The position numbers and the translations under genes were made by a program. Below, piece by piece: positions 1 through 64,000 of a stretch of DNA of 64,000 nt; position 1 is the stretch's first letter, and every line of letters starts with the position of its first letter. This stretch comes from Arcobacter sp. (GTDB lineage: Bacteria > Campylobacterota > Campylobacteria > Campylobacterales > Arcobacteraceae). The DNA lies in the NCBI GenBank assembly GCA_002869565.1, contig PKUJ01000020.1, positions 1 through 64,000 of the forward strand. Direction: 5' to 3'. The notes beneath the pieces are model-generated. The model saw only the letters and a program-made list of their open reading frames with translations. It searched no databases and was not told the origin of the DNA.

Positions 1-1
1 A

Positions 2-100
2 CTAGATGATATTAATAACACTGAGTTACAAGCAACTATCAAAGAAGAGCTTAAGACTCTTGCTCGTAACTTTGTTATTTATGAGAAGTCGACGTATTAA
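2..100 (+). CDS. 3' end of an unidentified gene cut by the window edge
   Basis: An open frame runs in from the window edge and stops at TAA 98-100. The visible 32 residues read [10 protein letters not shown]...[10 protein letters not shown]. The piece is charged and probably helical. It is too short for me to assign a family. The next gene starts 77 bases downstream on the same strand. Confidence 0.45.
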
Positions 101-177
101 AATTATCTAAAATTATTAACAAAATAAAAAGTATAGCTGGTATAAAATACCAGTTATACTTTCCATAGGATTATTTT

Positions 178-1023
178 ATGACTAATAACTTAGAAACAGA
201 AAATGAAAATTATAAAAAAATAGAAAAAGTTATAAAATATATTGATGAAAACTTCAAAGACCAACCTTCCATAGATACAATTTCCGAATACATTGGAATG
301 AGTAAATTCCATCTTATTAGAGTATTTAAAGAGTATGTTGGGGTTACTCCAATCCAATTTTTACAATCTATTACATTAAACTACGCAAAAGAGCATTTAA
401 AAGAATCCAAAAGTATATTAGATAGTTCTTTGGATATTGGATTATCTAGTTCTAGTAGATTGCATGATTTATTTGTTAATATTATTGGAGTTACGCCAAA
501 AGAGTACAAAGAATTTGGAAAAAATGTAAAAATTACTTATGGTTATGGAGCAACTCCATTTGGTGAAGCTTTAATAGGTTTTACAAAAAGAGGGGTAAGC
601 TATTTAGGATTTGTAGATAGTAATAATGAAAATAAAGAACAATTATTTGAAAGGTTTAAAGAAATTTGGGCAAAAGCTGATTTAATTGAAAATGATGATG
701 AAGCTCAAGAGTATTTAAATAAAATTTTTATAGAGAAAGAAAAATTTGATTTATATGTGAAAGGAACAAATTTTCAAATCAATATTTGGAAAGCTTTATT
801 AAATATTCCAAATGGCTCAATCACAACTTATCAAGAGATTGCAAATAGTATTAATAAACCAAAAGCAGTAAGAGCAGTGGCTTCAGCTATTGGTTCAAAT
901 CATATTGGCTATCTTATACCTTGTCATAGAGTTTTAGCTAAATCAGGGGCTATGAGTGGTTATAGATGGGGGATTGAACGTAAGAAAATTCTAGTTGCCT
1001 ACGAAGCTTTAAAAAATAATTAG
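178..1023 (+). CDS. AraC-type regulator fused to methylated-DNA-protein-cysteine methyltransferase (Ada-like)
   Basis: This 281-residue protein has two parts. Residues about 15-105 form an AraC-family double helix-turn-helix (IDTISEYIGMSKFHLIRVFKE). Residues about 195-280 form an O6-alkylguanine-DNA alkyltransferase domain with the active-site motif IPCHRV, whose Cys accepts the alkyl group, and the upstream helix-turn-helix AVRAVASAIGSN. The N-terminal zinc/phosphotriester domain of E. coli Ada is absent, so it resembles the shorter Ada-like repair and regulator fusions. The likely role is direct reversal of alkylation damage with possible self-regulation (inference). Its stop overlaps the end of the convergent transporter gene by 4 bp. 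Confidence 0.9.
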   Translation: MTNNLETENENYKKIEKVIKYIDENFKDQPSIDTISEYIGMSKFHLIRVFKEYVGVTPIQFLQSITLNYAKEHLKESKSILDSSLDIGLSSSSRLHDLFVNIIGVTPKEYKEFGKNVKITYGYGATPFGEALIGFTKRGVSYLGFVDSNNENKEQLFERFKEIWAKADLIENDDEAQEYLNKIFIEKEKFDLYVKGTNFQINIWKALLNIPNGSITTYQEIANSINKPKAVRAVASAIGSNHIGYLIPCHRVLAKSGAMSGYRWGIERKKILVAYEALKNN

Positions 1024-1787
1024 TTCAATACAATTTTTATGATATTTGCTATTAACATAGTAACAAGTACAAAAATTAAAACTTTTTTTATAAACTCTTC
1101 TCCACCTTTAATTGCATAATGACTACCTACATATGAGCCTGCAATGTTTGCTAAGCCCATAGGAATAGCAGCTAACCATAATATTTTAGCCGCAAAGAAA
1201 AAAGCTAGAACTGAACCAAAGTTTGTTGCAAAATTTAATGGTTTAGTTGATGCTGTTGCAGTTAAATAATCTAGATGTAGAAATTTTTTCATTGAAATAG
1301 TTAAATAAGTTCCCGTACCAGGTCCTAATAAGCCATCATAAAAACCAATCGGTGTAGTTGATAAAATAATATTTTTTTTAGTTAACTCTACATTCTCTTC
1401 TTTAATTTCTTTACTTTTTTTAAATAACATCATCATAGCAATGGGTATTGATAATAAAATTGCCCATTGTATAACTTCATCAGATAAAAACATTACAAGT
1501 TGACTTCCTATATATGAGGCTACAAGACAAGGAATAATAGCAATAGAAACAACTTTCCAAGAAATTTTTTTACTAAGTGCGTATTTAATTGTAGCCATTA
1601 ATGCTCCAACTACACTTTGCATTTTATTTGTACCTAAAACAAAAATTGGAGGGATTCCACTAAAAAGTAACATTGGAACAGTTATCATACCTCCTCCACC
1701 AGCAATTGAATCAATATACCCAGCTATAAATCCAGTTAGCATAAATATTAATATCCAAGTTGTAGATATATCGTTTGCAAATTCCAT
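1020..1787 (-). CDS. TSUP (TauE/SafE) family membrane transporter
   Basis: This 255-residue protein has the usual TauE/SafE length and about eight hydrophobic segments. The N-terminal family motif GFIAGYIDSIAGGGGMITVP is followed by GTNKMQSVVGA, and the second half repeats the pattern with IGFYDGLLGPGTGTYL and TKPLNFATN. The family moves sulfur-containing or organic anions across the inner membrane; the substrate cannot be read from the sequence. It is convergent with and overlaps the Ada-like gene, so it is probably a single-gene unit. Confidence 0.88.
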   Translation of the reverse strand: MEFANDISTTWILIFMLTGFIAGYIDSIAGGGGMITVPMLLFSGIPPIFVLGTNKMQSVVGALMATIKYALSKKISWKVVSIAIIPCLVASYIGSQLVMFLSDEVIQWAILLSIPIAMMMLFKKSKEIKEENVELTKKNIILSTTPIGFYDGLLGPGTGTYLTISMKKFLHLDYLTATASTKPLNFATNFGSVLAFFFAAKILWLAAIPMGLANIAGSYVGSHYAIKGGEEFIKKVLIFVLVTMLIANIIKIVLN

Positions 1788-1887
1788 AATTATCTTTCAT
1801 TTTAAGTTGTGCGGATTATAGCAATATTTGGATTGTTTGGAGTTTATTTTTTGGTTATACTTTAAGAAATTTTACAAAAGGACAAAT

Positions 1888-3117
1888 ATGACTTATAAAA
1901 ATAATGATTTATGTAAAATAAGAACAATAACTACATTTTTAACATTAACAGAAAATAAAGAATTATGGAAAAAAGAGATTAAAAAAGCTTGTGATTTTTG
2001 TAATGAATTAACAATAAAATTTAATCAAAATGAATATGAAGTTCAATCAATAAGAATCGTTACAAATGCTTTTGGAGAGTATTTAGATACTTCAAGTTTA
2101 AAAAGTGCAAAAGCTGATTTAGAAGTTTTAAGTAATCTATTAAATTCATTTGTAAGTGATGGTTTACGTATAAGATTTGCAATTGGTGAGGCTAAAACAG
2201 TACAAGAGGTAGAACTTTTACCTGAATTAATAGCTTCATATGGAGACCTTTGTAATGCCTGCGTTAACGTACCTGTAAATGATTATGGCATTTTAGATAA
2301 TGAACTTATAACACATTGTTCAAATGCTGTTCAAAAAATATCAAAGATTACTCCAAGAGGTGAGGGTAATTTTAATTTTACAGTAAATTTTAATTGTGAA
2401 CCTTTCATTCCTTATTTTCCAGCATCTTTTCACAATAGTAGTTTAGAAAATTCTTATGTTGTTGGATTTGAAACACCTGATTTATTGGTTCATGTATTAG
2501 ACGAGTTTAATAAAAATAGAAAAATAGTAAATCATCAAGAGTTATTTGGAAAATATTATGAGATTATGAGTGAAGCTTTACAATATCATGTTGATAATGT
2601 AAAAGTTATTTTAGATTCTTATGATAATAAAGAGTTCAAATTTGTAGGGATAGATAGTTCAGCAGCTCCTTCTAAAAATTGTTCTTCCATGACAAAAGTT
2701 TATGAGCTTCTAGGTGTTCCGTATTTTGGAGCTGCTGGAAGTGTTGAAGCTTCTTCCTTATTGACAAAAGTATTTAAAGGGGTGAAAAATATGCCTTTAG
2801 TAGGTTTTTCAGGATTAATGTTAGCTGTAATTGAAGACCTAGGTTTAGCCAAGGGAACAATAGAAAACAACTATGATATTAGAACTTTATTAACAAATAG
2901 TGCAGTTTGTGGTATTGGACTTGATACTGTTCCAATTGCTGGAAATACTTCTCTATCCAAAATTTCAGCACTTATGAGAGATACAGGAACTATGGCTTTC
3001 AGATTAAATAAACCACTAACAGTAAGGCTTTTCCCTTATCCAAATAAAAAAGCAGGGGAAATAACTGAATATGAAAGTGATGATCTATGTAACTGTGCAA
3101 TTTTAGCCGTTCCTTAA
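1888..3117 (+). CDS. DUF711 (UPF0210/PFL) family protein
   Basis: This 409-residue protein matches the DUF711 family, which is related to the glycyl-radical-enzyme fold but has no established reaction. Recognisable stretches are TPRGEGNFNFTVNFNCEPFIPYFPASFH, GIDSSAAPSKN and GIGLDTVPIAGNTSLSKISA near the C-terminus. I chose ATG 1888 because AAAGG lies just upstream (1877-1881). An in-frame start at 1828 would add 20 residues with no ribosome site. No partner gene adjoins it, and a biochemical role is unknown. Confidence 0.8.
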   Translation: MTYKNNDLCKIRTITTFLTLTENKELWKKEIKKACDFCNELTIKFNQNEYEVQSIRIVTNAFGEYLDTSSLKSAKADLEVLSNLLNSFVSDGLRIRFAIGEAKTVQEVELLPELIASYGDLCNACVNVPVNDYGILDNELITHCSNAVQKISKITPRGEGNFNFTVNFNCEPFIPYFPASFHNSSLENSYVVGFETPDLLVHVLDEFNKNRKIVNHQELFGKYYEIMSEALQYHVDNVKVILDSYDNKEFKFVGIDSSAAPSKNCSSMTKVYELLGVPYFGAAGSVEASSLLTKVFKGVKNMPLVGFSGLMLAVIEDLGLAKGTIENNYDIRTLLTNSAVCGIGLDTVPIAGNTSLSKISALMRDTGTMAFRLNKPLTVRLFPYPNKKAGEITEYESDDLCNCAILAVP

Positions 3118-3191
3118 TATAAAATAATAGTTCCATATTAACTACACATTAGTTTAGATAGAATATCTGCACTTATAAAGTGGAGAGAGAA

Positions 3192-3833
3192 ATGCAAAAT
3201 AAAAAAGTAGTTTTAATATCGATTGTTGTTTTAATAGCAATCTTTGTTGGTGGAGGTTATTTTTATAAAAATAGTCAATCAGAAAAAATGGTTACAATGT
3301 CAAAAGAACAAGCTTTATTATTTCAAAGACCATATTCTTTGGTTGTTGGTAAAAAAGAGGCAAAAGTTCAGCTTGTAGAATTTTTTGATCCAGCTTGTGG
3401 AACTTGTGCACAATTTCATCCTTTAGTTAAAGAAAAGATTAAAAAAAGCAATGGAAATATTAAAATTGTTTACAGATATGCACCTTTTCATAAAAACTCA
3501 AACTATGCAGTTAAGATGCTAGAAGGGGCAAGAGCTCAAGGTTTATTTATGGAGACTTTAGATTTTATGTTTTCAACACAAAAATATTGGGTTGAGCATC
3601 ATGTTGTTAATCCTCAAAAATTATGGAGAATGTTGCCTAAAGTAGAAGGTCTTGATATGGAAAAACTTGGGAAGTTTATGAATGATCCTAAAGCAGATGA
3701 AATTATAAAACAAGATTTGGCTGATGCAGAAAAGTTAAAAGTTACTCAAACTCCTGAGTATTTTGTTAATGGAAAACCTTTGGCAACTTTTGGTTTAAAA
3801 AACCTTATGGATTTAATAGACTCTGCCTTATAG
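3192..3833 (+). CDS. Membrane-anchored DsbA-like thioredoxin-fold protein
   Basis: This 213-residue protein has one N-terminal membrane segment (residues about 6-24), then a DsbA/thioredoxin fold with the redox motif CGTC (EFFDPACGTCAQFHP) and the cis-Pro region TQTPEYFVNG. It probably forms or isomerises disulfides in periplasmic proteins. ATG 3192 is favoured over GTG 3180 because GGAGAGA ends just before it. No DsbB-like quinone partner is next to it. Confidence 0.85.
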   Translation: MQNKKVVLISIVVLIAIFVGGGYFYKNSQSEKMVTMSKEQALLFQRPYSLVVGKKEAKVQLVEFFDPACGTCAQFHPLVKEKIKKSNGNIKIVYRYAPFHKNSNYAVKMLEGARAQGLFMETLDFMFSTQKYWVEHHVVNPQKLWRMLPKVEGLDMEKLGKFMNDPKADEIIKQDLADAEKLKVTQTPEYFVNGKPLATFGLKNLMDLIDSAL

Positions 3834-3859
3834 AAATTATTAAAAAAGGAAATGTGTGA

Positions 3860-3964
3860 TTATTTAATATCACACTTTCCAAATTTACATTTTAAAAGTT
3901 TTATTACTATATAAATAAAATATACTAAAATTCCAAACTCAAAAACTTTATATACAATTTCCAT
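3860..3964 (-). CDS. Possible 34-residue single-pass membrane protein
   Basis: A short minus-strand frame begins with MEIVYKVFEFGILVYFIYIV and ends with a basic, two-cysteine tail (KLLKCKFGKCDIK). A weak AAGAG lies 6 bases before the ATG. It fills the otherwise empty gap between the DsbA-like and VF530 genes. I recognise no family; a chance frame in AT-rich DNA is possible. Confidence 0.3.
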   Translation of the reverse strand: MEIVYKVFEFGILVYFIYIVIKLLKCKFGKCDIK

Positions 3965-4024
3965 TAAAAACTCTTTTTTGCTATAATTTTCATTTAAATT
4001 ATTATACAAGGAAATACTAAATTT

Positions 4025-4243
4025 ATGGATAAAGAACAAGAATCAAATCCTCTTCACAGAATGACCTTAGAAAAAATATTAAATAGTTTAGTCGAAAACT
4101 ACGGTTGGGAAGAGTTAGGACGACGAATAAATATTAGATGTTTTACTTATGATCCCTCCATAAAATCAAGTCTTAAGTTTTTGAGAAAAACTCCTTGGGC
4201 TAGAACAAAAGTTGAGAAACTTTTTTTAAGTCGAAGAGATTGA
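4025..4243 (+). CDS. VF530 family (DUF2132) small DNA-binding protein
   Basis: This 72-residue protein fits the VF530/DUF2132 family along its whole length, with [27 protein letters not shown] and the invariant-looking [12 protein letters not shown]. The family is described as small double-stranded-DNA-binding proteins of unknown physiological role. AAGGAAA lies about 11 bases upstream of ATG 4025. It stands alone between unrelated genes. Confidence 0.85.
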
Positions 4244-4365
4244 CTTATCTATTTTATTAAAAAACTTCAAAAATATGACTTTTTTTGTTATAATCCAATT
4301 TATAAAATAATTATATAAATATAAATAATCATTTTATAAATAAAAAGTAGTAAATAGGTTGTAAA

Positions 4366-5340
4366 TTGCAATATTCTAGATTAAGAAATATTATTTGGTT
4401 GACATTAACATTTGTTATATTTATTATGATTTTTTTAGTTTTTAAATATATTATTGTCGGATATCATGAAAATATACATGGACAAGTTGAGTTTATAAAA
4501 AATTCAAAATATATTTTAACTTCATTTATAGTATTTATTTCATTAGTTATATTTCTTTTGGTTACTTATTTTTTGAAAAGAATTGAAATTTTAGATAGAG
4601 AGATAAGATTAAAAGATTCTTTATTAACAAATAATTCGAAGTTAGTAGAAATGGGAGGATTAATAGATAATATTGCTCATCAATGGAAACAACCTTTATC
4701 AATTATTAGCATAGTAATAAGTGATTTAAAAGTAAAAAAAGAATTTAATCAACTAACAGATGAGCTTATTGATAATGCAATTGAAATTAGTTTAAATAAT
4801 ATTAATTATCAAGCACAAACAATTGATGATTTTAGAAATTTTTATAAATCGGATAAAAAAGAGGAAAATTTTACTTTAGAAAAAGTCTTTGATTTAAATA
4901 TGAAACTAATAGGTTCTACTTTAAAAAATAATAATGTAAAAGTTGATTTAAATATTGATGATATTAGAATTTATGGATTGAAAAATGAGTTAGTTCAGGC
5001 TATTTTAAATATTTTAAATAATTCAAATGATGTTTTCTCTAAAAAAAATAATCAAAGTGACAATTATATAATGATTTCCGCCTTAAAAAAAACAGAATAT
5101 GCAATTATTATTATCCATGATAATGCAGGTGGCATACCTGATGAATACTTGGACAAAGTTTTTATTAATCATTTTACAACAAAAAAAGATAGTGGAGGAA
5201 CAGGAGTAGGGCTTTTCGTTTCGAGAGAAATTATTGTAAAAAATATGTTAGGAAAGTTAAATGTTAAAAATGAAGGTATATTTTATAAAAATAAAAAGTA
5301 TCTTGGTGCAAAATTTATAATTGAATTGCCTTTAGCTTAG
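4366..5340 (+). CDS. Sensor histidine kinase with a short periplasmic loop
   Basis: This 324-residue protein has membrane segments at residues about 10-29 and 47-66 with only about 18 residues between them, so there is no real periplasmic sensor. They are followed by a linker and a dimerisation/phosphoacceptor helix with the H-box DNIAHQWKQPLSIIS. An ATPase domain (NILNNSNDVF, HDNAGGIPDEYLDKVF, GGTGVGLFVSREI) completes it. TTG 4366 is the start, preceded by AGG at a spacing of 7. No response regulator is adjacent. It is convergent with a second, broken kinase gene and may respond to membrane or cytoplasmic cues (inference). Confidence 0.85.
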   Translation: MQYSRLRNIIWLTLTFVIFIMIFLVFKYIIVGYHENIHGQVEFIKNSKYILTSFIVFISLVIFLLVTYFLKRIEILDREIRLKDSLLTNNSKLVEMGGLIDNIAHQWKQPLSIISIVISDLKVKKEFNQLTDELIDNAIEISLNNINYQAQTIDDFRNFYKSDKKEENFTLEKVFDLNMKLIGSTLKNNNVKVDLNIDDIRIYGLKNELVQAILNILNNSNDVFSKKNNQSDNYIMISALKKTEYAIIIIHDNAGGIPDEYLDKVFINHFTTKKDSGGTGVGLFVSREIIVKNMLGKLNVKNEGIFYKNKKYLGAKFIIELPLA

Positions 5341-5359
5341 TAAAAAAAGACAATATTTT

Positions 5360-7126
5360 TTATTTTTTTTGAAGATAAATCATAAATTGAGCTCCTGTAT
5401 AGTTTTTATTATTATATGAAAAAGTTTCATTTGAAACTTCAATTTTACCATTCATATGCTTTTCTATAATTTCTTGAGACATGTATAGTCCTATTCCTGT
5501 TCCTTGATATTGATGTTTTGTTGTAAAGTATGGCTCAAATATTTTATCAATAATATCTTTTTTTATACCTTTTGCATTATCTTTTATAGATATTACTAAC
5601 TTTTCGTCTTTAGTATAAACGTTAATAAATACATATTTTTCTTTAATATTATTTATTTCTAATGAATCTTTCGCATTATTTAAAATATTTATAATAACTT
5701 TAATAAGTTCATTTTCAAATCCATATATTTTGATATCTTCAATATTTTTTATTATATTTATATGTTTATTGTGAAATTGACTAGAAATTAATGTAAATGT
5801 TTTTTCAAATAATTCTTCCATATTAAAATTCTTTTTTTCTTTATTTGGATTGAAAAAATTACTAAAATCATTAATAGTTCTTGATAAATATTGAACAGTA
5901 GAATTAATCTGCATCATATTTGATTGGAATTCTTTTTCATCAAAATTATCAACTGAATATGTGATAGAAGAACCTGTCGCTATAGTACTAATCACAGATA
6001 AAGGTTGTCTCCATTGGTGTGATATATTTGATAACATCTCTCCCATTGCTGCATGACGAGATTGTATATGTAATATGTGATCTTTTTCTTTTAATTTTGT
6101 AACATCCATTGCTGATGTAATTATTGTCTTTTGATTGTTTATAACCCCTAGTGAAGTAGAGCTAAAATTCCAAATTAATTTTTTACCACTTTTACTTATT
6201 ATTATAAACTCTCCTTCATCAACTCTTTGCTTCTTTTCAAATAATTTTTCAATATATGATTTTACTGTTGATGCTTTTTTACCATATACTTTTTCTGTCC
6301 ATTTTTCAATAGTGTCAATTTCTTCATATTTATATTCGCAAAGTTCTTCCCAAACTTGATTTATCATTAGAACCTTTCCCTTTTCATTATGAATCATAAT
6401 TGGATTAGGAGCTTCTCTTATTACAGTTTCCAATAGAAGTTTGTTATTTTCTAAGATATCAACATCATTAGAAATTTTATTGATTATATAATATGATAAA
6501 AATAGAAAAATTGATAAAAATATGAAGGTTGCATATAAATTGAATTTTTCAAATTTCTTAAAGATATTTGTAGATTCATTTTTAAAGTAGATAGCTTTAT
6601 TCTGGGCATATAGATATAAATTCTCGGAAGCATTTTCTAGTTCTGTTACATGCTTGTCTCCTTCGTTTTTTGTTATTTAAATTGCTTCTTTATATTTTCC
6701 CTTTATTGCAAGTTTAATAACTTTTTCTCGTATAGGTTTTGATTTTTTAAATAAAGCTCTTGTAAAAACTTCTAAATTTTTCCCTTCTTCTCCTAATATA
6801 TTTTTTTTAATAATATTAAGGCTTTTATATATGTCCTTTTCAATTTCATCATTTTTTTTAATCAAATTATTAACTTCATTTAATGATGGATATAAAATAA
6901 TATCTTTCATATTTCTATGCATTTTATAAAGATTGATTTTCACAGATTGTGCTTCATTTGAAACTTTTAATGGATGATTATATATGATTTGTGTTAACTG
7001 ATTCATTTTATGAACTTGATATATATCATAAGTTTTTGAAAATAAAATTGAGATTACAAGTATAATTGTAGCAAGTATTAAAATTTTTATTATTTTTGGA
7101 TTTTTAGTATCTTCTGAATAAATCAT
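5360..7126 (-). pseudogene. Sensor histidine kinase with PAS domain, interrupted by one in-frame TAA
   Basis: A single frame runs 589 codons from ATG 7126 to TAA 5360-5362 with one internal TAA at 6677-6679. Upstream of the stop are a membrane segment (residues 13-31) and a helical periplasmic domain. Downstream in the same frame come a second membrane segment (FIFLSIFLFLSYYII), a PAS domain (residues about 235-345), an H-box NISHQWRQPLSVIS, and an ATPase domain with NILNNAKDS and GTGIGLYMSQEI. No frameshift is needed to join the halves. If real, the stop leaves a 149-residue sensor fragment, while a TTG near 6433 could start a PAS-kinase fragment. One base change from GAA or CAA would make it intact. 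Confidence 0.8.
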
Positions 7127-7210
7127 TTTAATCCTTAAAATATTATAATAAATTATATCATAATTTTTTTATCTAAGAAGTATCTTATTTTATACTATTA
7201 ATGTTTTTAT

Positions 7211-8833
7211 TTAGAAAATTGCTACTTTTTTAACTCGGTTATTTTTTAACCATTCTTCTTGCATGTTTTTCATTTTTTTGTCAGAAGATTTTTTTCTATA
7301 TTTATAAGAAACAGTCTCATTATGGTCATTCTCATTATATGTATAATCTAAATGTAAAGCAGATAATTCAATGGCTTTTTTAGCTCTAGTGGCTGCAACA
7401 TAATAAATATTTAATTCTTCTACTTCTTGAGTGAGAGACATTTTATTCTTTTGATTTGTTATCTCTTTTTTAGAAACAAAATCATTTGCCATAAGAACTT
7501 GGTCATATTCTAGACCCTTTGATTTATGTGTAGTTGTAAAGATAATATCAGCTTCTTCTTTATTTGTTGTTAGTTTTTCTTTTATTTTTTTATTTATTTC
7601 AAATATATTATCCCCATAAGTATTAATAAATTTGATTACATTTAAAAAATCTTGGTTTTTTGTCTCTTTTGAAAATTGTTCTAATTCATATATTGATTCA
7701 AACTCTTTTATTTCACTCATAGTGATTTTGTCAAATTTTTTTTCTTTTAAATAAAAGATAGAGTACACAGTTTGATTCATAAATGAATATGAAGAATAAC
7801 CACCTTCAAAATAGATTTTTTTATCATCATGAAGTAAAAAGACAATCTCTTGAATTAGCCCAAATGTTGTTCTTGCTATCACGCAATAAGGTTTGTTTGT
7901 ATCAATTGCATCTTTTCCTATTTTAGTTTGGTTTTGTGTTCCTGAAATAGTTAAAGTTCTTTTTGTATTTATTCTATAGAGTTCATTTAAACTATTTTGT
8001 AAAGTTTTTGCATAGGAATCCGAAAATCTAAAACTCTTAGATAAACTATACTCTGGTAAATCTATTTTATATAAAGCATTAATTGCATATCTAAAAGAGT
8101 ATATTTGCTGAAAAGAATCTCCAATATAAATCCGTCTACAATTTTGAGCTTCAACAATGCCAATCATTACATCTGAAATATCTTGTGCTTCATCTACAAG
8201 TATTAAATCATAATCTAAACTTCTGCAAATACTTTTATTTAAATAAAACATTTTTAAGTAAAAATCATGTGTAGCATCTATTTTTTTGTTTTTCATTGCA
8301 GAAAGAATATGTTTTAAATGATTTAGTGCTTTTTGTTCATCTTTATTTAAAAGTTCAATAATTTTTGGTCCTAAATCAGTCTGTTTTTTATATTTTTCTA
8401 AAAGTTTATCATCTAAAGCTATTAAAGAAGAGTTGCAATAAAAATTAACTAAGTCTTTTATCAAAGCAATGTATTCAGCAACTGGAAAATAGTTTTTCTT
8501 TTTATTTACAGTATGTTCATATTCACATAAACAGTATTCCAAAACTTGTATTTTCAAATCATTACATAAGTTATATTGATATGCTTGAATCTTATTATAA
8601 GCTAAAGAGTGAATAGTACTAATTTTCATATGTGAAAGGTTATACTCTTTTAGTTTATCTTGAATAGAAGTTTGTAAAGATTTATTATAGGCTAGGTATA
8701 AAATCTTTAAGTGGCTATTCTTTTTAGCATATTCAAGTAGGGTAGTTGTTTTTCCACTTCCTGCAACGGCATTTATTTTAAAAGATTTTTCTTTTGCATT
8801 TATAATTTCAATTTGTTCTTGGGTTAAATTCAT
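7211..8833 (-). CDS. UvrD/Rep-family superfamily 1 helicase-like ATPase
   Basis: This 540-residue protein carries helicase motif I (NAVAGSGKTTTLLEYA), motif II (YDLILVDEAQDISDVM), motif III (IGDSFQQIYSFR), a motif V-like TTHKSKGLEYDQV, and motif VI (YYVAATRAKKAI). It is shorter than UvrD (about 720 residues) and resembles compact helicases of the Fbh1/UvrD-like group. A DNA repair or recombination role is inferred. It appears to be a single-gene unit on the minus strand. Confidence 0.85.
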   Translation of the reverse strand: MNLTQEQIEIINAKEKSFKINAVAGSGKTTTLLEYAKKNSHLKILYLAYNKSLQTSIQDKLKEYNLSHMKISTIHSLAYNKIQAYQYNLCNDLKIQVLEYCLCEYEHTVNKKKNYFPVAEYIALIKDLVNFYCNSSLIALDDKLLEKYKKQTDLGPKIIELLNKDEQKALNHLKHILSAMKNKKIDATHDFYLKMFYLNKSICRSLDYDLILVDEAQDISDVMIGIVEAQNCRRIYIGDSFQQIYSFRYAINALYKIDLPEYSLSKSFRFSDSYAKTLQNSLNELYRINTKRTLTISGTQNQTKIGKDAIDTNKPYCVIARTTFGLIQEIVFLLHDDKKIYFEGGYSSYSFMNQTVYSIFYLKEKKFDKITMSEIKEFESIYELEQFSKETKNQDFLNVIKFINTYGDNIFEINKKIKEKLTTNKEEADIIFTTTHKSKGLEYDQVLMANDFVSKKEITNQKNKMSLTQEVEELNIYYVAATRAKKAIELSALHLDYTYNENDHNETVSYKYRKKSSDKKMKNMQEEWLKNNRVKKVAIF

Positions 8834-8915
8834 TGGCGAAATTTTATCTTAAAATTTTTAAAGTAAGGCAAGAGAAAATATTAATCTAAAAGAATCTAAT
8901 TATTTATTAGCACCT

Positions 8916-9722
8916 TTAACAATCAGTGAAAACTGATTTTACCTTCCATTTAAAAAGTTTTTCTATCTCTTCTTGATCATTTACGGTATAAACATTTACA
9001 TAAAACCCCGCATTATTTAATCTAGTTACTAAAGTTTTATCTGTAATTATAAAATTAGGATTGTAGTTTTGTACATTCAAACTTTTGAGATAATTTATTA
9101 AATCTTCTGGATGATGATCATCTTGTAAAGCTGCTGTTTCAATTGATGGATCTATTTTATATATTTGTTTTAAATAGTTATGATTAAATGAAGATATTAT
9201 AACTTTGTTTTGCATTTCTAGTTTTTCAACTATTTTTACTATTTCTTGCACTGCTATTTTATCAAATTTTGTATCTGATAAATCTTTTATTTCTATATTA
9301 GCAAAGGTATTATTATCTCTTAGAAAAATCAAAAGTTCTTCTAAAGTTAATATTCTTTGTATTCCTAGATTCTTTAATTCTTCAACTGAAACTAGACCTT
9401 CTTTTATTGTTCCATAAGGATCTTTTTCTATAAACCATGAACCAAAATCAAGTTTAAGAAGCTGTTCATATGTGTAATCTACTACATTATATGGTTCTTT
9501 AAATTCTTCCAAATCTTTTACATTACTAGTTCTTTCTAGTGTACTATCATGTATGATTACAGGAACTCCATCATAACTAAATGCCACATCAAACTCTACA
9601 ATATTGTATTTTAAAATTGCTTGTTCAAATGCTGATATTGTATTCTCTGCTCTTATTATTCTCAATCCTCTATGAGAAATAAGTGCTTGTTTATCTTTTT
9701 CAAAATTATTCCAAAAATTCAT
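8916..9722 (-). CDS. Glycerophosphodiester phosphodiesterase
   Basis: This 268-residue GDPD-family enzyme has the catalytic motif ISHRGLRIIRAENTISAF, metal ligands in EFDVAFSYDGVPVIIHD, and a later NIEIKD strand. It should hydrolyse glycerophosphodiesters to glycerol-3-phosphate and an alcohol. No signal peptide is seen, so it is cytoplasmic. It lies 14 bases after the second permease of the ABC importer and is likely its last operon gene, which parallels UgpQ with the Ugp importer. This suggests that the transporter brings in a glycerophosphodiester or its head-group (inference). Confidence 0.88.
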   Translation of the reverse strand: MNFWNNFEKDKQALISHRGLRIIRAENTISAFEQAILKYNIVEFDVAFSYDGVPVIIHDSTLERTSNVKDLEEFKEPYNVVDYTYEQLLKLDFGSWFIEKDPYGTIKEGLVSVEELKNLGIQRILTLEELLIFLRDNNTFANIEIKDLSDTKFDKIAVQEIVKIVEKLEMQNKVIISSFNHNYLKQIYKIDPSIETAALQDDHHPEDLINYLKSLNVQNYNPNFIITDKTLVTRLNNAGFYVNVYTVNDQEEIEKLFKWKVKSVFTDC

Positions 9723-9736
9723 TTATGTTTACTCTC

Positions 9737-10594
9737 TTAAATTGATTCTTTTTTTGTAAATATTAGATTTATAACTGCTAGAATAGAAGTTGATATTATC
9801 AATAAAAATGAAATAGAATTAATTATAGGTGTACTTCCATCACGCACTTGAAGATATAAATTAACAGGTAAGGTTGTATCCGAACCTACTAAAAATAGTG
9901 TGGTATTAAAGTTCTCGAAACTCATTAAAAAAGCAACTGCCCCAGCGCCTATAAGAGCTGGTTTTAAAAATGGTAAGATAATTAATCTAATTGTATCAAA
10001 TTTACTTGCTCCCAAATTCATTGCTGCTTCTGATAATGAGTTATCAAACTTCTTAAGCCTTGCAGATACTACAAGCAAAACAAAGGTAGAGATAAATGAA
10101 AACTGACCAAGAACTACTAGCCAAAAACTAGGTCTTAAAATAGCAATATCTAAACCAAATGTATCTTCAACATATGTTCCAGCAGTATTTGTTCCTAAAA
10201 GTAAAGAAATACCAAGAATAACTCCTGGAATAACTAAAGGAAGTAAAGCAAGAAAATAAAAAAATTGTTTAAATCTAAAGTTTTCTCTTTCAAATAAAAA
10301 TGCTGCCATTGTTCCTACTATTAAAGAAAAAATTGAAACAAAAAAAGCTGTTTGAATACTAATTAAAATACTTTGTAAACTATTTTCATCATTAAATAAT
10401 CCAACTCTACTTCTAGTATCAGAAAAAAACCAATCAAGAGAAAAACCTTTCCAAGGCAAAGTTGGAAAATCAGAATTATTAAATGCCAAAATACAAGTAA
10501 TAACCAACGGTGCAAATAAAAAAACGTAGAATAAAATTATGTAAGCTAAAAAGGCAAAATTATATTTTTTACTTCTAGGCAAGGATCTTATCAT
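9737..10594 (-). CDS. ABC transporter permease, PotC type
   Basis: This 285-residue protein has about six membrane segments and the permease EAA-type motif SEAAMNLGASKFDTIRLIILPFLKPAL. It pairs with the PotB-type permease upstream; the two genes overlap by 4 bp at 10591-10594. The family imports polyamines, but related systems carry other small organic substrates. The downstream phosphodiesterase argues against assuming spermidine. Confidence 0.88.
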   Translation of the reverse strand: MIRSLPRSKKYNFAFLAYIILFYVFLFAPLVITCILAFNNSDFPTLPWKGFSLDWFFSDTRSRVGLFNDENSLQSILISIQTAFFVSIFSLIVGTMAAFLFERENFRFKQFFYFLALLPLVIPGVILGISLLLGTNTAGTYVEDTFGLDIAILRPSFWLVVLGQFSFISTFVLLVVSARLKKFDNSLSEAAMNLGASKFDTIRLIILPFLKPALIGAGAVAFLMSFENFNTTLFLVGSDTTLPVNLYLQVRDGSTPIINSISFLLIISTSILAVINLIFTKKESI

Positions 10595-11448
10595 GACAGA
10601 GCCTTTGCAAGATTTTGTTTACTAATTTTTAGACCAATCCAAATAATTAGCGAAGATAAAATTAGAAGTAAGAACCCAAAAGCGGCACCTTGATTCCAGT
10701 TAAAACTTGCAATAAATTGATTATAAATTTGTTCTGTAAACCATAATGAATTTTTCCCACCCATGAGGTTTGGAGTTAAGTAATTACCCAAAGTAAGCAT
10801 GAAAACTACAATAGAACCTGAAACAATTCCAGGCGCTGCATAAGGTATAATTATTTTGAAAAAAATTGTGAATTTTGAAGCACCAAGATCTGAAGCTGCT
10901 TCAATATAACTATCATCCATTCCATCTAATGCAGAAATAAGTGGTACTATCATAAATAACATAGAAGTATAAACAAGTCCCATTATCATACTTACATCAT
11001 TGTAAAGCATCTCTATTGGTTTATCAATTAATCTAAATTGCATCAAATAATAGTTTATAACTCCACTCTCTCTTAGTAGAATCATCCAACCGTAAACACG
11101 AACTAATTCACTAACCCAAAATGGCATTAAGAGTAATATTGTCAAAAAACCTTTGTATTTAGGTGAAACAACTTTTGTGATATAAAAAGCAATAGGAAAG
11201 GTTACTATAAAAGTCAAAACTGTTACAAGAATTGAATAAATTGCAGTTCTAACAAAAGTTAACCAATATATTCTTTCTGAAAAAAATTCATTATAATTAC
11301 TAAAACTCCAAACCATATCTCCCAAATCATCTTCAACTTTTAAAGACATAAGTAGTAAATCAATTTGTGGCAAAATTATAAGTAAAAAAAGCCACAAAAA
11401 TACTGGGATAAAAAAGATGAGAAATCCTAATTTAAAATGCTTTTTCAT
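10591..11448 (-). CDS. ABC transporter permease, PotB type
   Basis: This 285-residue inner-membrane permease has six predicted segments and the coupling motif IEAASDLGASKFTIFFKIIIPYAAPGI. It overlaps the ATPase gene before it (11445-11448) and the next permease gene by 4 bp each, so translation is probably coupled. Its N-terminus starts directly with a membrane segment after MKKHFK. Confidence 0.88.
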   Translation of the reverse strand: MKKHFKLGFLIFFIPVFLWLFLLIILPQIDLLLMSLKVEDDLGDMVWSFSNYNEFFSERIYWLTFVRTAIYSILVTVLTFIVTFPIAFYITKVVSPKYKGFLTILLLMPFWVSELVRVYGWMILLRESGVINYYLMQFRLIDKPIEMLYNDVSMIMGLVYTSMLFMIVPLISALDGMDDSYIEAASDLGASKFTIFFKIIIPYAAPGIVSGSIVVFMLTLGNYLTPNLMGGKNSLWFTEQIYNQFIASFNWNQGAAFGFLLLILSSLIIWIGLKISKQNLAKALS

Positions 11449-12512
11449 GATTTATAACACTTGCAATCTTCTTGATGAACGCCAGCTTTTATTATGTCAT
11501 CTTTTTGAATATGAGCAAATTCTCTATTTTGTGGAAGAGAAACCATAATCTCATGATTATTGTTTAAAAAAGTTGCCAATATTTTCGTATTTGAGCCATC
11601 AAAAAGTATTGTTTTTACTTTTAAATCAAAATAGTTCATATCTTTTACATCTTCTTTAGGAAATAATGCAATAGCTTCAGGCCTTACAAATAAAGAGCAA
11701 TTTTTTTGAATATCATTATCTATGAATATAGATAAAAAAGTGATTCCTTCTTTTGTTTTTACTGAATTTTCATTTTCTTTAGAAGCTTCAAATCTATTTG
11801 TTTCTCCAACAAAACCTGCTACAAAACTTGTTTTTGGATTTGCATAAAGATTTTGAGGTGTATCTATTTGCTCTAATTGTCCTTTATTCATAACAGCCAC
11901 TTTATCACTCATAACAAGAGCTTCTGATTGGTCATGGGTTATATAAATAAAAGTTGTACCTATTTCATTTTGAAGTTTTTTTAACTCTATTTTCATCTGT
12001 TCCCTAAGCTTTAAATCTAAAGCACCTAAAGGTTCATCTAAAAGGAGTATTGAAGGGGATAATACAAGTGACCTTGCTATTGCAACTCTTTGTTTTTGTC
12101 CTCCTGAAAGCTCTTGAACATTGTGATTTAAGTAATCGCCTAGCTGAACTCTTTCAAGCATTGATTTAACTCTTTTTTCAATCTCTTTTTTTGGAACATT
12201 TTGTCTTTTTAGTCCAAAAGCTACATTTTCTTGCACATTCATCATTGGAAAAAGTGCTAAATTTTGAAAAACAAGGTTTACAGGTCTTTTGTTAGGTGCT
12301 ATGCCTACCATTTCTTTATTATTAATTAGAATATTCCCTGAACTTGGCTCTAAAAACCCAGCAATCATACGAAGTAGAGTTGTTTTTCCACAACCAGATG
12401 GTCCTAGAATTGAGAAGAATTTACCTTCTTCTACCTGAAAATTTACGCCATTTACGGCAGTATAATCTCCAAAACTTTTTTTGAGATTTTGTATATCTAA
12501 AACATTTTGCAT
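11445..12512 (-). CDS. ABC transporter ATP-binding protein, PotA type
   Basis: This 355-residue ATPase has Walker A (GPSGCGKTTLLR), the Q-loop LVFQNLALFPMM, the signature LSGGQKQRVAIARSL, Walker B (ILLLDEPLGALD) and a switch histidine (IYITHDQ). Residues about 240-355 form the TOBE-type regulatory domain common to PotA and sugar importers. It energises the two permeases encoded downstream. A terminator-like hairpin separates it from the binding-protein gene upstream. Confidence 0.92.
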   Translation of the reverse strand: MQNVLDIQNLKKSFGDYTAVNGVNFQVEEGKFFSILGPSGCGKTTLLRMIAGFLEPSSGNILINNKEMVGIAPNKRPVNLVFQNLALFPMMNVQENVAFGLKRQNVPKKEIEKRVKSMLERVQLGDYLNHNVQELSGGQKQRVAIARSLVLSPSILLLDEPLGALDLKLREQMKIELKKLQNEIGTTFIYITHDQSEALVMSDKVAVMNKGQLEQIDTPQNLYANPKTSFVAGFVGETNRFEASKENENSVKTKEGITFLSIFIDNDIQKNCSLFVRPEAIALFPKEDVKDMNYFDLKVKTILFDGSNTKILATFLNNNHEIMVSLPQNREFAHIQKDDIIKAGVHQEDCKCYKS

Positions 12513-12522
12513 TTATATTCCT

Positions 12523-12550
12523 AAAAAAAGGGAGATAATTTCTCCCTTTT
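12523..12550 (-). terminator. Intrinsic terminator between binding-protein and ATPase genes
   Basis: On the minus strand AAAAGGGAGA pairs with TCTCCCTTTT around a short AT loop and is followed by a T run. It lies after the binding-protein stop and before the ATPase start. It could allow partial read-through, giving more binding protein than membrane subunits (inference). Confidence 0.75.
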
Positions 12551-12571
12551 AATTCTATCAGTTTTGTTGTT

Positions 12572-13633
12572 CTATTTTGAAGATTTTACTAAATCTAAAA
12601 TTTTACCTTCTATTTTTTCTAATTTTGCAGGTACTGGTGGATACCAGTTAATATTATCAATATCTGCTTGTGAAAATGTTCTCTCAAAGTTGTCTTTTTT
12701 CTCAGCATCTAAAAGTTTAGTTGCTCCATTTGATGCAGTTCCATAACCTTGGTCATTTGTAAAGTAAGCTGCATTTTCAGGCTTTAACATAAAGTTAATC
12801 CATTTATAAGCACCCTCTACATTTTTAGCTTTTGAAGGAATTGCAAAAGTATCAATCCAACCTAACGCTCCACTTTTTGGTGCAACAAAATCAATATCAG
12901 GATTTTCTTTATGTAGTTTCCAACCTCCACCATCCCATCCCATGGCAACAGTAACTTCACCACTTCTTAACATACTTAAAAGTGTATCACCATTTGCCCA
13001 ATAGTTATGAGCTAAAGGTTTAGCAGTAATTAAATCTTTAGCAACAGAATCCATAAGAGTTGAATATGCTTTTACATCAGTGTATTTTTCAAATGGGTTA
13101 GTACCTTTTGAAAATGCAACACCTATAAGTGTTGGCCTTTTTAACCTATACGAAATTTTACCAGAGTATTTAGGATTTAATAAATCACTATAATCTTTTG
13201 CATCGGGAGCTAGTTTTTTATTAACTATTAAACCAGAAGTGCCATAACAAAATGGAACTGCATATGATTTACCTTTAATTTTTGTATTCTTTTTAACAGC
13301 AGTTAACATTGATGGTACAACATTTGCATTATTTATTTTTGAATAATCTATAGGTTTATAGATTTTATATTTAGCTTGAACAGAAGAGATTCTATCTTGA
13401 GAAGGTTGTGCAAGGTCAAAACCTGCTCCTCTTGTAGCTCTTAGTTTTGCAATCATTTCTTCATTATTTGAATATGTTAATTCAACATTGATTCCTGTTT
13501 CTTTTTCAAACTTTTTAACTAAAGCTTGTGGAGCATAACCTTTCCAAGTAAGAATTTTTAAAGTGTCTTTAGCAAATAAGTTACCACTAAATAAAATAGA
13601 AGTAGTAAGGGCAAGAACAGTTAATTTTTTCAT
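12572..13633 (-). CDS. PotD-type periplasmic solute-binding protein
   Basis: This 353-residue protein starts at ATG 13633, preceded by AGGAGA at good spacing. An in-frame start at 13696 would add 21 residues before a standard signal peptide. The signal peptide is MKKLTVLALTTSILFSGNLFA. The mature part is a PotD/spermidine-putrescine-type binding fold (LKILTWKGYAPQALVKKFEKETGINVEL, YGTSGLIVNKK, GEVTVAMGWDGGGW, NWYPPVP). It delivers the substrate to the importer encoded downstream. Ligand identity cannot be read from these residues; a polyamine or a glycerophosphodiester-related amine are both possible. Confidence 0.88.
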   Translation of the reverse strand: MKKLTVLALTTSILFSGNLFAKDTLKILTWKGYAPQALVKKFEKETGINVELTYSNNEEMIAKLRATRGAGFDLAQPSQDRISSVQAKYKIYKPIDYSKINNANVVPSMLTAVKKNTKIKGKSYAVPFCYGTSGLIVNKKLAPDAKDYSDLLNPKYSGKISYRLKRPTLIGVAFSKGTNPFEKYTDVKAYSTLMDSVAKDLITAKPLAHNYWANGDTLLSMLRSGEVTVAMGWDGGGWKLHKENPDIDFVAPKSGALGWIDTFAIPSKAKNVEGAYKWINFMLKPENAAYFTNDQGYGTASNGATKLLDAEKKDNFERTFSQADIDNINWYPPVPAKLEKIEGKILDLVKSSK

Positions 13634-13725
13634 TTTTTCTCCTAAATTTAAAATATACTTAAATTTTAGCTGAAAATTATTACATCCTAGTAACAAAGAT
13701 ATTTAAATTATGTAATTTATTATAA

Positions 13726-14172
13726 TTAGAATTTTAGGCTAAAAAAATCTTCATATTCATCAACTTCATAATGATAAGCTTTTTCTATTGCTAAAATATG
13801 AGATTTAAACTCTTCACTTGTAATCTCTTCTTCAACTTTTCCATCATCAAATAATTTAATTGAATTTCCTTTAAAATTAATTTGAACATATTCATTCTCA
13901 TCTTCATCAATATATTTGAAGTTTGCACCATCAATTTTATTTGCAACAATATCAACTCTATGAACACCTACAATTAATCTATATGGATTAATAATATGGC
14001 TTTTAATATCATCAAGAGAAGTTCTATTTTCAAAATCTGCTACACAATAAATACTATCGCACAGTTCATCGTTATCAATTTTATAAATAATTCCATCTTC
14101 ATCAACTGCTACTGTATCTGAGAGTTCAAATACATCCATATTATCTAATGTTTCACCAATTTTTTCAAGCAT
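13726..14172 (-). CDS. Acidic hypothetical protein
   Basis: This 148-residue protein is strongly acidic, with no signal peptide, membrane segment or recognisable motif. It looks like a compact alpha/beta cytoplasmic protein. It lies between the importer operon (same strand, with a 92-base gap after its own stop) and a divergent gene pair. I do not recognise the family. Confidence 0.7.
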   Translation of the reverse strand: MLEKIGETLDNMDVFELSDTVAVDEDGIIYKIDNDELCDSIYCVADFENRTSLDDIKSHIINPYRLIVGVHRVDIVANKIDGANFKYIDEDENEYVQINFKGNSIKLFDDGKVEEEITSEEFKSHILAIEKAYHYEVDEYEDFFSLKF

Positions 14173-14264
14173 AAAAATCCTTTAATAAACTTTTTTGAAT
14201 TATACTTAAGTGCAACTTGATGTTTAATACATCTAATATGGTATAATCCAAAAAAAGGAAATAA

Positions 14265-14606
14265 ATGAAAAAAACGTTTAAGTTAAATGTAGAAAATAAG
14301 CATCCAGATAGACTTCTAGAAGCGATAAAACATGAAATTAGAAAATATATAAAAAGAGAAAAAAGAAAACCTCTTCCAGAAAATGTAGATTTTTGGGATT
14401 TAAAATGTAAATTTGCAAAAAATGAAGAAGAACCACAATCAATAGATTTTAATGATATTACTAACTGTATAAATGAAGCTGCTCTAGAAAAATGTGAAAG
14501 TTTTTATATGGAAATTATCTCAACTGAAGGTATTAAAGAAGTAGAAGAAATAGATATCCAAGATGAAAATGAAGATGAAACAGAAATTTCATCTAAAGTA
14601 GAGTAG
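14265..14606 (+). CDS. DUF6172 family protein
   Basis: This 113-residue protein matches the DUF6172 pattern as I remember it: [48 protein letters not shown], then a central FYMEII strand. No function is established. AAAGGAAA precedes the ATG. It ends 7 bases before the DEAD-box helicase gene and probably shares its transcript. Confidence 0.75.
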
Positions 14607-14613
14607 GAGATAT

Positions 14614-15963
14614 ATGACATTTGCAGACTTAGGTTTATGTAAACCTCTTTTAGATGCTATTAAAGATCAAGGGTATACAAAACCATCACCTATACAACAA
14701 CAAGCAATTCCAATTATATTAGAAAAAAAAGATGTATTAGCAGGTGCCCAAACAGGTACAGGAAAAACTGCTGGATTTACACTTCCAATATTACAAAGAC
14801 TGTTTGATAAAAAAAGAGAAAAAGGTAAGCCTCATGTAAGAGCTTTAATCTTAACTCCTACAAGAGAACTTGCAGCACAAGTTGGAGAAAATGTACAAAC
14901 TTATGGGAAATATCTTCCTTTTAAATCTACTATTATTTTTGGTGGAGTTGGAATAAATCCCCAAAAAGCAGCTATACGAAAGGGTGTAGATATTTTAATT
15001 GCAACACCAGGAAGACTTTTAGATTTAATCTCTCAAGATAGTTTAGACTTAGGCAGAGTAGAATTTTTTGTTTTAGATGAAGCAGATAGAATGCTTGATA
15101 TGGGTTTTATTCATGATATTAAAAAAGTTTTAGCACTTTTACCTGAACATAGACAAAATTTACTTTTTTCAGCAACTTTTTCTAATGATATTAAAAAATT
15201 AGCTGATAAACTCTTAAATAATCCAGAACTAATTGAAGTTGCAAGAAGAAATACATCTTCTGAAAGTGTTGCTCAAGTAGTTCATCATGTAGATAGAGAA
15301 AGAAAAAGAGAACTTTTAATTCATCTAATTAAAAAAGGTGATTGGAAACAAGTTTTAGTATTTACACGAACAAAACACGGTGCAAATAGATTAAGCGAGC
15401 AGTTAAATAGATTTGATATTTCTGCTTCTGCAATTCATGGAAATAAAAGTCAAGGGGCTCGAACAAAAGCTTTATCTGATTTCAAAGCTGGAAATATTAA
15501 AGTATTAGTTGCAACAGATATTGCAGCACGTGGTATTGACATAGACCAACTTCCTCACGTAGTAAATTTTGAATTACCAAATATCGCAGAAGATTATGTA
15601 CATAGAATAGGGCGAACGGGACGAGCAGGACGTGAAGGTGAAGCTGTATCTTTAGTTTGTGTTGACGAACATGAGTACTTAAAAGGTATTGAGAAACTTA
15701 TCAATAAAGAAATAGAAAAAGTAGATATTGAAGGTTTTGATGTAGACCGTTCTATCAAAGCTGAACCAATCACTCAAGGACGAGGTGGTAGAGGTGGTTC
15801 AAGAGGTGGGTCCAATAATAAAGGCAATTCTTCAAGAAATAATAGAAATGGTAATGATAATAGAAATTCCAAAAGTGCTACAAGAAACAATTCTAGAAAC
15901 AATTCAAATGGTTCAAGAAATAATTCAAGAAAAACACAAGGTAAATCTTCCGGAAAAGCTTAA
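14614..15963 (+). CDS. DEAD-box RNA helicase, RhlE-like
   Basis: This 449-residue protein has all the core motifs in order: Q-motif ([14 protein letters not shown]), Walker A (AQTGTGKT), PTRELA, TPGR, DEAD ([13 protein letters not shown]), SAT (LFSATF), ARGID and [11 protein letters not shown]. Residues about 388-449 are a low-complexity basic tail rich in Gly, Arg, Asn and Ser, typical of RNA-contacting tails in RhlE proteins. It probably remodels RNA in ribosome assembly or decay. GGAGATAT precedes ATG 14614. Confidence 0.93.
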
Positions 15964-15979
15964 TTTTTAAGGATCAAAT

Positions 15980-16846
15980 ATGGAATATACAATCTCAAAT
16001 AACTTTATCTCTGCAACAATTAAAGATTTTGGTGCAGAGCTTTGTAGTCTAAAAAGAAATGCAGTAAATACAGAGTATATCTGGCAAGCAGATGAAAATT
16101 TTTGGGGAAGACACTCTCCTATACTATTTCCTATAGTTGGTAAGTTAATTGATGATGAATATATTTATGAAAATAAAACCTATAGAATGGGGCAACATGG
16201 TTTTGCTAGAGATAATATTTTTAAACTACATGAAAAAAAGAAAAATTATATCTGTTTTAAATTAGAAGAAAATGAACAAATTTTAGAAAAATATCCCTTT
16301 AATTTTGAGTTGTATATATCTTATAGACTTTTAGAAAATAGTCTTAAAATATCTTATAAGGTAATAAATAATTCTGAAAGAGTAATGCCCTTTTCTATTG
16401 GGGCTCACCCTGCCTTTAATTGGCCTTTAGATAATGAGCGTAAAAATGATTGTTATTTTAAATTTTACGATACAGAAGAGCTTGAGAGATTTCCATTAAG
16501 AAAAAATGGAATTTCAAACAATAAAGAGATAATTCCTCTTTGTGATAAAAAACTTTATTTAAATAAAAAAGTTTTTAAAAATGATGCTTTAGTAATAGAA
16601 AATTTAAAAGAGAAAACAATACTTTTTAAAAATGATATAAATGATAAATTTATCAGAGTAGAATTTGAAGGATTTCCTTATTTAGGGCTTTGGTCAAAAC
16701 CTAGTGGAGCACCTTTTATTTGTATTGAACCTTGGCATGGGATAGCTGATTTTATAGGTCATAATAAAAAAGTTGAAGATAAACTAGGTATAAAGTTTTT
16801 GGAAAAAGAGGGAATTTTTGAAACTAGTTATACTATAACTATATAA
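15980..16846 (+). CDS. Aldose 1-epimerase family protein
   Basis: This 288-residue protein belongs to the galactose mutarotase-like family (LacX/YeaD type). It has EYIWQADENFWGRHSPILFPIVG near the N-terminus, GAHPAFNWP for the catalytic His region, and PFICIEPWHGIAD for the Glu region. It would interconvert sugar anomers, but the substrate is unclear. AAGGATCAAAT precedes the start, 17 bases after the helicase stop. Confidence 0.88.
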   Translation: MEYTISNNFISATIKDFGAELCSLKRNAVNTEYIWQADENFWGRHSPILFPIVGKLIDDEYIYENKTYRMGQHGFARDNIFKLHEKKKNYICFKLEENEQILEKYPFNFELYISYRLLENSLKISYKVINNSERVMPFSIGAHPAFNWPLDNERKNDCYFKFYDTEELERFPLRKNGISNNKEIIPLCDKKLYLNKKVFKNDALVIENLKEKTILFKNDINDKFIRVEFEGFPYLGLWSKPSGAPFICIEPWHGIADFIGHNKKVEDKLGIKFLEKEGIFETSYTITI

Positions 16847-16967
16847 AAACAAAGCCTATAATATAATCATTTAAAACTAATAAAAGTCTATATTTATAGT
16901 TGTTAAATACTGTTATAAAATAAATAATTTTAAGATGCGTGAGATCTAATTAAACTTAGAAATAAAG

Positions 16968-17007
16968 TTTAACTAAAAGCCTAAACTCAGGACTTTTTTA
17001 GTTAAAA
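16968..17007 (+). terminator. Hairpin between the epimerase and aroB genes
   Basis: TTTAACTAAAA pairs with TTTTTTAGTTAAA around an inner CCT/AGG stem. It is terminator-like, though the trailing T run is weak, and it could instead be a leader structure for aroB. The rest of the 200-base gap holds nothing else I can name. Confidence 0.45.
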
Positions 17008-17048
17008 TTTGATAATGTCTATAAAATTATAACTTATGGATTTTATAA

Positions 17049-18083
17049 ATGATTGTAAATATTACCCTTCCTGATAACACTTCTTATGATATCACTATTG
17101 ATACTCTAAATAAAATATATTATGACAGAAAAGTTGTTATTGTAACTAACCCTACAGTAAGTGGATTTCACCTTGAATATTTAAAAGAAAAAATTACTGC
17201 AAAAGAGTTGTCTATTGTAACTATACCTGATGGAGAAGAGTTCAAACATATGAGAACTATTGAAAATATTTTAGAACACTGTTTTGAACATAAATTAAAT
17301 AGAAGCTCTTTACTTATTGCTTTTGGTGGTGGGGTTATTGGTGATATGACTGGTTTTGCTGCTTCTGTTTATCAAAGAGGAATTGACTTTGTTCAGATTC
17401 CAACTACATTACTTTCTCAAGTTGATGCTAGTGTTGGTGGTAAAACAGGTATAAATAACAAGTTTGGTAAAAACCTTGTAGGTGCTTTCCATCAACCAAT
17501 AGCTGTAAATATTGACCCTTACTTTTTGACAACACTTCCAAAAAGAGAGTTTGCTGCTGGTGTTGCAGAAATTGTTAAAATGGCAGTAACTTTTAATAAA
17601 GATTTTTTTGAATGGTTAGAACAAAATGATTTAAATGATGATGAAAATATTAAAGTTGCAATTGCTAAATCAGTTGAGACAAAAGCTTGGGTAGTTTGTC
17701 AAGATGAAAAAGAAAAAGGTTTAAGAGCTGCACTAAATTATGGACATACTTTTGGACATGTAATTGAAAATGAAACAAATTATGATACATTTTTACATGG
17801 AGAAGCTGTAGGTATTGGTATGGTTATGGCAAATGAATTAGCGGTACAAATTGGAAATATGAGTAAAGAAGATGCTTTAAGAGTAAAACTTTTACTTGAA
17901 AAATATGATATACCGACAGATTATAAAATAAAAGATGTGGAAGATTTTTATGAACATTTCTTCTTGGATAAGAAATCACTAGATGATAAAATTAAATTTA
18001 TTATTCCAAAAGGTATTGGTGATTGTGAAATTACTGATAGAGTTGAAAAAAATGATGTTATCGAAATTTTAAAAGGTTTTTAA
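17049..18083 (+). CDS. aroB: 3-dehydroquinate synthase
   Basis: This 344-residue enzyme makes 3-dehydroquinate from DAHP in the shikimate pathway, using NAD and a divalent metal. Motifs are the NAD-binding GGGVIGDMTGFAASVYQRGIDF, IPTTLLSQVDASVGGKTGIN, and the metal-binding E...NYGHTFGHVIE and HGEAVGIGMVMA. The length is normal. It heads a run of tightly spaced genes continuing to mogA; the MscS-type gene starts 2 bases after its stop. Confidence 0.95.
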   Translation: MIVNITLPDNTSYDITIDTLNKIYYDRKVVIVTNPTVSGFHLEYLKEKITAKELSIVTIPDGEEFKHMRTIENILEHCFEHKLNRSSLLIAFGGGVIGDMTGFAASVYQRGIDFVQIPTTLLSQVDASVGGKTGINNKFGKNLVGAFHQPIAVNIDPYFLTTLPKREFAAGVAEIVKMAVTFNKDFFEWLEQNDLNDDENIKVAIAKSVETKAWVVCQDEKEKGLRAALNYGHTFGHVIENETNYDTFLHGEAVGIGMVMANELAVQIGNMSKEDALRVKLLLEKYDIPTDYKIKDVEDFYEHFFLDKKSLDDKIKFIIPKGIGDCEITDRVEKNDVIEILKGF

Positions 18084-18084
18084 A

Positions 18085-19842
18085 TTGAATATTTTATTAA
18101 AAAGTTTATTAGCAGTTTCTATTTTAATTAGTTTAGGTTTATCTAAAGAATCTGCGCTTGAAGTAAATAAAAATACAATTATTGAACCATCAAAAAAAGA
18201 ATTAGTTAGTAGTCTAAAAAATGAACAAGAGCTTGAGAAAGAAAATCTATCTGAAGAAGAAAAATTAGCTTTAACTTTGCAAGAAGAAAAAGAAGCTGAA
18301 GCGAAAAGAATAGAAGAAGAAAAGAAGTTAGAAAAAGAGAAAAAAATAAATGTTTTAAAACTAAAAATTGAAGAAATTGATTTAAAACTCAAAGACAATA
18401 TTTTATTAAAAAGATATAGTAATTATGATGCTTATAGAAAACTTTCATCAGAATTAAGTGAATTAAAAAAAAATATTAAGAAATCAAGTAATAAAACTGA
18501 AGAACAGATTTATCATTTAAATAATAAACTAAGAATTAAATTAAATGAACTTGAACTTATCTCTGAATATAAAGGTTCTCCAATTGGATCTTTAATTAAT
18601 CCACCAGAAATTGAAAATTATGAAGAAATTACAAATCCTTTTGGAATTATCAATGCTTTATCATATATTAAAAAATTACATAATAATAAAAAACAGTTCT
18701 TAAATGTTGAAAAAGATATTTCTACTCTAACTAACCTTTTAGAAGAAAAACTATTTTTGTATTTGGATTTATATAATTTGGATACAAGTTTTGAATATAA
18801 AGAGGAAATCAAATTTTTAGATAAAGAGAAAAAAGATTTTACTATGGTTTTAGAAATTGTTTCTACAACTGAAGAAGTATATACTAGAAAAATAGAACAA
18901 GTTATATTGGAAATCAAATCTAAAATATCTGATCAAATATCAAAAATATTTAATATAGCATTGATAATATTTGTTCTTTTTGTTATTACATTTTTAATAA
19001 AAATGGCACTTAAAAAGTATTTTTCACAAAATGAAAGTTACTATATGACAAATAAAGTAATTAATTTCTTAGTTGTATTTTTTATTTTGATGGTAATTCT
19101 TTTTTCATATATTGATAATGTTTCTTATCTTGTAACAATCTTAGGATTTGCATCAGCAGGTATTGCTATTGCTTTAAAAGATTGGTTTATGTCTATCTTT
19201 GGTTGGATGGTTATTGTGACATCAGGTTCTATTCATGTTGGTGATAGAATTAAAGTAACAAGAGATGGTGTTCAAGCAGTTGGTGATGTCCTTGATATTT
19301 CATTATTTAAAATTACTATTAGAGAAGATATTACTTATACTTCATATGTAACAAATAGAAGAACAGGAAGAATATTCTTTATTCCAAATAATTACGTTTT
19401 CTCTGAGATGATTGCAAACTATACTCATTCGGGTTTAAAAACAGTTTGGGATGGTATTGATATTGCTATTACATTTGATTCAAATCATAAAAAAGCACAA
19501 CATATTGCAAAAGAGATTTTAAAACATTATTCAAAAGGTTACACTGATATTACAAGAAAACAACTTTCAAAAATGAGAAGTAAATATCAGTTAAGAGCAA
19601 CAGGTGTTGAACCTAGAGTTTATACTTTTGTTGAGCCTCATGGTATAGTAATTTCTGCATGGTATCTTACAAATTCATATTCAGCACTAGTTTTAAGAAG
19701 TACAATGTCTCCTGAGATATTAGAGGCTTTTATGAAAGAAGATGATATTACAATTGCATACCCAACACAAACAATCAATGTTGGGAATGGTGGACAAAAT
19801 TTAAGAGTACCACCTGCTGATTTACCAGATGCAGATGTTTAG
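18085..19842 (+). CDS. MscS-family mechanosensitive channel with long periplasmic coiled coil
   Basis: This 585-residue protein starts at TTG 18085, directly after aroB. It has a signal peptide (residues 1-20), a long charged coiled-coil region (residues about 45-270), membrane segments near residues 290-375, and the MscS pore and beta domain (GFASAGIAIALKDWFMSIFGWMVI, GDRIKVTRDGVQAVGDVLDI, RIFFIPNNYVF). It likely opens on osmotic downshock. I recall the same place, between aroB and a MiaB-like gene, in Helicobacter pylori. Confidence 0.88.
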   Translation: MNILLKSLLAVSILISLGLSKESALEVNKNTIIEPSKKELVSSLKNEQELEKENLSEEEKLALTLQEEKEAEAKRIEEEKKLEKEKKINVLKLKIEEIDLKLKDNILLKRYSNYDAYRKLSSELSELKKNIKKSSNKTEEQIYHLNNKLRIKLNELELISEYKGSPIGSLINPPEIENYEEITNPFGIINALSYIKKLHNNKKQFLNVEKDISTLTNLLEEKLFLYLDLYNLDTSFEYKEEIKFLDKEKKDFTMVLEIVSTTEEVYTRKIEQVILEIKSKISDQISKIFNIALIIFVLFVITFLIKMALKKYFSQNESYYMTNKVINFLVVFFILMVILFSYIDNVSYLVTILGFASAGIAIALKDWFMSIFGWMVIVTSGSIHVGDRIKVTRDGVQAVGDVLDISLFKITIREDITYTSYVTNRRTGRIFFIPNNYVFSEMIANYTHSGLKTVWDGIDIAITFDSNHKKAQHIAKEILKHYSKGYTDITRKQLSKMRSKYQLRATGVEPRVYTFVEPHGIVISAWYLTNSYSALVLRSTMSPEILEAFMKEDDITIAYPTQTINVGNGGQNLRVPPADLPDADV

Positions 19843-19853
19843 GAAAGTTTAGT

Positions 19854-21122
19854 ATGCAATTTTCAACAAATAAACAAAAAGTATTTTTTAAGACTTTTGG
19901 ATGTAGAACGAATGTATTTGATACTCAGGTTATGATGAGTAATTTAAAAGATTTTGAAGTAACACAAGATGAAAAACAAGCTGATATAGTTGTGATTAAT
20001 TCTTGTACAGTTACAAATAGTGCAGATAGTACTGCAAGAGGTTATATAAACGCTTTAAATAGATTTGAAAAACCACCAAGAGTTGTATTTACAGGTTGTG
20101 GGGTTTGGACAAAAGGTGAAAATCTTTTTAAAGAGGATAAAGTAGATTCTTTGTTTGGACATTCTCAAAAAGAGAAAATAAATGAACTTCTTCAAAATGA
20201 AGAAAGATTTTTCAACGCTGGTGATTTAGAACATATTGATGATACTATTGTTGAAGAGTTTATTGGGAAAAGTAGGGCATTTATTAAAGTTCAAGAGGGT
20301 TGTGATTTTAGATGTTCATATTGTATTATCCCATATGTAAGAGGTGATGCAAGGTCTTATTCTGAAGATAAAATCTTAGAACAAGTTACAACTTTGGCTT
20401 CAAATGGTTTTGGTGAGTTTATTTTAACTGGAACAAATGTAGGTTCATATGGAAAAAAACAACATACTTATTTAGCTAAATTACTTAAAAAAATGTCAAT
20501 GATAAAAGGTGTTAGAAGAATTAGATTAGGTTCAGTTGAGCCTATTCAAATTGATGAAGAATTTAAAGAAATTATAAACGAACCATTCATGGCAAAACAT
20601 CTTCATATTGCACTTCAACATACTTCAAAAGAGATGTTAAAGATTATGAATAGAAGAAATAAAGTATTATCAGATTTAGAACTTTTTGAGTTTTTAAAAG
20701 AGAATGGCTATGCTTTAGGAACTGATTTTATTGTAGGACATCCAGGTGAAAGTGATGAGTTATGGAAAGAAGCTATAGAAAACCTTCAAAGGTTTCCTTT
20801 AACCCATGTTCATGCTTTTACTTATTCAAAAAGAGATGGAACACCAAGTGCTACTATGAAGGGTGAAGTGCGTGGTGATGTTGCTAAAATAAGATATAAT
20901 GAATTAACAAAAATCATAGAAGAAAAAAATCATCAGTTTAGAAAAAACAATACAAAGCCACTTGAAGTATTAATTGAATCATACAAAAATGGTAGATATA
21001 TTGGTTTAGACCAACACTTTAATCAAATTGAAGTGGAAAGTACAGTTGATTTAATCGGTGATTGGATTTTTATAGAAGAATACAAAGCGGAGGTTGATAA
21101 AAATGTCGCAAGGTTCAGATAA
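19854..21122 (+). CDS. mtaB: tRNA t6A37 methylthiotransferase
   Basis: This 422-residue radical SAM enzyme adds a methylthio group to t6A at position 37 of tRNA. The N-terminal cluster ligands are in FGCRTN, NSCTV and TGCGVW. The radical SAM motif is CDFRCSYC, followed by RLGSVEPIQI and HIALQHTS, and a C-terminal TRAM-like region (VLIESYKNGRYIGL). GGAAAGTTTAGT precedes ATG 19854. It overlaps the FtsH-like gene by 20 bases. Confidence 0.92.
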   Translation: MQFSTNKQKVFFKTFGCRTNVFDTQVMMSNLKDFEVTQDEKQADIVVINSCTVTNSADSTARGYINALNRFEKPPRVVFTGCGVWTKGENLFKEDKVDSLFGHSQKEKINELLQNEERFFNAGDLEHIDDTIVEEFIGKSRAFIKVQEGCDFRCSYCIIPYVRGDARSYSEDKILEQVTTLASNGFGEFILTGTNVGSYGKKQHTYLAKLLKKMSMIKGVRRIRLGSVEPIQIDEEFKEIINEPFMAKHLHIALQHTSKEMLKIMNRRNKVLSDLELFEFLKENGYALGTDFIVGHPGESDELWKEAIENLQRFPLTHVHAFTYSKRDGTPSATMKGEVRGDVAKIRYNELTKIIEEKNHQFRKNNTKPLEVLIESYKNGRYIGLDQHFNQIEVESTVDLIGDWIFIEEYKAEVDKNVARFR

Positions 21123-22569
21123 AAATGTTTTAGATAAAAATTTTAAGCTTATGGGTATATCAGCAATTATATTGTTAGTACTTTTTTTATATACCTTATA
21201 TAAAAGTAGTGATTATATTCAAAGTGGGTCATATTATTTTGGAATTGTATTTCTTTTATTATTACTTTCTTTTGCAGTTTTTGCAAGATTTAAACAAGAT
21301 AAAATACAAAACTTTATTAATAAAAATAAAACAGATAAAAATTCTTTTTCAAATGAGTTATCAACTGTAAAAGAGAATAGACAAGAAGAATTATCTTCAA
21401 ATATTACTGCGGTAAATTCAAATATTACTTTTAAAGATGTGGCAGGTATTTCTGAAACAAAAGGTGAATTAGAAGAAATTGTAGACTTTCTAAATGAACC
21501 TGGAAAATATTTAAAACATGGTATAAAATTACCAAAAGGTGTTTTACTTGTAGGTCCTCCAGGCGTTGGTAAAACATTGATTGCAAGAGCAGTTGCTGGT
21601 GAAGCAGATGTTCCGTTTTTTTATCAGAGTGGTGCAAGTTTTGTTCAAATATATGTAGGTATGGGTGCAAAAAAAGTACGTGAACTTTTTATGGAAGCAA
21701 AGAGAAATGCACCTGCAATTGTATTTATTGATGAAATTGATGCAATTGGTAAAAAAAGAGGTGGAAAAACAAATGATGAAAGAGAATCAACACTAAATGA
21801 GTTGTTAACTCAAATGGATGGCTTTGATGGTGATTCAGGAGTTATTGTAATTGCTGCAACAAATAAAATTGAAGTACTTGATGAAGCACTTTTAAGAGCT
21901 GGAAGATTTGATAGAAGAGTATTTATTAATTTGCCAAATATTGACGATAGAAAGAAAATCTTAGAACTTTATCTTAATTCAAAACATTACGAATTTGATT
22001 TAGATAGATTAGCTCATGAAACATCAGGTTTTTCTTCCGCTGCACTTGCTACTCTTATAAATGAAGCTTTATTAAATATGATTAAAAGAGAAGCAAAAAT
22101 ATTAGAAAGCCAAGATATTGAAATTGCAAAAAATAAACTTGAATTTGGGAAAAAAGATACTTTAGTCTTATCTGAAAACCAAAAAGATATTTTAGCTATT
22201 TACCAAGCTAGTAAAGCTTTTATAACTAAAAGTAAGGTCTCCTTATTTGATGAAGGTGTTAAAAAAATTGACAGTATTTATCCTTCTTATAATGATCTTC
22301 GTGAGAATATAAAAAGATATTTATCTGGTTCAATTGGCGTTGAAGTAATCAAAAAAGAAAAATATGCAATAAATAGTGATGACTTAAATAAGGCTTATGA
22401 GTTAGCAAAAAAGATTGTTGAAGAGTACAAGATGGCAAAAGATGCAAATGTGTTAATAGAAGATATTAGTAATGATTTAAGATCACTTCTTTCTCATAAT
22501 GCAACTGATATTAATAGATTAAAAAATATTATGCTTAAAAATGAAGTGATAAATAGCGATGACATATAA
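21103..22569 (+). CDS. FtsH-like AAA ATPase with degenerate protease domain
   Basis: This 488-residue protein starts at ATG 21103, with GGAGG 9 bases upstream; TTG 21094 sits too close to it. It has two N-terminal membrane segments, then an FtsH AAA module: Walker A (GPPGVGKTLIARAVAGEA), Walker B (IVFIDEIDAIGKKRG) and the SRH motif (LLRAGRFDRRVFI). Where FtsH has HEAGH, this protein reads IYQASKAFI, so the zinc site is lost. It is also shorter than FtsH (about 640 residues). It is probably an unfoldase or membrane chaperone rather than a protease. I recall a similar second FtsH next to the MiaB-like gene in Helicobacter. Confidence 0.88.
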   Translation: MSQGSDKNVLDKNFKLMGISAIILLVLFLYTLYKSSDYIQSGSYYFGIVFLLLLLSFAVFARFKQDKIQNFINKNKTDKNSFSNELSTVKENRQEELSSNITAVNSNITFKDVAGISETKGELEEIVDFLNEPGKYLKHGIKLPKGVLLVGPPGVGKTLIARAVAGEADVPFFYQSGASFVQIYVGMGAKKVRELFMEAKRNAPAIVFIDEIDAIGKKRGGKTNDERESTLNELLTQMDGFDGDSGVIVIAATNKIEVLDEALLRAGRFDRRVFINLPNIDDRKKILELYLNSKHYEFDLDRLAHETSGFSSAALATLINEALLNMIKREAKILESQDIEIAKNKLEFGKKDTLVLSENQKDILAIYQASKAFITKSKVSLFDEGVKKIDSIYPSYNDLRENIKRYLSGSIGVEVIKKEKYAINSDDLNKAYELAKKIVEEYKMAKDANVLIEDISNDLRSLLSHNATDINRLKNIMLKNEVINSDDI

Positions 22570-23095
22570 GTTTTTTTCTGGCTTCTCTTTAGAAAATGAA
22601 GAAGAGCTTTTTGAAGAGTATCTAATAGATAATGACTTAACTGTTTCTGGATTTTCATATGGTGCAATAAAAGCTTTTGAATATGTATTATCTTCTAATA
22701 AAAGAGTTGATACTCTACAACTCTTTTCCCCTGCGTTTTTTCAAACTCAAGATACAAAATTTAAAAGAATGCAACTTATGTTTTTTAAAAAAGATGCAAA
22801 AGCTTATTGTGATAATTTTTTAGAAAACATTGCATATCCAGACACTCTTGATACAATTAAGTATTTTACACAAGGAAGTTTGGAAAGTCTTGAAGAGTTA
22901 TTAAATTATACTTGGGATGAAGACAAATTAAAAGAAGTAGTTGAAAAAGGTATAAATATAGAAGTCTATTTAGGTGGAAAAGATAAAATTATTGATTCAA
23001 ATTCTGCAATGGAATTCTTTAAAAATTATGCTACAGTTTATTTTATAAAAGATGCTTCGCATATATTAAAAATAAAAAAGGAAACAGATGAGTAA
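22559..23095 (+). CDS. bioV: Pimeloyl-ACP methyl ester esterase, BioV type
   Basis: This 178-residue compact alpha/beta hydrolase matches BioV, the Helicobacter/Campylobacterota enzyme that frees pimeloyl-ACP from its methyl ester for biotin synthesis. The nucleophile elbow is SGFSYGAIKAFEY, the likely acid is in YLGGKDKIID, and the His is in KDASHIL. It lacks the lid of BioH. It overlaps the ATPase gene by 11 bases and mogA by 8, so it is part of the same transcript. Confidence 0.88.
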   Translation: MTYKFFSGFSLENEEELFEEYLIDNDLTVSGFSYGAIKAFEYVLSSNKRVDTLQLFSPAFFQTQDTKFKRMQLMFFKKDAKAYCDNFLENIAYPDTLDTIKYFTQGSLESLEELLNYTWDEDKLKEVVEKGINIEVYLGGKDKIIDSNSAMEFFKNYATVYFIKDASHILKIKKETDE

Positions 23096-23624
23096 AATTG
23101 CAAAAATAGGAATAATAACAGCTTCAGATAGAGCAAGTCAAGGTATTTATGAAGATTTATCAGGGAAAGCAATTATTGATACTATGAATGATTATTTGAC
23201 TTCTCCTTGGGAACCAGTTTATAGATGTATTGAAGATGACCAAGAAACTATTGAAAATACGATGAAAGAACTTGTTGATGAAGTAGGATGTTCTTTAGTT
23301 GTAACAACAGGTGGAACTGGCCCTTCTGCTCGTGATGTAACTCCAGAAGCCACAGAAGCAGTATGTGATAGAATGATGCCAGGTTTTGGTGAGTTAATGA
23401 GGGCCGAGTCTTTAAAGTTTGTTCCAACAGCAATTCTTTCTCGTCAAACAGCAGGTCTTAGAGGAAGTTCATTAATAGTAAATCTTCCTGGAAAACCAAA
23501 ATCAATAAGAGAGTGCTTGGATGCAGTTTTTCCTGCTATTCCATATTGTATTGATTTAATGGATGGACCATTTTTAGAATGTGATGAAAAGGTTATAAAA
23601 CCTTTTAGACCAAAAAAGAAATAA
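23088..23624 (+). CDS. mogA: Molybdopterin adenylyltransferase
   Basis: This 178-residue enzyme adenylylates molybdopterin before molybdenum insertion. Motifs are GIITASDRASQGIYEDLSG at the N-terminus, TTGGTGPSARDVTPEAT for the nucleotide and pterin site, and SLIVNLPGKPKSIRECLDAV. Its product is needed by the two formate dehydrogenases in this window. It starts inside the end of bioV and closes the gene run that begins with aroB. Confidence 0.93.
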   Translation: MSKIAKIGIITASDRASQGIYEDLSGKAIIDTMNDYLTSPWEPVYRCIEDDQETIENTMKELVDEVGCSLVVTTGGTGPSARDVTPEATEAVCDRMMPGFGELMRAESLKFVPTAILSRQTAGLRGSSLIVNLPGKPKSIRECLDAVFPAIPYCIDLMDGPFLECDEKVIKPFRPKKK

Positions 23625-23634
23625 CTGTTAAATA

Positions 23635-23700
23635 TGTAAGTAAAGTGTAGGTTTTATGTACCTAAAATGTAGATTTTATGTAGGAAAAATGTACATATTT
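23635..23700 (+). repeat. Six 11-bp phased direct repeats beginning TGTA
   Basis: TGTA occurs at 23635, 23646, 23657, 23668, 23679 and 23690, exactly 11 bases apart. Units 2 and 4 are TGTAGGTTTTA and TGTAGATTTTA; the others are AT-rich variants. The array lies between the mogA stop and the transporter start. Eleven-base phasing is typical of sites bound in tandem by PhoB/OmpR-type response regulators. Confidence 0.65.
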
Positions 23701-23810
23701 AGAATTTTGAATTAATTTCTAAAAAACAGTTAATTTAAAGAAAAAATAGACTTTCTTTTATTGTTTTTCATCTATACTTAGAATGAAAAAAATAAAAAGA
23801 AGGTTTTATT

Positions 23811-25145
23811 ATGAAAGAAATCATATTAGCTTTAGTCTTCTCCTTAGCTACATTTTTTATAGCTGGATTTGCATTTAGCACGCAACATGCAACATTGTTA
23901 GCACTTATTGTTTTGCTTGTAACACTTTGGACAAATGAGGCTTTACCTTTAGGTGTTGTTTCCTTATCTCCAATTATATTATTCCCAAGTTTTGATATTT
24001 TAAGTACAAATCTTACTGCTGGAAATTATTCTAAATCAATAATATTTTTGTTCTTAGGTGGTTTTATGATAGCAATTGCGACACAAAAAACCAACTTGCA
24101 TAAATATATATCAAATAAATTACTAACATTATTTCCGAATACCCCTAGAGGTGTTTTATTTTCACTTGCTGTTACTTCTGCTTTTTTAAGTTCTTTAATC
24201 TCTAATACAACTACAGCATTACTTTTAATACCTATTGCTGTTTATTTAACAGATGACACAAAACTTAAAATGAGACTGGTTTTAGCTATTGCATATGGAG
24301 CAAGTATTGGTGGAATTGTAACTCCTATTGGAACACCTCCAAATCTTATATTATTAGGTTTTATGGAACAGCATTCAATAGAAGCAATTCCATTTATTAA
24401 GTGGATTTTTCTTACAGGTCCTTTGGCTTTAGTTATGTTACTTATTATTCCTTATGTTCTTTCCTTTGGTGTTCAAGATTTAAAATTTGATACAAAGCTA
24501 GAAGATAGAGAAAAATTAACTGCAGATCAAAAGAGACTTTTATATATTTTAGGTTCTTTAGTTGTAATGTTACTTATTAATTCAAAAATAGAACCTTATT
24601 ATTCAGGGATTGGTTTAAATGAAAAAGGTATCTTGTTAACCTATGGATTAATTATGTTTATACCTAAACTTGGTTTTTTAACTTGGGATGATACTAAAAA
24701 AATTCCATATGAAATTATGTTCTTATTTGGTGCAGGTTTTTCAATTGCAGCGGCATTTTCCTCAACAGGATTGGCCTCAGAAATTGCAAATTATCTTTTA
24801 GCTTTAACAAATTTACCAACTATCTTACTTATTGTTTTAGTTGCATCTTTAATAACTTTTACTACAGAGATAACATCAAATACAGCCTTGATATCAATAG
24901 CTTTACCAATAATTTATTCTCTTAGTCAAGTTGCTAATATTGATACTACGCTTATATTATTTGTTGCAACAATTTGTGCTTCATATGCCTTTATGCTCCC
25001 AATAGCAACTCCACCAAATGCAATTGCTATGAGTAGTGGAGCTGTAAAAGTAAAAGATATGGCCAAGTATGGAATAGTTTTTAATATCTTTGGTATTTTA
25101 CTTATTACTACAATTGCTTTAGTTTATTGGCAGTTTTATCTATAA
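23811..25145 (+). CDS. DASS/SLC13-family anion transporter
   Basis: This 444-residue protein has about 11 membrane segments and the paired SLC13 motifs SNTTTALLLIPIAV and TSNTALISIALPI. The signature GGIVTPIGTPPNLILLG and its second copy LPIATPPNAIAMSSG are also present. It is probably a sodium-coupled importer of dicarboxylates or an inorganic anion such as sulfate. AAGAAGG precedes ATG 23811. The phased TGTA array upstream suggests specific regulation. Confidence 0.88.
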   Translation: MKEIILALVFSLATFFIAGFAFSTQHATLLALIVLLVTLWTNEALPLGVVSLSPIILFPSFDILSTNLTAGNYSKSIIFLFLGGFMIAIATQKTNLHKYISNKLLTLFPNTPRGVLFSLAVTSAFLSSLISNTTTALLLIPIAVYLTDDTKLKMRLVLAIAYGASIGGIVTPIGTPPNLILLGFMEQHSIEAIPFIKWIFLTGPLALVMLLIIPYVLSFGVQDLKFDTKLEDREKLTADQKRLLYILGSLVVMLLINSKIEPYYSGIGLNEKGILLTYGLIMFIPKLGFLTWDDTKKIPYEIMFLFGAGFSIAAAFSSTGLASEIANYLLALTNLPTILLIVLVASLITFTTEITSNTALISIALPIIYSLSQVANIDTTLILFVATICASYAFMLPIATPPNAIAMSSGAVKVKDMAKYGIVFNIFGILLITTIALVYWQFYL

Positions 25146-25148
25146 AAC

Positions 25149-26990
25149 CTATAAAAACTCAGATAAAAAAATTCTTTTATTTCCATCTTTTTTTATCTGA
25201 GAAAAATTATCCAAATAATCAAGATAAGTAACTAGATATTTTCTACTTAAAGGATGTTTCTTTTTGAAGTTTGCTATATCTATATATCCTTCTTCTTTAA
25301 TAATATTTTTCATCTCTTGAACTATATTTGTCAAACTTTGTGCATGAATAAATAGATTATGTTGTAATCTTATTACAGCTTTCTTTGCACATAGTGCTTT
25401 TAAAATATCATCTCCCATTTTTCTATCTAAATCCAAATCATCATAGATATTATATGGTGCCGTAGGAGCTAAGTCTTCTTTCTCTAATCTTTCTAAAACA
25501 GCGCTTTCTAATCTTGATTTAAAGTCTTCAATAATAGTAGAATTTTTATATAGATTTCCATCTTTTACTAAGAAGTTTTCTTCAAGGAGTTCTTCTAAAA
25601 CTGTTTCTATAAAACTTTCACTTGCCCATTTTAATCTTAATTGAATTGAAGCATTTGAAAGTAGGGCAAATTGGTTTTTGATATAGATATTTTTGATACT
25701 ATCTTTGATGATATTTTTTGTCTCTTTTGGATATAACACTAAAGATTTTTCATCTATAAAAGTATTTTCTAGATTTTTTGCATATTCTAAAGCTTTCTCA
25801 TGACTTAGTGCAAATCTTTGTGCTGAGGATACAAGACCTAATCCTTTTTTATGTGCGTTTAAAAGTATTTCAAAAGCTTTTGATATATTTTCTTTTTTTA
25901 ATGCTTCTAAGAGTTCTAATTTTTGAGATTTTTTCATAGGGTCCATAACAGGATTTAAAACCTCTCCACCTGCAATTGTATCATTTCCTTGCCGTATGAT
26001 TAGTTTCTCTTTATAGATGGAAAATATTGGCTCTGAAGTCTTTATCATGGCAAATCCATTTTGAAGTGATTCTGTACTATTAAAAAGTAAAATTTTACCC
26101 TCTATTTTTTTAGAACCAATAAATATAGAATAGCTTTGGTTATGTTTAAGTTCTCTATTTTTTAAACTATCAAATGAAATATCAATAGTATCAAAACCCC
26201 TTAAATAACCTTTTTTTGAAATTACAAAACCTCTTTTTATATCATTTGTTTTTACACCATTTAGATTTATTGCTGTTCTATTTGATATATTTGAAACTTC
26301 GCTATCTATTCCATGCACTTGTAGATTTTTAATTTTTGCTTCTTTTTTAATATCACAAATAAATAGTTTGTCATTTATTTTTATAGGTCGTCCTAGAACT
26401 GTTCCTGTTACAATAGTACCTGCTCCTTGTGAAGAAAAAACTCTATCAACGTAATACCTAAAGAAATTTTCTTCAATTTTTGTATTTGCATTTAGTGAAA
26501 AAAGTTTCTCTTTTAAAGTTTTAATTGAGTTTTCATCATAGATTGAAACTGTAGTTGAAAAGAGTAAGTCAAAGCCATACTCTTTTACATACTCTTCAAT
26601 TTCTTTTGTTATTGACGGAAGTTGATCTTCTTCTACTAAATCTTTTTTTGTAATAGTTAAAATGGCATTTTTAATACCAAGAAGTGATAAAATTTGTAAG
26701 TGTTCAGTTGTTTGAGGCATAATCTTTTCTGAAGCACTAACTACAATCATCACACAATCAAAAGAGAACGCTCCTGCAATCATATTTTTAACAAGTTTTT
26801 CATGCCCCGGAACATCAATAAATGCAATATTTTGTTTGTCATTTGAGATATTTGAAAAACTTAAATCAATTGTAATACCTCTTTGTTTTTCTTCATTTGT
26901 AGTATCTCCTTCAAAACCATTTAAAGCTTTTATCAGAGCTGTTTTACCATGATCAATATGTCCACAAGTTCCTATTATGTAGTTATTCAT
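25149..26990 (-). CDS. selB: Selenocysteine-specific elongation factor
   Basis: This 613-residue GTPase carries Sec-tRNA to the ribosome at UGA codons marked by a SECIS hairpin. G-domain motifs are GHIDHGKTALIKAL, DVPGHEKLVKNM and TKKD. Beta-barrel domains follow, and residues about 370-613 form the C-terminal winged-helix repeats that bind SECIS RNA. Its ATG overlaps the selA stop (TAATG), so the two are translationally coupled. Its known clients here are the two fdhA genes. Confidence 0.95.
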   Translation of the reverse strand: MNNYIIGTCGHIDHGKTALIKALNGFEGDTTNEEKQRGITIDLSFSNISNDKQNIAFIDVPGHEKLVKNMIAGAFSFDCVMIVVSASEKIMPQTTEHLQILSLLGIKNAILTITKKDLVEEDQLPSITKEIEEYVKEYGFDLLFSTTVSIYDENSIKTLKEKLFSLNANTKIEENFFRYYVDRVFSSQGAGTIVTGTVLGRPIKINDKLFICDIKKEAKIKNLQVHGIDSEVSNISNRTAINLNGVKTNDIKRGFVISKKGYLRGFDTIDISFDSLKNRELKHNQSYSIFIGSKKIEGKILLFNSTESLQNGFAMIKTSEPIFSIYKEKLIIRQGNDTIAGGEVLNPVMDPMKKSQKLELLEALKKENISKAFEILLNAHKKGLGLVSSAQRFALSHEKALEYAKNLENTFIDEKSLVLYPKETKNIIKDSIKNIYIKNQFALLSNASIQLRLKWASESFIETVLEELLEENFLVKDGNLYKNSTIIEDFKSRLESAVLERLEKEDLAPTAPYNIYDDLDLDRKMGDDILKALCAKKAVIRLQHNLFIHAQSLTNIVQEMKNIIKEEGYIDIANFKKKHPLSRKYLVTYLDYLDNFSQIKKDGNKRIFLSEFL

Positions 26991-28333
26991 TATGCAATCT
27001 CTCTAATAGCATTTTCAATTATTTTTATATCACCTTCTTGTATAGTTCTAAAATCAAGTAAGAATTGTTCATTTTCAATTCTACCTACAATATTTTTAGC
27101 TCTTAAAAGTTTTTCTATTTTATTTGGTTTATAATTTTTAAACTTAACAGCTAATGCAATAGTAGGAATTTTTTTATTTGGTGTTGTTCCTCCACCTATA
27201 ACTGTTTGAGTTTCTATTATCTCACATTGACAAATATCATCAATAGCAGTTTTAAGCATAGTTGCATTTTCTTTTAATTTAGAAGTTTTTGTAAAAAGCA
27301 TTTTAAGCGTAGGTATATCGTCAATACTTCCTAATAAAATTGATTTAACATTTTCTTCAAGTAGGGCGAGAGTAATTTTATCAACTCTTAACATTCTTAA
27401 AAGTTGGTTCTTTTTTAGTTTTGCAATTAGCTCTTTTTTTACTATAATTATTCCAGCTTGTACACTTCCTAAAAGTTTATCACCTGAAAAGCTAAGTAAA
27501 CTAGGATTGTATTCCATGATTTTTTTTACAGATGGTTCTGATTCATTTAGTCCATATGGTAAATCAATAAAATGTCCACTTCCCATATCGTAGTAATCTA
27601 TTATATTATTCTCTTGTGCAACTTTTACAATATCTTCAAAATCAACTTCACTAGAAAAACCTTCAATAGAGTAGTTTGATTTATGAACTTTCATAAGCAT
27701 TGAGGTTTGTTCACAAACTGCATTTTCATAATCTCTAAGGTGAGTTTTATTTGTAGTTCCTATTTCTACTAATTTTGCTCCACTACTTGCCATTACATCT
27801 GGAACCCTAAAGCTACCGCCAATTTCTACAAGTTCACCCCGACTAACTACTACTTCTTTATTTTTTGCAAAAGTATTAAGGATTAGAAATACCGCACTTG
27901 CATTGTTATTTACAATTAATACATCTTCACAGCCTAATGTTTGGCAAATCACTTTAGAAATATGAGCGTATCTTTCTCCTCTTTTTCCTTTTTCTAAATC
28001 ATATTCAAGATTGTTGTAACTAGTAGCTATATCTTTGGCTTTTAAAAAGGCTTTTTCGTTTATTAAACTTCTTCCTAAATTTGTATGAACAATTACACCT
28101 GTTGCATTTATAACTTTTTGTAAAGATGGTTCTATTATCTTTTCATACTCTTCTTTTACTTTGTTGATTAAATCATTTTCATTTATTTCTTCAATTTCAT
28201 TATTTAAAATAGAATCTCTTAAATTTTGTAAGATTTTTTTTGAAATTGTGGAAATTAAAGGTGTAGACATACCCTTAAATTCATCTTTTGCGATAAATTT
28301 ATCAACTTTAGGAATAGACTTTAGTAAAATCAT
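26990..28333 (-). CDS. selA: L-seryl-tRNA(Sec) selenium transferase
   Basis: This 447-residue PLP enzyme converts Ser-tRNA(Sec) to Sec-tRNA(Sec) using selenophosphate. Motifs are INATGVIVHTNLGRSL, VNNNASAVFLIL, SRGELVEIGGSFRVPDVM, and the PLP lysine in LLSFSGDKLLGSVQAGII. It is the first gene of the selA-selB pair and is divergent from tRNA-Sec 58 bases away. An 18-base dyad shared with selD and fdh promoters covers its start codon. Confidence 0.95.
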   Translation of the reverse strand: MILLKSIPKVDKFIAKDEFKGMSTPLISTISKKILQNLRDSILNNEIEEINENDLINKVKEEYEKIIEPSLQKVINATGVIVHTNLGRSLINEKAFLKAKDIATSYNNLEYDLEKGKRGERYAHISKVICQTLGCEDVLIVNNNASAVFLILNTFAKNKEVVVSRGELVEIGGSFRVPDVMASSGAKLVEIGTTNKTHLRDYENAVCEQTSMLMKVHKSNYSIEGFSSEVDFEDIVKVAQENNIIDYYDMGSGHFIDLPYGLNESEPSVKKIMEYNPSLLSFSGDKLLGSVQAGIIIVKKELIAKLKKNQLLRMLRVDKITLALLEENVKSILLGSIDDIPTLKMLFTKTSKLKENATMLKTAIDDICQCEIIETQTVIGGGTTPNKKIPTIALAVKFKNYKPNKIEKLLRAKNIVGRIENEQFLLDFRTIQEGDIKIIENAIREIA

Positions 28334-28340
28334 TTTTACC
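28323..28340. promoter_or_regulatory. RGTAAA-N6-TTTACY dyad over the selA start
   Basis: AGTAAAATCATTTTTACC spans the selA ATG (28331-28333, minus strand). It has the same 18-base length and half-sites as elements at 31525, 34295, 48487 and 56003. The position would suit repression of selA, by protein or through RNA structure (inference). Confidence 0.5.
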
Positions 28341-28391
28341 CTTTTATAGTTTTTTTAATATTTTTATTGTAGTATTCACTTCTACAAAATT

Positions 28392-28491
28392 TGGGGGGTA
28401 TGTGACCCTGGTGGGCACCGCAGGCTTCAACCCTGATCGGCGGTTTTTGTGTAAACGCCGCGGTAGGTTCGATTCCTACACCTTCTCGCCA
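28392..28491 (+). tRNA. selC: tRNA-Sec (anticodon TCA)
   Basis: The cloverleaf has an anticodon loop CTTCAAC with TCA, closed by CAGG/CCTG. The long variable arm (CGGCGGTTT with AAACGCCG) is typical of tRNA-Sec. A T arm (GTAGG TTCGATT CCTAC) and encoded CCA at 28489-28491 complete it. The 8-base acceptor pairs TGGGGGGT with ACCTTCTC, with three G-T wobbles and an unpaired first position, which is unusual. The D stem GTGACC/GGGCAC has one A-G mismatch. It lies divergent from selA, as expected for a selenium locus. Confidence 0.88.
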
Positions 28492-28499
28492 AATTTTGC

Positions 28500-28800
28500 T
28501 AACTAATACTCTATCTTATCTTTCAATATATTAAAATATTATACCTTATTCTCTCAACTTCATAGTGATATATCCACAGAAGATAAAGTCATAAAGCTTA
28601 TTAATAGGGGATTGTACCTAAATCTAAATCAGTTAAATCTTAAAAAAGTAAAGAAAAATTTACCAAGTAGCTTTGGGCTATAGGATGTCTCACTTATTTT
28701 TACTAATGGTTTGAGTGAATATTGTTTGATAGACTACTTAGGAATATTTTAGCTATCTTTATCATTATTACTGGAGTTTAGTATATTTATAGTTTGACTT
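28500..28800 (+). pseudogene. Possible decayed coding sequence downstream of tRNA-Sec
   Basis: One plus-strand frame has no start but reads as about 58 open codons ending NLKKVKKNLPSSFGL, then continues past two TAG stops as hydrophobic sequence (LSEYCLIDYLGIF). It may be the relic of a small gene displaced when the toxin-antitoxin pair arrived. I recognise no family. The rest of 28492-28985 holds no other readable feature. Confidence 0.25.
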
Positions 28801-28985
28801 AAGTTTTAAAATTAGTAAATAGACCAGACCTTGATTGTAGATACAAAAATGCTATAAAAAGAGGGAAAAATGAAACATATATTACTAAGCCATTAGCTTT
28901 GTATTATGACTAATAATTTCATACAACGATTAAAAGAGAGACATAAATATTGTCTTTCTTTATCGTTTATGTTAAAAAACTATTG

Positions 28986-29014
28986 TTGACATAATTACGA
29001 TATTCATATATAAT
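28986..29014 (+). promoter_or_regulatory. Consensus sigma-70 promoter of the toxin-antitoxin pair
   Basis: TTGACA at 28986-28991 and TATAAT at 29009-29014 are separated by exactly 17 bases. They lie 22 bases before ATG 29037, with AAAAGGA as ribosome site. It is the best-matching promoter noticed in the window, which fits constant expression of an antitoxin-first operon. Confidence 0.85.
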
Positions 29015-29036
29015 GTAATAATTAAAAGGATATAAA

Positions 29037-29558
29037 ATGACTCAGGTACAAATTAGTAAATATTTAGATATTCCCTTTGCTACTCTTAATGATTGGAAAA
29101 AAGAAGATAGTAATAGAAATAGACTTTATCAACTTCTTATTAATCTTGATGAAAAAGAAGTACAAAATAAACTTAATAAAAAAACCACTCATAGATTCTT
29201 TCATATTCTAAATAGAAATATAGATAATAGTTCAAAATTTACTGCTAATGATATTAGAAAAGCTTATAATAAAAAAGATTATCATAAAGCAACTATTCAA
29301 GAACAAACTATATATGCAAAGTTTTTTAAAGAACTAGAAATAGAAGAATTAGATGAATTTATTCGAACTTTTAATGTATCAAAAAGAAATATTAAAAATA
29401 TTTATATTTCATCTCCTTTTAGAAATTTAGCTGGTGTTGCAAAAATTTGGGATAAAAGATTTAGACTAAAACATCTTGAATCAAATAATCAAAATAAAAA
29501 AACACTACCTATTGCTCTTCAAAATATTTTAAATAAAAAAGAATTATCTCATGTATGA
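29037..29558 (+). CDS. Probable antitoxin with N-terminal helix-turn-helix
   Basis: This 173-residue protein begins with a helix-turn-helix-like segment (TQVQISKYLDIPFATLNDWKKE) followed by a charged helical body. It is the first gene of a two-gene unit and overlaps the AbiEii-type nucleotidyltransferase gene by 8 bases. By position and HTH it is the likely cognate antitoxin and autoregulator, although it does not read as classic AbiEi. The family is not firmly recognised. Confidence 0.65.
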   Translation: MTQVQISKYLDIPFATLNDWKKEDSNRNRLYQLLINLDEKEVQNKLNKKTTHRFFHILNRNIDNSSKFTANDIRKAYNKKDYHKATIQEQTIYAKFFKELEIEELDEFIRTFNVSKRNIKNIYISSPFRNLAGVAKIWDKRFRLKHLESNNQNKKTLPIALQNILNKKELSHV

Positions 29559-30312
29559 TTTTTCAAAACAAAAAGCTATGCTTGAGGCAACACTTTTACT
29601 TCTAAAAGAGAGTAAGATAAGTGATGTCTCAACTCTCGGTGGTGGAACAGCTTTGGCTTCTTATTATTGGAACCACAGATATTCAACTGATATTGATATT
29701 TTTATATATGCTGAAGTTGATAAAAAACATCTATTAAAAGAATCTAATTGGAGTGAAAAAGTTAAAACTTCAATGCAAAAAATTGGATATAAAGGTAATT
29801 TTAGAAGTCATCCTATTTATTCAGAAATAGTAATAAACGAGGATAGTAAGATTCAAATTTTTGATGTTGTTAAAAAATCAAAAAATGCTTATCAAAAAGT
29901 AAACTTGTGGGGCCATGAATTACTAATTGATACAGTAGAAGAAATTATTGCCAAGAAGATTCATTATAGAGCTGACAAAGGTAATTCAAGAGATTTGTTT
30001 GATATTGCAATTGCTTTTCATAAAGAGCCTGATATTTTGACTAAAATAATTTTAAAAAAAGAGAAAATTATTTCACTTTTTACTACAGTAGCTAATATTT
30101 ACAAAAATGAAGAATTGAAAAATTTATATTTTGAAGAAATAAAACAGATGAATCCAAATAAACAGTATGAATTTTTAGCTTTAAATAGTATTGAGTATTT
30201 ATATAATTTACTTGAAAATATATGTGGAGCATATGATATATCACATGAGTTAACTAGTGAAGATTTTTTTGAGATTGAGAGTTATGTTTTCAATAATATA
30301 AATATTAAGTAA
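29551..30312 (+). CDS. AbiEii/AbiGii-type nucleotidyltransferase toxin
   Basis: This 253-residue protein has the nucleotidyltransferase core LGGGTALASYYWNHRYSTDIDIF, with the GG and D-x-D catalytic signature. The family continuation EIIAKKIHYRADKGNSRDLFDIAIA follows. AbiEii-type toxins block growth by modifying RNA and can abort phage infection. It follows its presumed antitoxin in the same transcript and is closed by a strong hairpin. The pair sits between tRNA-Sec and selD, interrupting an otherwise selenium-only region. Confidence 0.85.
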   Translation: MYDFSKQKAMLEATLLLLKESKISDVSTLGGGTALASYYWNHRYSTDIDIFIYAEVDKKHLLKESNWSEKVKTSMQKIGYKGNFRSHPIYSEIVINEDSKIQIFDVVKKSKNAYQKVNLWGHELLIDTVEEIIAKKIHYRADKGNSRDLFDIAIAFHKEPDILTKIILKKEKIISLFTTVANIYKNEELKNLYFEEIKQMNPNKQYEFLALNSIEYLYNLLENICGAYDISHELTSEDFFEIESYVFNNINIK

Positions 30313-30353
30313 CTTACTAAAATCTTAATATATAAGATTTAGTAAGTTTTTTT
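30311..30353. terminator. Strong hairpin terminator after the toxin gene
   Basis: AACTTACTAAAATCTTA pairs with TAAGATTTAGTAAGTT, followed by seven or more T residues on the plus strand. It lies between convergent toxin and selD genes and may serve both. Confidence 0.85.
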
Positions 30354-30360
30354 GTCTAGT

Positions 30361-31395
30361 CTAATGTATAATTATTGGCGTTAAACCTCTTGGTATTACT
30401 TCCCCTATAATAGTTGCATATCCATAAGTTAAATCTTCTACTCTTTTTATATATTCTTTTGCATCTTTTGGGTCCATTGAAATTAATAAACCACCTGACG
30501 TTTGTGCATCACAATACATTTGATAACATTTTGAAGTTGCACACATGATAGTGGTCTTATCTTCTAAATATTTCATATTTCTTTTTGTTCCACCAGGAAC
30601 TACATTTTGCGCTGCTAGTTCTTCTGCTTCTGGTATAACTGGAACAGCTCCACAGTGTATAGCAAATGACGTTAGGTTTGTTGTTGACTCTAAAGCATGA
30701 CCTAGTAGTCCAAATCCTGTAATATCTGTACAAGCACTTACATCATAATCTCTTAAAAGTTTAGATGGTAAGTAGTTTAATGTTTCCATAATTTTAACTG
30801 CTTCTTTTGTAGTTGCTTCATCTAATAAATCTCTTTTGATGGCAGTTGTTAAAATACCCATACCTAAAGGTTTTGTTAAAACTAATACATGACCAATTTT
30901 GGCAGTATTATTTCTTAATATTTTATCCGGATGAACAATTCCTGCAACAGATAATCCATAATACATTTCTGGACTTTCTATTGTATGCCCTCCCATAAGA
31001 AGACCACCACACTCTTTTATTTTTTCATTTCCACCCTTAAGTATTTCTCCTAGTGCATCTTTTGTTTGGTTTTTATTATCAAACCCAACAATATTTAGAG
31101 CAGTCTTAACATCTGCTCCCATTGCAAATACATCAGAAAGTGAATTTGCAGCAGCAATTTTCCCATATACATACGGGTCGTCAACTACTGGTGTTATAAA
31201 ATCAAGTGTCTGAACTAATGCTTCTTCATCATTTAATTTATAAACTGATGCGTCATCACTGTTTTCAAATCCTACAAGCACTTTATCATTGCATGGTACT
31301 AAGCTACTAATTGTTTGTTTAAGATCCCCCGGACCCATTTTAGCGGCTAAACCTGCAGCTTGAACGAATTTGGTTAATTTATATTCGTTATTCAT
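30361..31395 (-). CDS. selD: Selenide, water dikinase with Leu at the catalytic Cys/Sec position
   Basis: This 344-residue enzyme would make selenophosphate from selenide and ATP. Family features are complete: DDASVYKLNDEEALVQTLDFITPVVDDP, GKIAAANSLSDVFAMG, GGHTIESPE, TDITGFGLLGH, PGGTKRN and DAQTSGGLL. Where E. coli has AGCGCK (Cys17, Lys20), this protein reads AGLAAK, keeping Lys but replacing Cys with Leu (codon TTA). A TGA Sec codon would differ by one base. In E. coli the Cys is required, so activity here is uncertain. The selD promoter region is shared with the divergent reductase operon. Confidence 0.92.
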   Translation of the reverse strand: MNNEYKLTKFVQAAGLAAKMGPGDLKQTISSLVPCNDKVLVGFENSDDASVYKLNDEEALVQTLDFITPVVDDPYVYGKIAAANSLSDVFAMGADVKTALNIVGFDNKNQTKDALGEILKGGNEKIKECGGLLMGGHTIESPEMYYGLSVAGIVHPDKILRNNTAKIGHVLVLTKPLGMGILTTAIKRDLLDEATTKEAVKIMETLNYLPSKLLRDYDVSACTDITGFGLLGHALESTTNLTSFAIHCGAVPVIPEAEELAAQNVVPGGTKRNMKYLEDKTTIMCATSKCYQMYCDAQTSGGLLISMDPKDAKEYIKRVEDLTYGYATIIGEVIPRGLTPIIIH

Positions 31396-31465
31396 ATTAT
31401 CCTCGAATTATATTGTTATGAAATGTGTAAATAATTAGTTAATTGTGAGTAAACATTTATGTACA

Positions 31466-31478
31466 CCTATTCCATAGG
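31466..31478. promoter_or_regulatory. Dyad CCTATTCCATAGG upstream of selD
   Basis: This 13-base dyad lies about 70 bases upstream of selD. A near copy, GCTATTCCATAGC, lies upstream of the YedF-like gene at 34240. The shared core is CTATTCCATAG. It may be an operator for both minus-strand genes. Confidence 0.4.
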
Positions 31479-31524
31479 TTAATGTATAAGTATTCTACCT
31501 TCTCTTACGTTAAAATTAAATTAT

Positions 31525-31542
31525 AGTAAAGGTTTTTTTACC
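31525..31542. promoter_or_regulatory. RGTAAA-N6-TTTACY dyad in the selD/reductase intergenic region
   Basis: AGTAAAGGTTTTTTTACC has the same 18-base layout as the elements at selA and the fdh promoters. It sits 130 bases before selD and about 200 before the divergent reductase gene, so it could serve either. Confidence 0.5.
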
Positions 31543-31593
31543 TTTTAAGTTTTAATTTATAAAAATTTGATTATAGTTTTAATAAATAAGCAT

Positions 31594-31610
31594 AACCTAA
31601 GGTTTAGGTT
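31594..31610. promoter_or_regulatory. Palindrome AACCTAAGGTTTAGGTT upstream of the reductase operon
   Basis: AACCTAA and TTAGGTT form a perfect dyad around GGT. An identical 17-base copy lies upstream of the transglutaminase gene at 34366. In both places CTACATATGCT follows about 25-30 bases later, possibly including the -10 element. Confidence 0.55.
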
Positions 31611-31655
31611 AGACAAAAGTAAATATTCTCTTGCCTACATATGCTGTTAAAAATG

Positions 31656-31670
31656 GTCTAAGGTTTAGAC
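31656..31670. promoter_or_regulatory. Second dyad GTCTAAGGTTTAGAC upstream of the reductase operon
   Basis: GTCTAA and TTAGAC flank the same GGT centre as the 31594 palindrome, sharing CTAAGGTTTAG. It is probably a second site for the same regulator, 76 bases before the reductase ATG. Confidence 0.45.
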
Positions 31671-31745
31671 AAACATGATTTAAGACAGTAAAACTCAAAC
31701 AAATCTTTTTTCATGAAATTATTAAATTAAAATTAGGAAAATAAA

Positions 31746-33068
31746 ATGGGTGTACAAGAACATAGAGATCTTCTTTCGAATATTGGTGTTGATGTAGATA
31801 GACATGCAACAATGATGAGTATGGGTTTAGAATCATACCAAAATCAATTTATGTCACAAGAAAACAGACCAGAAGGTATGAAATATTTTGATTGGTTTAT
31901 GAGTGAAATTCAAGGTGGCAGAATTGCAGAGATTAATGAACTAAGAAAAAACAAAAAACCAGCTGTGGGAACTTTTTGTATTTTTGTTCCAGAAGAGATT
32001 ATTGTAGGAGCTGGTGGAGCATGTTTTGGTTTGTGTGGGGGAAGTCCTGCAACTATTGCAGATGCAGAGACTGAACTGCCTAGAAATATCTGTCCTTTGA
32101 TTAAATCAGCTCATGGTTTTAAACTTCAAAGAACATGTGCCTATACACAATCTTCAGATTTCATTTATGGGGAAACTACTTGTGAAGCCAAGAAAAAAAC
32201 TTGGGAGATACTCAATAAACATCATCCTGTTCATGTAATGAATATTCCACATATGAAAAGAGAAAAAGATTTAAAAATGTGGAAAGAGGAGATTGTAGAG
32301 TTTAAAGAGCATATTGAAGAGGTGATGGGTGAAAAATTATCTTTAGAAGAGATGATTAATGGAACTAAAATCATAAATGAGAAAAGAAAAGCTATGCAAA
32401 GACTTGATGCTCTTAGAGGATTAAATCCTGATGTTGTGCCAATTAGTGGAAAAGATGCTCTGTTTGTAAATCAAATGGGATTTTTAGATGATCCAAAAAG
32501 ATATACGCAAAAAGTGAATGAACTGTGTGATGAGTTAGAAAAAAGAGTTGAAGAGAAAACTTCAGTATTTGAAAAAGATATACCAAGACTGATGGTTTTA
32601 GGAACTCCAATTGCTCCTCCAAACTGGAAACTTCATACAGCTGTTGAAGGTTCTGGAGGGGCCATAATAAATGAAGAGTCATGTATAGGGCACAGATATT
32701 ATAAGGACAATGTTGATTTAGATAATATTGAAACTGAAGATGATTTGATGGGTGAACTTATGAAAAGATATAGTGCAGTTGATTGTGCTTGTTTTACTCC
32801 TAATACTCCAAGAATTGATAAAATCTTACAAATGTATAAAGATAGATGTGCAGATGGAGTTATTTATTATACTCTATCTTTTTGTCATACCTACAATGTA
32901 GAATCACATCTTGTAACTGAAGCCTTAGAAGCTGCTGGAATTCCTTGTCTGGTTATAGAATCTGATTATTCACCTGAAGATGCAGGACAAATTAAAACAA
33001 GAGTTGAAGCCTTTTTAGAGAGTATTTCTTTTAAAAATAAAGCTTTGAAATTTAAATCAAAAAACTAA
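31746..33068 (+). CDS. Double-cubane-cluster anaerobic reductase (2-hydroxyacyl-CoA dehydratase family)
   Basis: This 440-residue protein belongs to the HgdB/FldB-like family and matches the double-cubane-cluster protein branch. Cysteines for Fe-S clusters occur in GACFGLCGG, RNICPLIKS, QRTCAY, GETTCEAKKK, EESCIGHRYY, VDCACFTPN and SFCHTYN. Such proteins use ATP, through an activase, to send very low-potential electrons to small substrates; natural substrates are mostly unknown. The cognate activase follows after one base. Its setting next to selD and a YedF-like gene suggests a selenium-linked role (inference). Confidence 0.85.
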   Translation: MGVQEHRDLLSNIGVDVDRHATMMSMGLESYQNQFMSQENRPEGMKYFDWFMSEIQGGRIAEINELRKNKKPAVGTFCIFVPEEIIVGAGGACFGLCGGSPATIADAETELPRNICPLIKSAHGFKLQRTCAYTQSSDFIYGETTCEAKKKTWEILNKHHPVHVMNIPHMKREKDLKMWKEEIVEFKEHIEEVMGEKLSLEEMINGTKIINEKRKAMQRLDALRGLNPDVVPISGKDALFVNQMGFLDDPKRYTQKVNELCDELEKRVEEKTSVFEKDIPRLMVLGTPIAPPNWKLHTAVEGSGGAIINEESCIGHRYYKDNVDLDNIETEDDLMGELMKRYSAVDCACFTPNTPRIDKILQMYKDRCADGVIYYTLSFCHTYNVESHLVTEALEAAGIPCLVIESDYSPEDAGQIKTRVEAFLESISFKNKALKFKSKN

Positions 33069-33069
33069 T

Positions 33070-33831
33070 ATGTACTGGGGAGTAGATGTTGGTTCCACAT
33101 ATACAAAAATATGTGGAATCAATCAAAGCAAAGAGATTATTGATACAAAAATAATACCCACAATTGTCAATCAAGATGAGATTGTAAAAGAGTATTTAAA
33201 AGGTAAAGATATCCGAATGCTTGTCTCCACTGGATATGGAAGACATATGATTGAAGATACCTTTTCTTGTCCTGTAATCAGTGAAATAAAAGCCCATGCG
33301 AAAGGGGCGTATTTTTTTCAAAATGATGCTCAAATGGTTATCGATTTAGGTGGGCAAGATAGTAAAGTAATTTTGCTTGATAAAACAGGTGGATTTATTG
33401 ATTTTAAGATGAATGATAAATGTGCGGCAGGAACGGGCAAATTTTTAGAAATAGCTTCAAATAGAATGGGATTAGATTTAGATGAATTTTCAAAAATAGG
33501 ATTTGATGCCAATAAAGAACTAACAATTTCCAGTATGTGTGCAGTTTTTGCTGAATCGGAAGTTATTTCATTAATTGCAAAAAAAGAGAGTGCTTCAAAT
33601 ATATGTTATGCGGTACATGAATCCATCGCCTCAAGATTGGCTTCTATGGCTAGAAAATTTGCAATAAAAAGTGACTCTATAATTTTTACAGGAGGAGGGG
33701 CTTTAAATGGTTTTTTAGTTCATCTTTTATCAAAAAAACTGGAGAAAAATGTTATTGCTTCTTCTTATCCTCAATTAGTGGGTGCAATTGGTGCGGCACT
33801 TAGTGGTTATGAAGTCTATAATGAAATCTAA
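33070..33831 (+). CDS. Acyl-CoA dehydratase activase-type ATPase (BadF/HgdC family)
   Basis: This 253-residue protein is an ASKHA-fold ATPase with GVDVGSTYTKICG, DLGGQDSKVI, and GGGALNGFL near the C-terminus. Two conserved Cys (DKCAAGTGKFLE and SSMCAVFAESEV) hold a [4Fe-4S] cluster between the two subunits of a dimer. It injects electrons into the double-cubane reductase by ATP hydrolysis. It is the second gene of the operon and ends at a hairpin terminator. Confidence 0.9.
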   Translation: MYWGVDVGSTYTKICGINQSKEIIDTKIIPTIVNQDEIVKEYLKGKDIRMLVSTGYGRHMIEDTFSCPVISEIKAHAKGAYFFQNDAQMVIDLGGQDSKVILLDKTGGFIDFKMNDKCAAGTGKFLEIASNRMGLDLDEFSKIGFDANKELTISSMCAVFAESEVISLIAKKESASNICYAVHESIASRLASMARKFAIKSDSIIFTGGGALNGFLVHLLSKKLEKNVIASSYPQLVGAIGAALSGYEVYNEI

Positions 33832-33834
33832 AAA

Positions 33835-33867
33835 ACAATAGACCTTAAAAAGTCTATTGTCTATTTT
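33835..33867. terminator. Hairpin terminator after the activase gene
   Basis: ACAATAGAC pairs with GTCTATTGT around an A-rich loop, followed by a T-rich run. It lies between convergent activase and YedF-like genes and may work in both directions. Confidence 0.75.
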
Positions 33868-33879
33868 ACAGTAAAGAAG

Positions 33880-34221
33880 TTATAGTGATACAATATTTTC
33901 AGTAAGAAGCATTTTAGCTGTATCCATAGCATTACCTGCAATACCAACTTTCAAATCATCTCTTTTATTATAATAATCTAAACAAGTTCCACAAGAATAA
34001 ATATCAACTCCTTTATCTTTTATCTTTTTTAGAATTTGAAGGGTCTCATCATCTTCTTGTGCAGTAGTAAGTAAAACAGCACTATTCACACAAACAATTG
34101 CTTTTGGTGTTTCCTCTTGTTCATATATGGCATTTAAAAAACCTTTTACTAGCATTGAACCTAATTCTCCATCGCCAATTTTGTCCGATTTTAAAAAGAT
34201 AGTCTTTTTTGAAGTTTCCAT
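33880..34221 (-). CDS. DsrE/YedF-like selenium-metabolism protein
   Basis: This 113-residue protein resembles the C-terminal DsrE-like domain of YedF, a protein linked to selenium metabolism. Features are FLKSDKIGDGELGSMLVKGFLNAI, an ICVNSAVLLTT strand, and GVDIYSCGTCLDYYN with two cysteines that could carry sulfur or selenium. The N-terminal TusA domain of full YedF (about 200 residues) is missing. It lies convergent to the reductase/activase operon and shares a CTATTCCATAG dyad with selD. Confidence 0.8.
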   Translation of the reverse strand: METSKKTIFLKSDKIGDGELGSMLVKGFLNAIYEQEETPKAIVCVNSAVLLTTAQEDDETLQILKKIKDKGVDIYSCGTCLDYYNKRDDLKVGIAGNAMDTAKMLLTENIVSL

Positions 34222-34239
34222 TTGTTTCCTTTATGTATA

Positions 34240-34252
34240 GCTATTCCATAGC
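34240..34252. promoter_or_regulatory. Dyad GCTATTCCATAGC upstream of the YedF-like gene
   Basis: This dyad is 19 bases before the YedF-like start. It shares an 11-base core with the selD-upstream dyad at 31466. Confidence 0.4.
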
Positions 34253-34294
34253 TTATTTGATTCAATTATTTTACATCTTATTGAATTAAAAAAT

Positions 34295-34312
34295 GGTAAA
34301 TTATTTTTTACT
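34295..34312. promoter_or_regulatory. RGTAAA-N6-TTTACY dyad between the YedF-like and transglutaminase genes
   Basis: GGTAAATTATTTTTTACT matches the 48487 element over most of its length, including the following CTTTAAG-like tail. It lies 74 bases before the YedF-like gene and about 140 before the transglutaminase gene. Confidence 0.45.
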
Positions 34313-34365
34313 TTTAAGAAAACTTTTATACGTTCTTTAATATAGTAACAAACACGATAAGCATT

Positions 34366-34382
34366 AACCTAAGGTTTAGGTT
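34366..34382. promoter_or_regulatory. Palindrome AACCTAAGGTTTAGGTT upstream of the transglutaminase operon
   Basis: It is identical over 17 bases to the site at 31594 and is again followed by CTACATATGCT at 34412. It is likely an operator shared by the two operons. Confidence 0.55.
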
Positions 34383-34451
34383 GGACATAAAATTGATATG
34401 CATGAAATTTATGACTACATATGCTTCAAAAAAATTATTTTGGAGTAATCT

Positions 34452-35546
34452 ATGAAAAGAAGAACATTTTTAAAAGGTTCTGCACTACTATCTACTACTA
34501 TGTTAGTAAATCCTAATTTTGCCTTTGCAAAGACTGAGACAAATGCCTTTGGTATTAAAGATGGATATAGAAAGTTTACAATTGTAAACAATTATAAAAT
34601 GGAAGCTGCTGATGAAGATACACAACTTTGGGTTCCAGTTCCATTAACATCTAAATATCAAGAATTAGTAAATATTACTTTTAATGGTAATTATAAAAAA
34701 GCAGAAATTGTAACAAATGATTATGATGCAAAAGTTTTATATGTATTATGGGCTAAAGGAAAAGAAGCAAGAGAATTAAACATCACATTTGATGTAATGA
34801 CACATCAAAAAAGCATTGATTTATCATTAGCTAAAAATGACATGAGTTATGGTGATTCAGAAAAAACTTTTCTTGAGGCAACAGCACATATTCCTGTAAA
34901 TAATAAATTAAAATCTTTTACAAAAGATATTATAAAAGATGCTAAAACACCATTAGATAAAGCACAAGCTATTTATGATTGGACAGTTACAACAATGTAC
35001 AGAGACAATAGTGTAATAGGTTGTGGAGTAGGGGATGCAAACAAAGCACTTGAAGAAAAAATCTATGGTGGAAAATGTACTGATATTAGTTCAGTATTTG
35101 TTTGTCTATTAAGAAATGCAAATATTCCAGCAAGAGAAGTATTTGGTATCAGAGCTGGTAAATCTAAGATTGCCAAAGCTTGTGGTAAAGCAGATGAAAA
35201 AGGATTTGCAAAAATTACTGGTGGACAACATTGTAGAGCAGAATTTTTTGTAAGTGGTTTAGGTTGGGTTCCAGCTGATCCTGCTGATGTTACAAAAGTT
35301 AGATTGGCAGAAAAACTAACTAATGAAGATCAAAAAGTTAAAGACGCGAAAAAATTCATGTTTGGTTCTTGGGAAATGAACTGGGTTGCATTTAATTATG
35401 CTAGAGATTTTGTACTAAATCCAAAACCAACTCAATACCCAATTAATATGTTAGGTTATCCATATGCAGAAGTTGGAGAAGATGCTCAAGATTACTATAA
35501 TGCAAAAGGTTTTGCATATAGTTATACTTCTCAAGAGAGAGTATGA
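34452..35546 (+). CDS. Tat-exported transglutaminase-like protein
   Basis: This 364-residue protein has a twin-arginine signal (KRRTFLKGSALLSTTMLVNPNFAFA). It is followed by an N-terminal beta domain and a transglutaminase-like cysteine-protease core. The triad is visible as Cys in GGKCTDISSVF, His in GGQHCRAEFF and Asp in VPADPADV. It probably acts on periplasmic proteins or peptides. It overlaps the MerT-like gene by 4 bases, so it is the first gene of a three-gene operon. GGAGTAATCT precedes the start. Confidence 0.85.
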   Translation: MKRRTFLKGSALLSTTMLVNPNFAFAKTETNAFGIKDGYRKFTIVNNYKMEAADEDTQLWVPVPLTSKYQELVNITFNGNYKKAEIVTNDYDAKVLYVLWAKGKEARELNITFDVMTHQKSIDLSLAKNDMSYGDSEKTFLEATAHIPVNNKLKSFTKDIIKDAKTPLDKAQAIYDWTVTTMYRDNSVIGCGVGDANKALEEKIYGGKCTDISSVFVCLLRNANIPAREVFGIRAGKSKIAKACGKADEKGFAKITGGQHCRAEFFVSGLGWVPADPADVTKVRLAEKLTNEDQKVKDAKKFMFGSWEMNWVAFNYARDFVLNPKPTQYPINMLGYPYAEVGEDAQDYYNAKGFAYSYTSQERV

Positions 35547-35869
35547 GACGAGGTTTCCTTCCGATAATAGGTGCAGTAATTACTGCACTATTATCAACGC
35601 TATGCTGCTTACCAGCTTTTTTATTTATATTCTTTGGAATATCAAGTGGAGTTTTATCTTATTTTACAACCTTAGGGTATATTAGAATTCCCCTTGCTAT
35701 TTTAACTATAGTGCTTTTTCTTTATGGTATAAAAAAATTCAATACTAAAATTGCTTGTAACTGCACAAAAAAAGATATGATAAAAAACTATCTTTTTTTT
35801 AGTTTTTTCTTTGTATTAGTATTGTTCCTTCTTTTATATCCAGAGATAATACCTTATTTTATGGACTAA
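35543..35869 (+). CDS. MerT-like metal transport membrane protein
   Basis: This 108-residue protein has three membrane segments. The first contains the vicinal cysteine pair typical of MerT (STLCCLPAF). A second cysteine pair in the loop (IACNCTKKD) matches the MerT cytoplasmic site. MerT moves mercuric ion inward, but relatives may handle other soft metals. No mercuric reductase gene is near, and the first operon gene is a transglutaminase, so mercury need not be the substrate. Confidence 0.75.
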   Translation: MRRGFLPIIGAVITALLSTLCCLPAFLFIFFGISSGVLSYFTTLGYIRIPLAILTIVLFLYGIKKFNTKIACNCTKKDMIKNYLFFSFFFVLVLFLLLYPEIIPYFMD

Positions 35870-35872
35870 ATT

Positions 35873-36151
35873 ATGAAAATATTAATATCAATCTTTTTAC
35901 TCACAATCTCGCTTTTTGCTTCAAAAGTTTCTATTATAAAAGTTGAAGGTATGCATTGTCCTTTATGTACAACCGCTGTAAAAAAAGCTATTAAAAAACT
36001 TGATGGAATAGAAAAAGTTAGCGTGAGACTAAATACAAAAGAAGTAACTGTAAAATACAAAGACGAAGTAAAAATGGAAGATTTGTTAAAAGCTATAGAA
36101 ACTACTTCTTATAAAGGTGAAGAAATCTCTACAAGTGAATATGTGAAGTAA
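35873..36151 (+). CDS. MerP-like periplasmic heavy-metal-associated domain protein
   Basis: This 92-residue protein has a signal peptide (MKILISIFLLTISLFAS) and one heavy-metal-associated domain with the metal site GMHCPLC. It then reads TAVKKAIKKLDGIEKVSVRLNTKEVTVKY in the usual ferredoxin-like fold. It probably passes a soft metal to the MerT-like protein encoded 3 bases upstream. It closes the transglutaminase operon. Confidence 0.85.
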   Translation: MKILISIFLLTISLFASKVSIIKVEGMHCPLCTTAVKKAIKKLDGIEKVSVRLNTKEVTVKYKDEVKMEDLLKAIETTSYKGEEISTSEYVK

Positions 36152-36204
36152 TACCAAGAATATACTCTTGAAAAAAGGTGCCTGTATCATTTCCCTTACA
36201 TAAT

Positions 36205-36342
36205 TTATATAACTCGTTCCCAATGTCTTAAGAGCGACGACCAATCTTCTCGATTATTTGTATCAAAAACTTGTAAGAATGAAAGTAATCTATTTAGTAA
36301 ATGTTGAACTTCTTGAAACTCTGGTCTAAAAGTAAACTCCTT
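36205..36342 (-). pseudogene. Truncated cassette-like coding remnant
   Basis: A minus-strand frame of 45 codons with no start reads KEFTFRPEFQEVQHLLNRLL...EDWSSLLRHWERVI and stops at 36205-36207. AAAGGAG sits at its 5' edge, right after the attC-like element. Its composition looks like real protein. It fits the remains of a third gene cassette. No family is recognised. Confidence 0.35.
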
Positions 36343-36344
36343 TT

Positions 36345-36473
36345 ATCTAACGTTGGACTTGAGAAACAAGTGGATTTAACGATTTGAAACTTTTGTCTTC
36401 ATATTTATTTAATCGACACTTGAAAGGTCAAAAATCGCAGTTTAGACTTGTTTTCTCCAAGGTTTTGTTAGTC
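36345..36473 (-). repeat. attC-like integron recombination element
   Basis: Read on the minus strand it opens with GACTAAC and closes with GTTAGAT, which fits the GTTRRRY core. Inside, GAGAAAACAAGT near the left end is inverted as ACTTGTTTCTC near the right end, with one extra A on one arm. The R and L boxes are separated by an unpaired spacer of about 9 bases. Box order, one-base bulge, spacer and 129-base length all match folded attC sites. It lies directly 3' of the minus-strand gene ending at 36515. Confidence 0.55.
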
Positions 36474-36514
36474 TTACAACTATAAATAAACTATAAAATT
36501 AAAATATTTTATAA

Positions 36515-38518
36515 TTAATTATTATCAATTTCCTTAGATAATTTTTCTTTAATATCATTTTTATAGCTTTTAATATCAGAAAGGTTATTATGCCTTGCAA
36601 ATATTATATTAATTATAAAACCATTTATAATTGTATATAGTCCTCCAAATAATGTTATAACTAAGGATGTAGCTAGATTTGTAAATAATGCATATAAAAT
36701 AAAAGTGCCAATAATAGATATTATATTAAATATAATTAAATACTTAATTGAATTACCTTTCCATTTTTTAATTTCTTTCTCAGCTAAACCATCTATTAAT
36801 TTGTTATTTTTTAATTTCTCTAGCTTTAATTTTTCTTTCATTACATTAGTAAGTTGTGTATTTCTTTCTTTTGTACTAGCAGAAATTCTCATTTCTTTTT
36901 CATGTTTTTTTTCTAGTTTTTCTATTGCTTCAATTTTTGATGTAAAAGTATTAGCAATTTTTGATAATGATTCTATTCTTTCTGTTTCAATTTTTGCTTG
37001 TTTTTTTGATTCTTCTTGAAGTTTTAAAACAAAAGCGTCTGTATCTTCGTTTGCTAGTTTATTTAATTCTTCAATATCTATTAATTGACTATCCGCGATT
37101 CTTGTAGAAAGCCTGATAATATCTCTATCTGTAATAATATCATCTTTATATTTTCTTATATTATCCTCAAGCTCTCTTATGATTGATGTTTTTGGTAATG
37201 ATTCTGCAAATGTCAATGATAATAACGAGGACAATCCAATATCTGAAATATCATCACTACTAATTATTTTACTTACACTGGGGTTACTTAACCACATAAT
37301 ACTAAGTAAATCATCAGCTCTAATTATTTCAGGCTGATAGAACTTCTCATTTGCTTTATTATTTTCATGTGAAATTGCATTATTTACAAACCAACAGGTT
37401 ACATCAACAAATTTAGTTACATTTTTATAATTTCTTTTATTGCGGATATAATATGTTGCAATTGTATCATGTTGAGCTGATATTTTACTACGTCTTTTTT
37501 GAGAATAATAATTAAAAAGTTCACTTGATAATGCTTTTTCCCTTATTTCTTCAATATTATTTACTATGTTAATTCCAAAGTCTTGAATTGTTTGTTCTAT
37601 ATTGTCAATTATTCTTTCTAAATCAACTGGAGTAATATTTCTTCTTTCACATGCATTATATATATCTTCTGTATAAATATCTTTTACCATAAATGATTTT
37701 TGGAAATTTTCTGCTTTTGTTATTAATAAATTTTTAATTTCATCAATTGTTTCAGGTAATATTGATAATGTATAAGATTGTTCTCTTGCAATATCTAGTA
37801 AAGTATTACATGTAGTTGTAGAGTCAGAAGTATTTAAATCTATTAAACTTATAATAAAATTTGTATCAAAAAGTAATTATGTACTTATTGCAATTGTAGA
37901 GGGCGTATATTCTATATATTCAGATAATATAGAACCAAGATATAAACTTTTTATTAAATCATATACAGGTGTGATATTTTTAAAATAATTAATAAATTGA
38001 ACAACTGTAGTATAATCATGTGGTTCTGATACTTCACTATTTGATAAGTATTTAGCTAATGTTATTTTATGTTCTTCTATAAAATGAAAAATCGATTCAT
38101 CTTTTTTTATATTGTAATCTGATGCAGTACAAAATTTTTGAAATAATTCTTCTAGTTCCTTAATCTGAACTTCTCTTTTTCGCGTTACTTCGTCATATTC
38201 AACAAATGTATAATTACTAATAATAAAAGAATCATCCTTATTAAGAATAAAGGCACCTTCTTTTGTATTATTAATTTCTGTTGAAATAATATTGAGTATT
38301 TTTTTTAATACAGGTAATGGAAAGACCATATCATATATTTTTTTTGAATGTTCATATATCTCAGATATATTCTTTCCTGAATTAATTCCATTTTTGTGCA
38401 TCATTGATAATGCTCTTTTAATAAGTGGTACAAAAATATCTAATGGTCCATTTATTAATTCTGAATTAGCTCTTATATAAGCCAATAAACTATATGTAAT
38501 TGCTTTTTGTTGATTCAT
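36515..38518 (-). pseudogene. Large PIN-like, coiled-coil, two-membrane-segment protein, interrupted by one in-frame TAA
   Basis: A 668-codon frame from ATG 38518 (AAGGAATAAA before it) to 36515 carries one internal TAA at 37877-37879. The first 213 residues are a helical domain of unknown type. Directly after the stop the frame reads LLFDTNFIISLIDLN and LSILPETIDEI, resembling the start of a PIN-type nuclease domain. A coiled coil (residues about 470-580) and two C-terminal membrane segments follow. If translated separately, a 213-residue protein results and a 391-residue protein could start at ATG 37690. This could be a toxin or phage-defence effector (inference). It lies between two attC-like elements. 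Confidence 0.6.
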
Positions 38519-38556
38519 TTTATTCCTTGATATAATTTATAATGATAATATATAAT

Positions 38557-38575
38557 CGTCGCAGTTTGCGTCACA
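38557..38575 (-). promoter_or_regulatory. Direct repeat CGTCGCA-N5-CGTCACA upstream of the 38518 gene
   Basis: Two 7-base repeats 12 bases apart lie about 40 bases before the ATG. An equivalent pair (TGTCACA-N5-CGTCACA) lies upstream of the other cassette gene at 40534. This suggests common regulation. Confidence 0.4.
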
Positions 38576-38650
38576 AAAAATTATAAATTGTAAATTCTTG
38601 AAAATTCATAATCTAATAATTTAGATTTCTAGTTATTCAAATTATAGATA

Positions 38651-38963
38651 GACTAACGGCGGTGCTGAGCACCACTCAGTCATATTTCAGAAATCACGGA
38701 GTGTTTTCTGGAAGATGGCTGAGTGTGTGTCTCCTGTCATTTGTTGTTCGTAGCGAAGCGAAGAATGACAAATGACGGGTGACACGTTCAGTGGTCAGCA
38801 CCGCCGTTGTTCGTTCACGCGAAGCGGGAACGAACAACGACCGACTTAAGGGACAATGACCCTCAGACAGTTTGCTGACTATTTTTTATAACCACTACAT
38901 TTTAACTCTTTTAGGATTAAAAATTTCATGGGTCACTTGTTCCTTTTCTAGGTTTTGTTAGGT
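38651..38963 (-). repeat. Long attC-like element with nested GC-rich hairpins
   Basis: On the minus strand it begins ACCTAACAAAACC, which matches RYYYAAC and the start of the 36345-36473 element, and ends GTTAGTC. At 313 bases it is longer than usual attC sites. The right-hand 190 bases are GC-rich and fold strongly. An outer stem pairs AACGGCGGTGCTGA (38655-38668) with its complement at 38795-38808. Inside are hairpins at 38675-38723 and 38727-38785, with another following at 38805-38839. It lies directly 3' of the gene ending at 38986. Confidence 0.5.
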
Positions 38964-38985
38964 ATTTTAGTTTATCTTACCATTA

Positions 38986-40485
38986 CTATTTTAATTTCTT
39001 TATCTCTTCTGTAAGAGTTTTTACAATGCTTTGTAAAGGTGTTCCATCTCCATGTTTTTTATCTAATGTTTCACTTGCATTTTTTGAAATAGTTTCTATT
39101 GCATTATCTAATAGTTTAATTAGTAATGATTGGTCTTCTTCTTTTAATCCATCAATTTGTTTTTTATAACTACTGTATGATTTAGCTAATGCTTCTTTAT
39201 GTGCATATTCTTGTTCAAGTCTTTGATTTTCACTTCTTCTAGAACTTGCAAAAATTGCTAACCAAATTAATGGTGCAATAATTGGTAATGTTTTAAAAAA
39301 GTGTTTTCCTATATCTTCTATACCTTTTATATTTTCTAATGAAAAATAAGAAGTTAAAAACATTATAATTAACGATCCTATAAAAACACTATTCCAAATT
39401 ATAATTGGAAATTTAAATTTCTCTCTTTCTACTTCATATGCTTTAGCTAAACCAGCTGATGTTGCATGTGGTAATAAGCTTTCTATTTGTTCAAATAAGT
39501 TTTTATTGTGTACTTGTTGTTCTCTTTCATAATTAGTTATTTCTCTTAATTTTTGTTCTAAAATTTCTTCATGATTTTTTTGTTGTTCAATCTCATATTT
39601 TGACAATTCTTCTAATCTTTGTTTTAAAGTTTCTTTATAAACTTTTTCTTGTTCTTTTTCAAATGTATCAAGAGTTATTAGTCGTTTTTCTAGCTCATCT
39701 TTTAATCCACCAATTCGTTCTTTATCCTCATTAAATGCCCCAAAAATTTTCACATAAAATTTATCTAAGTTATCGACTTTAGTTGAAACTTCTATAATTT
39801 TATCATGCGCATCATTAGTGTCTTGTTCTATTTTTAATTTTGCTTTTTCTATTTTTTCTTTAGTTGTATTCTCAAATTCAATATCATTAAGTGAGTTATT
39901 ATAAAAGTCTAATAATTTATTATATTTAGCTTCTGTATCTTCTACCATAAAATTAATTTTTGATTTTATACTTTCTGTATCTTCTGTTCCTTCAATTAAT
40001 TCTTCTTGTAGATTTCTAATACTTTTACTAGCGTTTATGGTATTTTCTAAGTTAATTTCAGAAAGAGCATCCTCAAGTGTTTCGTTATATTTTTTTAACA
40101 TAGAATAAATACCTTGACCAGAAACTTTTGGTAAAAGTGTATGAAATGTCTTTAATGTACTTAATCCATTATCAATATTATTATTTGCTCTTTGCAAATA
40201 TGTAATATTATTGCTTGAAATGAAGTTAGTAACTTCACTTTGTGAGGTTGCTAGGTATTGATTTAGGTTATTTAAATTTCCAGTTAAATTTGTTATATTT
40301 ATATCAGGATCAATTAATTTTAAATATTTATCAATATATTCAATAACTTTTTTTAATCTTGAAATTTCAATTAACATATTTTCATCAGATATAGTATTAA
40401 TTTCTATATCATTAATTCTATTTTGAAAATTCTCTAAAGTTAAGTGAACAGGGTGTGATTCATATGGTGAAATCCATCTTGACAT
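38986..40485 (-). CDS. Coiled-coil protein with two membrane segments, possible defence effector
   Basis: This 499-residue protein is mostly helical coiled coil (residues about 20-330, rich in Glu, Lys and Asn). A short motif LLPHATSAGLAKAYEVEREKF comes before two membrane segments (residues about 362-382 and 398-415). I associate this motif with membrane proteins in variable islands, without proof of function. A helical cytoplasmic tail ends the protein. Location between integron-like sites and the design shared with the 36515 gene suggest an accessory, perhaps anti-phage role (inference). Confidence 0.65.
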   Translation of the reverse strand: MSRWISPYESHPVHLTLENFQNRINDIEINTISDENMLIEISRLKKVIEYIDKYLKLIDPDINITNLTGNLNNLNQYLATSQSEVTNFISSNNITYLQRANNNIDNGLSTLKTFHTLLPKVSGQGIYSMLKKYNETLEDALSEINLENTINASKSIRNLQEELIEGTEDTESIKSKINFMVEDTEAKYNKLLDFYNNSLNDIEFENTTKEKIEKAKLKIEQDTNDAHDKIIEVSTKVDNLDKFYVKIFGAFNEDKERIGGLKDELEKRLITLDTFEKEQEKVYKETLKQRLEELSKYEIEQQKNHEEILEQKLREITNYEREQQVHNKNLFEQIESLLPHATSAGLAKAYEVEREKFKFPIIIWNSVFIGSLIIMFLTSYFSLENIKGIEDIGKHFFKTLPIIAPLIWLAIFASSRRSENQRLEQEYAHKEALAKSYSSYKKQIDGLKEEDQSLLIKLLDNAIETISKNASETLDKKHGDGTPLQSIVKTLTEEIKKLK

Positions 40486-40533
40486 TTATTTTCCTTATTA
40501 CTAAATATTTATTTCAATAGTTTATTTTAATGT

Positions 40534-40552
40534 TGTCACATTTATCGTCACA
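40534..40552 (-). promoter_or_regulatory. Direct repeat TGTCACA-N5-CGTCACA upstream of the 40485 gene
   Basis: It matches the layout of the 38557 element upstream of the other cassette gene: same repeat, same 5-base spacer, similar distance to the start. Confidence 0.4.
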
Positions 40553-40578
40553 ATTCAAAAAATTAATTTTACGGTGAT

Positions 40579-40585
40579 ACCTAAC
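40579..40585 (-). other. Possible attI core site GTTAGGT
   Basis: GTTAGGT on the minus strand fits GTTRRRY and lies about 95 bases before the first cassette gene, where the attI crossover would be expected. The surrounding 40486-40883 is AT-rich and holds no gene I can identify. Confidence 0.35.
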
Positions 40586-40883
40586 TATTTATTAGTAATA
40601 TATTATATATAAATAATATATAAATCACCTAATATCACTACATTTTTTATGATAAGATATTAAATTGCTATAAAGCCCTTATAAAAGGTATTTTTAATAT
40701 TTATTTAAAATAATATATTACAATATGTAGTATTTTTATCCTAACTTATATATTTGATATGATTTTTTAAATGATTTAATTGTTGAGATATTGGAAAATC
40801 ATCTGATATCTTATCAAAATGTATTGATATCAAATAAAAAACTTAATAGTTTAACAAAATGCTAAGTATATCAGGAGTTAGAT

Positions 40884-40961
40884 ATGGGTAAAAAAGAGAT
40901 TGAAGAGTACTTAACCTATCTATTTAAAAATCTACCCCTCATACTCAAGACAATAATTTAA
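40884..40961 (+). pseudogene. Fragment of an integron-type tyrosine recombinase (IntI-like)
   Basis: The short frame reads MGKKEIEEYLTYL, closely resembling the N-terminal SAM-like domain of integron integrases (HPKDMGKxEIExFLTxLA in my memory), then departs into unrelated sequence and stops. It points away from the two minus-strand cassette genes, as intI does in integrons. The rest of the gene is absent and the end overlaps hipA. Confidence 0.5.
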
Positions 40962-42215
40962 AATATTTCTAAGTCTAACAATTCTAGTCAAAATATCATC
41001 TTTATACTCATCAAAAAATATTCTTTTCTTCTTTGTATCTAAATCAGCTATCAAATTTTCATTTAAATTTTTCTCAATAACATTTGAAACTCTAGTAAAC
41101 TCTTTTACAAATCCTCTTAAATTTATATTTAAGTTTTTACAAAATTCTATAAAATCATATGATCCTAACTCTTCAAAAGAGAAGATATCATCTATAGCCA
41201 TGGCTAAGTCAGTATCATATCTATATTTATAGACTGAAATATTTACAATATCATAAAAAGGAGATAATTTCATAGAGTTTTTATTTATGACAAAAGATAT
41301 ATTTTTCCCATGTGCATCACTATTTCCTAAACATAAATTAGTACATATCCAAGTTATAATCTCTTTTTTTGCAAGAATAGGAGAATCACATAGAGCTATA
41401 AGAGAAAATAGTTTTTTAAAAGATGCACCTTCTCTATAATTTTCTACACTTTTAGCTTTTCCAAAACTTCTTTCATATTTTTGTATTACTGATAAATCTA
41501 AAGCTTGGCAAGCGTCAATTATATGTATTCTATTGATAGTTTGACTATTTACTTCTTCTCTATCAAATCTTTTTACTAAAAGTACTTCTTGGTCTTTTAT
41601 TTTGATAATATTAGCTTCTGCTGTATTTAGTCCAGTTTTAGATGCTAGTTTTAGGCTTAGGTATTCGTTTAGAACAATATTATCTTCATCTTTTTCAAAC
41701 TTTAATATATGTGTTGAAGCTAAACTTCCTTCTCCAAAACCATATTTGCCCTCTATTATAGAGATAGGAAGTTTATCTTGAACTCCTGCAATACTCAATC
41801 TTGGTTTTTCATCCCAAATAGAAATAGGTGTGTTTTTTCTTTCTTTGATCCTATTTGCTAGTTCTTCTTCACTAACTTCTCTAAAAAAAGTATTTATCTC
41901 TTCTTTTGTTTCATTAAAAGTTAATGCTCCTGTTGTTTCGTGTCCAATAGCTTTTATTAGACCAAAAATATTGTTTTTAGATATTTGAAAATTTATACTT
42001 AAAACTTCTCTTCCTATTCCTTCAGGAAGGAGGTTTTCTAAAAATCTTTTTATTGTATTTGAATTGATTGTGTTATCAAATTTCATTTTTGGAGTTAATT
42101 CAAAACCTTTTTCTTTCCATGATGATGTATATTCAAAAGTAAAAATATCATCTTTAATATTGTAATGAATTGTTCCAATAAGCTCTTTTTTGAAATATAT
42201 GTTTAAATTACTCAT
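40932..42215 (-). CDS. hipA: HipA-family toxin kinase
   Basis: This 427-residue protein matches HipA serine/threonine kinases. The N-terminal domain has LENLLPEGIGREVL. A P-loop-like region and autophosphorylation segment follow (SIAGVQDKLPISI). The catalytic core is ICTNLCLGNSDAHGKNISFVI with the metal-binding FYDIV. HipA toxins phosphorylate aminoacyl-tRNA synthetases and slow growth. It begins 2 bases after its HipB-like antitoxin. Confidence 0.92.
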   Translation of the reverse strand: MSNLNIYFKKELIGTIHYNIKDDIFTFEYTSSWKEKGFELTPKMKFDNTINSNTIKRFLENLLPEGIGREVLSINFQISKNNIFGLIKAIGHETTGALTFNETKEEINTFFREVSEEELANRIKERKNTPISIWDEKPRLSIAGVQDKLPISIIEGKYGFGEGSLASTHILKFEKDEDNIVLNEYLSLKLASKTGLNTAEANIIKIKDQEVLLVKRFDREEVNSQTINRIHIIDACQALDLSVIQKYERSFGKAKSVENYREGASFKKLFSLIALCDSPILAKKEIITWICTNLCLGNSDAHGKNISFVINKNSMKLSPFYDIVNISVYKYRYDTDLAMAIDDIFSFEELGSYDFIEFCKNLNINLRGFVKEFTRVSNVIEKNLNENLIADLDTKKKRIFFDEYKDDILTRIVRLRNILNYCLEYEG

Positions 42216-42217
42216 CT

Positions 42218-42460
42218 TTATTCCACTATGAGTTTAAGACCAAACATTTTTGCAATATTAATAGCCGTTGAAAGTCTAGTGCCTTCAGCGCCGTTTTCAA
42301 GTTTGGTAAGTGTTCTTGCATTTATATTACAAAGAGTAGCTGCTTCTTCTATAGATAGACCTTGGCTAGTCCTTTTATATTTGATATGTTTTCCAAAATC
42401 TTTTATATCTATAATATTTACAGAGTTTGGTTTTTCAGATGTCTTTACAACTTTTGCCAT
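42218..42460 (-). CDS. hipB: HipB-like XRE antitoxin
   Basis: This 80-residue protein has a Cro/C1-type helix-turn-helix (GKHIKYKRTSQGLSIEEAATLCNINARTLTKLENGAEG). It is the antitoxin and autoregulator for the downstream HipA kinase. Three TATACTTTT-type elements upstream are candidate operators. Confidence 0.88.
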   Translation of the reverse strand: MAKVVKTSEKPNSVNIIDIKDFGKHIKYKRTSQGLSIEEAATLCNINARTLTKLENGAEGTRLSTAINIAKMFGLKLIVE

Positions 42461-42476
42461 AATTTTTCCTATAAAG

Positions 42477-42590
42477 TATACTTTTGTATAGTTTATAGCT
42501 TATAAACTTCAAAATTACTTAAAAAATATACTTTTATGCATTTAATCTAGTAAAAACTAATATTTAACTTAAAAACTATATAAAAGTATA
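42477..42590. promoter_or_regulatory. Three candidate HipB operators
   Basis: TATACTTTTGTA (42477-42488), TATACTTTTATG (42527-42538) and, inverted, TATACTTTTATA (42579-42590) lie upstream of hipB. Their spacing of about 50 bases suits cooperative binding or looping by HipB (inference). Confidence 0.5.
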
Positions 42591-42674
42591 TTTTATAGTT
42601 GTTTTTTATGAATGTATTTTTGAGTATCTTTTCCTAATTTAACGCTGTTACTCTTGAGCTTGTATTAAAATTGA

Positions 42675-43169
42675 CTAAATTATAACTTCGTTAAGTTGAG
42701 TTTCTCTAACTTTATCAATTTGAAAACATGCATTAGCAATTTTTCTAGCAGTCTCTTCTTTATATTTTTCTACAATTTTTTTGATAGTTTTCATCTCTTC
42801 TTTTTCAAATAGGCTTTCATCAAACTCTTCGTCCATTTTGATAAATTCTAATTCTATGAATTTTTCTTTTGTAAGAATTTCAATATCAATATAATCTAAT
42901 AGTTCTTGTATTAAAAAAAGTCTTTCATCTTCTTCATCCAGATCTTCCTGATTTGCGATGATATCAAAAACTTCTGATAGTATTGTAGGCTCAGGGTTTC
43001 TTTTATCTTTTATGTACTCATCACCAAATATTTTCGTATTGCAGTTTTCTAGGTGGTTAAAGTCCATTAGGAAAAGTAAGATTGATAGTTTTCTATCATT
43101 TAGGTGTAGAACTTTTTCATCTAGCATATATATTATAACATTGGCAACTTTTGTAATATCAAGTTTCAA
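42675..43169 (-). CDS. Panacea (SocA-like) domain antitoxin-type protein
   Basis: This 164-residue protein begins like Panacea/SocA proteins (ITKVANVIIYMLDEKVLHLNDRKLSILLFLMDFNHLENCN, then GDEYI and PEPTILSEVF), followed by an acidic helical tail. Panacea domains are interchangeable antitoxins. No obvious partner toxin is adjacent; the next same-strand genes are hipBA. It may be a solitary or orphaned antitoxin. Confidence 0.7.
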   Translation of the reverse strand: MKLDITKVANVIIYMLDEKVLHLNDRKLSILLFLMDFNHLENCNTKIFGDEYIKDKRNPEPTILSEVFDIIANQEDLDEEDERLFLIQELLDYIDIEILTKEKFIELEFIKMDEEFDESLFEKEEMKTIKKIVEKYKEETARKIANACFQIDKVRETQLNEVII

Positions 43170-43324
43170 ATAAATTCCTTAATTGTAATTAGATTTGAAT
43201 CATATATAAATCTTGGTTAAGTGTTGATTATAGTTAAAATATTATAATACGAAAAAAGGAATAGATATAGCATATATCTATGTAAATATCTAAAATTAAA
43301 ATTATAAAGTAGCAGGAAAATAGT

Positions 43325-44281
43325 ATGCATAGTTGTAATATAGGATTAAATTCACATAAACCAAAAATTAAAAGTCATTCTCATAATCATCATCATGCTC
43401 ATGATGATGAACACTCACATGAACATCATCACGATCATAGAACACAAGACAAAAAAGTATTAAAGATTGCACTTATTATCACTTTTGTTACTATGATAGC
43501 CGAGTTTATTTTTGGATTTTTATCCAATTCTCTTGCTCTTATTTCTGATGCAATTCATATGTTTACACACTCTTTTGCATTGATTATTTCACTTATTGCA
43601 ATTATAATTGCAAGTAAAAAAGCCCCTGTAGAAAAAACTTTTGGTTATTATAGGGTAGAAGTATTAGCCGCTTTTATAAATGGTATTACTATTGTTCTTT
43701 CAATTATTTGGATACTTTATGAAGCTGTTGAAAGATATTTTAATCCCTCTGAAATTGATTTAAAAACTGCAGGAATAGTAGCTCTTGTTGGTTTGATTGT
43801 AAACATTGTTACTGGTGTAATTTTGATGCAAGGAGATAAAGAGAATATAAATCTAAAATCTGCTTTTATTCATATGTTAAGTGATGCTTTGTCTTCTGTA
43901 GCAATTATTATAGGCTATGTAGTAATTTATTATACTTCTTGGTATTTTATTGATATTTTATTGGCAGTTTTAGTTGCTTTCGTAATTGGAAAGTGGGCAT
44001 ATTCAGTCTTAAAAGATTCCATAAATACTTTAATGGAAAGTTCTCCTGTTGATATAAAAGAGCTAAAAGAGTTTGTTCAAAATAAACATAAAATAGTTTT
44101 AGATATACACGATATTCATATTTGGGAAATAACTCAAGATATGCATAATATGACTGCACACATTTTAATAGATAAAAAAGATATGAATGAGTATGAGAAT
44201 ATTTTACACGATATTAATCATACCTTAGAAGATAAATATTCTATAGTTCATACTACTTTGCAATTTGAATTTACAAAGTAG
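43325..44281 (+). CDS. Cation diffusion facilitator metal exporter
   Basis: This 318-residue CDF-family protein has a His-rich N-terminus (residues about 14-41, HSHNHHHAHDDEHSHEHHHDH-type). Six membrane segments carry the metal-site motifs SDAIHMFTHSFAL and HMLSDALSSVAI, and a C-terminal cytoplasmic domain contains HDIHIWEIT. It is likely a zinc or similar divalent metal exporter using proton exchange. It stands alone on the plus strand. Confidence 0.92.
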   Translation: MHSCNIGLNSHKPKIKSHSHNHHHAHDDEHSHEHHHDHRTQDKKVLKIALIITFVTMIAEFIFGFLSNSLALISDAIHMFTHSFALIISLIAIIIASKKAPVEKTFGYYRVEVLAAFINGITIVLSIIWILYEAVERYFNPSEIDLKTAGIVALVGLIVNIVTGVILMQGDKENINLKSAFIHMLSDALSSVAIIIGYVVIYYTSWYFIDILLAVLVAFVIGKWAYSVLKDSINTLMESSPVDIKELKEFVQNKHKIVLDIHDIHIWEITQDMHNMTAHILIDKKDMNEYENILHDINHTLEDKYSIVHTTLQFEFTK

Positions 44282-44395
44282 TTAGAAAAAAGAAATTATT
44301 TTAGTTTGCTTTTTATAAACTTTATTGACTTAAAACAAATGATTTTTTTTTAATTTATGTTATCGTCCATTTTTAAATAAAATTTGGAGTAAAAG

Positions 44396-44959
44396 ATGAA
44401 TAAATTTTTAAAGCAATTTAAAAAAATAAATTCTGAACCAATGGAAAAAGCAAATATCTTCTGGTCATGGGTTGGCTCATTTTTAGGTATATTTTGTGTA
44501 GCATATATAAATTTTGATATTTTAAATGATACTGATTTAAGTTTAATTGTTGGTTCTTTTGGCGCAAGTGCTGTATTAATTTATGGGGCTATTAACTCTC
44601 CTTTAGCACAGCCAAGAAATCTTATTGGAGGACATATCTTATCTGCGATTGTAGGAGTGAGTTCTTTTAAATTATTTGGAGATTATATTTGGTTTTGTCC
44701 TGCTTTTGCTGTAGCAACATCAATATTAGTTATGCAATTAACATTGACTTTACATCCTCCTGGTGGTGCAACAGCACTAATTGCTGTAATTGGAAGTGAA
44801 GAAATACATAGTTTGGGATTTCTATATGTACTTATTCCAATAGCTACAGGGGCATTTATTTTATTTCTCATAGCTTTTTTAATTAATAATATTTCAAAAG
44901 ATAGAGAATACCCCCACGGATATAAAAAATTTAATCAAAAATGGTTTAGTGATGATTAA
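44396..44959 (+). CDS. HPP-family integral membrane protein
   Basis: This 187-residue protein has about four membrane segments and HPP family motifs: SFGASAVLIYGAINSPLAQPRNLIGGHILSA and LTLHPPGGATALIAV, the latter holding the name-giving HPP. Some family members transport nitrite, but a role here is unknown. GGAGTAAAAG precedes ATG 44396. It is convergent with the response regulator gene 1 base after its stop. Confidence 0.85.
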   Translation: MNKFLKQFKKINSEPMEKANIFWSWVGSFLGIFCVAYINFDILNDTDLSLIVGSFGASAVLIYGAINSPLAQPRNLIGGHILSAIVGVSSFKLFGDYIWFCPAFAVATSILVMQLTLTLHPPGGATALIAVIGSEEIHSLGFLYVLIPIATGAFILFLIAFLINNISKDREYPHGYKKFNQKWFSDD

Positions 44960-44960
44960 A

Positions 44961-45626
44961 TCATATTGATATTAATGCCTTTTCATTAAACTTATAAGTT
45001 TTATGAGCAGTTTTTATCAAAATCTCTTTTTCAGATAACTCTTTAAAAAGTTTGATAAGAGTTGGTTTAGATATGGAAATTTCAGCCATTATTTCACTAT
45101 AAGAAGCAATTAGGTTATTTTTATTATCTAAGTTTCCAATTATATATTTTATAACTTCTACTTGTTTACTATCTGTTATAGCTGATATTGTTTTAATTAC
45201 ATTAGAGTGTTTTTGTAATTCTTGAGCTTGAATAATTGGATATAAAACATCATGAAGCGTATTCAGAAGTTCTTTAATATTTATAGGTTTTATAATATAG
45301 TTTTCTACTTTTAATTTGATTGCATCAAGTAAGTATTTTGTATCTGTATGTGCTGTTGTTAAGATAGTAGGAATATCTAAATCTTTTTCCTCTTTTATAT
45401 TTCTTAAAAAATCTATTCCATTTTCATTTTCTAACAAAATATCAGAAATTATTACATCAATTTTCTCTTTTTCTAAAATTTCTAAAGCTTCTTTTGAAGT
45501 ATTTACTGCATAAACTTTTGCAACAAAATCATCCAAAATATCTTTTGTATGGGTTAATAAAGACTTATCATCTTCTAAATACAAAATATTAAAACTATTT
45601 AATATATTTAAATTTCTTTCAATCAT
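44961..45626 (-). CDS. Response regulator with C-terminal winged helix
   Basis: This 221-residue protein has a receiver domain (YLEDDKSLL, phospho-Asp in DVIISDIL, Lys in NYIIKPI). Its C-terminal DNA-binding region has ISISKPTLIKLFKELSEKEILI, of Crp/MarR-like winged-helix type rather than OmpR type. Its start overlaps the histidine kinase gene by 4 bases. With the kinase and a periplasmic binding protein it forms a three-gene signalling operon divergent from the first fdh operon. Confidence 0.88.
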   Translation of the reverse strand: MIERNLNILNSFNILYLEDDKSLLTHTKDILDDFVAKVYAVNTSKEALEILEKEKIDVIISDILLENENGIDFLRNIKEEKDLDIPTILTTAHTDTKYLLDAIKLKVENYIIKPINIKELLNTLHDVLYPIIQAQELQKHSNVIKTISAITDSKQVEVIKYIIGNLDNKNNLIASYSEIMAEISISKPTLIKLFKELSEKEILIKTAHKTYKFNEKALISI

Positions 45627-47218
45627 TTTTTTCCTTCTTCTAGTGGTAAATCAATTATAAATAGTGCACAGTTTTCTAAGTTTACTCTATCTATTCTATT
45701 TAAAACATTCTTACATTTTATAATACCATTCATATGTTTTTCAACAATTTGCTTAGACATGTACAATCCTATACCTGTTCCAGCACTTTTATATTTCGTT
45801 GTATAATATGGTTCAAATATTTGAGGGAGTATGTCTTCATCTATTCCTCCACCATTATCATAGATATTTATTCGTGCATTGTTATTATACTTTTTAATAA
45901 CTATTTTTACCAATTTATTTTCTTCTTTATCTTTTAGTGCATCTTTTGAGTTGGAAAGTATATTTAATATAACATGAGATAATTCATTATAAAAACCGTA
46001 TATTTTTATGTCATCAATTATTATAAAATTAATTATAATATTCTCTTTTTCAAGTAGATATTTTGATAATTCAATGGAATGTTCAACACAATCTTTAACA
46101 CTAAATAAGGTTTTATCTTTGTTTGGACTAAAAAAGTTTTGAAAATCGTTTAAAGTACTTGACATATTTTCTGCAAGTAAAATTGCATCTTCTGTTTTTT
46201 GTTCAACAAATTCAAAAGTTAATTTACCTAGTTCCATTTTAGTTTGAAAAGATTGGATAATCATCAATAAAGAACCTAATGGTTGTCTCCATTGATGTGC
46301 TATATTTCCAAGCATTTCCCCCAAACTTGCTAGTTTTGATTGCTGAAACATAATCAAATCTTTTTTCCTTGAATTCAAAACTTGTAGTTTAATCTTGTTT
46401 TCTAAGGATTCATTTAATTCAATAAGTTCTTTGGTTTTTTCATTAACTGCGTCTTCAAGATTTACATGTAGTTTGCTAAAGTGATTAATTACAATTATGG
46501 ATAAAACTATAGAAAAAAGAAATACAAAAACAATCGAAATATTTAAAATAGTAGTTAATACACTGAAAACTCTTTGTGTCTCCCTTTTTTCAGTTATTGC
46601 TAAATTTAAGTCATAGTTAGTTAGATTTGTTAGATATATATTCACTGAGTTGATTTCAAAATAGATATTTTTTATCAAGACTAATGATTCTTCAAATTTC
46701 TTTCTTTCTAAAAGTTTTACAATTTTATTAATGTTTCTATGTATTTGTTCAACTTTTTTATTAATATTTGAAATAATACTTTTTTGTAAAATATTATCTT
46801 CTGTATTTTCTTCAATACGAAAAAAGCTATTTATTAGTTTTGATGCATATGATTTTTTAAACTCTTCACTTACTAAAAGTTTTTTATAGTTATTCCAATC
46901 TTTATTTATAAGTTGTTGACCCAAAGTGATAATGTCTTTTGCCTGTTTAATGGAAATATTTTCTTGTTGTATATCATAAAAAGTATCATAAATATTGATT
47001 TTATAAGTATCTTTTATATTTTCAAGTTGAATGATTGGTTTCGTTCTTTTTTCAAATAAGAGATCAAAATCATTTTTAAGCGTATATATTGAAATTTGAG
47101 ATAAGAATATAATTATAATCATTCCTCCTGTAATAATAAATAAAAGAAATGAAGTTTTATAAGAAAAAGGAAGGTTATTTAAGTATGAATATACTTTTTT
47201 AAGTCTATTTCTTTTCAT
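45623..47218 (-). CDS. Sensor histidine kinase partner of the binding protein
   Basis: This 531-residue kinase has a membrane segment at residues about 20-42, a helical periplasmic domain (to about residue 210), a second segment (about 222-246), a coiled-coil linker, the H-box NIAHQWRQPLGSLL, and an ATPase domain with NILSNSKDAL, YDNGGGIDEDILPQIFEPY and GTGIGLYMSKQI. It overlaps the binding-protein gene by 14 bases. It probably reads the ligand state of that protein and phosphorylates the downstream regulator. Confidence 0.9.
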   Translation of the reverse strand: MKRNRLKKVYSYLNNLPFSYKTSFLLFIITGGMIIIIFLSQISIYTLKNDFDLLFEKRTKPIIQLENIKDTYKINIYDTFYDIQQENISIKQAKDIITLGQQLINKDWNNYKKLLVSEEFKKSYASKLINSFFRIEENTEDNILQKSIISNINKKVEQIHRNINKIVKLLERKKFEESLVLIKNIYFEINSVNIYLTNLTNYDLNLAITEKRETQRVFSVLTTILNISIVFVFLFSIVLSIIVINHFSKLHVNLEDAVNEKTKELIELNESLENKIKLQVLNSRKKDLIMFQQSKLASLGEMLGNIAHQWRQPLGSLLMIIQSFQTKMELGKLTFEFVEQKTEDAILLAENMSSTLNDFQNFFSPNKDKTLFSVKDCVEHSIELSKYLLEKENIIINFIIIDDIKIYGFYNELSHVILNILSNSKDALKDKEENKLVKIVIKKYNNNARINIYDNGGGIDEDILPQIFEPYYTTKYKSAGTGIGLYMSKQIVEKHMNGIIKCKNVLNRIDRVNLENCALFIIDLPLEEGKK

Positions 47219-48356
47219 ATTCTATCTCTGTAAATTTTGAATTAACATATTTAAAAAGATATACCTTATTTAATAATTGAGTATTTTTATATTTAATCTC
47301 TATGCCTTTTAAAGTATTTTTAGGAAGTATCTTTAATTGTTCTATAAATTTTGCATGAGTTAAAAAGCCTTTTGTATTTTGAAGAGCTTTTACAACTATT
47401 TTTGCAGAAAGAAAAGACTCTAAAGAAATAAATCCTAAAGGCTCTTCTGGATAATATCTTCTCATTAAATATTTATATTCTTTGATAACATCAATTTTTG
47501 AATCATTATAGCTAGGCACAACTTCTGAAAAGAGAAGATTCTCTGTTTTAAAGTCTAAATTTTTTATCATTTCATTTGCATCACTAAAAGAGATATTACA
47601 AAAAATAGTATCTTTTAGTTTTTCATCTTTTTTTGCTCTTTTTATAAATAGGGCATTTGCATTATAAGAACCTACCATAATAACTGCTTCAGGTTCACTA
47701 TTTCTAATCTCAGTAAAAGCATGTTTTATAGAAAGTGTATTTCTTTTATATGTACCTTCCCCTTGTAGTTGTAATTTCTTTTTTTCAAGAGCTTTAATTA
47801 ATGAGACATAACCTTCTTCTCCATAATCATCATTTTGATAAAATACTGCAAATTTTGAAATATTTCTTTTTAAATGTAAATAATTTACTAAATCTTCTAT
47901 CTCTTCTTTATAAGAACTTCTAAAGTTAATAAAATTTTTATTTTCTGTGTTTCTTAAAAATGAAGCTCCTGAAAAAGGAGCAATAAACGGAAGTTCATTA
48001 TCTTCCAAAAGTGGTAAAATATTTTTTACTGTTGGAGTGCCAACAAAACCATAAAGTGCAAATAAATCTTTTCTTTCTAATAGTTTCTTTGTATTTTCAA
48101 ATGTTAAATCAGGTTCATATTTATCATCTAGTGTAATAAGTTTAATTTTTCTGTCATTTGATAATATATTTTTTTCATTTACATATTTAAAATAAGCATT
48201 GCTTCCAACCTCTACACTTTTTCCCCATTCTTTCATGATTCCACTCTTTGGAACAGAAGCACCTAGTATTATGGTGTCGTTAAAATATATTTTATTAAAT
48301 ACAGTAAAAAAAAGAATGATCATGGTGGCAAAAAAAGCAATAATATATTTAATCAA
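47205..48356 (-). CDS. Periplasmic ligand-binding protein of the Leu/Ile/Val-binding type
   Basis: This 383-residue protein starts at TTG 48356 (GGAGAA before it). It has an N-terminal membrane anchor (residues 4-20) and a type-1 periplasmic binding fold (ILGASVPKSGIMKEWGKSVEVGSNAYFKYVN, PLLEDNELPFIAPFSGASFLR, AVFYQNDDYGEEGYVSLIKAL). No permease or ATPase accompanies it. It is fused by overlap to a kinase operon, so it is more likely a sensor subunit than a transporter part. Position next to fdh suggests formate or a related acid as ligand (inference). Confidence 0.85.
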   Translation of the reverse strand: MIKYIIAFFATMIILFFTVFNKIYFNDTIILGASVPKSGIMKEWGKSVEVGSNAYFKYVNEKNILSNDRKIKLITLDDKYEPDLTFENTKKLLERKDLFALYGFVGTPTVKNILPLLEDNELPFIAPFSGASFLRNTENKNFINFRSSYKEEIEDLVNYLHLKRNISKFAVFYQNDDYGEEGYVSLIKALEKKKLQLQGEGTYKRNTLSIKHAFTEIRNSEPEAVIMVGSYNANALFIKRAKKDEKLKDTIFCNISFSDANEMIKNLDFKTENLLFSEVVPSYNDSKIDVIKEYKYLMRRYYPEEPLGFISLESFLSAKIVVKALQNTKGFLTHAKFIEQLKILPKNTLKGIEIKYKNTQLLNKVYLFKYVNSKFTEIEYEKK

Positions 48357-48486
48357 ATATTCTCCTTGAAAGCATAATTATATCACAAAAGTTAGCTTAA
48401 ATAAAGCAAAATAATACAGATTAGATTCTTATTATAAATTAGTATTAATATTTTAAGAATAATTAAAGTTTAAAACAACTAAAATT

Positions 48487-48504
48487 GGTAAATAATTTTT
48501 TACC
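48487..48504. promoter_or_regulatory. RGTAAA-N6-TTTACY dyad before the first fdh operon
   Basis: GGTAAATAATTTTTTACC ends 13 bases before ATG 48518. The dyad is close enough to the ribosome site that it could act on transcription or as an mRNA hairpin. It is the clearest member of the 18-base family. Confidence 0.55.
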
Positions 48505-48517
48505 TTAAGGCTCTAAT

Positions 48518-50221
48518 ATGCAAGAATTTATATACTATAATCCAAATGGACTTGAATTTCCACTCTCTGAAAATATTTTAGTTGCAAAAAAAATGATAGA
48601 TTATAAAGATTTAGACTTTATAGTATCAAATGCAAATATGTTTAATACTCAATTAGTAGCTGATGAAATCGATTTTTATATAAGTAATTCAGCAGATACT
48701 ATCTCAAATAAAATTAAGAATGTTGAAAAATTATATGAAGTAAATGCTATTAGATTTGACTTAGCACAAGATATGATTTTTTCAGAAGAAATATCAAATA
48801 AAGTTTTACTTATTTGTGAACCTGAACAGAGAAAAGAAATTTTAAAATCAATTGTGGCAGATGAATTTGATTTATATCATATAAATGAAAATATTGTAAA
48901 AGATATAAAAGGTCATATTGGGAACCTAATAGTCACTGTTAATGACGAGGATAAAGATATTGATTTAAAAGTGAACCAAATTATTTGGTTTGATGAAAAA
49001 GAGTTAGGAATGAAACAAAGTGGTTGTTTTGATCCATTAAAAAGCTCAGTTGATGATGTTTTAGCAAAAGTTCGATCTCATATTGCAAATTATGAATATA
49101 AAAAATTTACCAATTATGATAAAACTATTTGTCAATACCATGAAAGAAGAGAAGAAGTTTGTGGAAAATGTGCAGAAGTATGTCCTACTGTAGCAATTGT
49201 AAAAAATGATGAAAAAAAACATTTAGAATTTTCTCAAATTGATTGTCATGGTTGTGGTGGTTGTGTTTCAGTTTGTCCTAGTGGGGCAATTGACTATGCT
49301 CCCTCAAACAGGGAATCAATTTCACAAATGAGTAAATTTTATGACAATCATATTCCTCTAATAATTCCTCATAAAATGAAAATATCTTCTTTAGATATTG
49401 ATTTAAAAGAGAATGTTTTACCTTTTAAAATCGAAGGGGAAAAGTTCTTACATGAAGCAACTCTTCTTACTCTTCTTCAAGAATCTGGTTCACAAGTTGT
49501 ATTTTACACTGACTTTTTATCAAAAGGAACAAAAGATTCCATATCAATATTAAATCAAGTTTATCAAGCTAAATATAAAAAAGATGCAATTTTATTAGCT
49601 ATGAATGAAGATGAACTAAACGCTGCTTTAGAGGAAGTAGATTTTATTGAAAACTCTAAATATAAATTAAATAATATGGAAATGAGAAAAAGAGAATTAT
49701 TTGCAATTAGATTATCTTATATTGTTGAAAATAATGATTTAGGAGTTGTACATACGGGTGAAAATATACACTATGGGCAAGTAAAAGTAAATGAATCAAA
49801 TTGTACTTTATGTCTTTCTTGTGTTGGTGCTTGTAATGTTAATGCGCTAATTGCAGATGCAAGTGATAACACTTTGAGATTAAATCCTTCTTTATGTACT
49901 TCATGTGGATATTGTGAACTCTCTTGTCCCGAAATTGATTGTTTAACTATTGAACAAGATGTAATTAATTTAAATCCTTCTTGGTTTCAAGAAGAAATTT
50001 TAGCTCAAGATGAGCTATTTGCCTGTGTTGAATGTGGAAAAGAGTTTGCTACAAAAAAAGCAGTTAATAAAATAGCTTCGGCTTTAGCCCATATATTTAA
50101 ATCTGATCCAATAAAAGAAAGAACACTTTACTGTTGTGAAAGTTGTAAACCTAAAATAATGATGCAAAGTTATATGAATAACAGCACTGCTTATAACAAT
50201 AAACAAGGAGTCTCTTTATAA
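48518..50221 (+). CDS. Multi-cluster 4Fe-4S protein of the formate dehydrogenase operon (copy 1)
   Basis: This 567-residue protein has ferredoxin motifs CGKCAEVCPTVA, CHGCGGCVSVCPSGA, CTLCLSCVGACNVNA and CTSCGYCELSCPE, giving up to four [4Fe-4S] clusters. A C-terminal zinc-type pair follows (FACVECGKEFAT and YCCESCKPK). The N-terminal 150 residues are less recognisable. No signal peptide is present, so it is cytoplasmic. It is the first gene of the fdh unit and its stop overlaps the chaperone ATG. It likely passes electrons or helps assembly of FdhA. A near copy lies at 61760. Confidence 0.85.
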   Translation: MQEFIYYNPNGLEFPLSENILVAKKMIDYKDLDFIVSNANMFNTQLVADEIDFYISNSADTISNKIKNVEKLYEVNAIRFDLAQDMIFSEEISNKVLLICEPEQRKEILKSIVADEFDLYHINENIVKDIKGHIGNLIVTVNDEDKDIDLKVNQIIWFDEKELGMKQSGCFDPLKSSVDDVLAKVRSHIANYEYKKFTNYDKTICQYHERREEVCGKCAEVCPTVAIVKNDEKKHLEFSQIDCHGCGGCVSVCPSGAIDYAPSNRESISQMSKFYDNHIPLIIPHKMKISSLDIDLKENVLPFKIEGEKFLHEATLLTLLQESGSQVVFYTDFLSKGTKDSISILNQVYQAKYKKDAILLAMNEDELNAALEEVDFIENSKYKLNNMEMRKRELFAIRLSYIVENNDLGVVHTGENIHYGQVKVNESNCTLCLSCVGACNVNALIADASDNTLRLNPSLCTSCGYCELSCPEIDCLTIEQDVINLNPSWFQEEILAQDELFACVECGKEFATKKAVNKIASALAHIFKSDPIKERTLYCCESCKPKIMMQSYMNNSTAYNNKQGVSL

Positions 50222-50931
50222 TGAATCAACAAATAGATAAGGCAAGAATGGTATATTATGGACTTTTTTCAGCTCTTCTTTCATTTTTAGAAACAGATGA
50301 AAAATATGAAAATATAAAAGATACTATTGATTATTTAAGTAATAATCCTTTGGAAGAGTATAGTGCTGAAGAATTATCAAATATGAAAGAATTTTTAAAT
50401 ATACATTCTTTTACTGGATTAAAAGATGAATCCAATTTGGTCTTTTATAGCCCTAGTACTACATATATTCCTACAACTGCTTCATATTATAATGAAGCAA
50501 GAGATGATGGTAAAAAACGTATTGAAATGTACAATTATTTAGCTCAATCAAAATTTAGAAGAGATGAATCACTTTATAAAGAATCTGAAGATTCAATATG
50601 CTTTGTTTTTAATTTTATGAATAAACTAATAGAAGATAATCTTAATGGTGAAAAAACTTCTGAGCTACTGGCAAAAAGTGTTTTTGAAAATATATTAAAT
50701 GAAATGAGTGATCTGTTTTCCTCTAATCTTTATAATCATGAAAGTGCAGATTTTTATAAAGATCTTGCATTATTGCTAAAAGTATTTATAGAGTTTGAAC
50801 GACATTATTATAATTTGAGTAAACCAAAAGAGATAGAAATTAAAGAGACAATTCGTCCAAATACAAAAGTTAAAAAGAAAGATTCAGTTAAGCGTGCCAA
50901 ACGTAATTTGGATGAGATTAATTCACTATAA
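50221..50931 (+). CDS. TorD/DmsD-family formate dehydrogenase chaperone (copy 1)
   Basis: This 236-residue all-helical protein has the family-like segment TTASYYNEARDDGKKRIEMYNYLAQSKFRRDES and a C-terminal basic tail (KVKKKDSVKRAKRN). TorD-type chaperones bind the Tat signal of molybdoenzymes and hold export until cofactor loading. The client is FdhA encoded two genes later. It overlaps the 4Fe-4S gene by one base. Paralogues lie at 56077 (broken) and 63453 (partial). Confidence 0.85.
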   Translation: MNQQIDKARMVYYGLFSALLSFLETDEKYENIKDTIDYLSNNPLEEYSAEELSNMKEFLNIHSFTGLKDESNLVFYSPSTTYIPTTASYYNEARDDGKKRIEMYNYLAQSKFRRDESLYKESEDSICFVFNFMNKLIEDNLNGEKTSELLAKSVFENILNEMSDLFSSNLYNHESADFYKDLALLLKVFIEFERHYYNLSKPKEIEIKETIRPNTKVKKKDSVKRAKRNLDEINSL

Positions 50932-50951
50932 AAAGAAGCTCTTTTTATTTG

Positions 50952-50984
50952 TTTTATAATATGCAAAATATGCATATTATAAAA
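50952..50984. promoter_or_regulatory. Perfect 14-bp inverted repeat containing ATATGC-N7-GCATAT
   Basis: TTTTATAATATGCA and TGCATATTATAAAA flank a 5-base loop. The core is the 19-base dyad found three more times in the fdh region. It lies 118 bases before the Tat-signal protein gene and could be operator, terminator or both. Confidence 0.55.
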
Positions 50985-51008
50985 CTACTTATTTCTTGGG
51001 CTATTTAA

Positions 51009-51027
51009 ATATGCAAAAAATGCATAT
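51009..51027. promoter_or_regulatory. ATATGC-N7-GCATAT dyad, second copy before the Tat-signal gene
   Basis: ATATGCAAAAAATGCATAT is a perfect dyad 74 bases before ATG 51102 and 57 bases after the start of the previous copy. Confidence 0.55.
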
Positions 51028-51101
51028 TAAAGAGATAAATGAAAAAATTTAAGTTTTTTGATTTATCTCTTATTGCAAGAGAAAATTTAAAGGAGGAGAA
51101 A

Positions 51102-51299
51102 ATGGAAAATAAACGACGTGAGTTTGTGAAAAAAGCTTTGGCTACAAGTGCCCTTGTTGTTACGACTGGCGCAATTGCAAGTAATAGCAAAATTACAGAA
51201 TCAAGCTCTAGTGGAGTTGTTGTAGGAAAATCTACTAAAAAAGAGATTTTATATAAAGAGACGCAAAATTGGGATGCTTTTTATAAAGCAAGTTATTAA
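51102..51299 (+). CDS. Small twin-arginine protein of the formate dehydrogenase operon (copy 1)
   Basis: This 65-residue protein has a Tat signal (KRREFVKKALATSALVVTTGAIA) and a short conserved tail (GVVVGKSTKKEILYKETQNW). ATG 51102 is chosen for the excellent AGGAGG just upstream; a start at 51039 would bury the Tat motif. Similar tiny Tat proteins precede fdhA in Campylobacter and Shewanella operons. It may be a small subunit or assembly factor of the FdhABC complex. Confidence 0.85.
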   Translation: MENKRREFVKKALATSALVVTTGAIASNSKITESSSSGVVVGKSTKKEILYKETQNWDAFYKASY

Positions 51300-51315
51300 A
51301 TAGAAGGAAAATTTA

Positions 51316-54156
51316 ATGGGTAAGAATATACTTAATAACTTACCTTTGAAAATAGGAAGAAGAAATTTTTTAAAATTAGCTTCAGTTGGTGCAGGATTAG
51401 GAATAAGCAATGCTTTTGCTTCAAATAATTCCATTCGACCAGCAAGTCAAGAAGAAATAAAAAATCCATTTCCTAATTCAAAGATGGTTAAAACTATATG
51501 TAGTATCTGTTCCGCTGGCTGTGGGATTGTTGCTGAAGTTCAAAATGGTGTGTGGGTAAGACAAGATGTCGCTCAAGATCATCCTATTAGTGAGGGTAGT
51601 CACTGTTGTAAAGGGATTGATCAAATTGATTTAGTTAAAAGTAAACAACGGGTTAAACATCCAATGAAAAAAGTTGCAGGAAAATGGGAAAGAATTTCTT
51701 GGGAAACTGCAATAAAAGAAATATCTGAAAAAATGTTAAAACTAAGAGCTGAAAATGGTCCTGATGTAGCAATGTTTTTAGGATCTGCAAAATTTAATTT
51801 ACAACAAGCTTTTTATTTCAGAAAGTTTGCTGCAATGTGGGGTACGAATAATATCGATCACGTAGCTAGAATTTGACATAGTGCAACAGTCGCCGGTGTG
51901 GCGAATACATGGGGTTATGGCGCTATGACAAATCATTTTGGTGATGTGGTCGGACATTCGAAAGCTATATTTATGATTGGAGCAAATTCAGCTGTTGCCA
52001 ATCCAATTGGATTTAAGCATTTTCTACAAGCAAAAGATAGAAATAATGCAAAACTTATTGTTATAGATCCAGTTTATACAAAATCTGCTGCAAAAGCAGA
52101 TCATTACTTAAGAATTAGAACAGGTACTGATATTGCATTTATTTATGGACTTCTACATCTTATATTTAAAAATGGATGGGAAGATAAAAATTTTATAAAA
52201 GAACGAGTTTATGGAATTGAAGAAGTTATTGAAGAAGCAAAAAAATGGACACCTGAAGAAACATCTAATGTTACAGGAATTCCTGCTGAAAAAATAATTC
52301 AAATTGCAAGACTAATGGCTAAAACAAAACCAGCTACAGTAGTTTGGGCCTTGGGAATTACTCAACACAGTACAGGAACATCAAATACAAGAATTTTACC
52401 AATATTACAATTAGTACTTGGAAATATGGGACAACAAGGTGGAGGATGTAATATTATTCGTGGACATGATAATGTTCAAGGATCAACAGATATGTGTTGT
52501 TTAGCAGATAGTTTACCTGGATATTACGGTTTAGGTGAAGGATCATGGAAATATTATGCTAAAGGTTGGGGCGTAGATTACGAATGGCTACAAAAACGAT
52601 TTGCTGCACCTAAATGGATGAATAAAAAAGGATTCTCTCTTGCAAAATGGTGGCAAGGCGTATTACAAGAAGAAAAAACATACTCTTCTTCACCAATCAG
52701 AGCACTTTGGGTTCAAGGTACAGGAATCACTTCTATGGCTCAGACATCAAAAGTTAAAGAAGCCTTAGATAAATTAGACCTTTTAGTTATTGCAGAACCA
52801 TTTGTAAATGAAGCTGCTGTTATTACAGAAAAAACTGATGATATTTATATTCTTCCTGTAGGAACTCAGTTTGAAACTGAAGGTGTAGTTACTGCTACAA
52901 ATAGAACTGCACAATGGAGAGATAAAGTGGTTGATCCCTTATATGAATCAAAAACTGACCATGATGTAATGTTTGAATTTGCTAAGAAATTTGGCTTTTA
53001 TGAAGAGTATACTCGTGCAATGAAGATGGATGTTGTTGATGGTAGACTAAAAACTGTTAAAGAAGATTTCTATTTTGCAGACGATGCAATAAATGAGATT
53101 GCAAGAATAGTTAAAACTATTGGTCTTGGTGGTTGGACAGCTAAAAGATTAAGAGCACATCAAAAACAATGGCATTTATTTGATCCTATAACTTTAAAAG
53201 GACGAGGTCCTATGAAGGGTGAATATTACGGATTACCTTGGCCATCATGGGATACAAAACATCCTGGAAGTCCAATTTTATATGATGTTAATACTCCTGT
53301 TAATGAGGGAGGAATGGGATTTAGAAACAGATTTGGTTTAGAACATGAAGGAAACAGTTTATTAGCAGATGATGCAGTAACAGTTAAAGGGTCTAAAATC
53401 AAAGGTGGATATCCTGAAATTACAAAAGATAATATTGAAGCAGTTCTTGGAATAACTTTGACAGAAGATGAAAAATCTAAAATAGGTTCAAATTGGAAAA
53501 CAGATTTTAGTGGAATTATTCAAGAAAAATGTAGAGCTGCAGGAGTTGCTGTGTATGGAAATGCAAAAGCTAGAGCAAAAGTTTGGACTTTTCCTGATCC
53601 AATTCCAAAACACAGAGAGCCAATTCACTCTCCACGACAAGATTTGGTTGAAAAATATCCAACTTATGAAGATCAAACTGATAACTTTAGAGTGGATGTT
53701 AAATTTAAATCAGAACAAAGCGAGAAAGATTGGTCAAAAGAGTTTCCTACAATGCTTGTTACAATGAGAGTTGTAAACTTAAGTGGAGCAGGGATGCTAG
53801 AGCGTACAAGTAAATATTTATCTCATATCACGCCTGAAATGTTTGCACATATCAATCCTGAGCTTGCAGCAGAGTATGATTTAAGAGATGGAGATGAGAT
53901 GTGGTTACATGCTCCTCAAGGTACAAAGATTAAAGTAAAAGCAATTTATTCTCATAGTGTAACACCTGACAGAATATCCTTGCCATACAATTTTGCTGGT
54001 GTTATGCAAGGTGTAGATATGACTATGAATTATCCAGAGGGCACAAAACCTTATGCGACAGGTGAGAGTTCTAATACAATTACTAATTATGGATTCGACA
54101 TCATTACTCAGATTCCTGAGTTTAATGCAGGTCTTTGTCGAGTAGAAAAAGCTTAA
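51316..54156 (+). CDS. fdhA: Formate dehydrogenase large subunit, selenocysteine-containing (copy 1)
   Basis: This molybdopterin enzyme of 946 residues oxidises formate at the periplasmic face. A Tat signal (GRRNFLKLASVGAG) opens it. The [4Fe-4S] site follows (ICSICSAGCGIVAEV...HCCKG), then in-frame TGA 51874-51876 encoding Sec187 in ARI-Sec-HSATVAGVANTWGYG. Pterin-binding segments such as GNMGQQGGGCNIIRGHDNVQG and a C-terminal dinucleotide-binding domain complete it. The frame is continuous across the TGA, which is the expected catalytic Sec, and a SECIS-like hairpin follows at once. AAGGA precedes ATG 51316. Confidence 0.95.
51874..51912 (+). promoter_or_regulatory. Sec codon and SECIS-like hairpin in fdhA copy 1
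   Basis: After TGA, TCGCC (51890-51894) pairs with GGCGA (51900-51904) around loop GGTGT, about 14 bases from the codon. This position and a G-T-containing loop match bacterial SECIS elements read by SelB. Confidence 0.8.
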
Positions 54157-54169
54157 GGAAGGATGAATT

Positions 54170-54775
54170 ATGAGTAGTGAAAATGCTAGATTAAAATTTT
54201 ACTGTGATGAAGATCGATGTATAGAATGTTTTGCTTGTTCAGTAGGGTGTGCCGAAGCACATGAATTACCAGCAGGAATAAATAGAAGAAAAGTAATTAC
54301 ATTAAATGAAGGAATAGAAGACTTAGAATATTCATTGTCAATTGCTTGTATGCATTGTACAGATGCACCTTGTGAGCAAGTATGTCCTGTAGATTGTTTT
54401 TATATAAGAGAAGATGGAATAGTTTTACATGATAAAGATAAATGTATAGGATGTGGATATTGTCTTTACGCTTGTCCTTTTGGTGCACCACAATTTCCGC
54501 GAGATGGTGCTTTTGGTACAAAAGGAGCAATGGATAAATGTACAATGTGTGCAGGTGGACCACTTGAAACAAATAGTCATGAAGAAAGAGAACTCTATGG
54601 ACAAAATAGAATTGCTGAAGTTAAAGTTCCAATTTGTGCTGCTGTATGTTCAACAAATGCTCTTTTAGTTGGAGATTCTCAAAAAGTTTCTGAAATATAT
54701 AGACAAAGAGTACTTTCTCGTGGACATAATCATTCTCAACCATCAGGTTGGAGTGCTGCATATAATAATGGATAA
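54170..54775 (+). CDS. fdhB: Formate dehydrogenase iron-sulfur subunit (copy 1)
   Basis: This 201-residue protein has four ferredoxin-type motifs (CIECFACSVGC, CMHCTDAPCEQVCPVDC, CIGCGYCLYACPFGAP, CTMCAGG with a later CAAVC). These give four [4Fe-4S] clusters that move electrons from FdhA to FdhC. It has no signal peptide, so it is exported in complex with FdhA by Tat. GGAAGG precedes ATG 54170. Confidence 0.93.
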   Translation: MSSENARLKFYCDEDRCIECFACSVGCAEAHELPAGINRRKVITLNEGIEDLEYSLSIACMHCTDAPCEQVCPVDCFYIREDGIVLHDKDKCIGCGYCLYACPFGAPQFPRDGAFGTKGAMDKCTMCAGGPLETNSHEERELYGQNRIAEVKVPICAAVCSTNALLVGDSQKVSEIYRQRVLSRGHNHSQPSGWSAAYNNG

Positions 54776-54778
54776 ATT

Positions 54779-55678
54779 ATGAAAAATAAATATAAAATTC
54801 TTCTTCTTTTAGTATTGTCAACATTAGCCTTTGGGGCTAATGCTGATAGTGCAATTTGGGGGAAAGAATTAATACCAAATATTTTAGGTTATGATAAAGA
54901 GGGTTCTTTACATTTAGGGTATTTTTTTACACTATTGCAAGGTACTTACTTTAAACCAGTATTCTTAGGAGTATTGTTAGGAGTACCTGCAGTATTTTTT
55001 ATTCATTATATGATAATAGGACCAATGATTTTTTCTCATGATAGAAAAAAGATATATGTATTTACTCTTTTTAATAGAATAATACATGCAATAGCAGGAA
55101 TAGCTTTTATGTTACTAATACCAACAGGATTAGTAATGATGTTTGGTACTACCTTTGGTGGAGGAGAATTTGTAAGAGCTTGTAAAGAGATACATGCAAT
55201 ATCAACATTGTTATTTATAGTAAGTATCTTTCCTATGTTTACAATGTGGGTAAGATGGATGTTCGTACACTGGGATGACTTTAAATGGTTGATGATTGTA
55301 GGTGGATATTTAAATAAAAATAAAAAGCCAGTTCCAGCAGGGAAATTTAATGCCGGACAAAAAATGTGGTTTTGGTTAGCTACATTAGGTGGAATAGTAA
55401 TGATAGGAACAGGAGCAGCTATGTATTTTCAAGATTTTAGACTTGATATCTTAGTTACTTATGGCATTTCTCAAATAGACTTTCTAAGAGGAAATGCTAT
55501 AGTCCATAATATTTTAGGAATGGCAGTTTTAGCTCTATTTATGACACATGTATATATGTCTGTTTTTGCAATTAAAGGTGCAATTCATTCAATCATCACT
55601 GGATATAAAGAAGAAGAAGAAGTTGAAATACTTCACAGCTCTTTTTACAAAAAACTTAAAAAACAAAATAAAATTTAA
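54779..55678 (+). CDS. fdhC: Formate dehydrogenase cytochrome b subunit (copy 1)
   Basis: This 299-residue protein has a signal peptide (MKNKYKILLLLVLSTLAFGANA) and about four further membrane segments. Candidate haem-ligand histidines lie in NRIIHAIAGIAFMLLIPTG, CKEIHAIST and HNILGMAVLALFMTHVYMS. It is a cytochrome b556-type subunit passing electrons to menaquinone. It is nearly identical to copy 2 at 60631, apart from small changes in the signal region and near residues 218-240. It ends at a strong terminator. Confidence 0.93.
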   Translation: MKNKYKILLLLVLSTLAFGANADSAIWGKELIPNILGYDKEGSLHLGYFFTLLQGTYFKPVFLGVLLGVPAVFFIHYMIIGPMIFSHDRKKIYVFTLFNRIIHAIAGIAFMLLIPTGLVMMFGTTFGGGEFVRACKEIHAISTLLFIVSIFPMFTMWVRWMFVHWDDFKWLMIVGGYLNKNKKPVPAGKFNAGQKMWFWLATLGGIVMIGTGAAMYFQDFRLDILVTYGISQIDFLRGNAIVHNILGMAVLALFMTHVYMSVFAIKGAIHSIITGYKEEEEVEILHSSFYKKLKKQNKI

Positions 55679-55708
55679 AACTTTCTCCTTCGGGAGAGAG
55701 TTTTTTTT
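55677..55708 (+). terminator. UUCG-loop intrinsic terminator after fdhC copy 1
   Basis: CTTTCTCC and GGAGAGAG pair around TTCG, followed by eight T residues. The same hairpin follows fdhC copy 2 with identical stem and loop. Confidence 0.92.
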
Positions 55709-55801
55709 CATAAATAATAAAAATTTCAAAGAAATTTCAAAAAAAATTAATTAATTTAATTTAAAAGAATTTAATTAGTTTTTAAAAATGCAATATTCTT
55801 A

Positions 55802-55820
55802 ATGTGCAAAAAATGCATAT
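55802..55820. promoter_or_regulatory. ATATGC-N7-GCATAT-type dyad between fdh operons
   Basis: ATGTGCAAAAAATGCATAT is one base off the perfect dyad. It lies about 255 bases before the second chaperone gene. Confidence 0.45.
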
Positions 55821-55876
55821 TTTTAAAATCCCGATATTATAACTAATATTAAAATTTAATAAATTAGAAAAATTAA

Positions 55877-55910
55877 AAAAGAAAATTATATTTGACTATA
55901 ATTTTCTTTT
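55877..55910. terminator. Perfect 14-bp hairpin in the inter-operon gap
   Basis: AAAAGAAAATTATA and TATAATTTTCTTTT flank TTTGAC. It is AT-only apart from two G-C pairs and could be a weak bidirectional terminator. The 55679-56076 gap otherwise holds the two dyads listed and no gene. Confidence 0.45.
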
Positions 55911-56002
55911 CAAAATCAACTCAAAATAACACAAGAGTGACCATAATATAGTATTTATCAGAATTAACTAAGGTTCCTTTAAAGTAGATATATTTACAAT
56001 AC

Positions 56003-56020
56003 GGTAAATAAAATTTTACC
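56003..56020. promoter_or_regulatory. RGTAAA-N6-TTTACY dyad before the second fdh operon
   Basis: GGTAAATAAAATTTTACC is a perfect dyad in its outer seven bases. It lies 56 bases before ATG 56077. Confidence 0.55.
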
Positions 56021-56076
56021 AAAAATAAATTTATTTAATTTTTTACACATTAGATAGATTTTTAAAGGAAAGTATA

Positions 56077-56847
56077 ATGAAAGATGAAAAAATCAATAAA
56101 GCAAGAGCTTTATATTATGGAATGTTTTCAAGATTTTTAGTTTTTTCAACAGACGCAAAAAGATATTTTGAACTAATTGAAATAATAAATTTACTAAAAG
56201 AAAATCCTTTAGATGATACAACTAAAAATGCCTTCGAAAACTTATCTTCACTTTTGAAATTTGATTCTAATATTAATTTTATGAACGAATTTGATGAAAT
56301 TTTTCACTCTCCTGAAACTATGACTGTTCGAACTACTGCTTCATATTATGATGAAAATATTGAAAGTGGTAAAAAAAGAGTCGAAATGCAAAACTTTTTA
56401 GCAAAAACAAAAATAAGAAGAGATGAAAAAAAATATTAAGATTATGAAGATCATGTAGGATTTATCTTTACAGTATTAAGTGAACTTTGTGAATTAGAAT
56501 CTGTTGGAAATAGTGAATATGTAAAAACTATTCATTGTATTTTTGAACAAATTTTAAATGAATTTGTTGATGAGTTTGCCAAAGAGCTTTTTGAACATGA
56601 AAGTGCAAATATTTATAAAAACGTAGTTGTTATTTTAAAAGCATTTATTGAGTTTGAAAGAATCTATTTAGAAGTTTCAAAACCTTCTTTTTCTATAAAA
56701 ACTCAAAATAAAGAACTTCTAAATGATATATCATTAGAGGAAAAAGAAAGACGTGCAAGAAATAAAGCAATGAAAGCAAATGGACCAAAGAACAATATAA
56801 ATGATTCAAGTGTTCATATAGCTTTTGATGTAGAGAATGACATTTAG
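56077..56847 (+). pseudogene. TorD-family formate dehydrogenase chaperone (copy 2), one in-frame TAA
   Basis: The frame runs 257 codons to TAG 56845-56847 with a single TAA at 56437-56439. Before the stop it reads like the other copies (TTASYYDENIESGKKRVEMQNFLAKTKIRRDE). After it, homology resumes directly in frame (DYEDHVGFIFTVLSELCELE ... EHESANIYKNVVVILKAFIEFE). Copy 1 has Lys and copy 3 Ala at the stop position. If real, a 120-residue truncated chaperone results, and copies 1 or 3 would have to serve FdhA2. Confidence 0.88.
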
Positions 56848-56939
56848 TCATTCTTTATTTTGAGATTTAAGTAAGTCAAAAATATTTGATTTATTTAAGT
56901 CTCAAATACAGGGACTAATAACAATAAAAGGAGACAACT

Positions 56940-57146
56940 ATGCAAAAAAGTAGAAGAGATTTTGCTAAGAAAAGTGCAATAGTTGTAGGAGCAACTGTAG
57001 TGGGTGCCACTGCATTAGCTGCCGCTAATAGTTCTGCTTCTAGTGAAGCGGGTTCAAATGGAGTTGTTATAGGTAATTCAACTAAAAAAGAAATTACTTA
57101 TAAAAAAACAAAGGCTTGGGAAGATTATTATAAACAAGCTTTGTAA
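56940..57146 (+). CDS. Small twin-arginine protein of the formate dehydrogenase operon (copy 2)
   Basis: This 68-residue protein has a Tat signal (SRRDFAKKSAIVVGATVVGA) and the tail GVVIGNSTKKEITYKKTKAWEDYY, which matches copy 1 at 51102. AAAGGAG precedes ATG 56940. It lies 93 bases after the broken chaperone and 21 bases before fdhA2. Confidence 0.87.
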   Translation: MQKSRRDFAKKSAIVVGATVVGATALAAANSSASSEAGSNGVVIGNSTKKEITYKKTKAWEDYYKQAL

Positions 57147-57167
57147 AAAATGTTAAAGGAATTTTAT

Positions 57168-59999
57168 ATGTCAAAAAATACATATGAAGCACTGAAAGCA
57201 AAAATCGGTAGAAGATCATTTTTAAAAATGGCTGCTGTCGCTACTGCTGCTGGTGCAACAAGTATTTTGGCAAATGATGGAGTAACTAGACCTGCAACTG
57301 ATGAGGAAATTAAAAATCCTTTTCCTGGTTCCACAAAAGTTAAAACTATCTGTAATGCATGTTCTGTTGGATGTGGGATTATAGCTGAAGTACAAAATGG
57401 TGTTTGGGTAAGACAAGAAGTAGCACAAGATCATCCAATTTCTCTTGGTGGTCATTGTTGTAAAGGTGCTGATATGATTGATATGGTTAGGTCTGAGGTT
57501 AGACTTAAGCATCCAATGGTAAAAGAGGGTGGAAAATGGAAAAGATTATCTTGGGACGATGCTTTAGATAGAATCGCAAACAAGTTAGCTAATATGCATA
57601 AAACAGCGGGTCCAGATTCTGCAATGTTTTTAGGATCAGCAAAAATGAGTACAGAGCAAGCTTACTATTTTAGAAAGTTTGCAGCAATGTATGGGACAAA
57701 TAATATAGATCATCAAGCTAGAATTTGACATAGTGCTACAGTCGCCGGGGTGGCGAATACATGGGGTTACGGTGCTATGACAAACTCACTTGGAGATATC
57801 CAAAACGCAAAAGCTATTATTATTTTCGGAGCAAATCCTGCGGTAAATCACCCAGTTGGTTTCGGACATTTTTTAAAAGCAAAAGAGAGAAATAACGCAA
57901 AAATTATTGTTATTGATCCTGTATTTACAAAAACTGCTGCAAAAGCAGATTATTATTGCAGAATTAGACCTGGAACAGATATTCCATTTATGTATGGAAT
58001 GTTACATCTTATTTTCAAAAATGGTTGGCATGATGAAAAATTTATTGCTGATAGAGTTTATGGAATGGAAGATATTATGGAAGAAGCTAAAAAGTGGAAT
58101 CCTGAAAAAGTTTCAGATGTTACTGGTGTACCAGTAGATAAATTAATTCAAATTACAAAAGTATATGCTGAATCTACTCCTGGAACACTGATTTGGGCAA
58201 TGGGATTAACTCAACATACAGTTGGTTCATCTAATACTAGACTTGCACCAATTTTACAATTATCTCTTGGAAATATGGGTGAAGAAGGTGGTGGAACAAA
58301 CATTTTAAGAGGACATGATAATGTACAAGGGGCAACAGATATGTGTTGTTTATCTCATACATTACCAGGTTATTATGGTTTAAGTGATGGTTCATGGAAA
58401 TATTTTGCAAGTTCATGGGGTGTTGATTACAACTGGTTGAAAGGTCGTTTCAAAGCTAAAGAATGGATGAATAAAAAAGGGTTTACTCTGTCTCGTTGGT
58501 GGGCTGGAGTTCTTGATGGAAAAAATGGTAACGATAAAATTTCTAATGGAGGAACTAACTTAAAAGCTCTTTTTGTAATGGGTAATGGTATTACTTCAAT
58601 TGCACAACAAGCAAAAGTTAAAGAAGGTCTAGATAATTTAGAAATGTTAGTTCTTTGTGATCCTTTTGTAAATGAAGCAGCTATTTTAACTGATAAACAA
58701 GACGATGTATTTATTTTACCTGCAGCAACGCAATTTGAAACAAGTGGTTCTGTAACAGCTACAAATAGATCTGTACAATGGAGAACTAAAGTTGTTGAGC
58801 CAATGTATGAGTCAAAAACAGACCATGAAGTAATGTTTGAATTAGCAAAAAGATTAGGCTTTTATGAGCAATATACAGCTGGAATGAAAGTTAAAGAGAA
58901 TAAAAAAGATTTCAAATGGCCAGAAGATGCTACTGATGAGATTGCAAGAATTATTAAGACTATTGGTCTTACTGGATGGACTGCAAAAAGAATTAAAAAG
59001 CATACTAAAAACTGGCATATGTTTGACCAAATATCTGGACGTGGATATGGTGAAATGAAAGGTGAATATTATGGATTACCTTGGCCTGTATGGACAGAAA
59101 CTCATGGTGGAAGCCCGATTCTTTATAACATTAATAGAAGTGTAACAGATGGAGGAATGGGATTTAGAAATAGATTTGGTTTAGAACATGATGGTGTATC
59201 TCAATTAGCAGGAGAGGGAAGTGCTCCTAAATTATCTTCTAATAAAGATGGATATCCTGAAATTACAAGAGATAATATTGAAGCAGTTCTTGGAATAACT
59301 TTGACAGAAGAAGAAAAATCAAAAATTGGTAAAAACTGGAAAGTAGATACCTCTAATATTATTGCCCAAAAATGTATGGAAAGAGGAATCGCACCTTATG
59401 GAAATGCAAGAGCTAGAGCAAAAGTTTGGACTTTTCCTGATCAAATTCCAATGCATAGAGAACCACTTCATTCTCCAAGACAAGATTTAGTTAAAAAATA
59501 CCCAACTTATGAAGATAAGGGTAATCATTATAGAGTTGATACTTTATATAAAACTAAACAAAATGAAAAAGATTGGTCAAAAGAGTTCCCTGTTAACTTA
59601 GTTACAGGAAGACTAGTAAATATGAATGGTGCTGGAATGGAAAATAGAGCAAGTAAATATCTTGCTGCTTTAACTCCTGATATGTTCTGTGATATTAATC
59701 CAGATTTAGCAGGAAGACATGGCATTAGAGATGGGGCAATGATGTGGATTCATTCTCCTGAAGGTACAAAGATTAAAGTCAAAGCAAAATATTCTCATAG
59801 TGTTACAGAAGATAGAATTTTCTTACCATTTCACTTTGCTGGTGTTTTTCAAGGTGAAGATTTATCGCACAAATATCCTAAGGGAACTAAACCTTATGCA
59901 GTAGGTGAAAGTGCAAATACAGTTACTAACTACGGTTACGACATCATCACTCAGATTCCTGAGACAAAAGGTGGATTATGTCGAATCGAATTAGCGTAA
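57168..59999 (+). CDS. fdhA: Formate dehydrogenase large subunit, selenocysteine-containing (copy 2)
   Basis: This 943-residue protein is a full paralogue of copy 1. It has a Tat signal (GRRSFLKMAAVATAAGA), the [4Fe-4S] site ICNACSVGCGIIAEV...HCCKG, in-frame TGA 57726-57728 for Sec187 (ARI-Sec-HSATVAGVANTWGYG), and pterin segments (GNMGEEGGGTNILRGHDNVQG). ATG 57168 is preferred because AAAGGA lies 8 bases before it; ATG 57150 would add six residues. The two copies differ at many positions, so they are older duplicates than the fdhC pair suggests. Activity may depend on FdhB1, because fdhB2 is interrupted. Confidence 0.94.
57726..57764 (+). promoter_or_regulatory. Sec codon and SECIS-like hairpin in fdhA copy 2
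   Basis: The TCGCC/GGCGA stem is the same as in copy 1, at the same distance from TGA, but the loop reads GGGGT instead of GGTGT. The loop base at position three has changed from T to G. Confidence 0.78.
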
Positions 60000-60009
60000 G
60001 AGGTGTATT

Positions 60010-60621
60010 ATGAGTAATAGTGAAAATGCTAGATTAAAATTTTATTGTGACGAACACAGATGTATATCTTGTGATGGTTGTTCTGTGGCTTGTGCTGAAG
60101 CACATGAATTACCAGCATGAATTAACAGAAGAAAAGTGATTACATTAAATGAAGGTATTGAAGATTTAGAATACTCTTTATCAATTGCATGTATGCACTG
60201 TACTGATGCTCCTTGTGAAGAGGTTTGTCCAGTTGATTGTTTTTATATAAGAGAAGATGGAATAGTTTTACATGATAAAGATAAATGTATAGGTTGTGCA
60301 TATTGTTTATATGCTTGTCCTTTTGGTGCACCACAATTTCCACAAGATGGAGCTTTTGGTACAAAAGGAGCAATGGACAAATGTACAATGTGTGCAGGTG
60401 GACCACTTGAAACAAATAGTCACGAAGAAAGAGAATTGTATGGACAAAATAGAATCTCTGAGGGAAAAGTTCCTGTTTGTGCTGCAATGTGTTCCACAAA
60501 AGCTTTACTTGTTGGTGACTCAATGGAAATATCTAATATTTACAGAAAAAGAGTGCTCTCGGCAGGACACGGTGCAAAAACTCAACCTTATGGTTGGAGT
60601 ACAGCATACGGAGATAAATAA
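60010..60621 (+). pseudogene. fdhB: Formate dehydrogenase iron-sulfur subunit (copy 2), one in-frame TGA
   Basis: The 204-codon frame matches copy 1 throughout but has TGA at 60118-60120 where copy 1 has Gly (HELPA-stop-INRRK against HELPAGINRRK). There is no Cys at this position in the paralogue and no hairpin follows, so it is a nonsense change (GGA to TGA) rather than a Sec codon. The first cluster motif differs from copy 1 (CISCDGCSVAC); the others are kept. A GTG at 60136 could restart translation without the first cluster. Confidence 0.88.
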
Positions 60622-60630
60622 GGTATTAAG

Positions 60631-61530
60631 ATGAAAAATAAATATATAGTTCTTTCCATCCTAGTATTGTCAACATTAGCCTTTGGTGCTAATGCTGATA
60701 GTGCAATTTGGGGGAAAGAATTAATACCGAATATTTTAGGTTATGACAAAGAAGGTTCTTTACATTTAGGGTATCTTTTTACACTTTTACAAGGTACATA
60801 CTTTAAACCTGTATTCTTAGGAGTATTGTTAGGTGTACCTGCTGTATTTTTTATCCATTATATGATTATAGGACCAATGATTTTTTCTCATGATAGAAAA
60901 AAGATATATGTATTTACACTTTTTAATAGAATTATACATGCAATAGCAGGAATAGCTTTTATGTTACTTATTCCAACAGGATTAGTAATGATGTTTGGTA
61001 CTACTTTTGGTGGAGGAGAATTTGTTAGAGCTTGTAAAGAGATACATGCAATATCAACACTACTATTTATAGTTAGTATCTTCCCTATGTTTACTATGTG
61101 GGTAAGATGGATGTTTGTACACTGGGATGATTTTAAATGGTTAATGATTGTTGGTGGATATTTAAATAAAAATAAAAAGCCAGTTCCTGCAGGAAAATTT
61201 AATGCAGGACAAAAAATGTGGTTTTGGTTAGCTACTTTAGGTGGTATTGTAATGATAGGTACTGGTGCAGTTATGTATTTTCAAGATTTTAAACTTGGAA
61301 TATTAGTTGAATATGGTATTTCTCAAATAGACTTCTTAAGAGCAAGTGCACTTGTGCATAATATTTTAGGTATGGCTGTTTTAGCTCTATTTATGACACA
61401 TGTATATATGTCTGTATTTGCAATTAAAGGCGCAATTCATTCAATTATCACTGGATATAAAGAAGAAGAAGAAGTTGAAATACTTCACAGCTCTTTTTAC
61501 AAAAAACTTAAAAAACAAAATAAAATTTAA
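60631..61530 (+). CDS. fdhC: Formate dehydrogenase cytochrome b subunit (copy 2)
   Basis: This 299-residue protein differs from copy 1 only at residues 6-10 (IVLSI), residue 49 region (YLFTLL), and a cluster around residues 218-240 (VMYFQDFKLGILVEYG ... RASALVHN). The remaining sequence, including all candidate haem histidines, is identical. High DNA identity continues through the stop and terminator, suggesting recent gene conversion. Confidence 0.93.
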   Translation: MKNKYIVLSILVLSTLAFGANADSAIWGKELIPNILGYDKEGSLHLGYLFTLLQGTYFKPVFLGVLLGVPAVFFIHYMIIGPMIFSHDRKKIYVFTLFNRIIHAIAGIAFMLLIPTGLVMMFGTTFGGGEFVRACKEIHAISTLLFIVSIFPMFTMWVRWMFVHWDDFKWLMIVGGYLNKNKKPVPAGKFNAGQKMWFWLATLGGIVMIGTGAVMYFQDFKLGILVEYGISQIDFLRASALVHNILGMAVLALFMTHVYMSVFAIKGAIHSIITGYKEEEEVEILHSSFYKKLKKQNKI

Positions 61531-61559
61531 AACTTTCTCCTTCGGGAGAGAGTTTTTTT
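61530..61559 (+). terminator. UUCG-loop intrinsic terminator after fdhC copy 2
   Basis: The stem and TTCG loop are the same as at 55677, followed by seven T residues. Confidence 0.92.
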
Positions 61560-61626
61560 AAACTTAATTCACACTTAATAATAAACTTATACTAAAACTT
61601 AATTTTTATAATTAAAGTGTTCTTAA

Positions 61627-61645
61627 ATATGCATTTTTAGCATAT
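61627..61645. promoter_or_regulatory. ATATGC-N7-GCATAT dyad before the third fdh unit
   Basis: ATATGCATTTTTAGCATAT keeps both half-sites and the 19-base length of the elements at 50952 and 51009, with a different spacer. It lies 114 bases before ATG 61760. Confidence 0.5.
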
Positions 61646-61727
61646 TTATAAATACACAGCTAATTTTAATAATTAGCTTCAAAAGTTATAATTTAAGATA
61701 TAATTAAGTTTAATACAATTAGAATAA

Positions 61728-61745
61728 GGTCAAATATATTTTACC
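61728..61745. promoter_or_regulatory. RGTAAA-N6-TTTACY-like dyad before the third fdh unit
   Basis: GGTCAAATATATTTTACC has one mismatch in the left half-site. It ends 14 bases before ATG 61760, almost the same spacing as the 48487 element before its paralogue. Confidence 0.45.
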
Positions 61746-61759
61746 AAAAGGTATAGATT

Positions 61760-63451
61760 ATGCAGGAATTTATATATTATAACCCAAAAGGAATTGAATT
61801 TCCTTTGTCTCAAAGTATTTTAGTCACAGATAAATTACTCGAAGAATCTGATTATGTTGTATCAAATACAAAAGATATCAAAGCAGAAATAATTGCAGAT
61901 GAAATAGATTTTTATATTAATAATTCAAAAGACTCTTTATCTTCTAAAATCAAAAATGTAGAAAAATTATATGAACTAAATGCCACAAGATTTGATTTAG
62001 CACAAGATATTGTTTTTTCACAAAACATTTCAAATAAAGTTTTATTAATTTGTGATAAAGAACAAAAAACAGAAATATTAAAATTAATTGATTCTAAAGA
62101 ATTTGATTTATTTAGTGTTAATGAAGATATTATAAAAAATGTTGAAGGTCATATAGGAAATTTAACAGTTACTGTTGATGATGAAGGTAAAGATGTTGAA
62201 TTAAAAGTTGATCAAATTATTTGGTTTGATGAAAAAGAATTAGGAATGAAACAAAGTGGTTGTTTTGATCCATTAAAAAGCTCAGTTGATGATGTCTTAT
62301 CACAAATTAGAGCAAATATCACAAATTTTGAATATAAGAAATTTACTACATATGATAAAACAATTTGTCAATATCACGAAAGAAGAGAAGAAATTTGTGG
62401 TAAATGTGCTGAAGTATGTCCTACAGTTGCAATTGTAAAAAATGATGAAGAAAAACATTTAGAATTTTCACAAATAGATTGTCATGGTTGTGGTGGTTGT
62501 GTTTCAGTTTGTCCTAGTGGGGCAATTGATTATGCTCCTGCAAATAAAGAAGCTATGTTTGAAATGAGTAAATTTTATAGAGAGCAAATACCTTTAATTA
62601 TTCCAGAGAAAATGAATGTTTCTGAAATAGCTATAGAATTGAAAGAAAATGTTTTACCTCTTAAAATAGAAGGTGAAAAATATTTACATGAAGGTACTTT
62701 ATTAACTCTTTTACAAGAATCAGGTTCTCAAGTTGTTTTTTATACTGACTTCTTATCAAAAGGAACAAAAGATTCAATATCAATATTAAACCAAGTTTAT
62801 CAAGCTAAATATAAAAAAGATGCAGTTTTATTAGCTATGAATGAAGATGAACTAAAAGATGCTTTAGAAGAAGTAGATTTTATTGAGGGGTCACGATATT
62901 TAGTAAATCAAGATGATACAAGAAAAAGAGAAGTTTTTGCAATTAGATTATCTCATATTGTTGGAAATGATGATTTAGGAACTGTTACAACAGGAGAGCA
63001 TGTTCATTATGCAAAAGTAAATGTAAATGAGTCAAATTGTACTTTATGTTTATCTTGTGTTGGTGCTTGTAATGTAAATGCACTTATTGCTGATACTAGC
63101 GATAATACTTTAAGATTAAATCCTTCATTATGCACATCATGTGGTTATTGTGAAGTATCTTGTCCTGAAAAAGATTGTTTAACAATTGAAAGGGATGTAA
63201 TTCATTTAAATCCAACTTGGTTCAAAGAAGAAATCTTGGCACAAGATACATTATTCGCCTGTGTAGAATGTGGGAAAGAGTTTGCAACTACAAAAGCAAT
63301 TGAAAAAATAGCTTCAATAATGGCTCCATTGTTTAAATCAGATCCAATAAAAGAGAGAACTTTATATTGTTGTGAAGATTGTAAACCAAAAATCATGATG
63401 GAAAGTTATATGAAGAATAGAGATAATTATAATAATGCAGTAGGAGTTTAA
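61760..63451 (+). CDS. Multi-cluster 4Fe-4S protein of the formate dehydrogenase operon (second copy)
   Basis: This 563-residue protein is a close paralogue of the 48518 product, with the same four ferredoxin motifs (CGKCAEVCPTVA, CHGCGGCVSVCPSGA, CTLCLSCVGACNVNA, CTSCGYCEVSCPE) and terminal CVECGKEFAT and CCEDCKPK pairs. It opens a third fdh-type unit and is followed after 1 base by a chaperone gene, as in copy 1. The second fdh operon lacks this gene. AAAAGG precedes the start. Confidence 0.87.
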   Translation: MQEFIYYNPKGIEFPLSQSILVTDKLLEESDYVVSNTKDIKAEIIADEIDFYINNSKDSLSSKIKNVEKLYELNATRFDLAQDIVFSQNISNKVLLICDKEQKTEILKLIDSKEFDLFSVNEDIIKNVEGHIGNLTVTVDDEGKDVELKVDQIIWFDEKELGMKQSGCFDPLKSSVDDVLSQIRANITNFEYKKFTTYDKTICQYHERREEICGKCAEVCPTVAIVKNDEEKHLEFSQIDCHGCGGCVSVCPSGAIDYAPANKEAMFEMSKFYREQIPLIIPEKMNVSEIAIELKENVLPLKIEGEKYLHEGTLLTLLQESGSQVVFYTDFLSKGTKDSISILNQVYQAKYKKDAVLLAMNEDELKDALEEVDFIEGSRYLVNQDDTRKREVFAIRLSHIVGNDDLGTVTTGEHVHYAKVNVNESNCTLCLSCVGACNVNALIADTSDNTLRLNPSLCTSCGYCEVSCPEKDCLTIERDVIHLNPTWFKEEILAQDTLFACVECGKEFATTKAIEKIASIMAPLFKSDPIKERTLYCCEDCKPKIMMESYMKNRDNYNNAVGV

Positions 63452-63452
63452 A

Positions 63453-64000
63453 ATGCAAGATCAATCACTTATGAAAGCAAGATCAATTTATTACAACCTT
63501 TTTTCTAAGTTTTTTGTTTATTCAAAAGATGTAACTGTTTATTTTGAGTTAATTAATATTTTAAAATTATTAGAAAAAAATCCTTTAGATGTTACAACAG
63601 GAGAAGCAGTAAGTAGAATTCTTTCTAAGCTTGATAGTTCATCAAATGTTGCTCTAGTACAAGAATATGATGATATTTTCCATAATCCAGAAACTAAAAA
63701 TATTAGAACAACAGCTTCATATTATGATGAAGGTGTTGAATCAGGTAAAAAAAGAGTTGAAATGCTCCAATTTTTAGCAAAAACTAAAATTAGAAGAAAT
63801 GAATCAGAATTTGCAGAATATGAAGATAGTATAGGATTTATATTAACTCTGATGGCTGAACTAAATGAATTAATAGTAAATGGTGAAGAAGAGTATAAAA
63901 ATACACAACACTGCATTTTTGAAGAAATTTTAAATGATTTTATAGAAGATTTTGCAAAAGATGTTTATGAGCATGAATGCGCAGATATCTTTAAAGATGT
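63453..64000 (+). CDS. TorD-family formate dehydrogenase chaperone (copy 3, cut by window end)
   Basis: The frame is open from ATG 63453 to the window end (182 codons seen). It reads like the other chaperones (TTASYYDEGVESGKKRVEMLQFLAKTKIRRNESEF ... EHECADIFKDV), and is closer to copy 2 than copy 1. It keeps sense codons where copy 2 has its stop. GGAGTTTAAA precedes the start. More fdh genes probably follow outside the window. Confidence 0.9.
   Translation, partial: MQDQSLMKARSIYYNLFSKFFVYSKDVTVYFELINILKLLEKNPLDVTTGEAVSRILSKLDSSSNVALVQEYDDIFHNPETKNIRTTASYYDEGVESGKKRVEMLQFLAKTKIRRNESEFAEYEDSIGFILTLMAELNELIVNGEEEYKNTQHCIFEEILNDFIEDFAKDVYEHECADIFKD

Follow-up and report, generated by a model that had tools for sequence, protein, structure and literature searches.

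The selD locus

The stretch of DNA analysed here, referred to below as the window, is 64,000 nucleotides long. It contains selD, the other genes for selenocysteine (Sec) decoding, and two formate dehydrogenase genes with in-frame TGA codons. The features needed for the argument are as follows.

25149 to 26990, minus strand: selB, Sec-specific elongation factor, intact (TIGR00475, 308 bits; low dN/dS)
26990 to 28333, minus strand: selA, Sec synthase, intact (TIGR00474, 558 bits; low dN/dS)
28392 to 28487, plus strand: selC, tRNA-Sec, anticodon TCA, near-identical to sisters by sequence comparison
28501 to 30349: insertion of 1.85 kb that separates selC from the 3' end of selD and carries a two-gene AbiEii-type cassette (boundaries by comparison with the sister genome G004; AbiEii by Pfam and PADLOC)
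29037 to 29558: partner gene, first in the cassette
29551 to 30312: AbiEii-type nucleotidyltransferase gene, second in the cassette
30361 to 31395, minus strand: selD, selenide water dikinase (selenophosphate synthetase), 344 aa, intact frame (TIGR00476, 351 bits; PF00586 and PF02769)
31322 to 31336, minus strand: SECIS-like apical hairpin GGGUCC-GGG-GGAUCU, just 3' of the Sec position, identical in sequence to the nearest sisters
31339 to 31341, minus strand: AAA, codon of the conserved Lys19 (coding sequence and alignment)
31348 to 31350, minus strand: TTA (Leu16), at the catalytic Sec/Cys codon; changed base 31349
31746 to 33831, divergent from selD: double-cubane-cluster reductase (NF040772) and BadF/BcrA-type ATPase pair
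33880 to 34221, minus strand: yedF-like selenium-metabolism protein, C-terminal domain only (TIGR03527)
51316 to 54156, plus strand: fdhA copy 1, in-frame TGA at 51874-51876 (U187)
57150 to 59999, plus strand: fdhA copy 2, in-frame TGA at 57726-57728 (U193)
C19:64549-67377, just beyond the window: fdhA copy 3, with an in-frame TGA and 81% identity to copy 2

The product of selD matches the full-length SelD profile, for which the cut-off is 125 bits, and both AIRS domains. A search of the genome gave this gene as the single match and found no second SelD copy. Takeover of the function by a second copy was rejected on this result, and an SPS1-like neofunctionalised paralogue, which would stand beside a Sec or Cys SelD, was rejected on the same result. 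Next to selD, the reductase and ATPase pair and the short YedF are also found together in two congeners (G013 and G002).

The glycine-rich loop of the protein reads AAGLAAKMGPGDL, and the coding strand around the codon of interest is GTT CAA GCT GCA GGT TTA GCC GCT AAA ATG GGT CCG GGG GAT CTT, which translates as VQAAGLAAKMGPGDL. Alignment with phmmer to solved structures places Leu16 opposite C17 of E. coli SelD (3u0o) and C13 of Aquifex aeolicus SelD (2yye, SGCAAKVGPGDL), and Lys19 opposite the conserved Lys of the Sec/Cys-x-x-Lys motif. A preliminary description of this DNA had reported a Leu codon at the catalytic position with the conserved Lys kept, and the alignment confirms both. It had also stated that E. 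coli SelD needs the Cys, in agreement with the finding that the C17S mutant is catalytically inactive (PMC3956282). In a survey of 223 prokaryote reference genomes every SelD had Sec or Cys (PMC4561486). The protein described here has neither at this position, and no Cys relocated into the loop, nor any new private Cys, was found in it. Judged from its sequence, the product is SelD by descent and probably not by activity.

A selenoprotein-type selD has an in-frame TGA followed by a SECIS hairpin; here the hairpin sequence is present and the TGA is not. The hairpin agrees with the 5/6-bp SECIS hairpin of the Epsilonproteobacteria (PMC4607533), and an energy comparison found no stability beyond that of shuffled sequences. 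Because many Cys-type SelD relatives retain the same bases, retention of the hairpin is weak evidence that the loss of the TGA is recent, and it was rejected as proof of this.

The catalytic codon in relatives

SelD is present in 13 of the 15 other genomes of the genus, and the exact codon is TGA (Sec) in all 13, down to 76% identity. The order was covered by a pattern search of 398 genomes with the codon left free, which matched the context at 101 sites in 100 genomes. These comprise 65 TGA, 23 TGT, 12 TGC and 1 TTA, so that Cys is encoded at 35 sites and the sole Leu is the one in this genome. A wider sample of loci gave the same picture, with TGA predominant, TGT or TGC in some lineages, and Leu in none. 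At one of the 101 sites in the order, the Leu codon is, on these counts, not a chance observation. The distribution, with TGA throughout the SelD-bearing congeners and only TGA, TGT or TGC elsewhere in the order, shows that the ancestral codon is Sec. This ancestral TGA has changed by a single base, G to T on the coding strand (31349), and its surroundings are intact. The origin of TTA from a Sec codon by one base change, which had been suggested from the sequence of this genome, is therefore supported. It had also been proposed that SelD from sister strains be aligned, with TGA or a Cys codon there pointing to a mutation or an error here, and the TGA in every SelD-bearing congener points the same way.

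One congener, G008, has two selD genes (C8:75280-76311 and C8:117054-118052). Their products are 76% and 54% identical to the SelD described here, and each gene has one in-frame TGA.

The remainder of the selenocysteine system and the insertion

The genome has selA, selB, tRNA-Sec and TGA-containing selenoprotein genes, the set by which the Sec-decoding trait is recognized. An altered anticodon in tRNA-Sec was ruled out, as TCA is retained. The preliminary description had counted two Sec-dependent fdhA genes; two TGA-containing copies do lie in the window, and the third brings the genome total to three. Extra stop codons seen in sister fdhA genes were disregarded as meaningless, since they lie upstream of the likely start. 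No matches were found to selenouridine synthase (TIGR03167), SelW-like (PF10262) or DUF466 (PF04328) as other users of selenium. A distant formate-dehydrogenase-like protein with Cys is encoded elsewhere in the genome (C2), with a score below the family cut-off.

SelD and SelA are both absent from two of the 16 genomes of the genus (G009 and G014). One of these has no FdhA of this type, and the FdhA homologue retained in G014 has no in-frame TGA. The two genomes are a natural example of coherent loss of the Sec trait within the genus. Neither keeps a TGA-containing fdhA, whereas the present genome does, which points to a recent event here.

Most of the sisters examined have tRNA-Sec immediately between selD and selA; in G004, the sister genome compared directly, it is about 20 bp from the selD stop, and the insertion at 28501-30349 is absent. 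No homologue of the insertion was found in the sister stretches searched. The cassette is preceded by a perfect match to TTGACA-17-TATAAT. If the sisters cotranscribe selD, selA and selB, the cassette would separate selD from selAB in this genome. The insertion may represent a second step in losing the trait, or may have nothing to do with it.

It is conceivable, and on balance improbable, that this lineage is losing its Sec system altogether in two steps, one being the SelD change and the other the insertion, which would in addition cut selAB off from the selD promoter. This overlaps with a recent mutation in selD, to which it adds the insertion. The insertion is not shared by the sisters examined, and the two congeners without SelD and SelA, one of them with a TGA-free FdhA homologue, indicate that such losses occur. 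Against this, dN/dS is not elevated in selA, selB or fdhA, and the TGA is kept in all three fdhA genes.

Age of the change

An alignment of 20 SelD genes has 148 positions that are invariant in the 19 relatives, and Leu16 is the only one of these at which the present SelD departs. Most congeners have 0-3 such private departures, and G008 has 17. By this comparison, one private departure in SelD is not rare; what is rare is that it lands on the catalytic codon.

Rates were estimated for the branch leading to this genome from three-way (trio) comparisons. For selD, dN/dS was 0.16, 0.09 and 0.12 in three trios, and is thus not consistently raised. The values for selB were 0.08-0.11, for selA 0.10-0.23, and for the window's two fdhA copies 0.06 and 0.12. 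All lie inside the spread of neighbouring genes (0.04-0.27). Decay of the Sec system as judged by dN/dS was ruled out by these low ratios, which indicate that selection acted on the system up to the very recent past. Since there is no lasting relaxation and Leu16 is the lone departure, the codon change is either very recent or an error in the consensus.

The second of these would mean that the strain has TGA, that the assembly carries a G-to-T consensus error (C to A on the plus strand), and that SelD is an ordinary Sec enzyme. The codon differs from that of every congener by a single base, selD, selA, selB and fdhA have no other sign of decay, and the three TGA-containing fdhA genes are intact, all of which would be expected of such an error. 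The absence of decay in fdhA, selA and selB fits an error as well as a young mutation, and to that extent counts against the latter. However, the assembly appears sound (99.74% complete, 42 contigs), and wherever a gene of the window has a homologue in a sister, the two align across nearly their full length. An error that hits exactly the catalytic codon is improbable a priori, and a real substitution would not be unusual, given that close congeners, G008 apart, also have private departures in SelD. We regard an error as a serious candidate, and nevertheless as unlikely.

Very unlikely, in our view, is a Leu-SelD that is functional and selected without catalytic Sec or Cys, for example by use of bound selenium from YedF or a NifS-like partner, or in an SPS1-like function. 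The remainder of SelD is under purifying selection and its profile match is intact, and a Leu-type SPS1 does exist in annelids (PMC4561486). A very recent change explains the purifying selection equally well, however, and the annelid protein is a duplicate beside a Sec or Cys SPS2 (PMC4561486), whereas only one SelD was found here. In addition, Leu occurs at no other site among the 101 in the order, SelD has no further private change at conserved sites, and the E. coli enzyme is inactive with Ser in place of Cys (PMC3956282). The specific version in which a partner protein feeds enzyme-bound selenium to a bacterial Leu-SelD, which still supports three Sec-dependent formate dehydrogenases, is likewise very unlikely.

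A probable recent loss-of-function mutation in selD

It is concluded that this gene most likely encodes an ordinary epsilonproteobacterial SelD of the selenoprotein type rather than an enzyme of a new kind, and that either it has recently been inactivated by mutation or its consensus is in error. The reading we prefer, with a probability of roughly 0.6, is a loss-of-function mutation that is real, recent and strain-level; a base-call error ranks second and a working Leu enzyme last. The preliminary description had offered a damaged SelD, a different mechanism or a wrong base. This was the right set of alternatives, although a protein that works differently is unlikely, because the order sample has Leu nowhere else, no Cys compensates for the loss, and nothing suggests an established lineage.

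Under the preferred reading of a recent mutation, a single transversion in this strain would have turned the Sec codon of selD from TGA into TTA, and full-length SelD would then be produced without Sec decoding. The Leu protein should still fold and bind ATP, and would lack the selenol or thiol that takes up selenide. It is expected to be inactive because Leu has no nucleophilic side chain, the loop has no new Cys, and the C17S enzyme of E. coli is inactive; by analogy with that mutant, selenophosphate synthesis should be lost. Conversions of animal SPS1 to Thr or Arg, in place of Sec or Cys, likewise abolish synthesis (PMC4561486). Without selenophosphate there would be no Sec-tRNA, and the three UGA-containing fdhA messages would stop at UGA and give truncated FdhA, so that formate dehydrogenase would be affected. 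The loss of the Sec trait in two of the 16 genomes of the genus lends support to a mutation of this kind.

If the base call is correct, this strain would be naturally null for selD with the rest of its selenocysteine system intact, and might illustrate the first step in loss of the Sec trait. Users of the strain in work on formate metabolism should then be cautious. If the base is wrong, the TTA codon flags an assembly error. Only a working Leu enzyme, unlikely as it is, would alter ideas on the mechanism of SelD.

Comparison with known systems

Among the closest known systems is the Sec-SelD of the Epsilonproteobacteria (TIGR00476; PMC4607533), which has the same length, the same AAG-x-AAKMGPGDL loop, the same hairpin and the same selD/selC/selA/selB cluster. 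The SelD described here is 90% identical to the Sec-SelD of its nearest congeners, and differs from this group in having Leu (TTA) where they have Sec (TGA). The Cys-SelD proteins of E. coli (3u0o) and A. aeolicus (2yye/2zod) belong to the same family by sequence and share the Lys of Cys-x-x-Lys, whereas the present protein lacks Cys both at the catalytic position and in the rest of the loop. Metazoan SPS1 (Thr, Arg or Gly, and Leu in annelids; PMC4561486) is similar in that the residue standing in for the catalytic Sec carries neither selenol nor thiol. However, SPS1 has long persisted as a duplicate alongside a Sec or Cys copy, while the SelD described here is the only copy found and its Leu is private to one genome.

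Follow-up and report, generated by a model that had tools for sequence, protein, structure and literature searches.

In E. coli the 5' UTR of selAB carries a SECIS-like hairpin subject to SelB-mediated repression. The leaders described in this work likewise place a hairpin with a loop G in the 5' UTR of selenium genes, but they differ in loop and closing pair from the SECIS elements of their own clade, bear extra helices, and precede uptake and redox genes rather than selAB. With translational riboswitches they share the 5' position, a conserved covarying RNA structure, in the main Arcobacteraceae form a P1 helix and a sequestering hairpin that would exclude each other, and the recurrence of the element on many genes of a single pathway; they differ in lacking an Rfam match and in occurring in several versions (junction type, hairpin-plus-P1 type and tandem). 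The control of selenium genes by LysR_Se and HrsM (PMC5322559, PMC9312934) concerns the same kind of regulon, but operates between protein and DNA. Bacterial selenium sensing is largely open, since reviews name just a LysR-type regulator, which is lacking here by family score, and a small leader RNA common to selenium uptake, activation and redox genes would offer a direct handle on it. The intergenic regions of Arcobacter sp. L have been included in a riboswitch screen (Stav et al. 2019, PMC6429828), which left several Arcobacter-only motifs unnamed; its main text does not mention selenium, and the unnamed motifs of its supplements may overlap the leader described below. Selenium is not mentioned in the main text of an orphan-riboswitch review either, and no selenium riboswitch was found in the open-access literature.

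The window analysed is a stretch of 64,000 nucleotides of an Arcobacter sp. contig (PKUJ01000020.1). It contains a selenium cluster composed of selB, selA, selC (tRNA-Sec), selD, a double-cubane reductase with its activase, yedF and a transglutaminase-merT-merP operon. On the minus strand are the selenophosphate synthetase gene selD (30361-31395; TIGR00476, 351 bits) and yedF, of which the DsrE-like part only is present (33880-34221; TIGR03527, 122 bits, cut-off 110). On the plus strand are the double-cubane-cluster-containing reductase (31746-33068; NF040772, 450 bits, cut-off 350), the acyl-CoA dehydratase-type activase (33070-33831; TIGR00241, 230 bits), a secreted transglutaminase-like protein (34452-35546), and the merT-like (35543-35869; NF045683 and NF033556) and merP/copZ-like (35873-36151; TIGR02052) genes, the matches of the latter two being below cut-off. 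The transglutaminase-like protein has no NCBIfam match but has homologues in relatives, and the assignment given in the preliminary description was kept. Codon 16 of selD (31344-31358, minus strand) is TTA, for Leu, in place of the UGA for selenocysteine found in nearly all Campylobacterota relatives, giving AAGLAAK instead of AAGUAAK at the catalytic position, while the SECIS sequence is retained; this could be a point change, a sign that selD is inactive, or an error of sequencing. Between selC/selA and selD (29037-30312) lies a pair of genes similar to toxin-antitoxin systems of the AbiE type.

The preliminary description had pointed to an identical palindrome in front of the reductase and transglutaminase operons. 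Both copies of AACCTAAGGTTTAGGTT are in place (31594-31610 and 34366-34382), as are the related dyad GTCTAAGGTTTAGAC (31656-31670) and the downstream CTACATATGCT of both operons (31635-31645 and 34415-34425, 41 and 49 nt from the palindrome start). A scan of the window for AACCTAAGGTTTAGGTT with up to 3 mismatches gave 4 matches (the two sites on both strands) against 0.53 expected, and 0 shuffles reached 4. The pair of palindromes and the dyad are genuine and well beyond chance expectation. The genome-wide search proposed at that stage (3.49 Mb) found the 17-mer exact at just these two sites, the next best match having 2 mismatches. Two minus-strand relatives had escaped the preliminary description, ACCTATGGAATAGGT (31465-31479) 5' of selD and AGCTATGGAATAGCT (34239-34253) 5' of yedF. 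The strict pattern CTAWGGWWTAG-N3-6-ACAWA occurs 4 times in the genome, every time within this cluster, and with a covariance model the 3.49-Mb genome yields five copies, all in this cluster and with 32-36 bits, the next best match in the window scoring 15.5 bits. Each palindrome has a minus-strand selenium gene on one side and a plus-strand operon on the other, which brings the transcription units concerned to four. The idea of one control for two operons is supported in so far as a common element leads both, here and in relatives, but the unit is four, with selD and yedF included.

The selD leader element (31454-31482, minus strand, 35.9 bits) has the hairpin ACCUAU-GGA-AUAGGU (31465-31479), which is supported by covariation, followed by the flank GUACAUAAA. 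The leader of the double-cubane reductase has two tandem elements on the plus strand. In element a (31592-31620, 35.4 bits) the hairpin, here called P2, is AACCUAA-GGU-UUAGGUU (31594-31610), that is the first palindrome, and is enclosed by a P1 helix (31589-31645) pairing AGCAU (31589-31593) with AUGCU (31641-31645) inside CTACATATGCT; element b (31653-31681, 32.0 bits) has the hairpin GUCUAA-GGU-UUAGAC (31656-31670) and the flank AAACAUGA. The yedF element (34228-34256, minus strand, 32.7 bits) has the hairpin AGCUAU-GGA-AUAGCU (34239-34253) and abuts AAAGGA and the start codon downstream. The element of the transglutaminase-merT-merP operon (34364-34392, plus strand, 34.5 bits) has as P2 the second palindrome, again AACCUAA-GGU-UUAGGUU (34366-34382), a P1 (34359-34426) of AAGCAU (34359-34364) with AUGCUU (34421-34426), and a further helix P3 of CAUAAA (34386-34391) with UUUAUG (34408-34413). 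Downstream, the predicted fold has a hairpin of CUUCAAAA with UUUUGGAG (34424-34445, plus strand) that hides the Shine-Dalgarno GGAG (34442-34445) and has CUU (34424-34426) in common with the 3' strand of P1.

The strict pattern was searched in 397 genomes of the class, then in the taxonomic family and then in a second family, with many matches. Those in relatives are surrounded by the same genes and by an ABC transporter. Its binding protein reaches 367 bits with the model TIGR04553 ('putative selenate ABC transporter'; cut-off 250). The redox and metal theme turns out to be selenium in place of mercury or copper, as the relatives bear the same leader on this transporter. Matches without such neighbours were mostly within coding sequence; those inside coding regions (e.g. 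L273, L277, L278) were taken as chance. The covariance model R1, composed of the hairpin and the 3' flank, found 87 copies in 72 stretches, namely the window and 674 kb of loci from 71 relatives. All 85 mapped matches precede, in sense direction, a member of five selenium gene families (22 transporter, 21 transglutaminase, 20 selD, 13 yedF and 9 double-cubane reductase), usually 75-100 nt from the start codon, a figure which measures specificity of place and direction and not independent discovery, because the loci were partly picked by the motif. R1 had no match in 799 kb of non-Campylobacterota control loci with a transglutaminase homologue, and in a wider search of the class 25 of the 30 best-ranked matches given a locus adjoin these genes. 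Weak R1 matches in other families (L338, L339, L351, L355, L356) have no adjoining selenium gene in the stretch examined and may be chance matches; that of L338 (1490-1530) reaches 32 bits, with the hairpin AAGCAUAGGUUAUGCUU and the flank UACAUAAA.

In a gene-first check, leaders were picked by gene instead of motif and scored for a GG-loop hairpin with an A-rich flank. The hairpin was present in 22/22 transporter leaders, in 8/8 leaders of the double-cubane reductase and in most transglutaminase leaders of Campylobacterota, and was missing from several selD and many yedF leaders, the latter partly on account of misjudged gene starts. Several of the hairpins have differing stems (ACCAUA-GGU-UAUGGU, GCUUAA-GGU-UUAAGC, AACUCA-UGGAU-UGGGUU). 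All 42 element-bearing genomes tested carry selB, and selA is present wherever the element occurs in the own family, one incomplete genome excepted. The computation shows a selenium regulon headed by the common leader. In the STRING table of PMC5322559, YedF is independently connected with an activase, with an enzyme resembling transglutaminase and with a subunit of 2-hydroxyglutaryl-CoA dehydratase. Shared control would assign the orphan double-cubane reductase, the secreted transglutaminase and MerT-MerP to selenium metabolism. The site opposite selD is occupied by the transporter in some genomes and by transglutaminase-merT-merP in others (L155-L156, L157-L158, L247-L251), and the model search found no genome with the element on both; from this alternation we infer that the transglutaminase-MerTP operon may be an alternative route of selenium acquisition. 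In a Sulfurovum homologue of the transglutaminase (L053, 2302-3258) the catalytic site reads GGUC, with a possible selenocysteine beside the catalytic cysteine.

Most transglutaminase and transporter leaders combine the flanking helices P1 and P3 with a hairpin sequestering the ribosome-binding site. P3 begins two nucleotides after P2 and P1 encloses both. The pairings vary among leaders, with CAUAAA/UUUAUG, CAUAUA/UAUAUG, AUAUAAAU/AUUUAUAU and ACAUAA/UUAUGU for P3, and AAGCAU/AUGCUU, GUUC/GAAC, GCACAA/UUGUGC and GCACG/CGUGC for P1. Against strand-swap controls P3 scores 5.48 (4.80+-0.26, largest 5.43) and P1 12.9 (11.5+-0.5, largest 13.2), a modest and a moderate excess respectively in AT-rich sequence; both helices also exceed shuffled controls. 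In the computed folds of the transporter and transglutaminase leaders the ribosome site is sequestered: nearly all of those of the Arcobacteraceae have the Shine-Dalgarno paired in the minimum-energy fold, by GCUUCAAAA/UUUUGGAG or by CUCUUAAUAG/CUAUUAGAG. The first of these pairings is the main form in the Arcobacteraceae; in it GCUU belongs to both the 3' strand of P1 and the sequestering hairpin, so that the two would exclude each other. The GUUC/GAAC form has another geometry, with a P1 strand within the hairpin loop. The hairpin is weak or absent in the transglutaminase leaders of family f10 and in double-cubane reductase leaders, and the exclusion is not clear in these nor in yedF leaders. 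For P1 in selD leaders the score is 8.7, shuffled sequences giving 4.1+-1.0. In these leaders the 3' half of P2 may alternatively pair with a downstream strand (AGGUGUA/UACACCU, AGGUAUA/UAUACCU), at 14.65 compared with 13.5+-0.6 (largest 14.9) for swapped strands. The folding energies of single leaders are unremarkable, with z of about 0 to -1.5.

The palindrome had been read tentatively as the binding site of a MerR- or ArsR-type metal sensor, and a dimeric transcription factor of this or of the selenium LysR type might be expected from its position, as the palindromes overlap the expected transcription start, a frequent repressor site, and as the selenium-linked LysR family occurs in other bacteria (PMC5322559). 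A DNA operator would predict changes in single arms, the half-sites varying independently, but the arms change jointly at every position: in 53 distinct sequences double changes occur in all seven pairs of P2, and the five core pairs are formed in 53/53. There are 56 double-change cells against 17+-3 shuffled, and the covariation score is 0.492 against 0.184+-0.019 shuffled and at most 0.186 in slid versions; one position uses four pair types (CG, UA, GC, AU), and covariation is seen separately in the junction-type set and in the selD/yedF-type set. P1, P3 and the alternative selD helix are supported as well, but more weakly than P2. The element is directional and always sense to its gene, with a constant GGN in the centre and ACAUA on the 3' side alone. 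In 87% of copies, compared with 41% in shuffles, a -10-like box precedes the element by 18-40 nt, so that the element would start the transcript. LysR_Sec_metab (NF040786) is over cut-off in none of 26 element genomes, and in a non-systematic look at the loci examined no single regulator gene recurs beside the elements. A protein on a DNA operator is accordingly quite improbable; since the stem covaries, the loop is constant and the flank is one-sided, the repeated palindrome is the P2 hairpin of a structured RNA leader.

Granted an RNA, SelB carrying Sec-tRNA could bind the leader as a SECIS-like hairpin and report selenium sufficiency on selenium genes. P2, as a hairpin of 5-6 bp with an invariant loop G, matches the published minimum of an epsilonproteobacterial SECIS (PMC4607533), the yedF copy adjoins the ribosome site, and the selB found in all 42 element genomes tested is a necessary, not a sufficient, condition. 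The SECIS elements of the clade (fdhA, selD) nevertheless have a C-G closing pair and five-base loops of G/C-G-G/U-G-U or near, whereas the leaders have A/U-GG-N-A/U as their loop and A-U or U-A as closing pair, a difference which argues against SelB. The elements sit in intergenic leaders, with no UGA codon at SECIS distance before the hairpin, and SelB binding leaves the conserved ACAUA flank, P3 and P1 unexplained; we consider a SelB target unlikely. An mRNA hairpin without a sensor, serving 5' stability or processing and shared by common ancestry of the leaders, would suit copies such as yedF in the window, which are barely more than a hairpin. It is a very improbable account of an element that is found in several bacterial families and there limited to five families of selenium genes, with a constant loop and flank and mutually exclusive folds exceeding the needs of a stabiliser. 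CsrA recognises GGA in a hairpin loop, and was discarded as most copies have GGU, GGC or GGG; a T-box was also discarded, the loop apparently having no consistent match to the CCA end of tRNA-Sec. Rfam gave no match to any element, neither in the window with E values up to 5 nor, at the gathering scores, in six loci.

We therefore regard the element as probably a cis-acting, riboswitch-like structured RNA leader of a selenium regulon. Two features expected of a riboswitch are present, a covarying conserved structure in the 5' leader and functionally related genes in all mapped matches; conservation in many relatives and the switch-like build make it a candidate for the first selenium-linked riboswitch. 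In the model proposed, the messages of selD, yedF, the double-cubane reductase and transglutaminase-MerTP, and in relatives that of the selenate-type ABC transporter, would each begin with a structured RNA. In transglutaminase and transporter leaders P1, P2 and P3 would form a three-way junction, and the 3' strand of P1, AUGCUU, would double as the 5' strand of the GCUUCAAAA..UUUUGGAG hairpin hiding the Shine-Dalgarno; translation would be on with the junction formed and off with the hairpin formed, and selenium status would flip the switch. The most likely route appears to be that a selenium-related ligand binds the junction directly, with about an even chance of being right; the signal may be a selenium compound, a marker of shortage, or SelB/tRNA-Sec. 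By the logic of the folds, translation is turned on by a signal that stabilises the junction, which would be unexpected for an uptake gene other than in response to shortage. Tentatively, the leader could represent a riboswitch class of its own, which would be the first known to respond to a selenium compound or to selenium shortage, controlling uptake, reduction, YedF and SelD in Campylobacterota. Were this true, transglutaminase-MerT-MerP and the double-cubane reductase would become selenium-metabolism genes, with uptake controlled through the selenate ABC transporter or MerT-MerP and reduction through the double-cubane reductase.

Elsewhere in the window there are two formate dehydrogenase alpha genes (51352-54150 and 57204-59990) with in-frame UGA codons at 51874 and 57726, and a third is found on the same contig just beyond the window.
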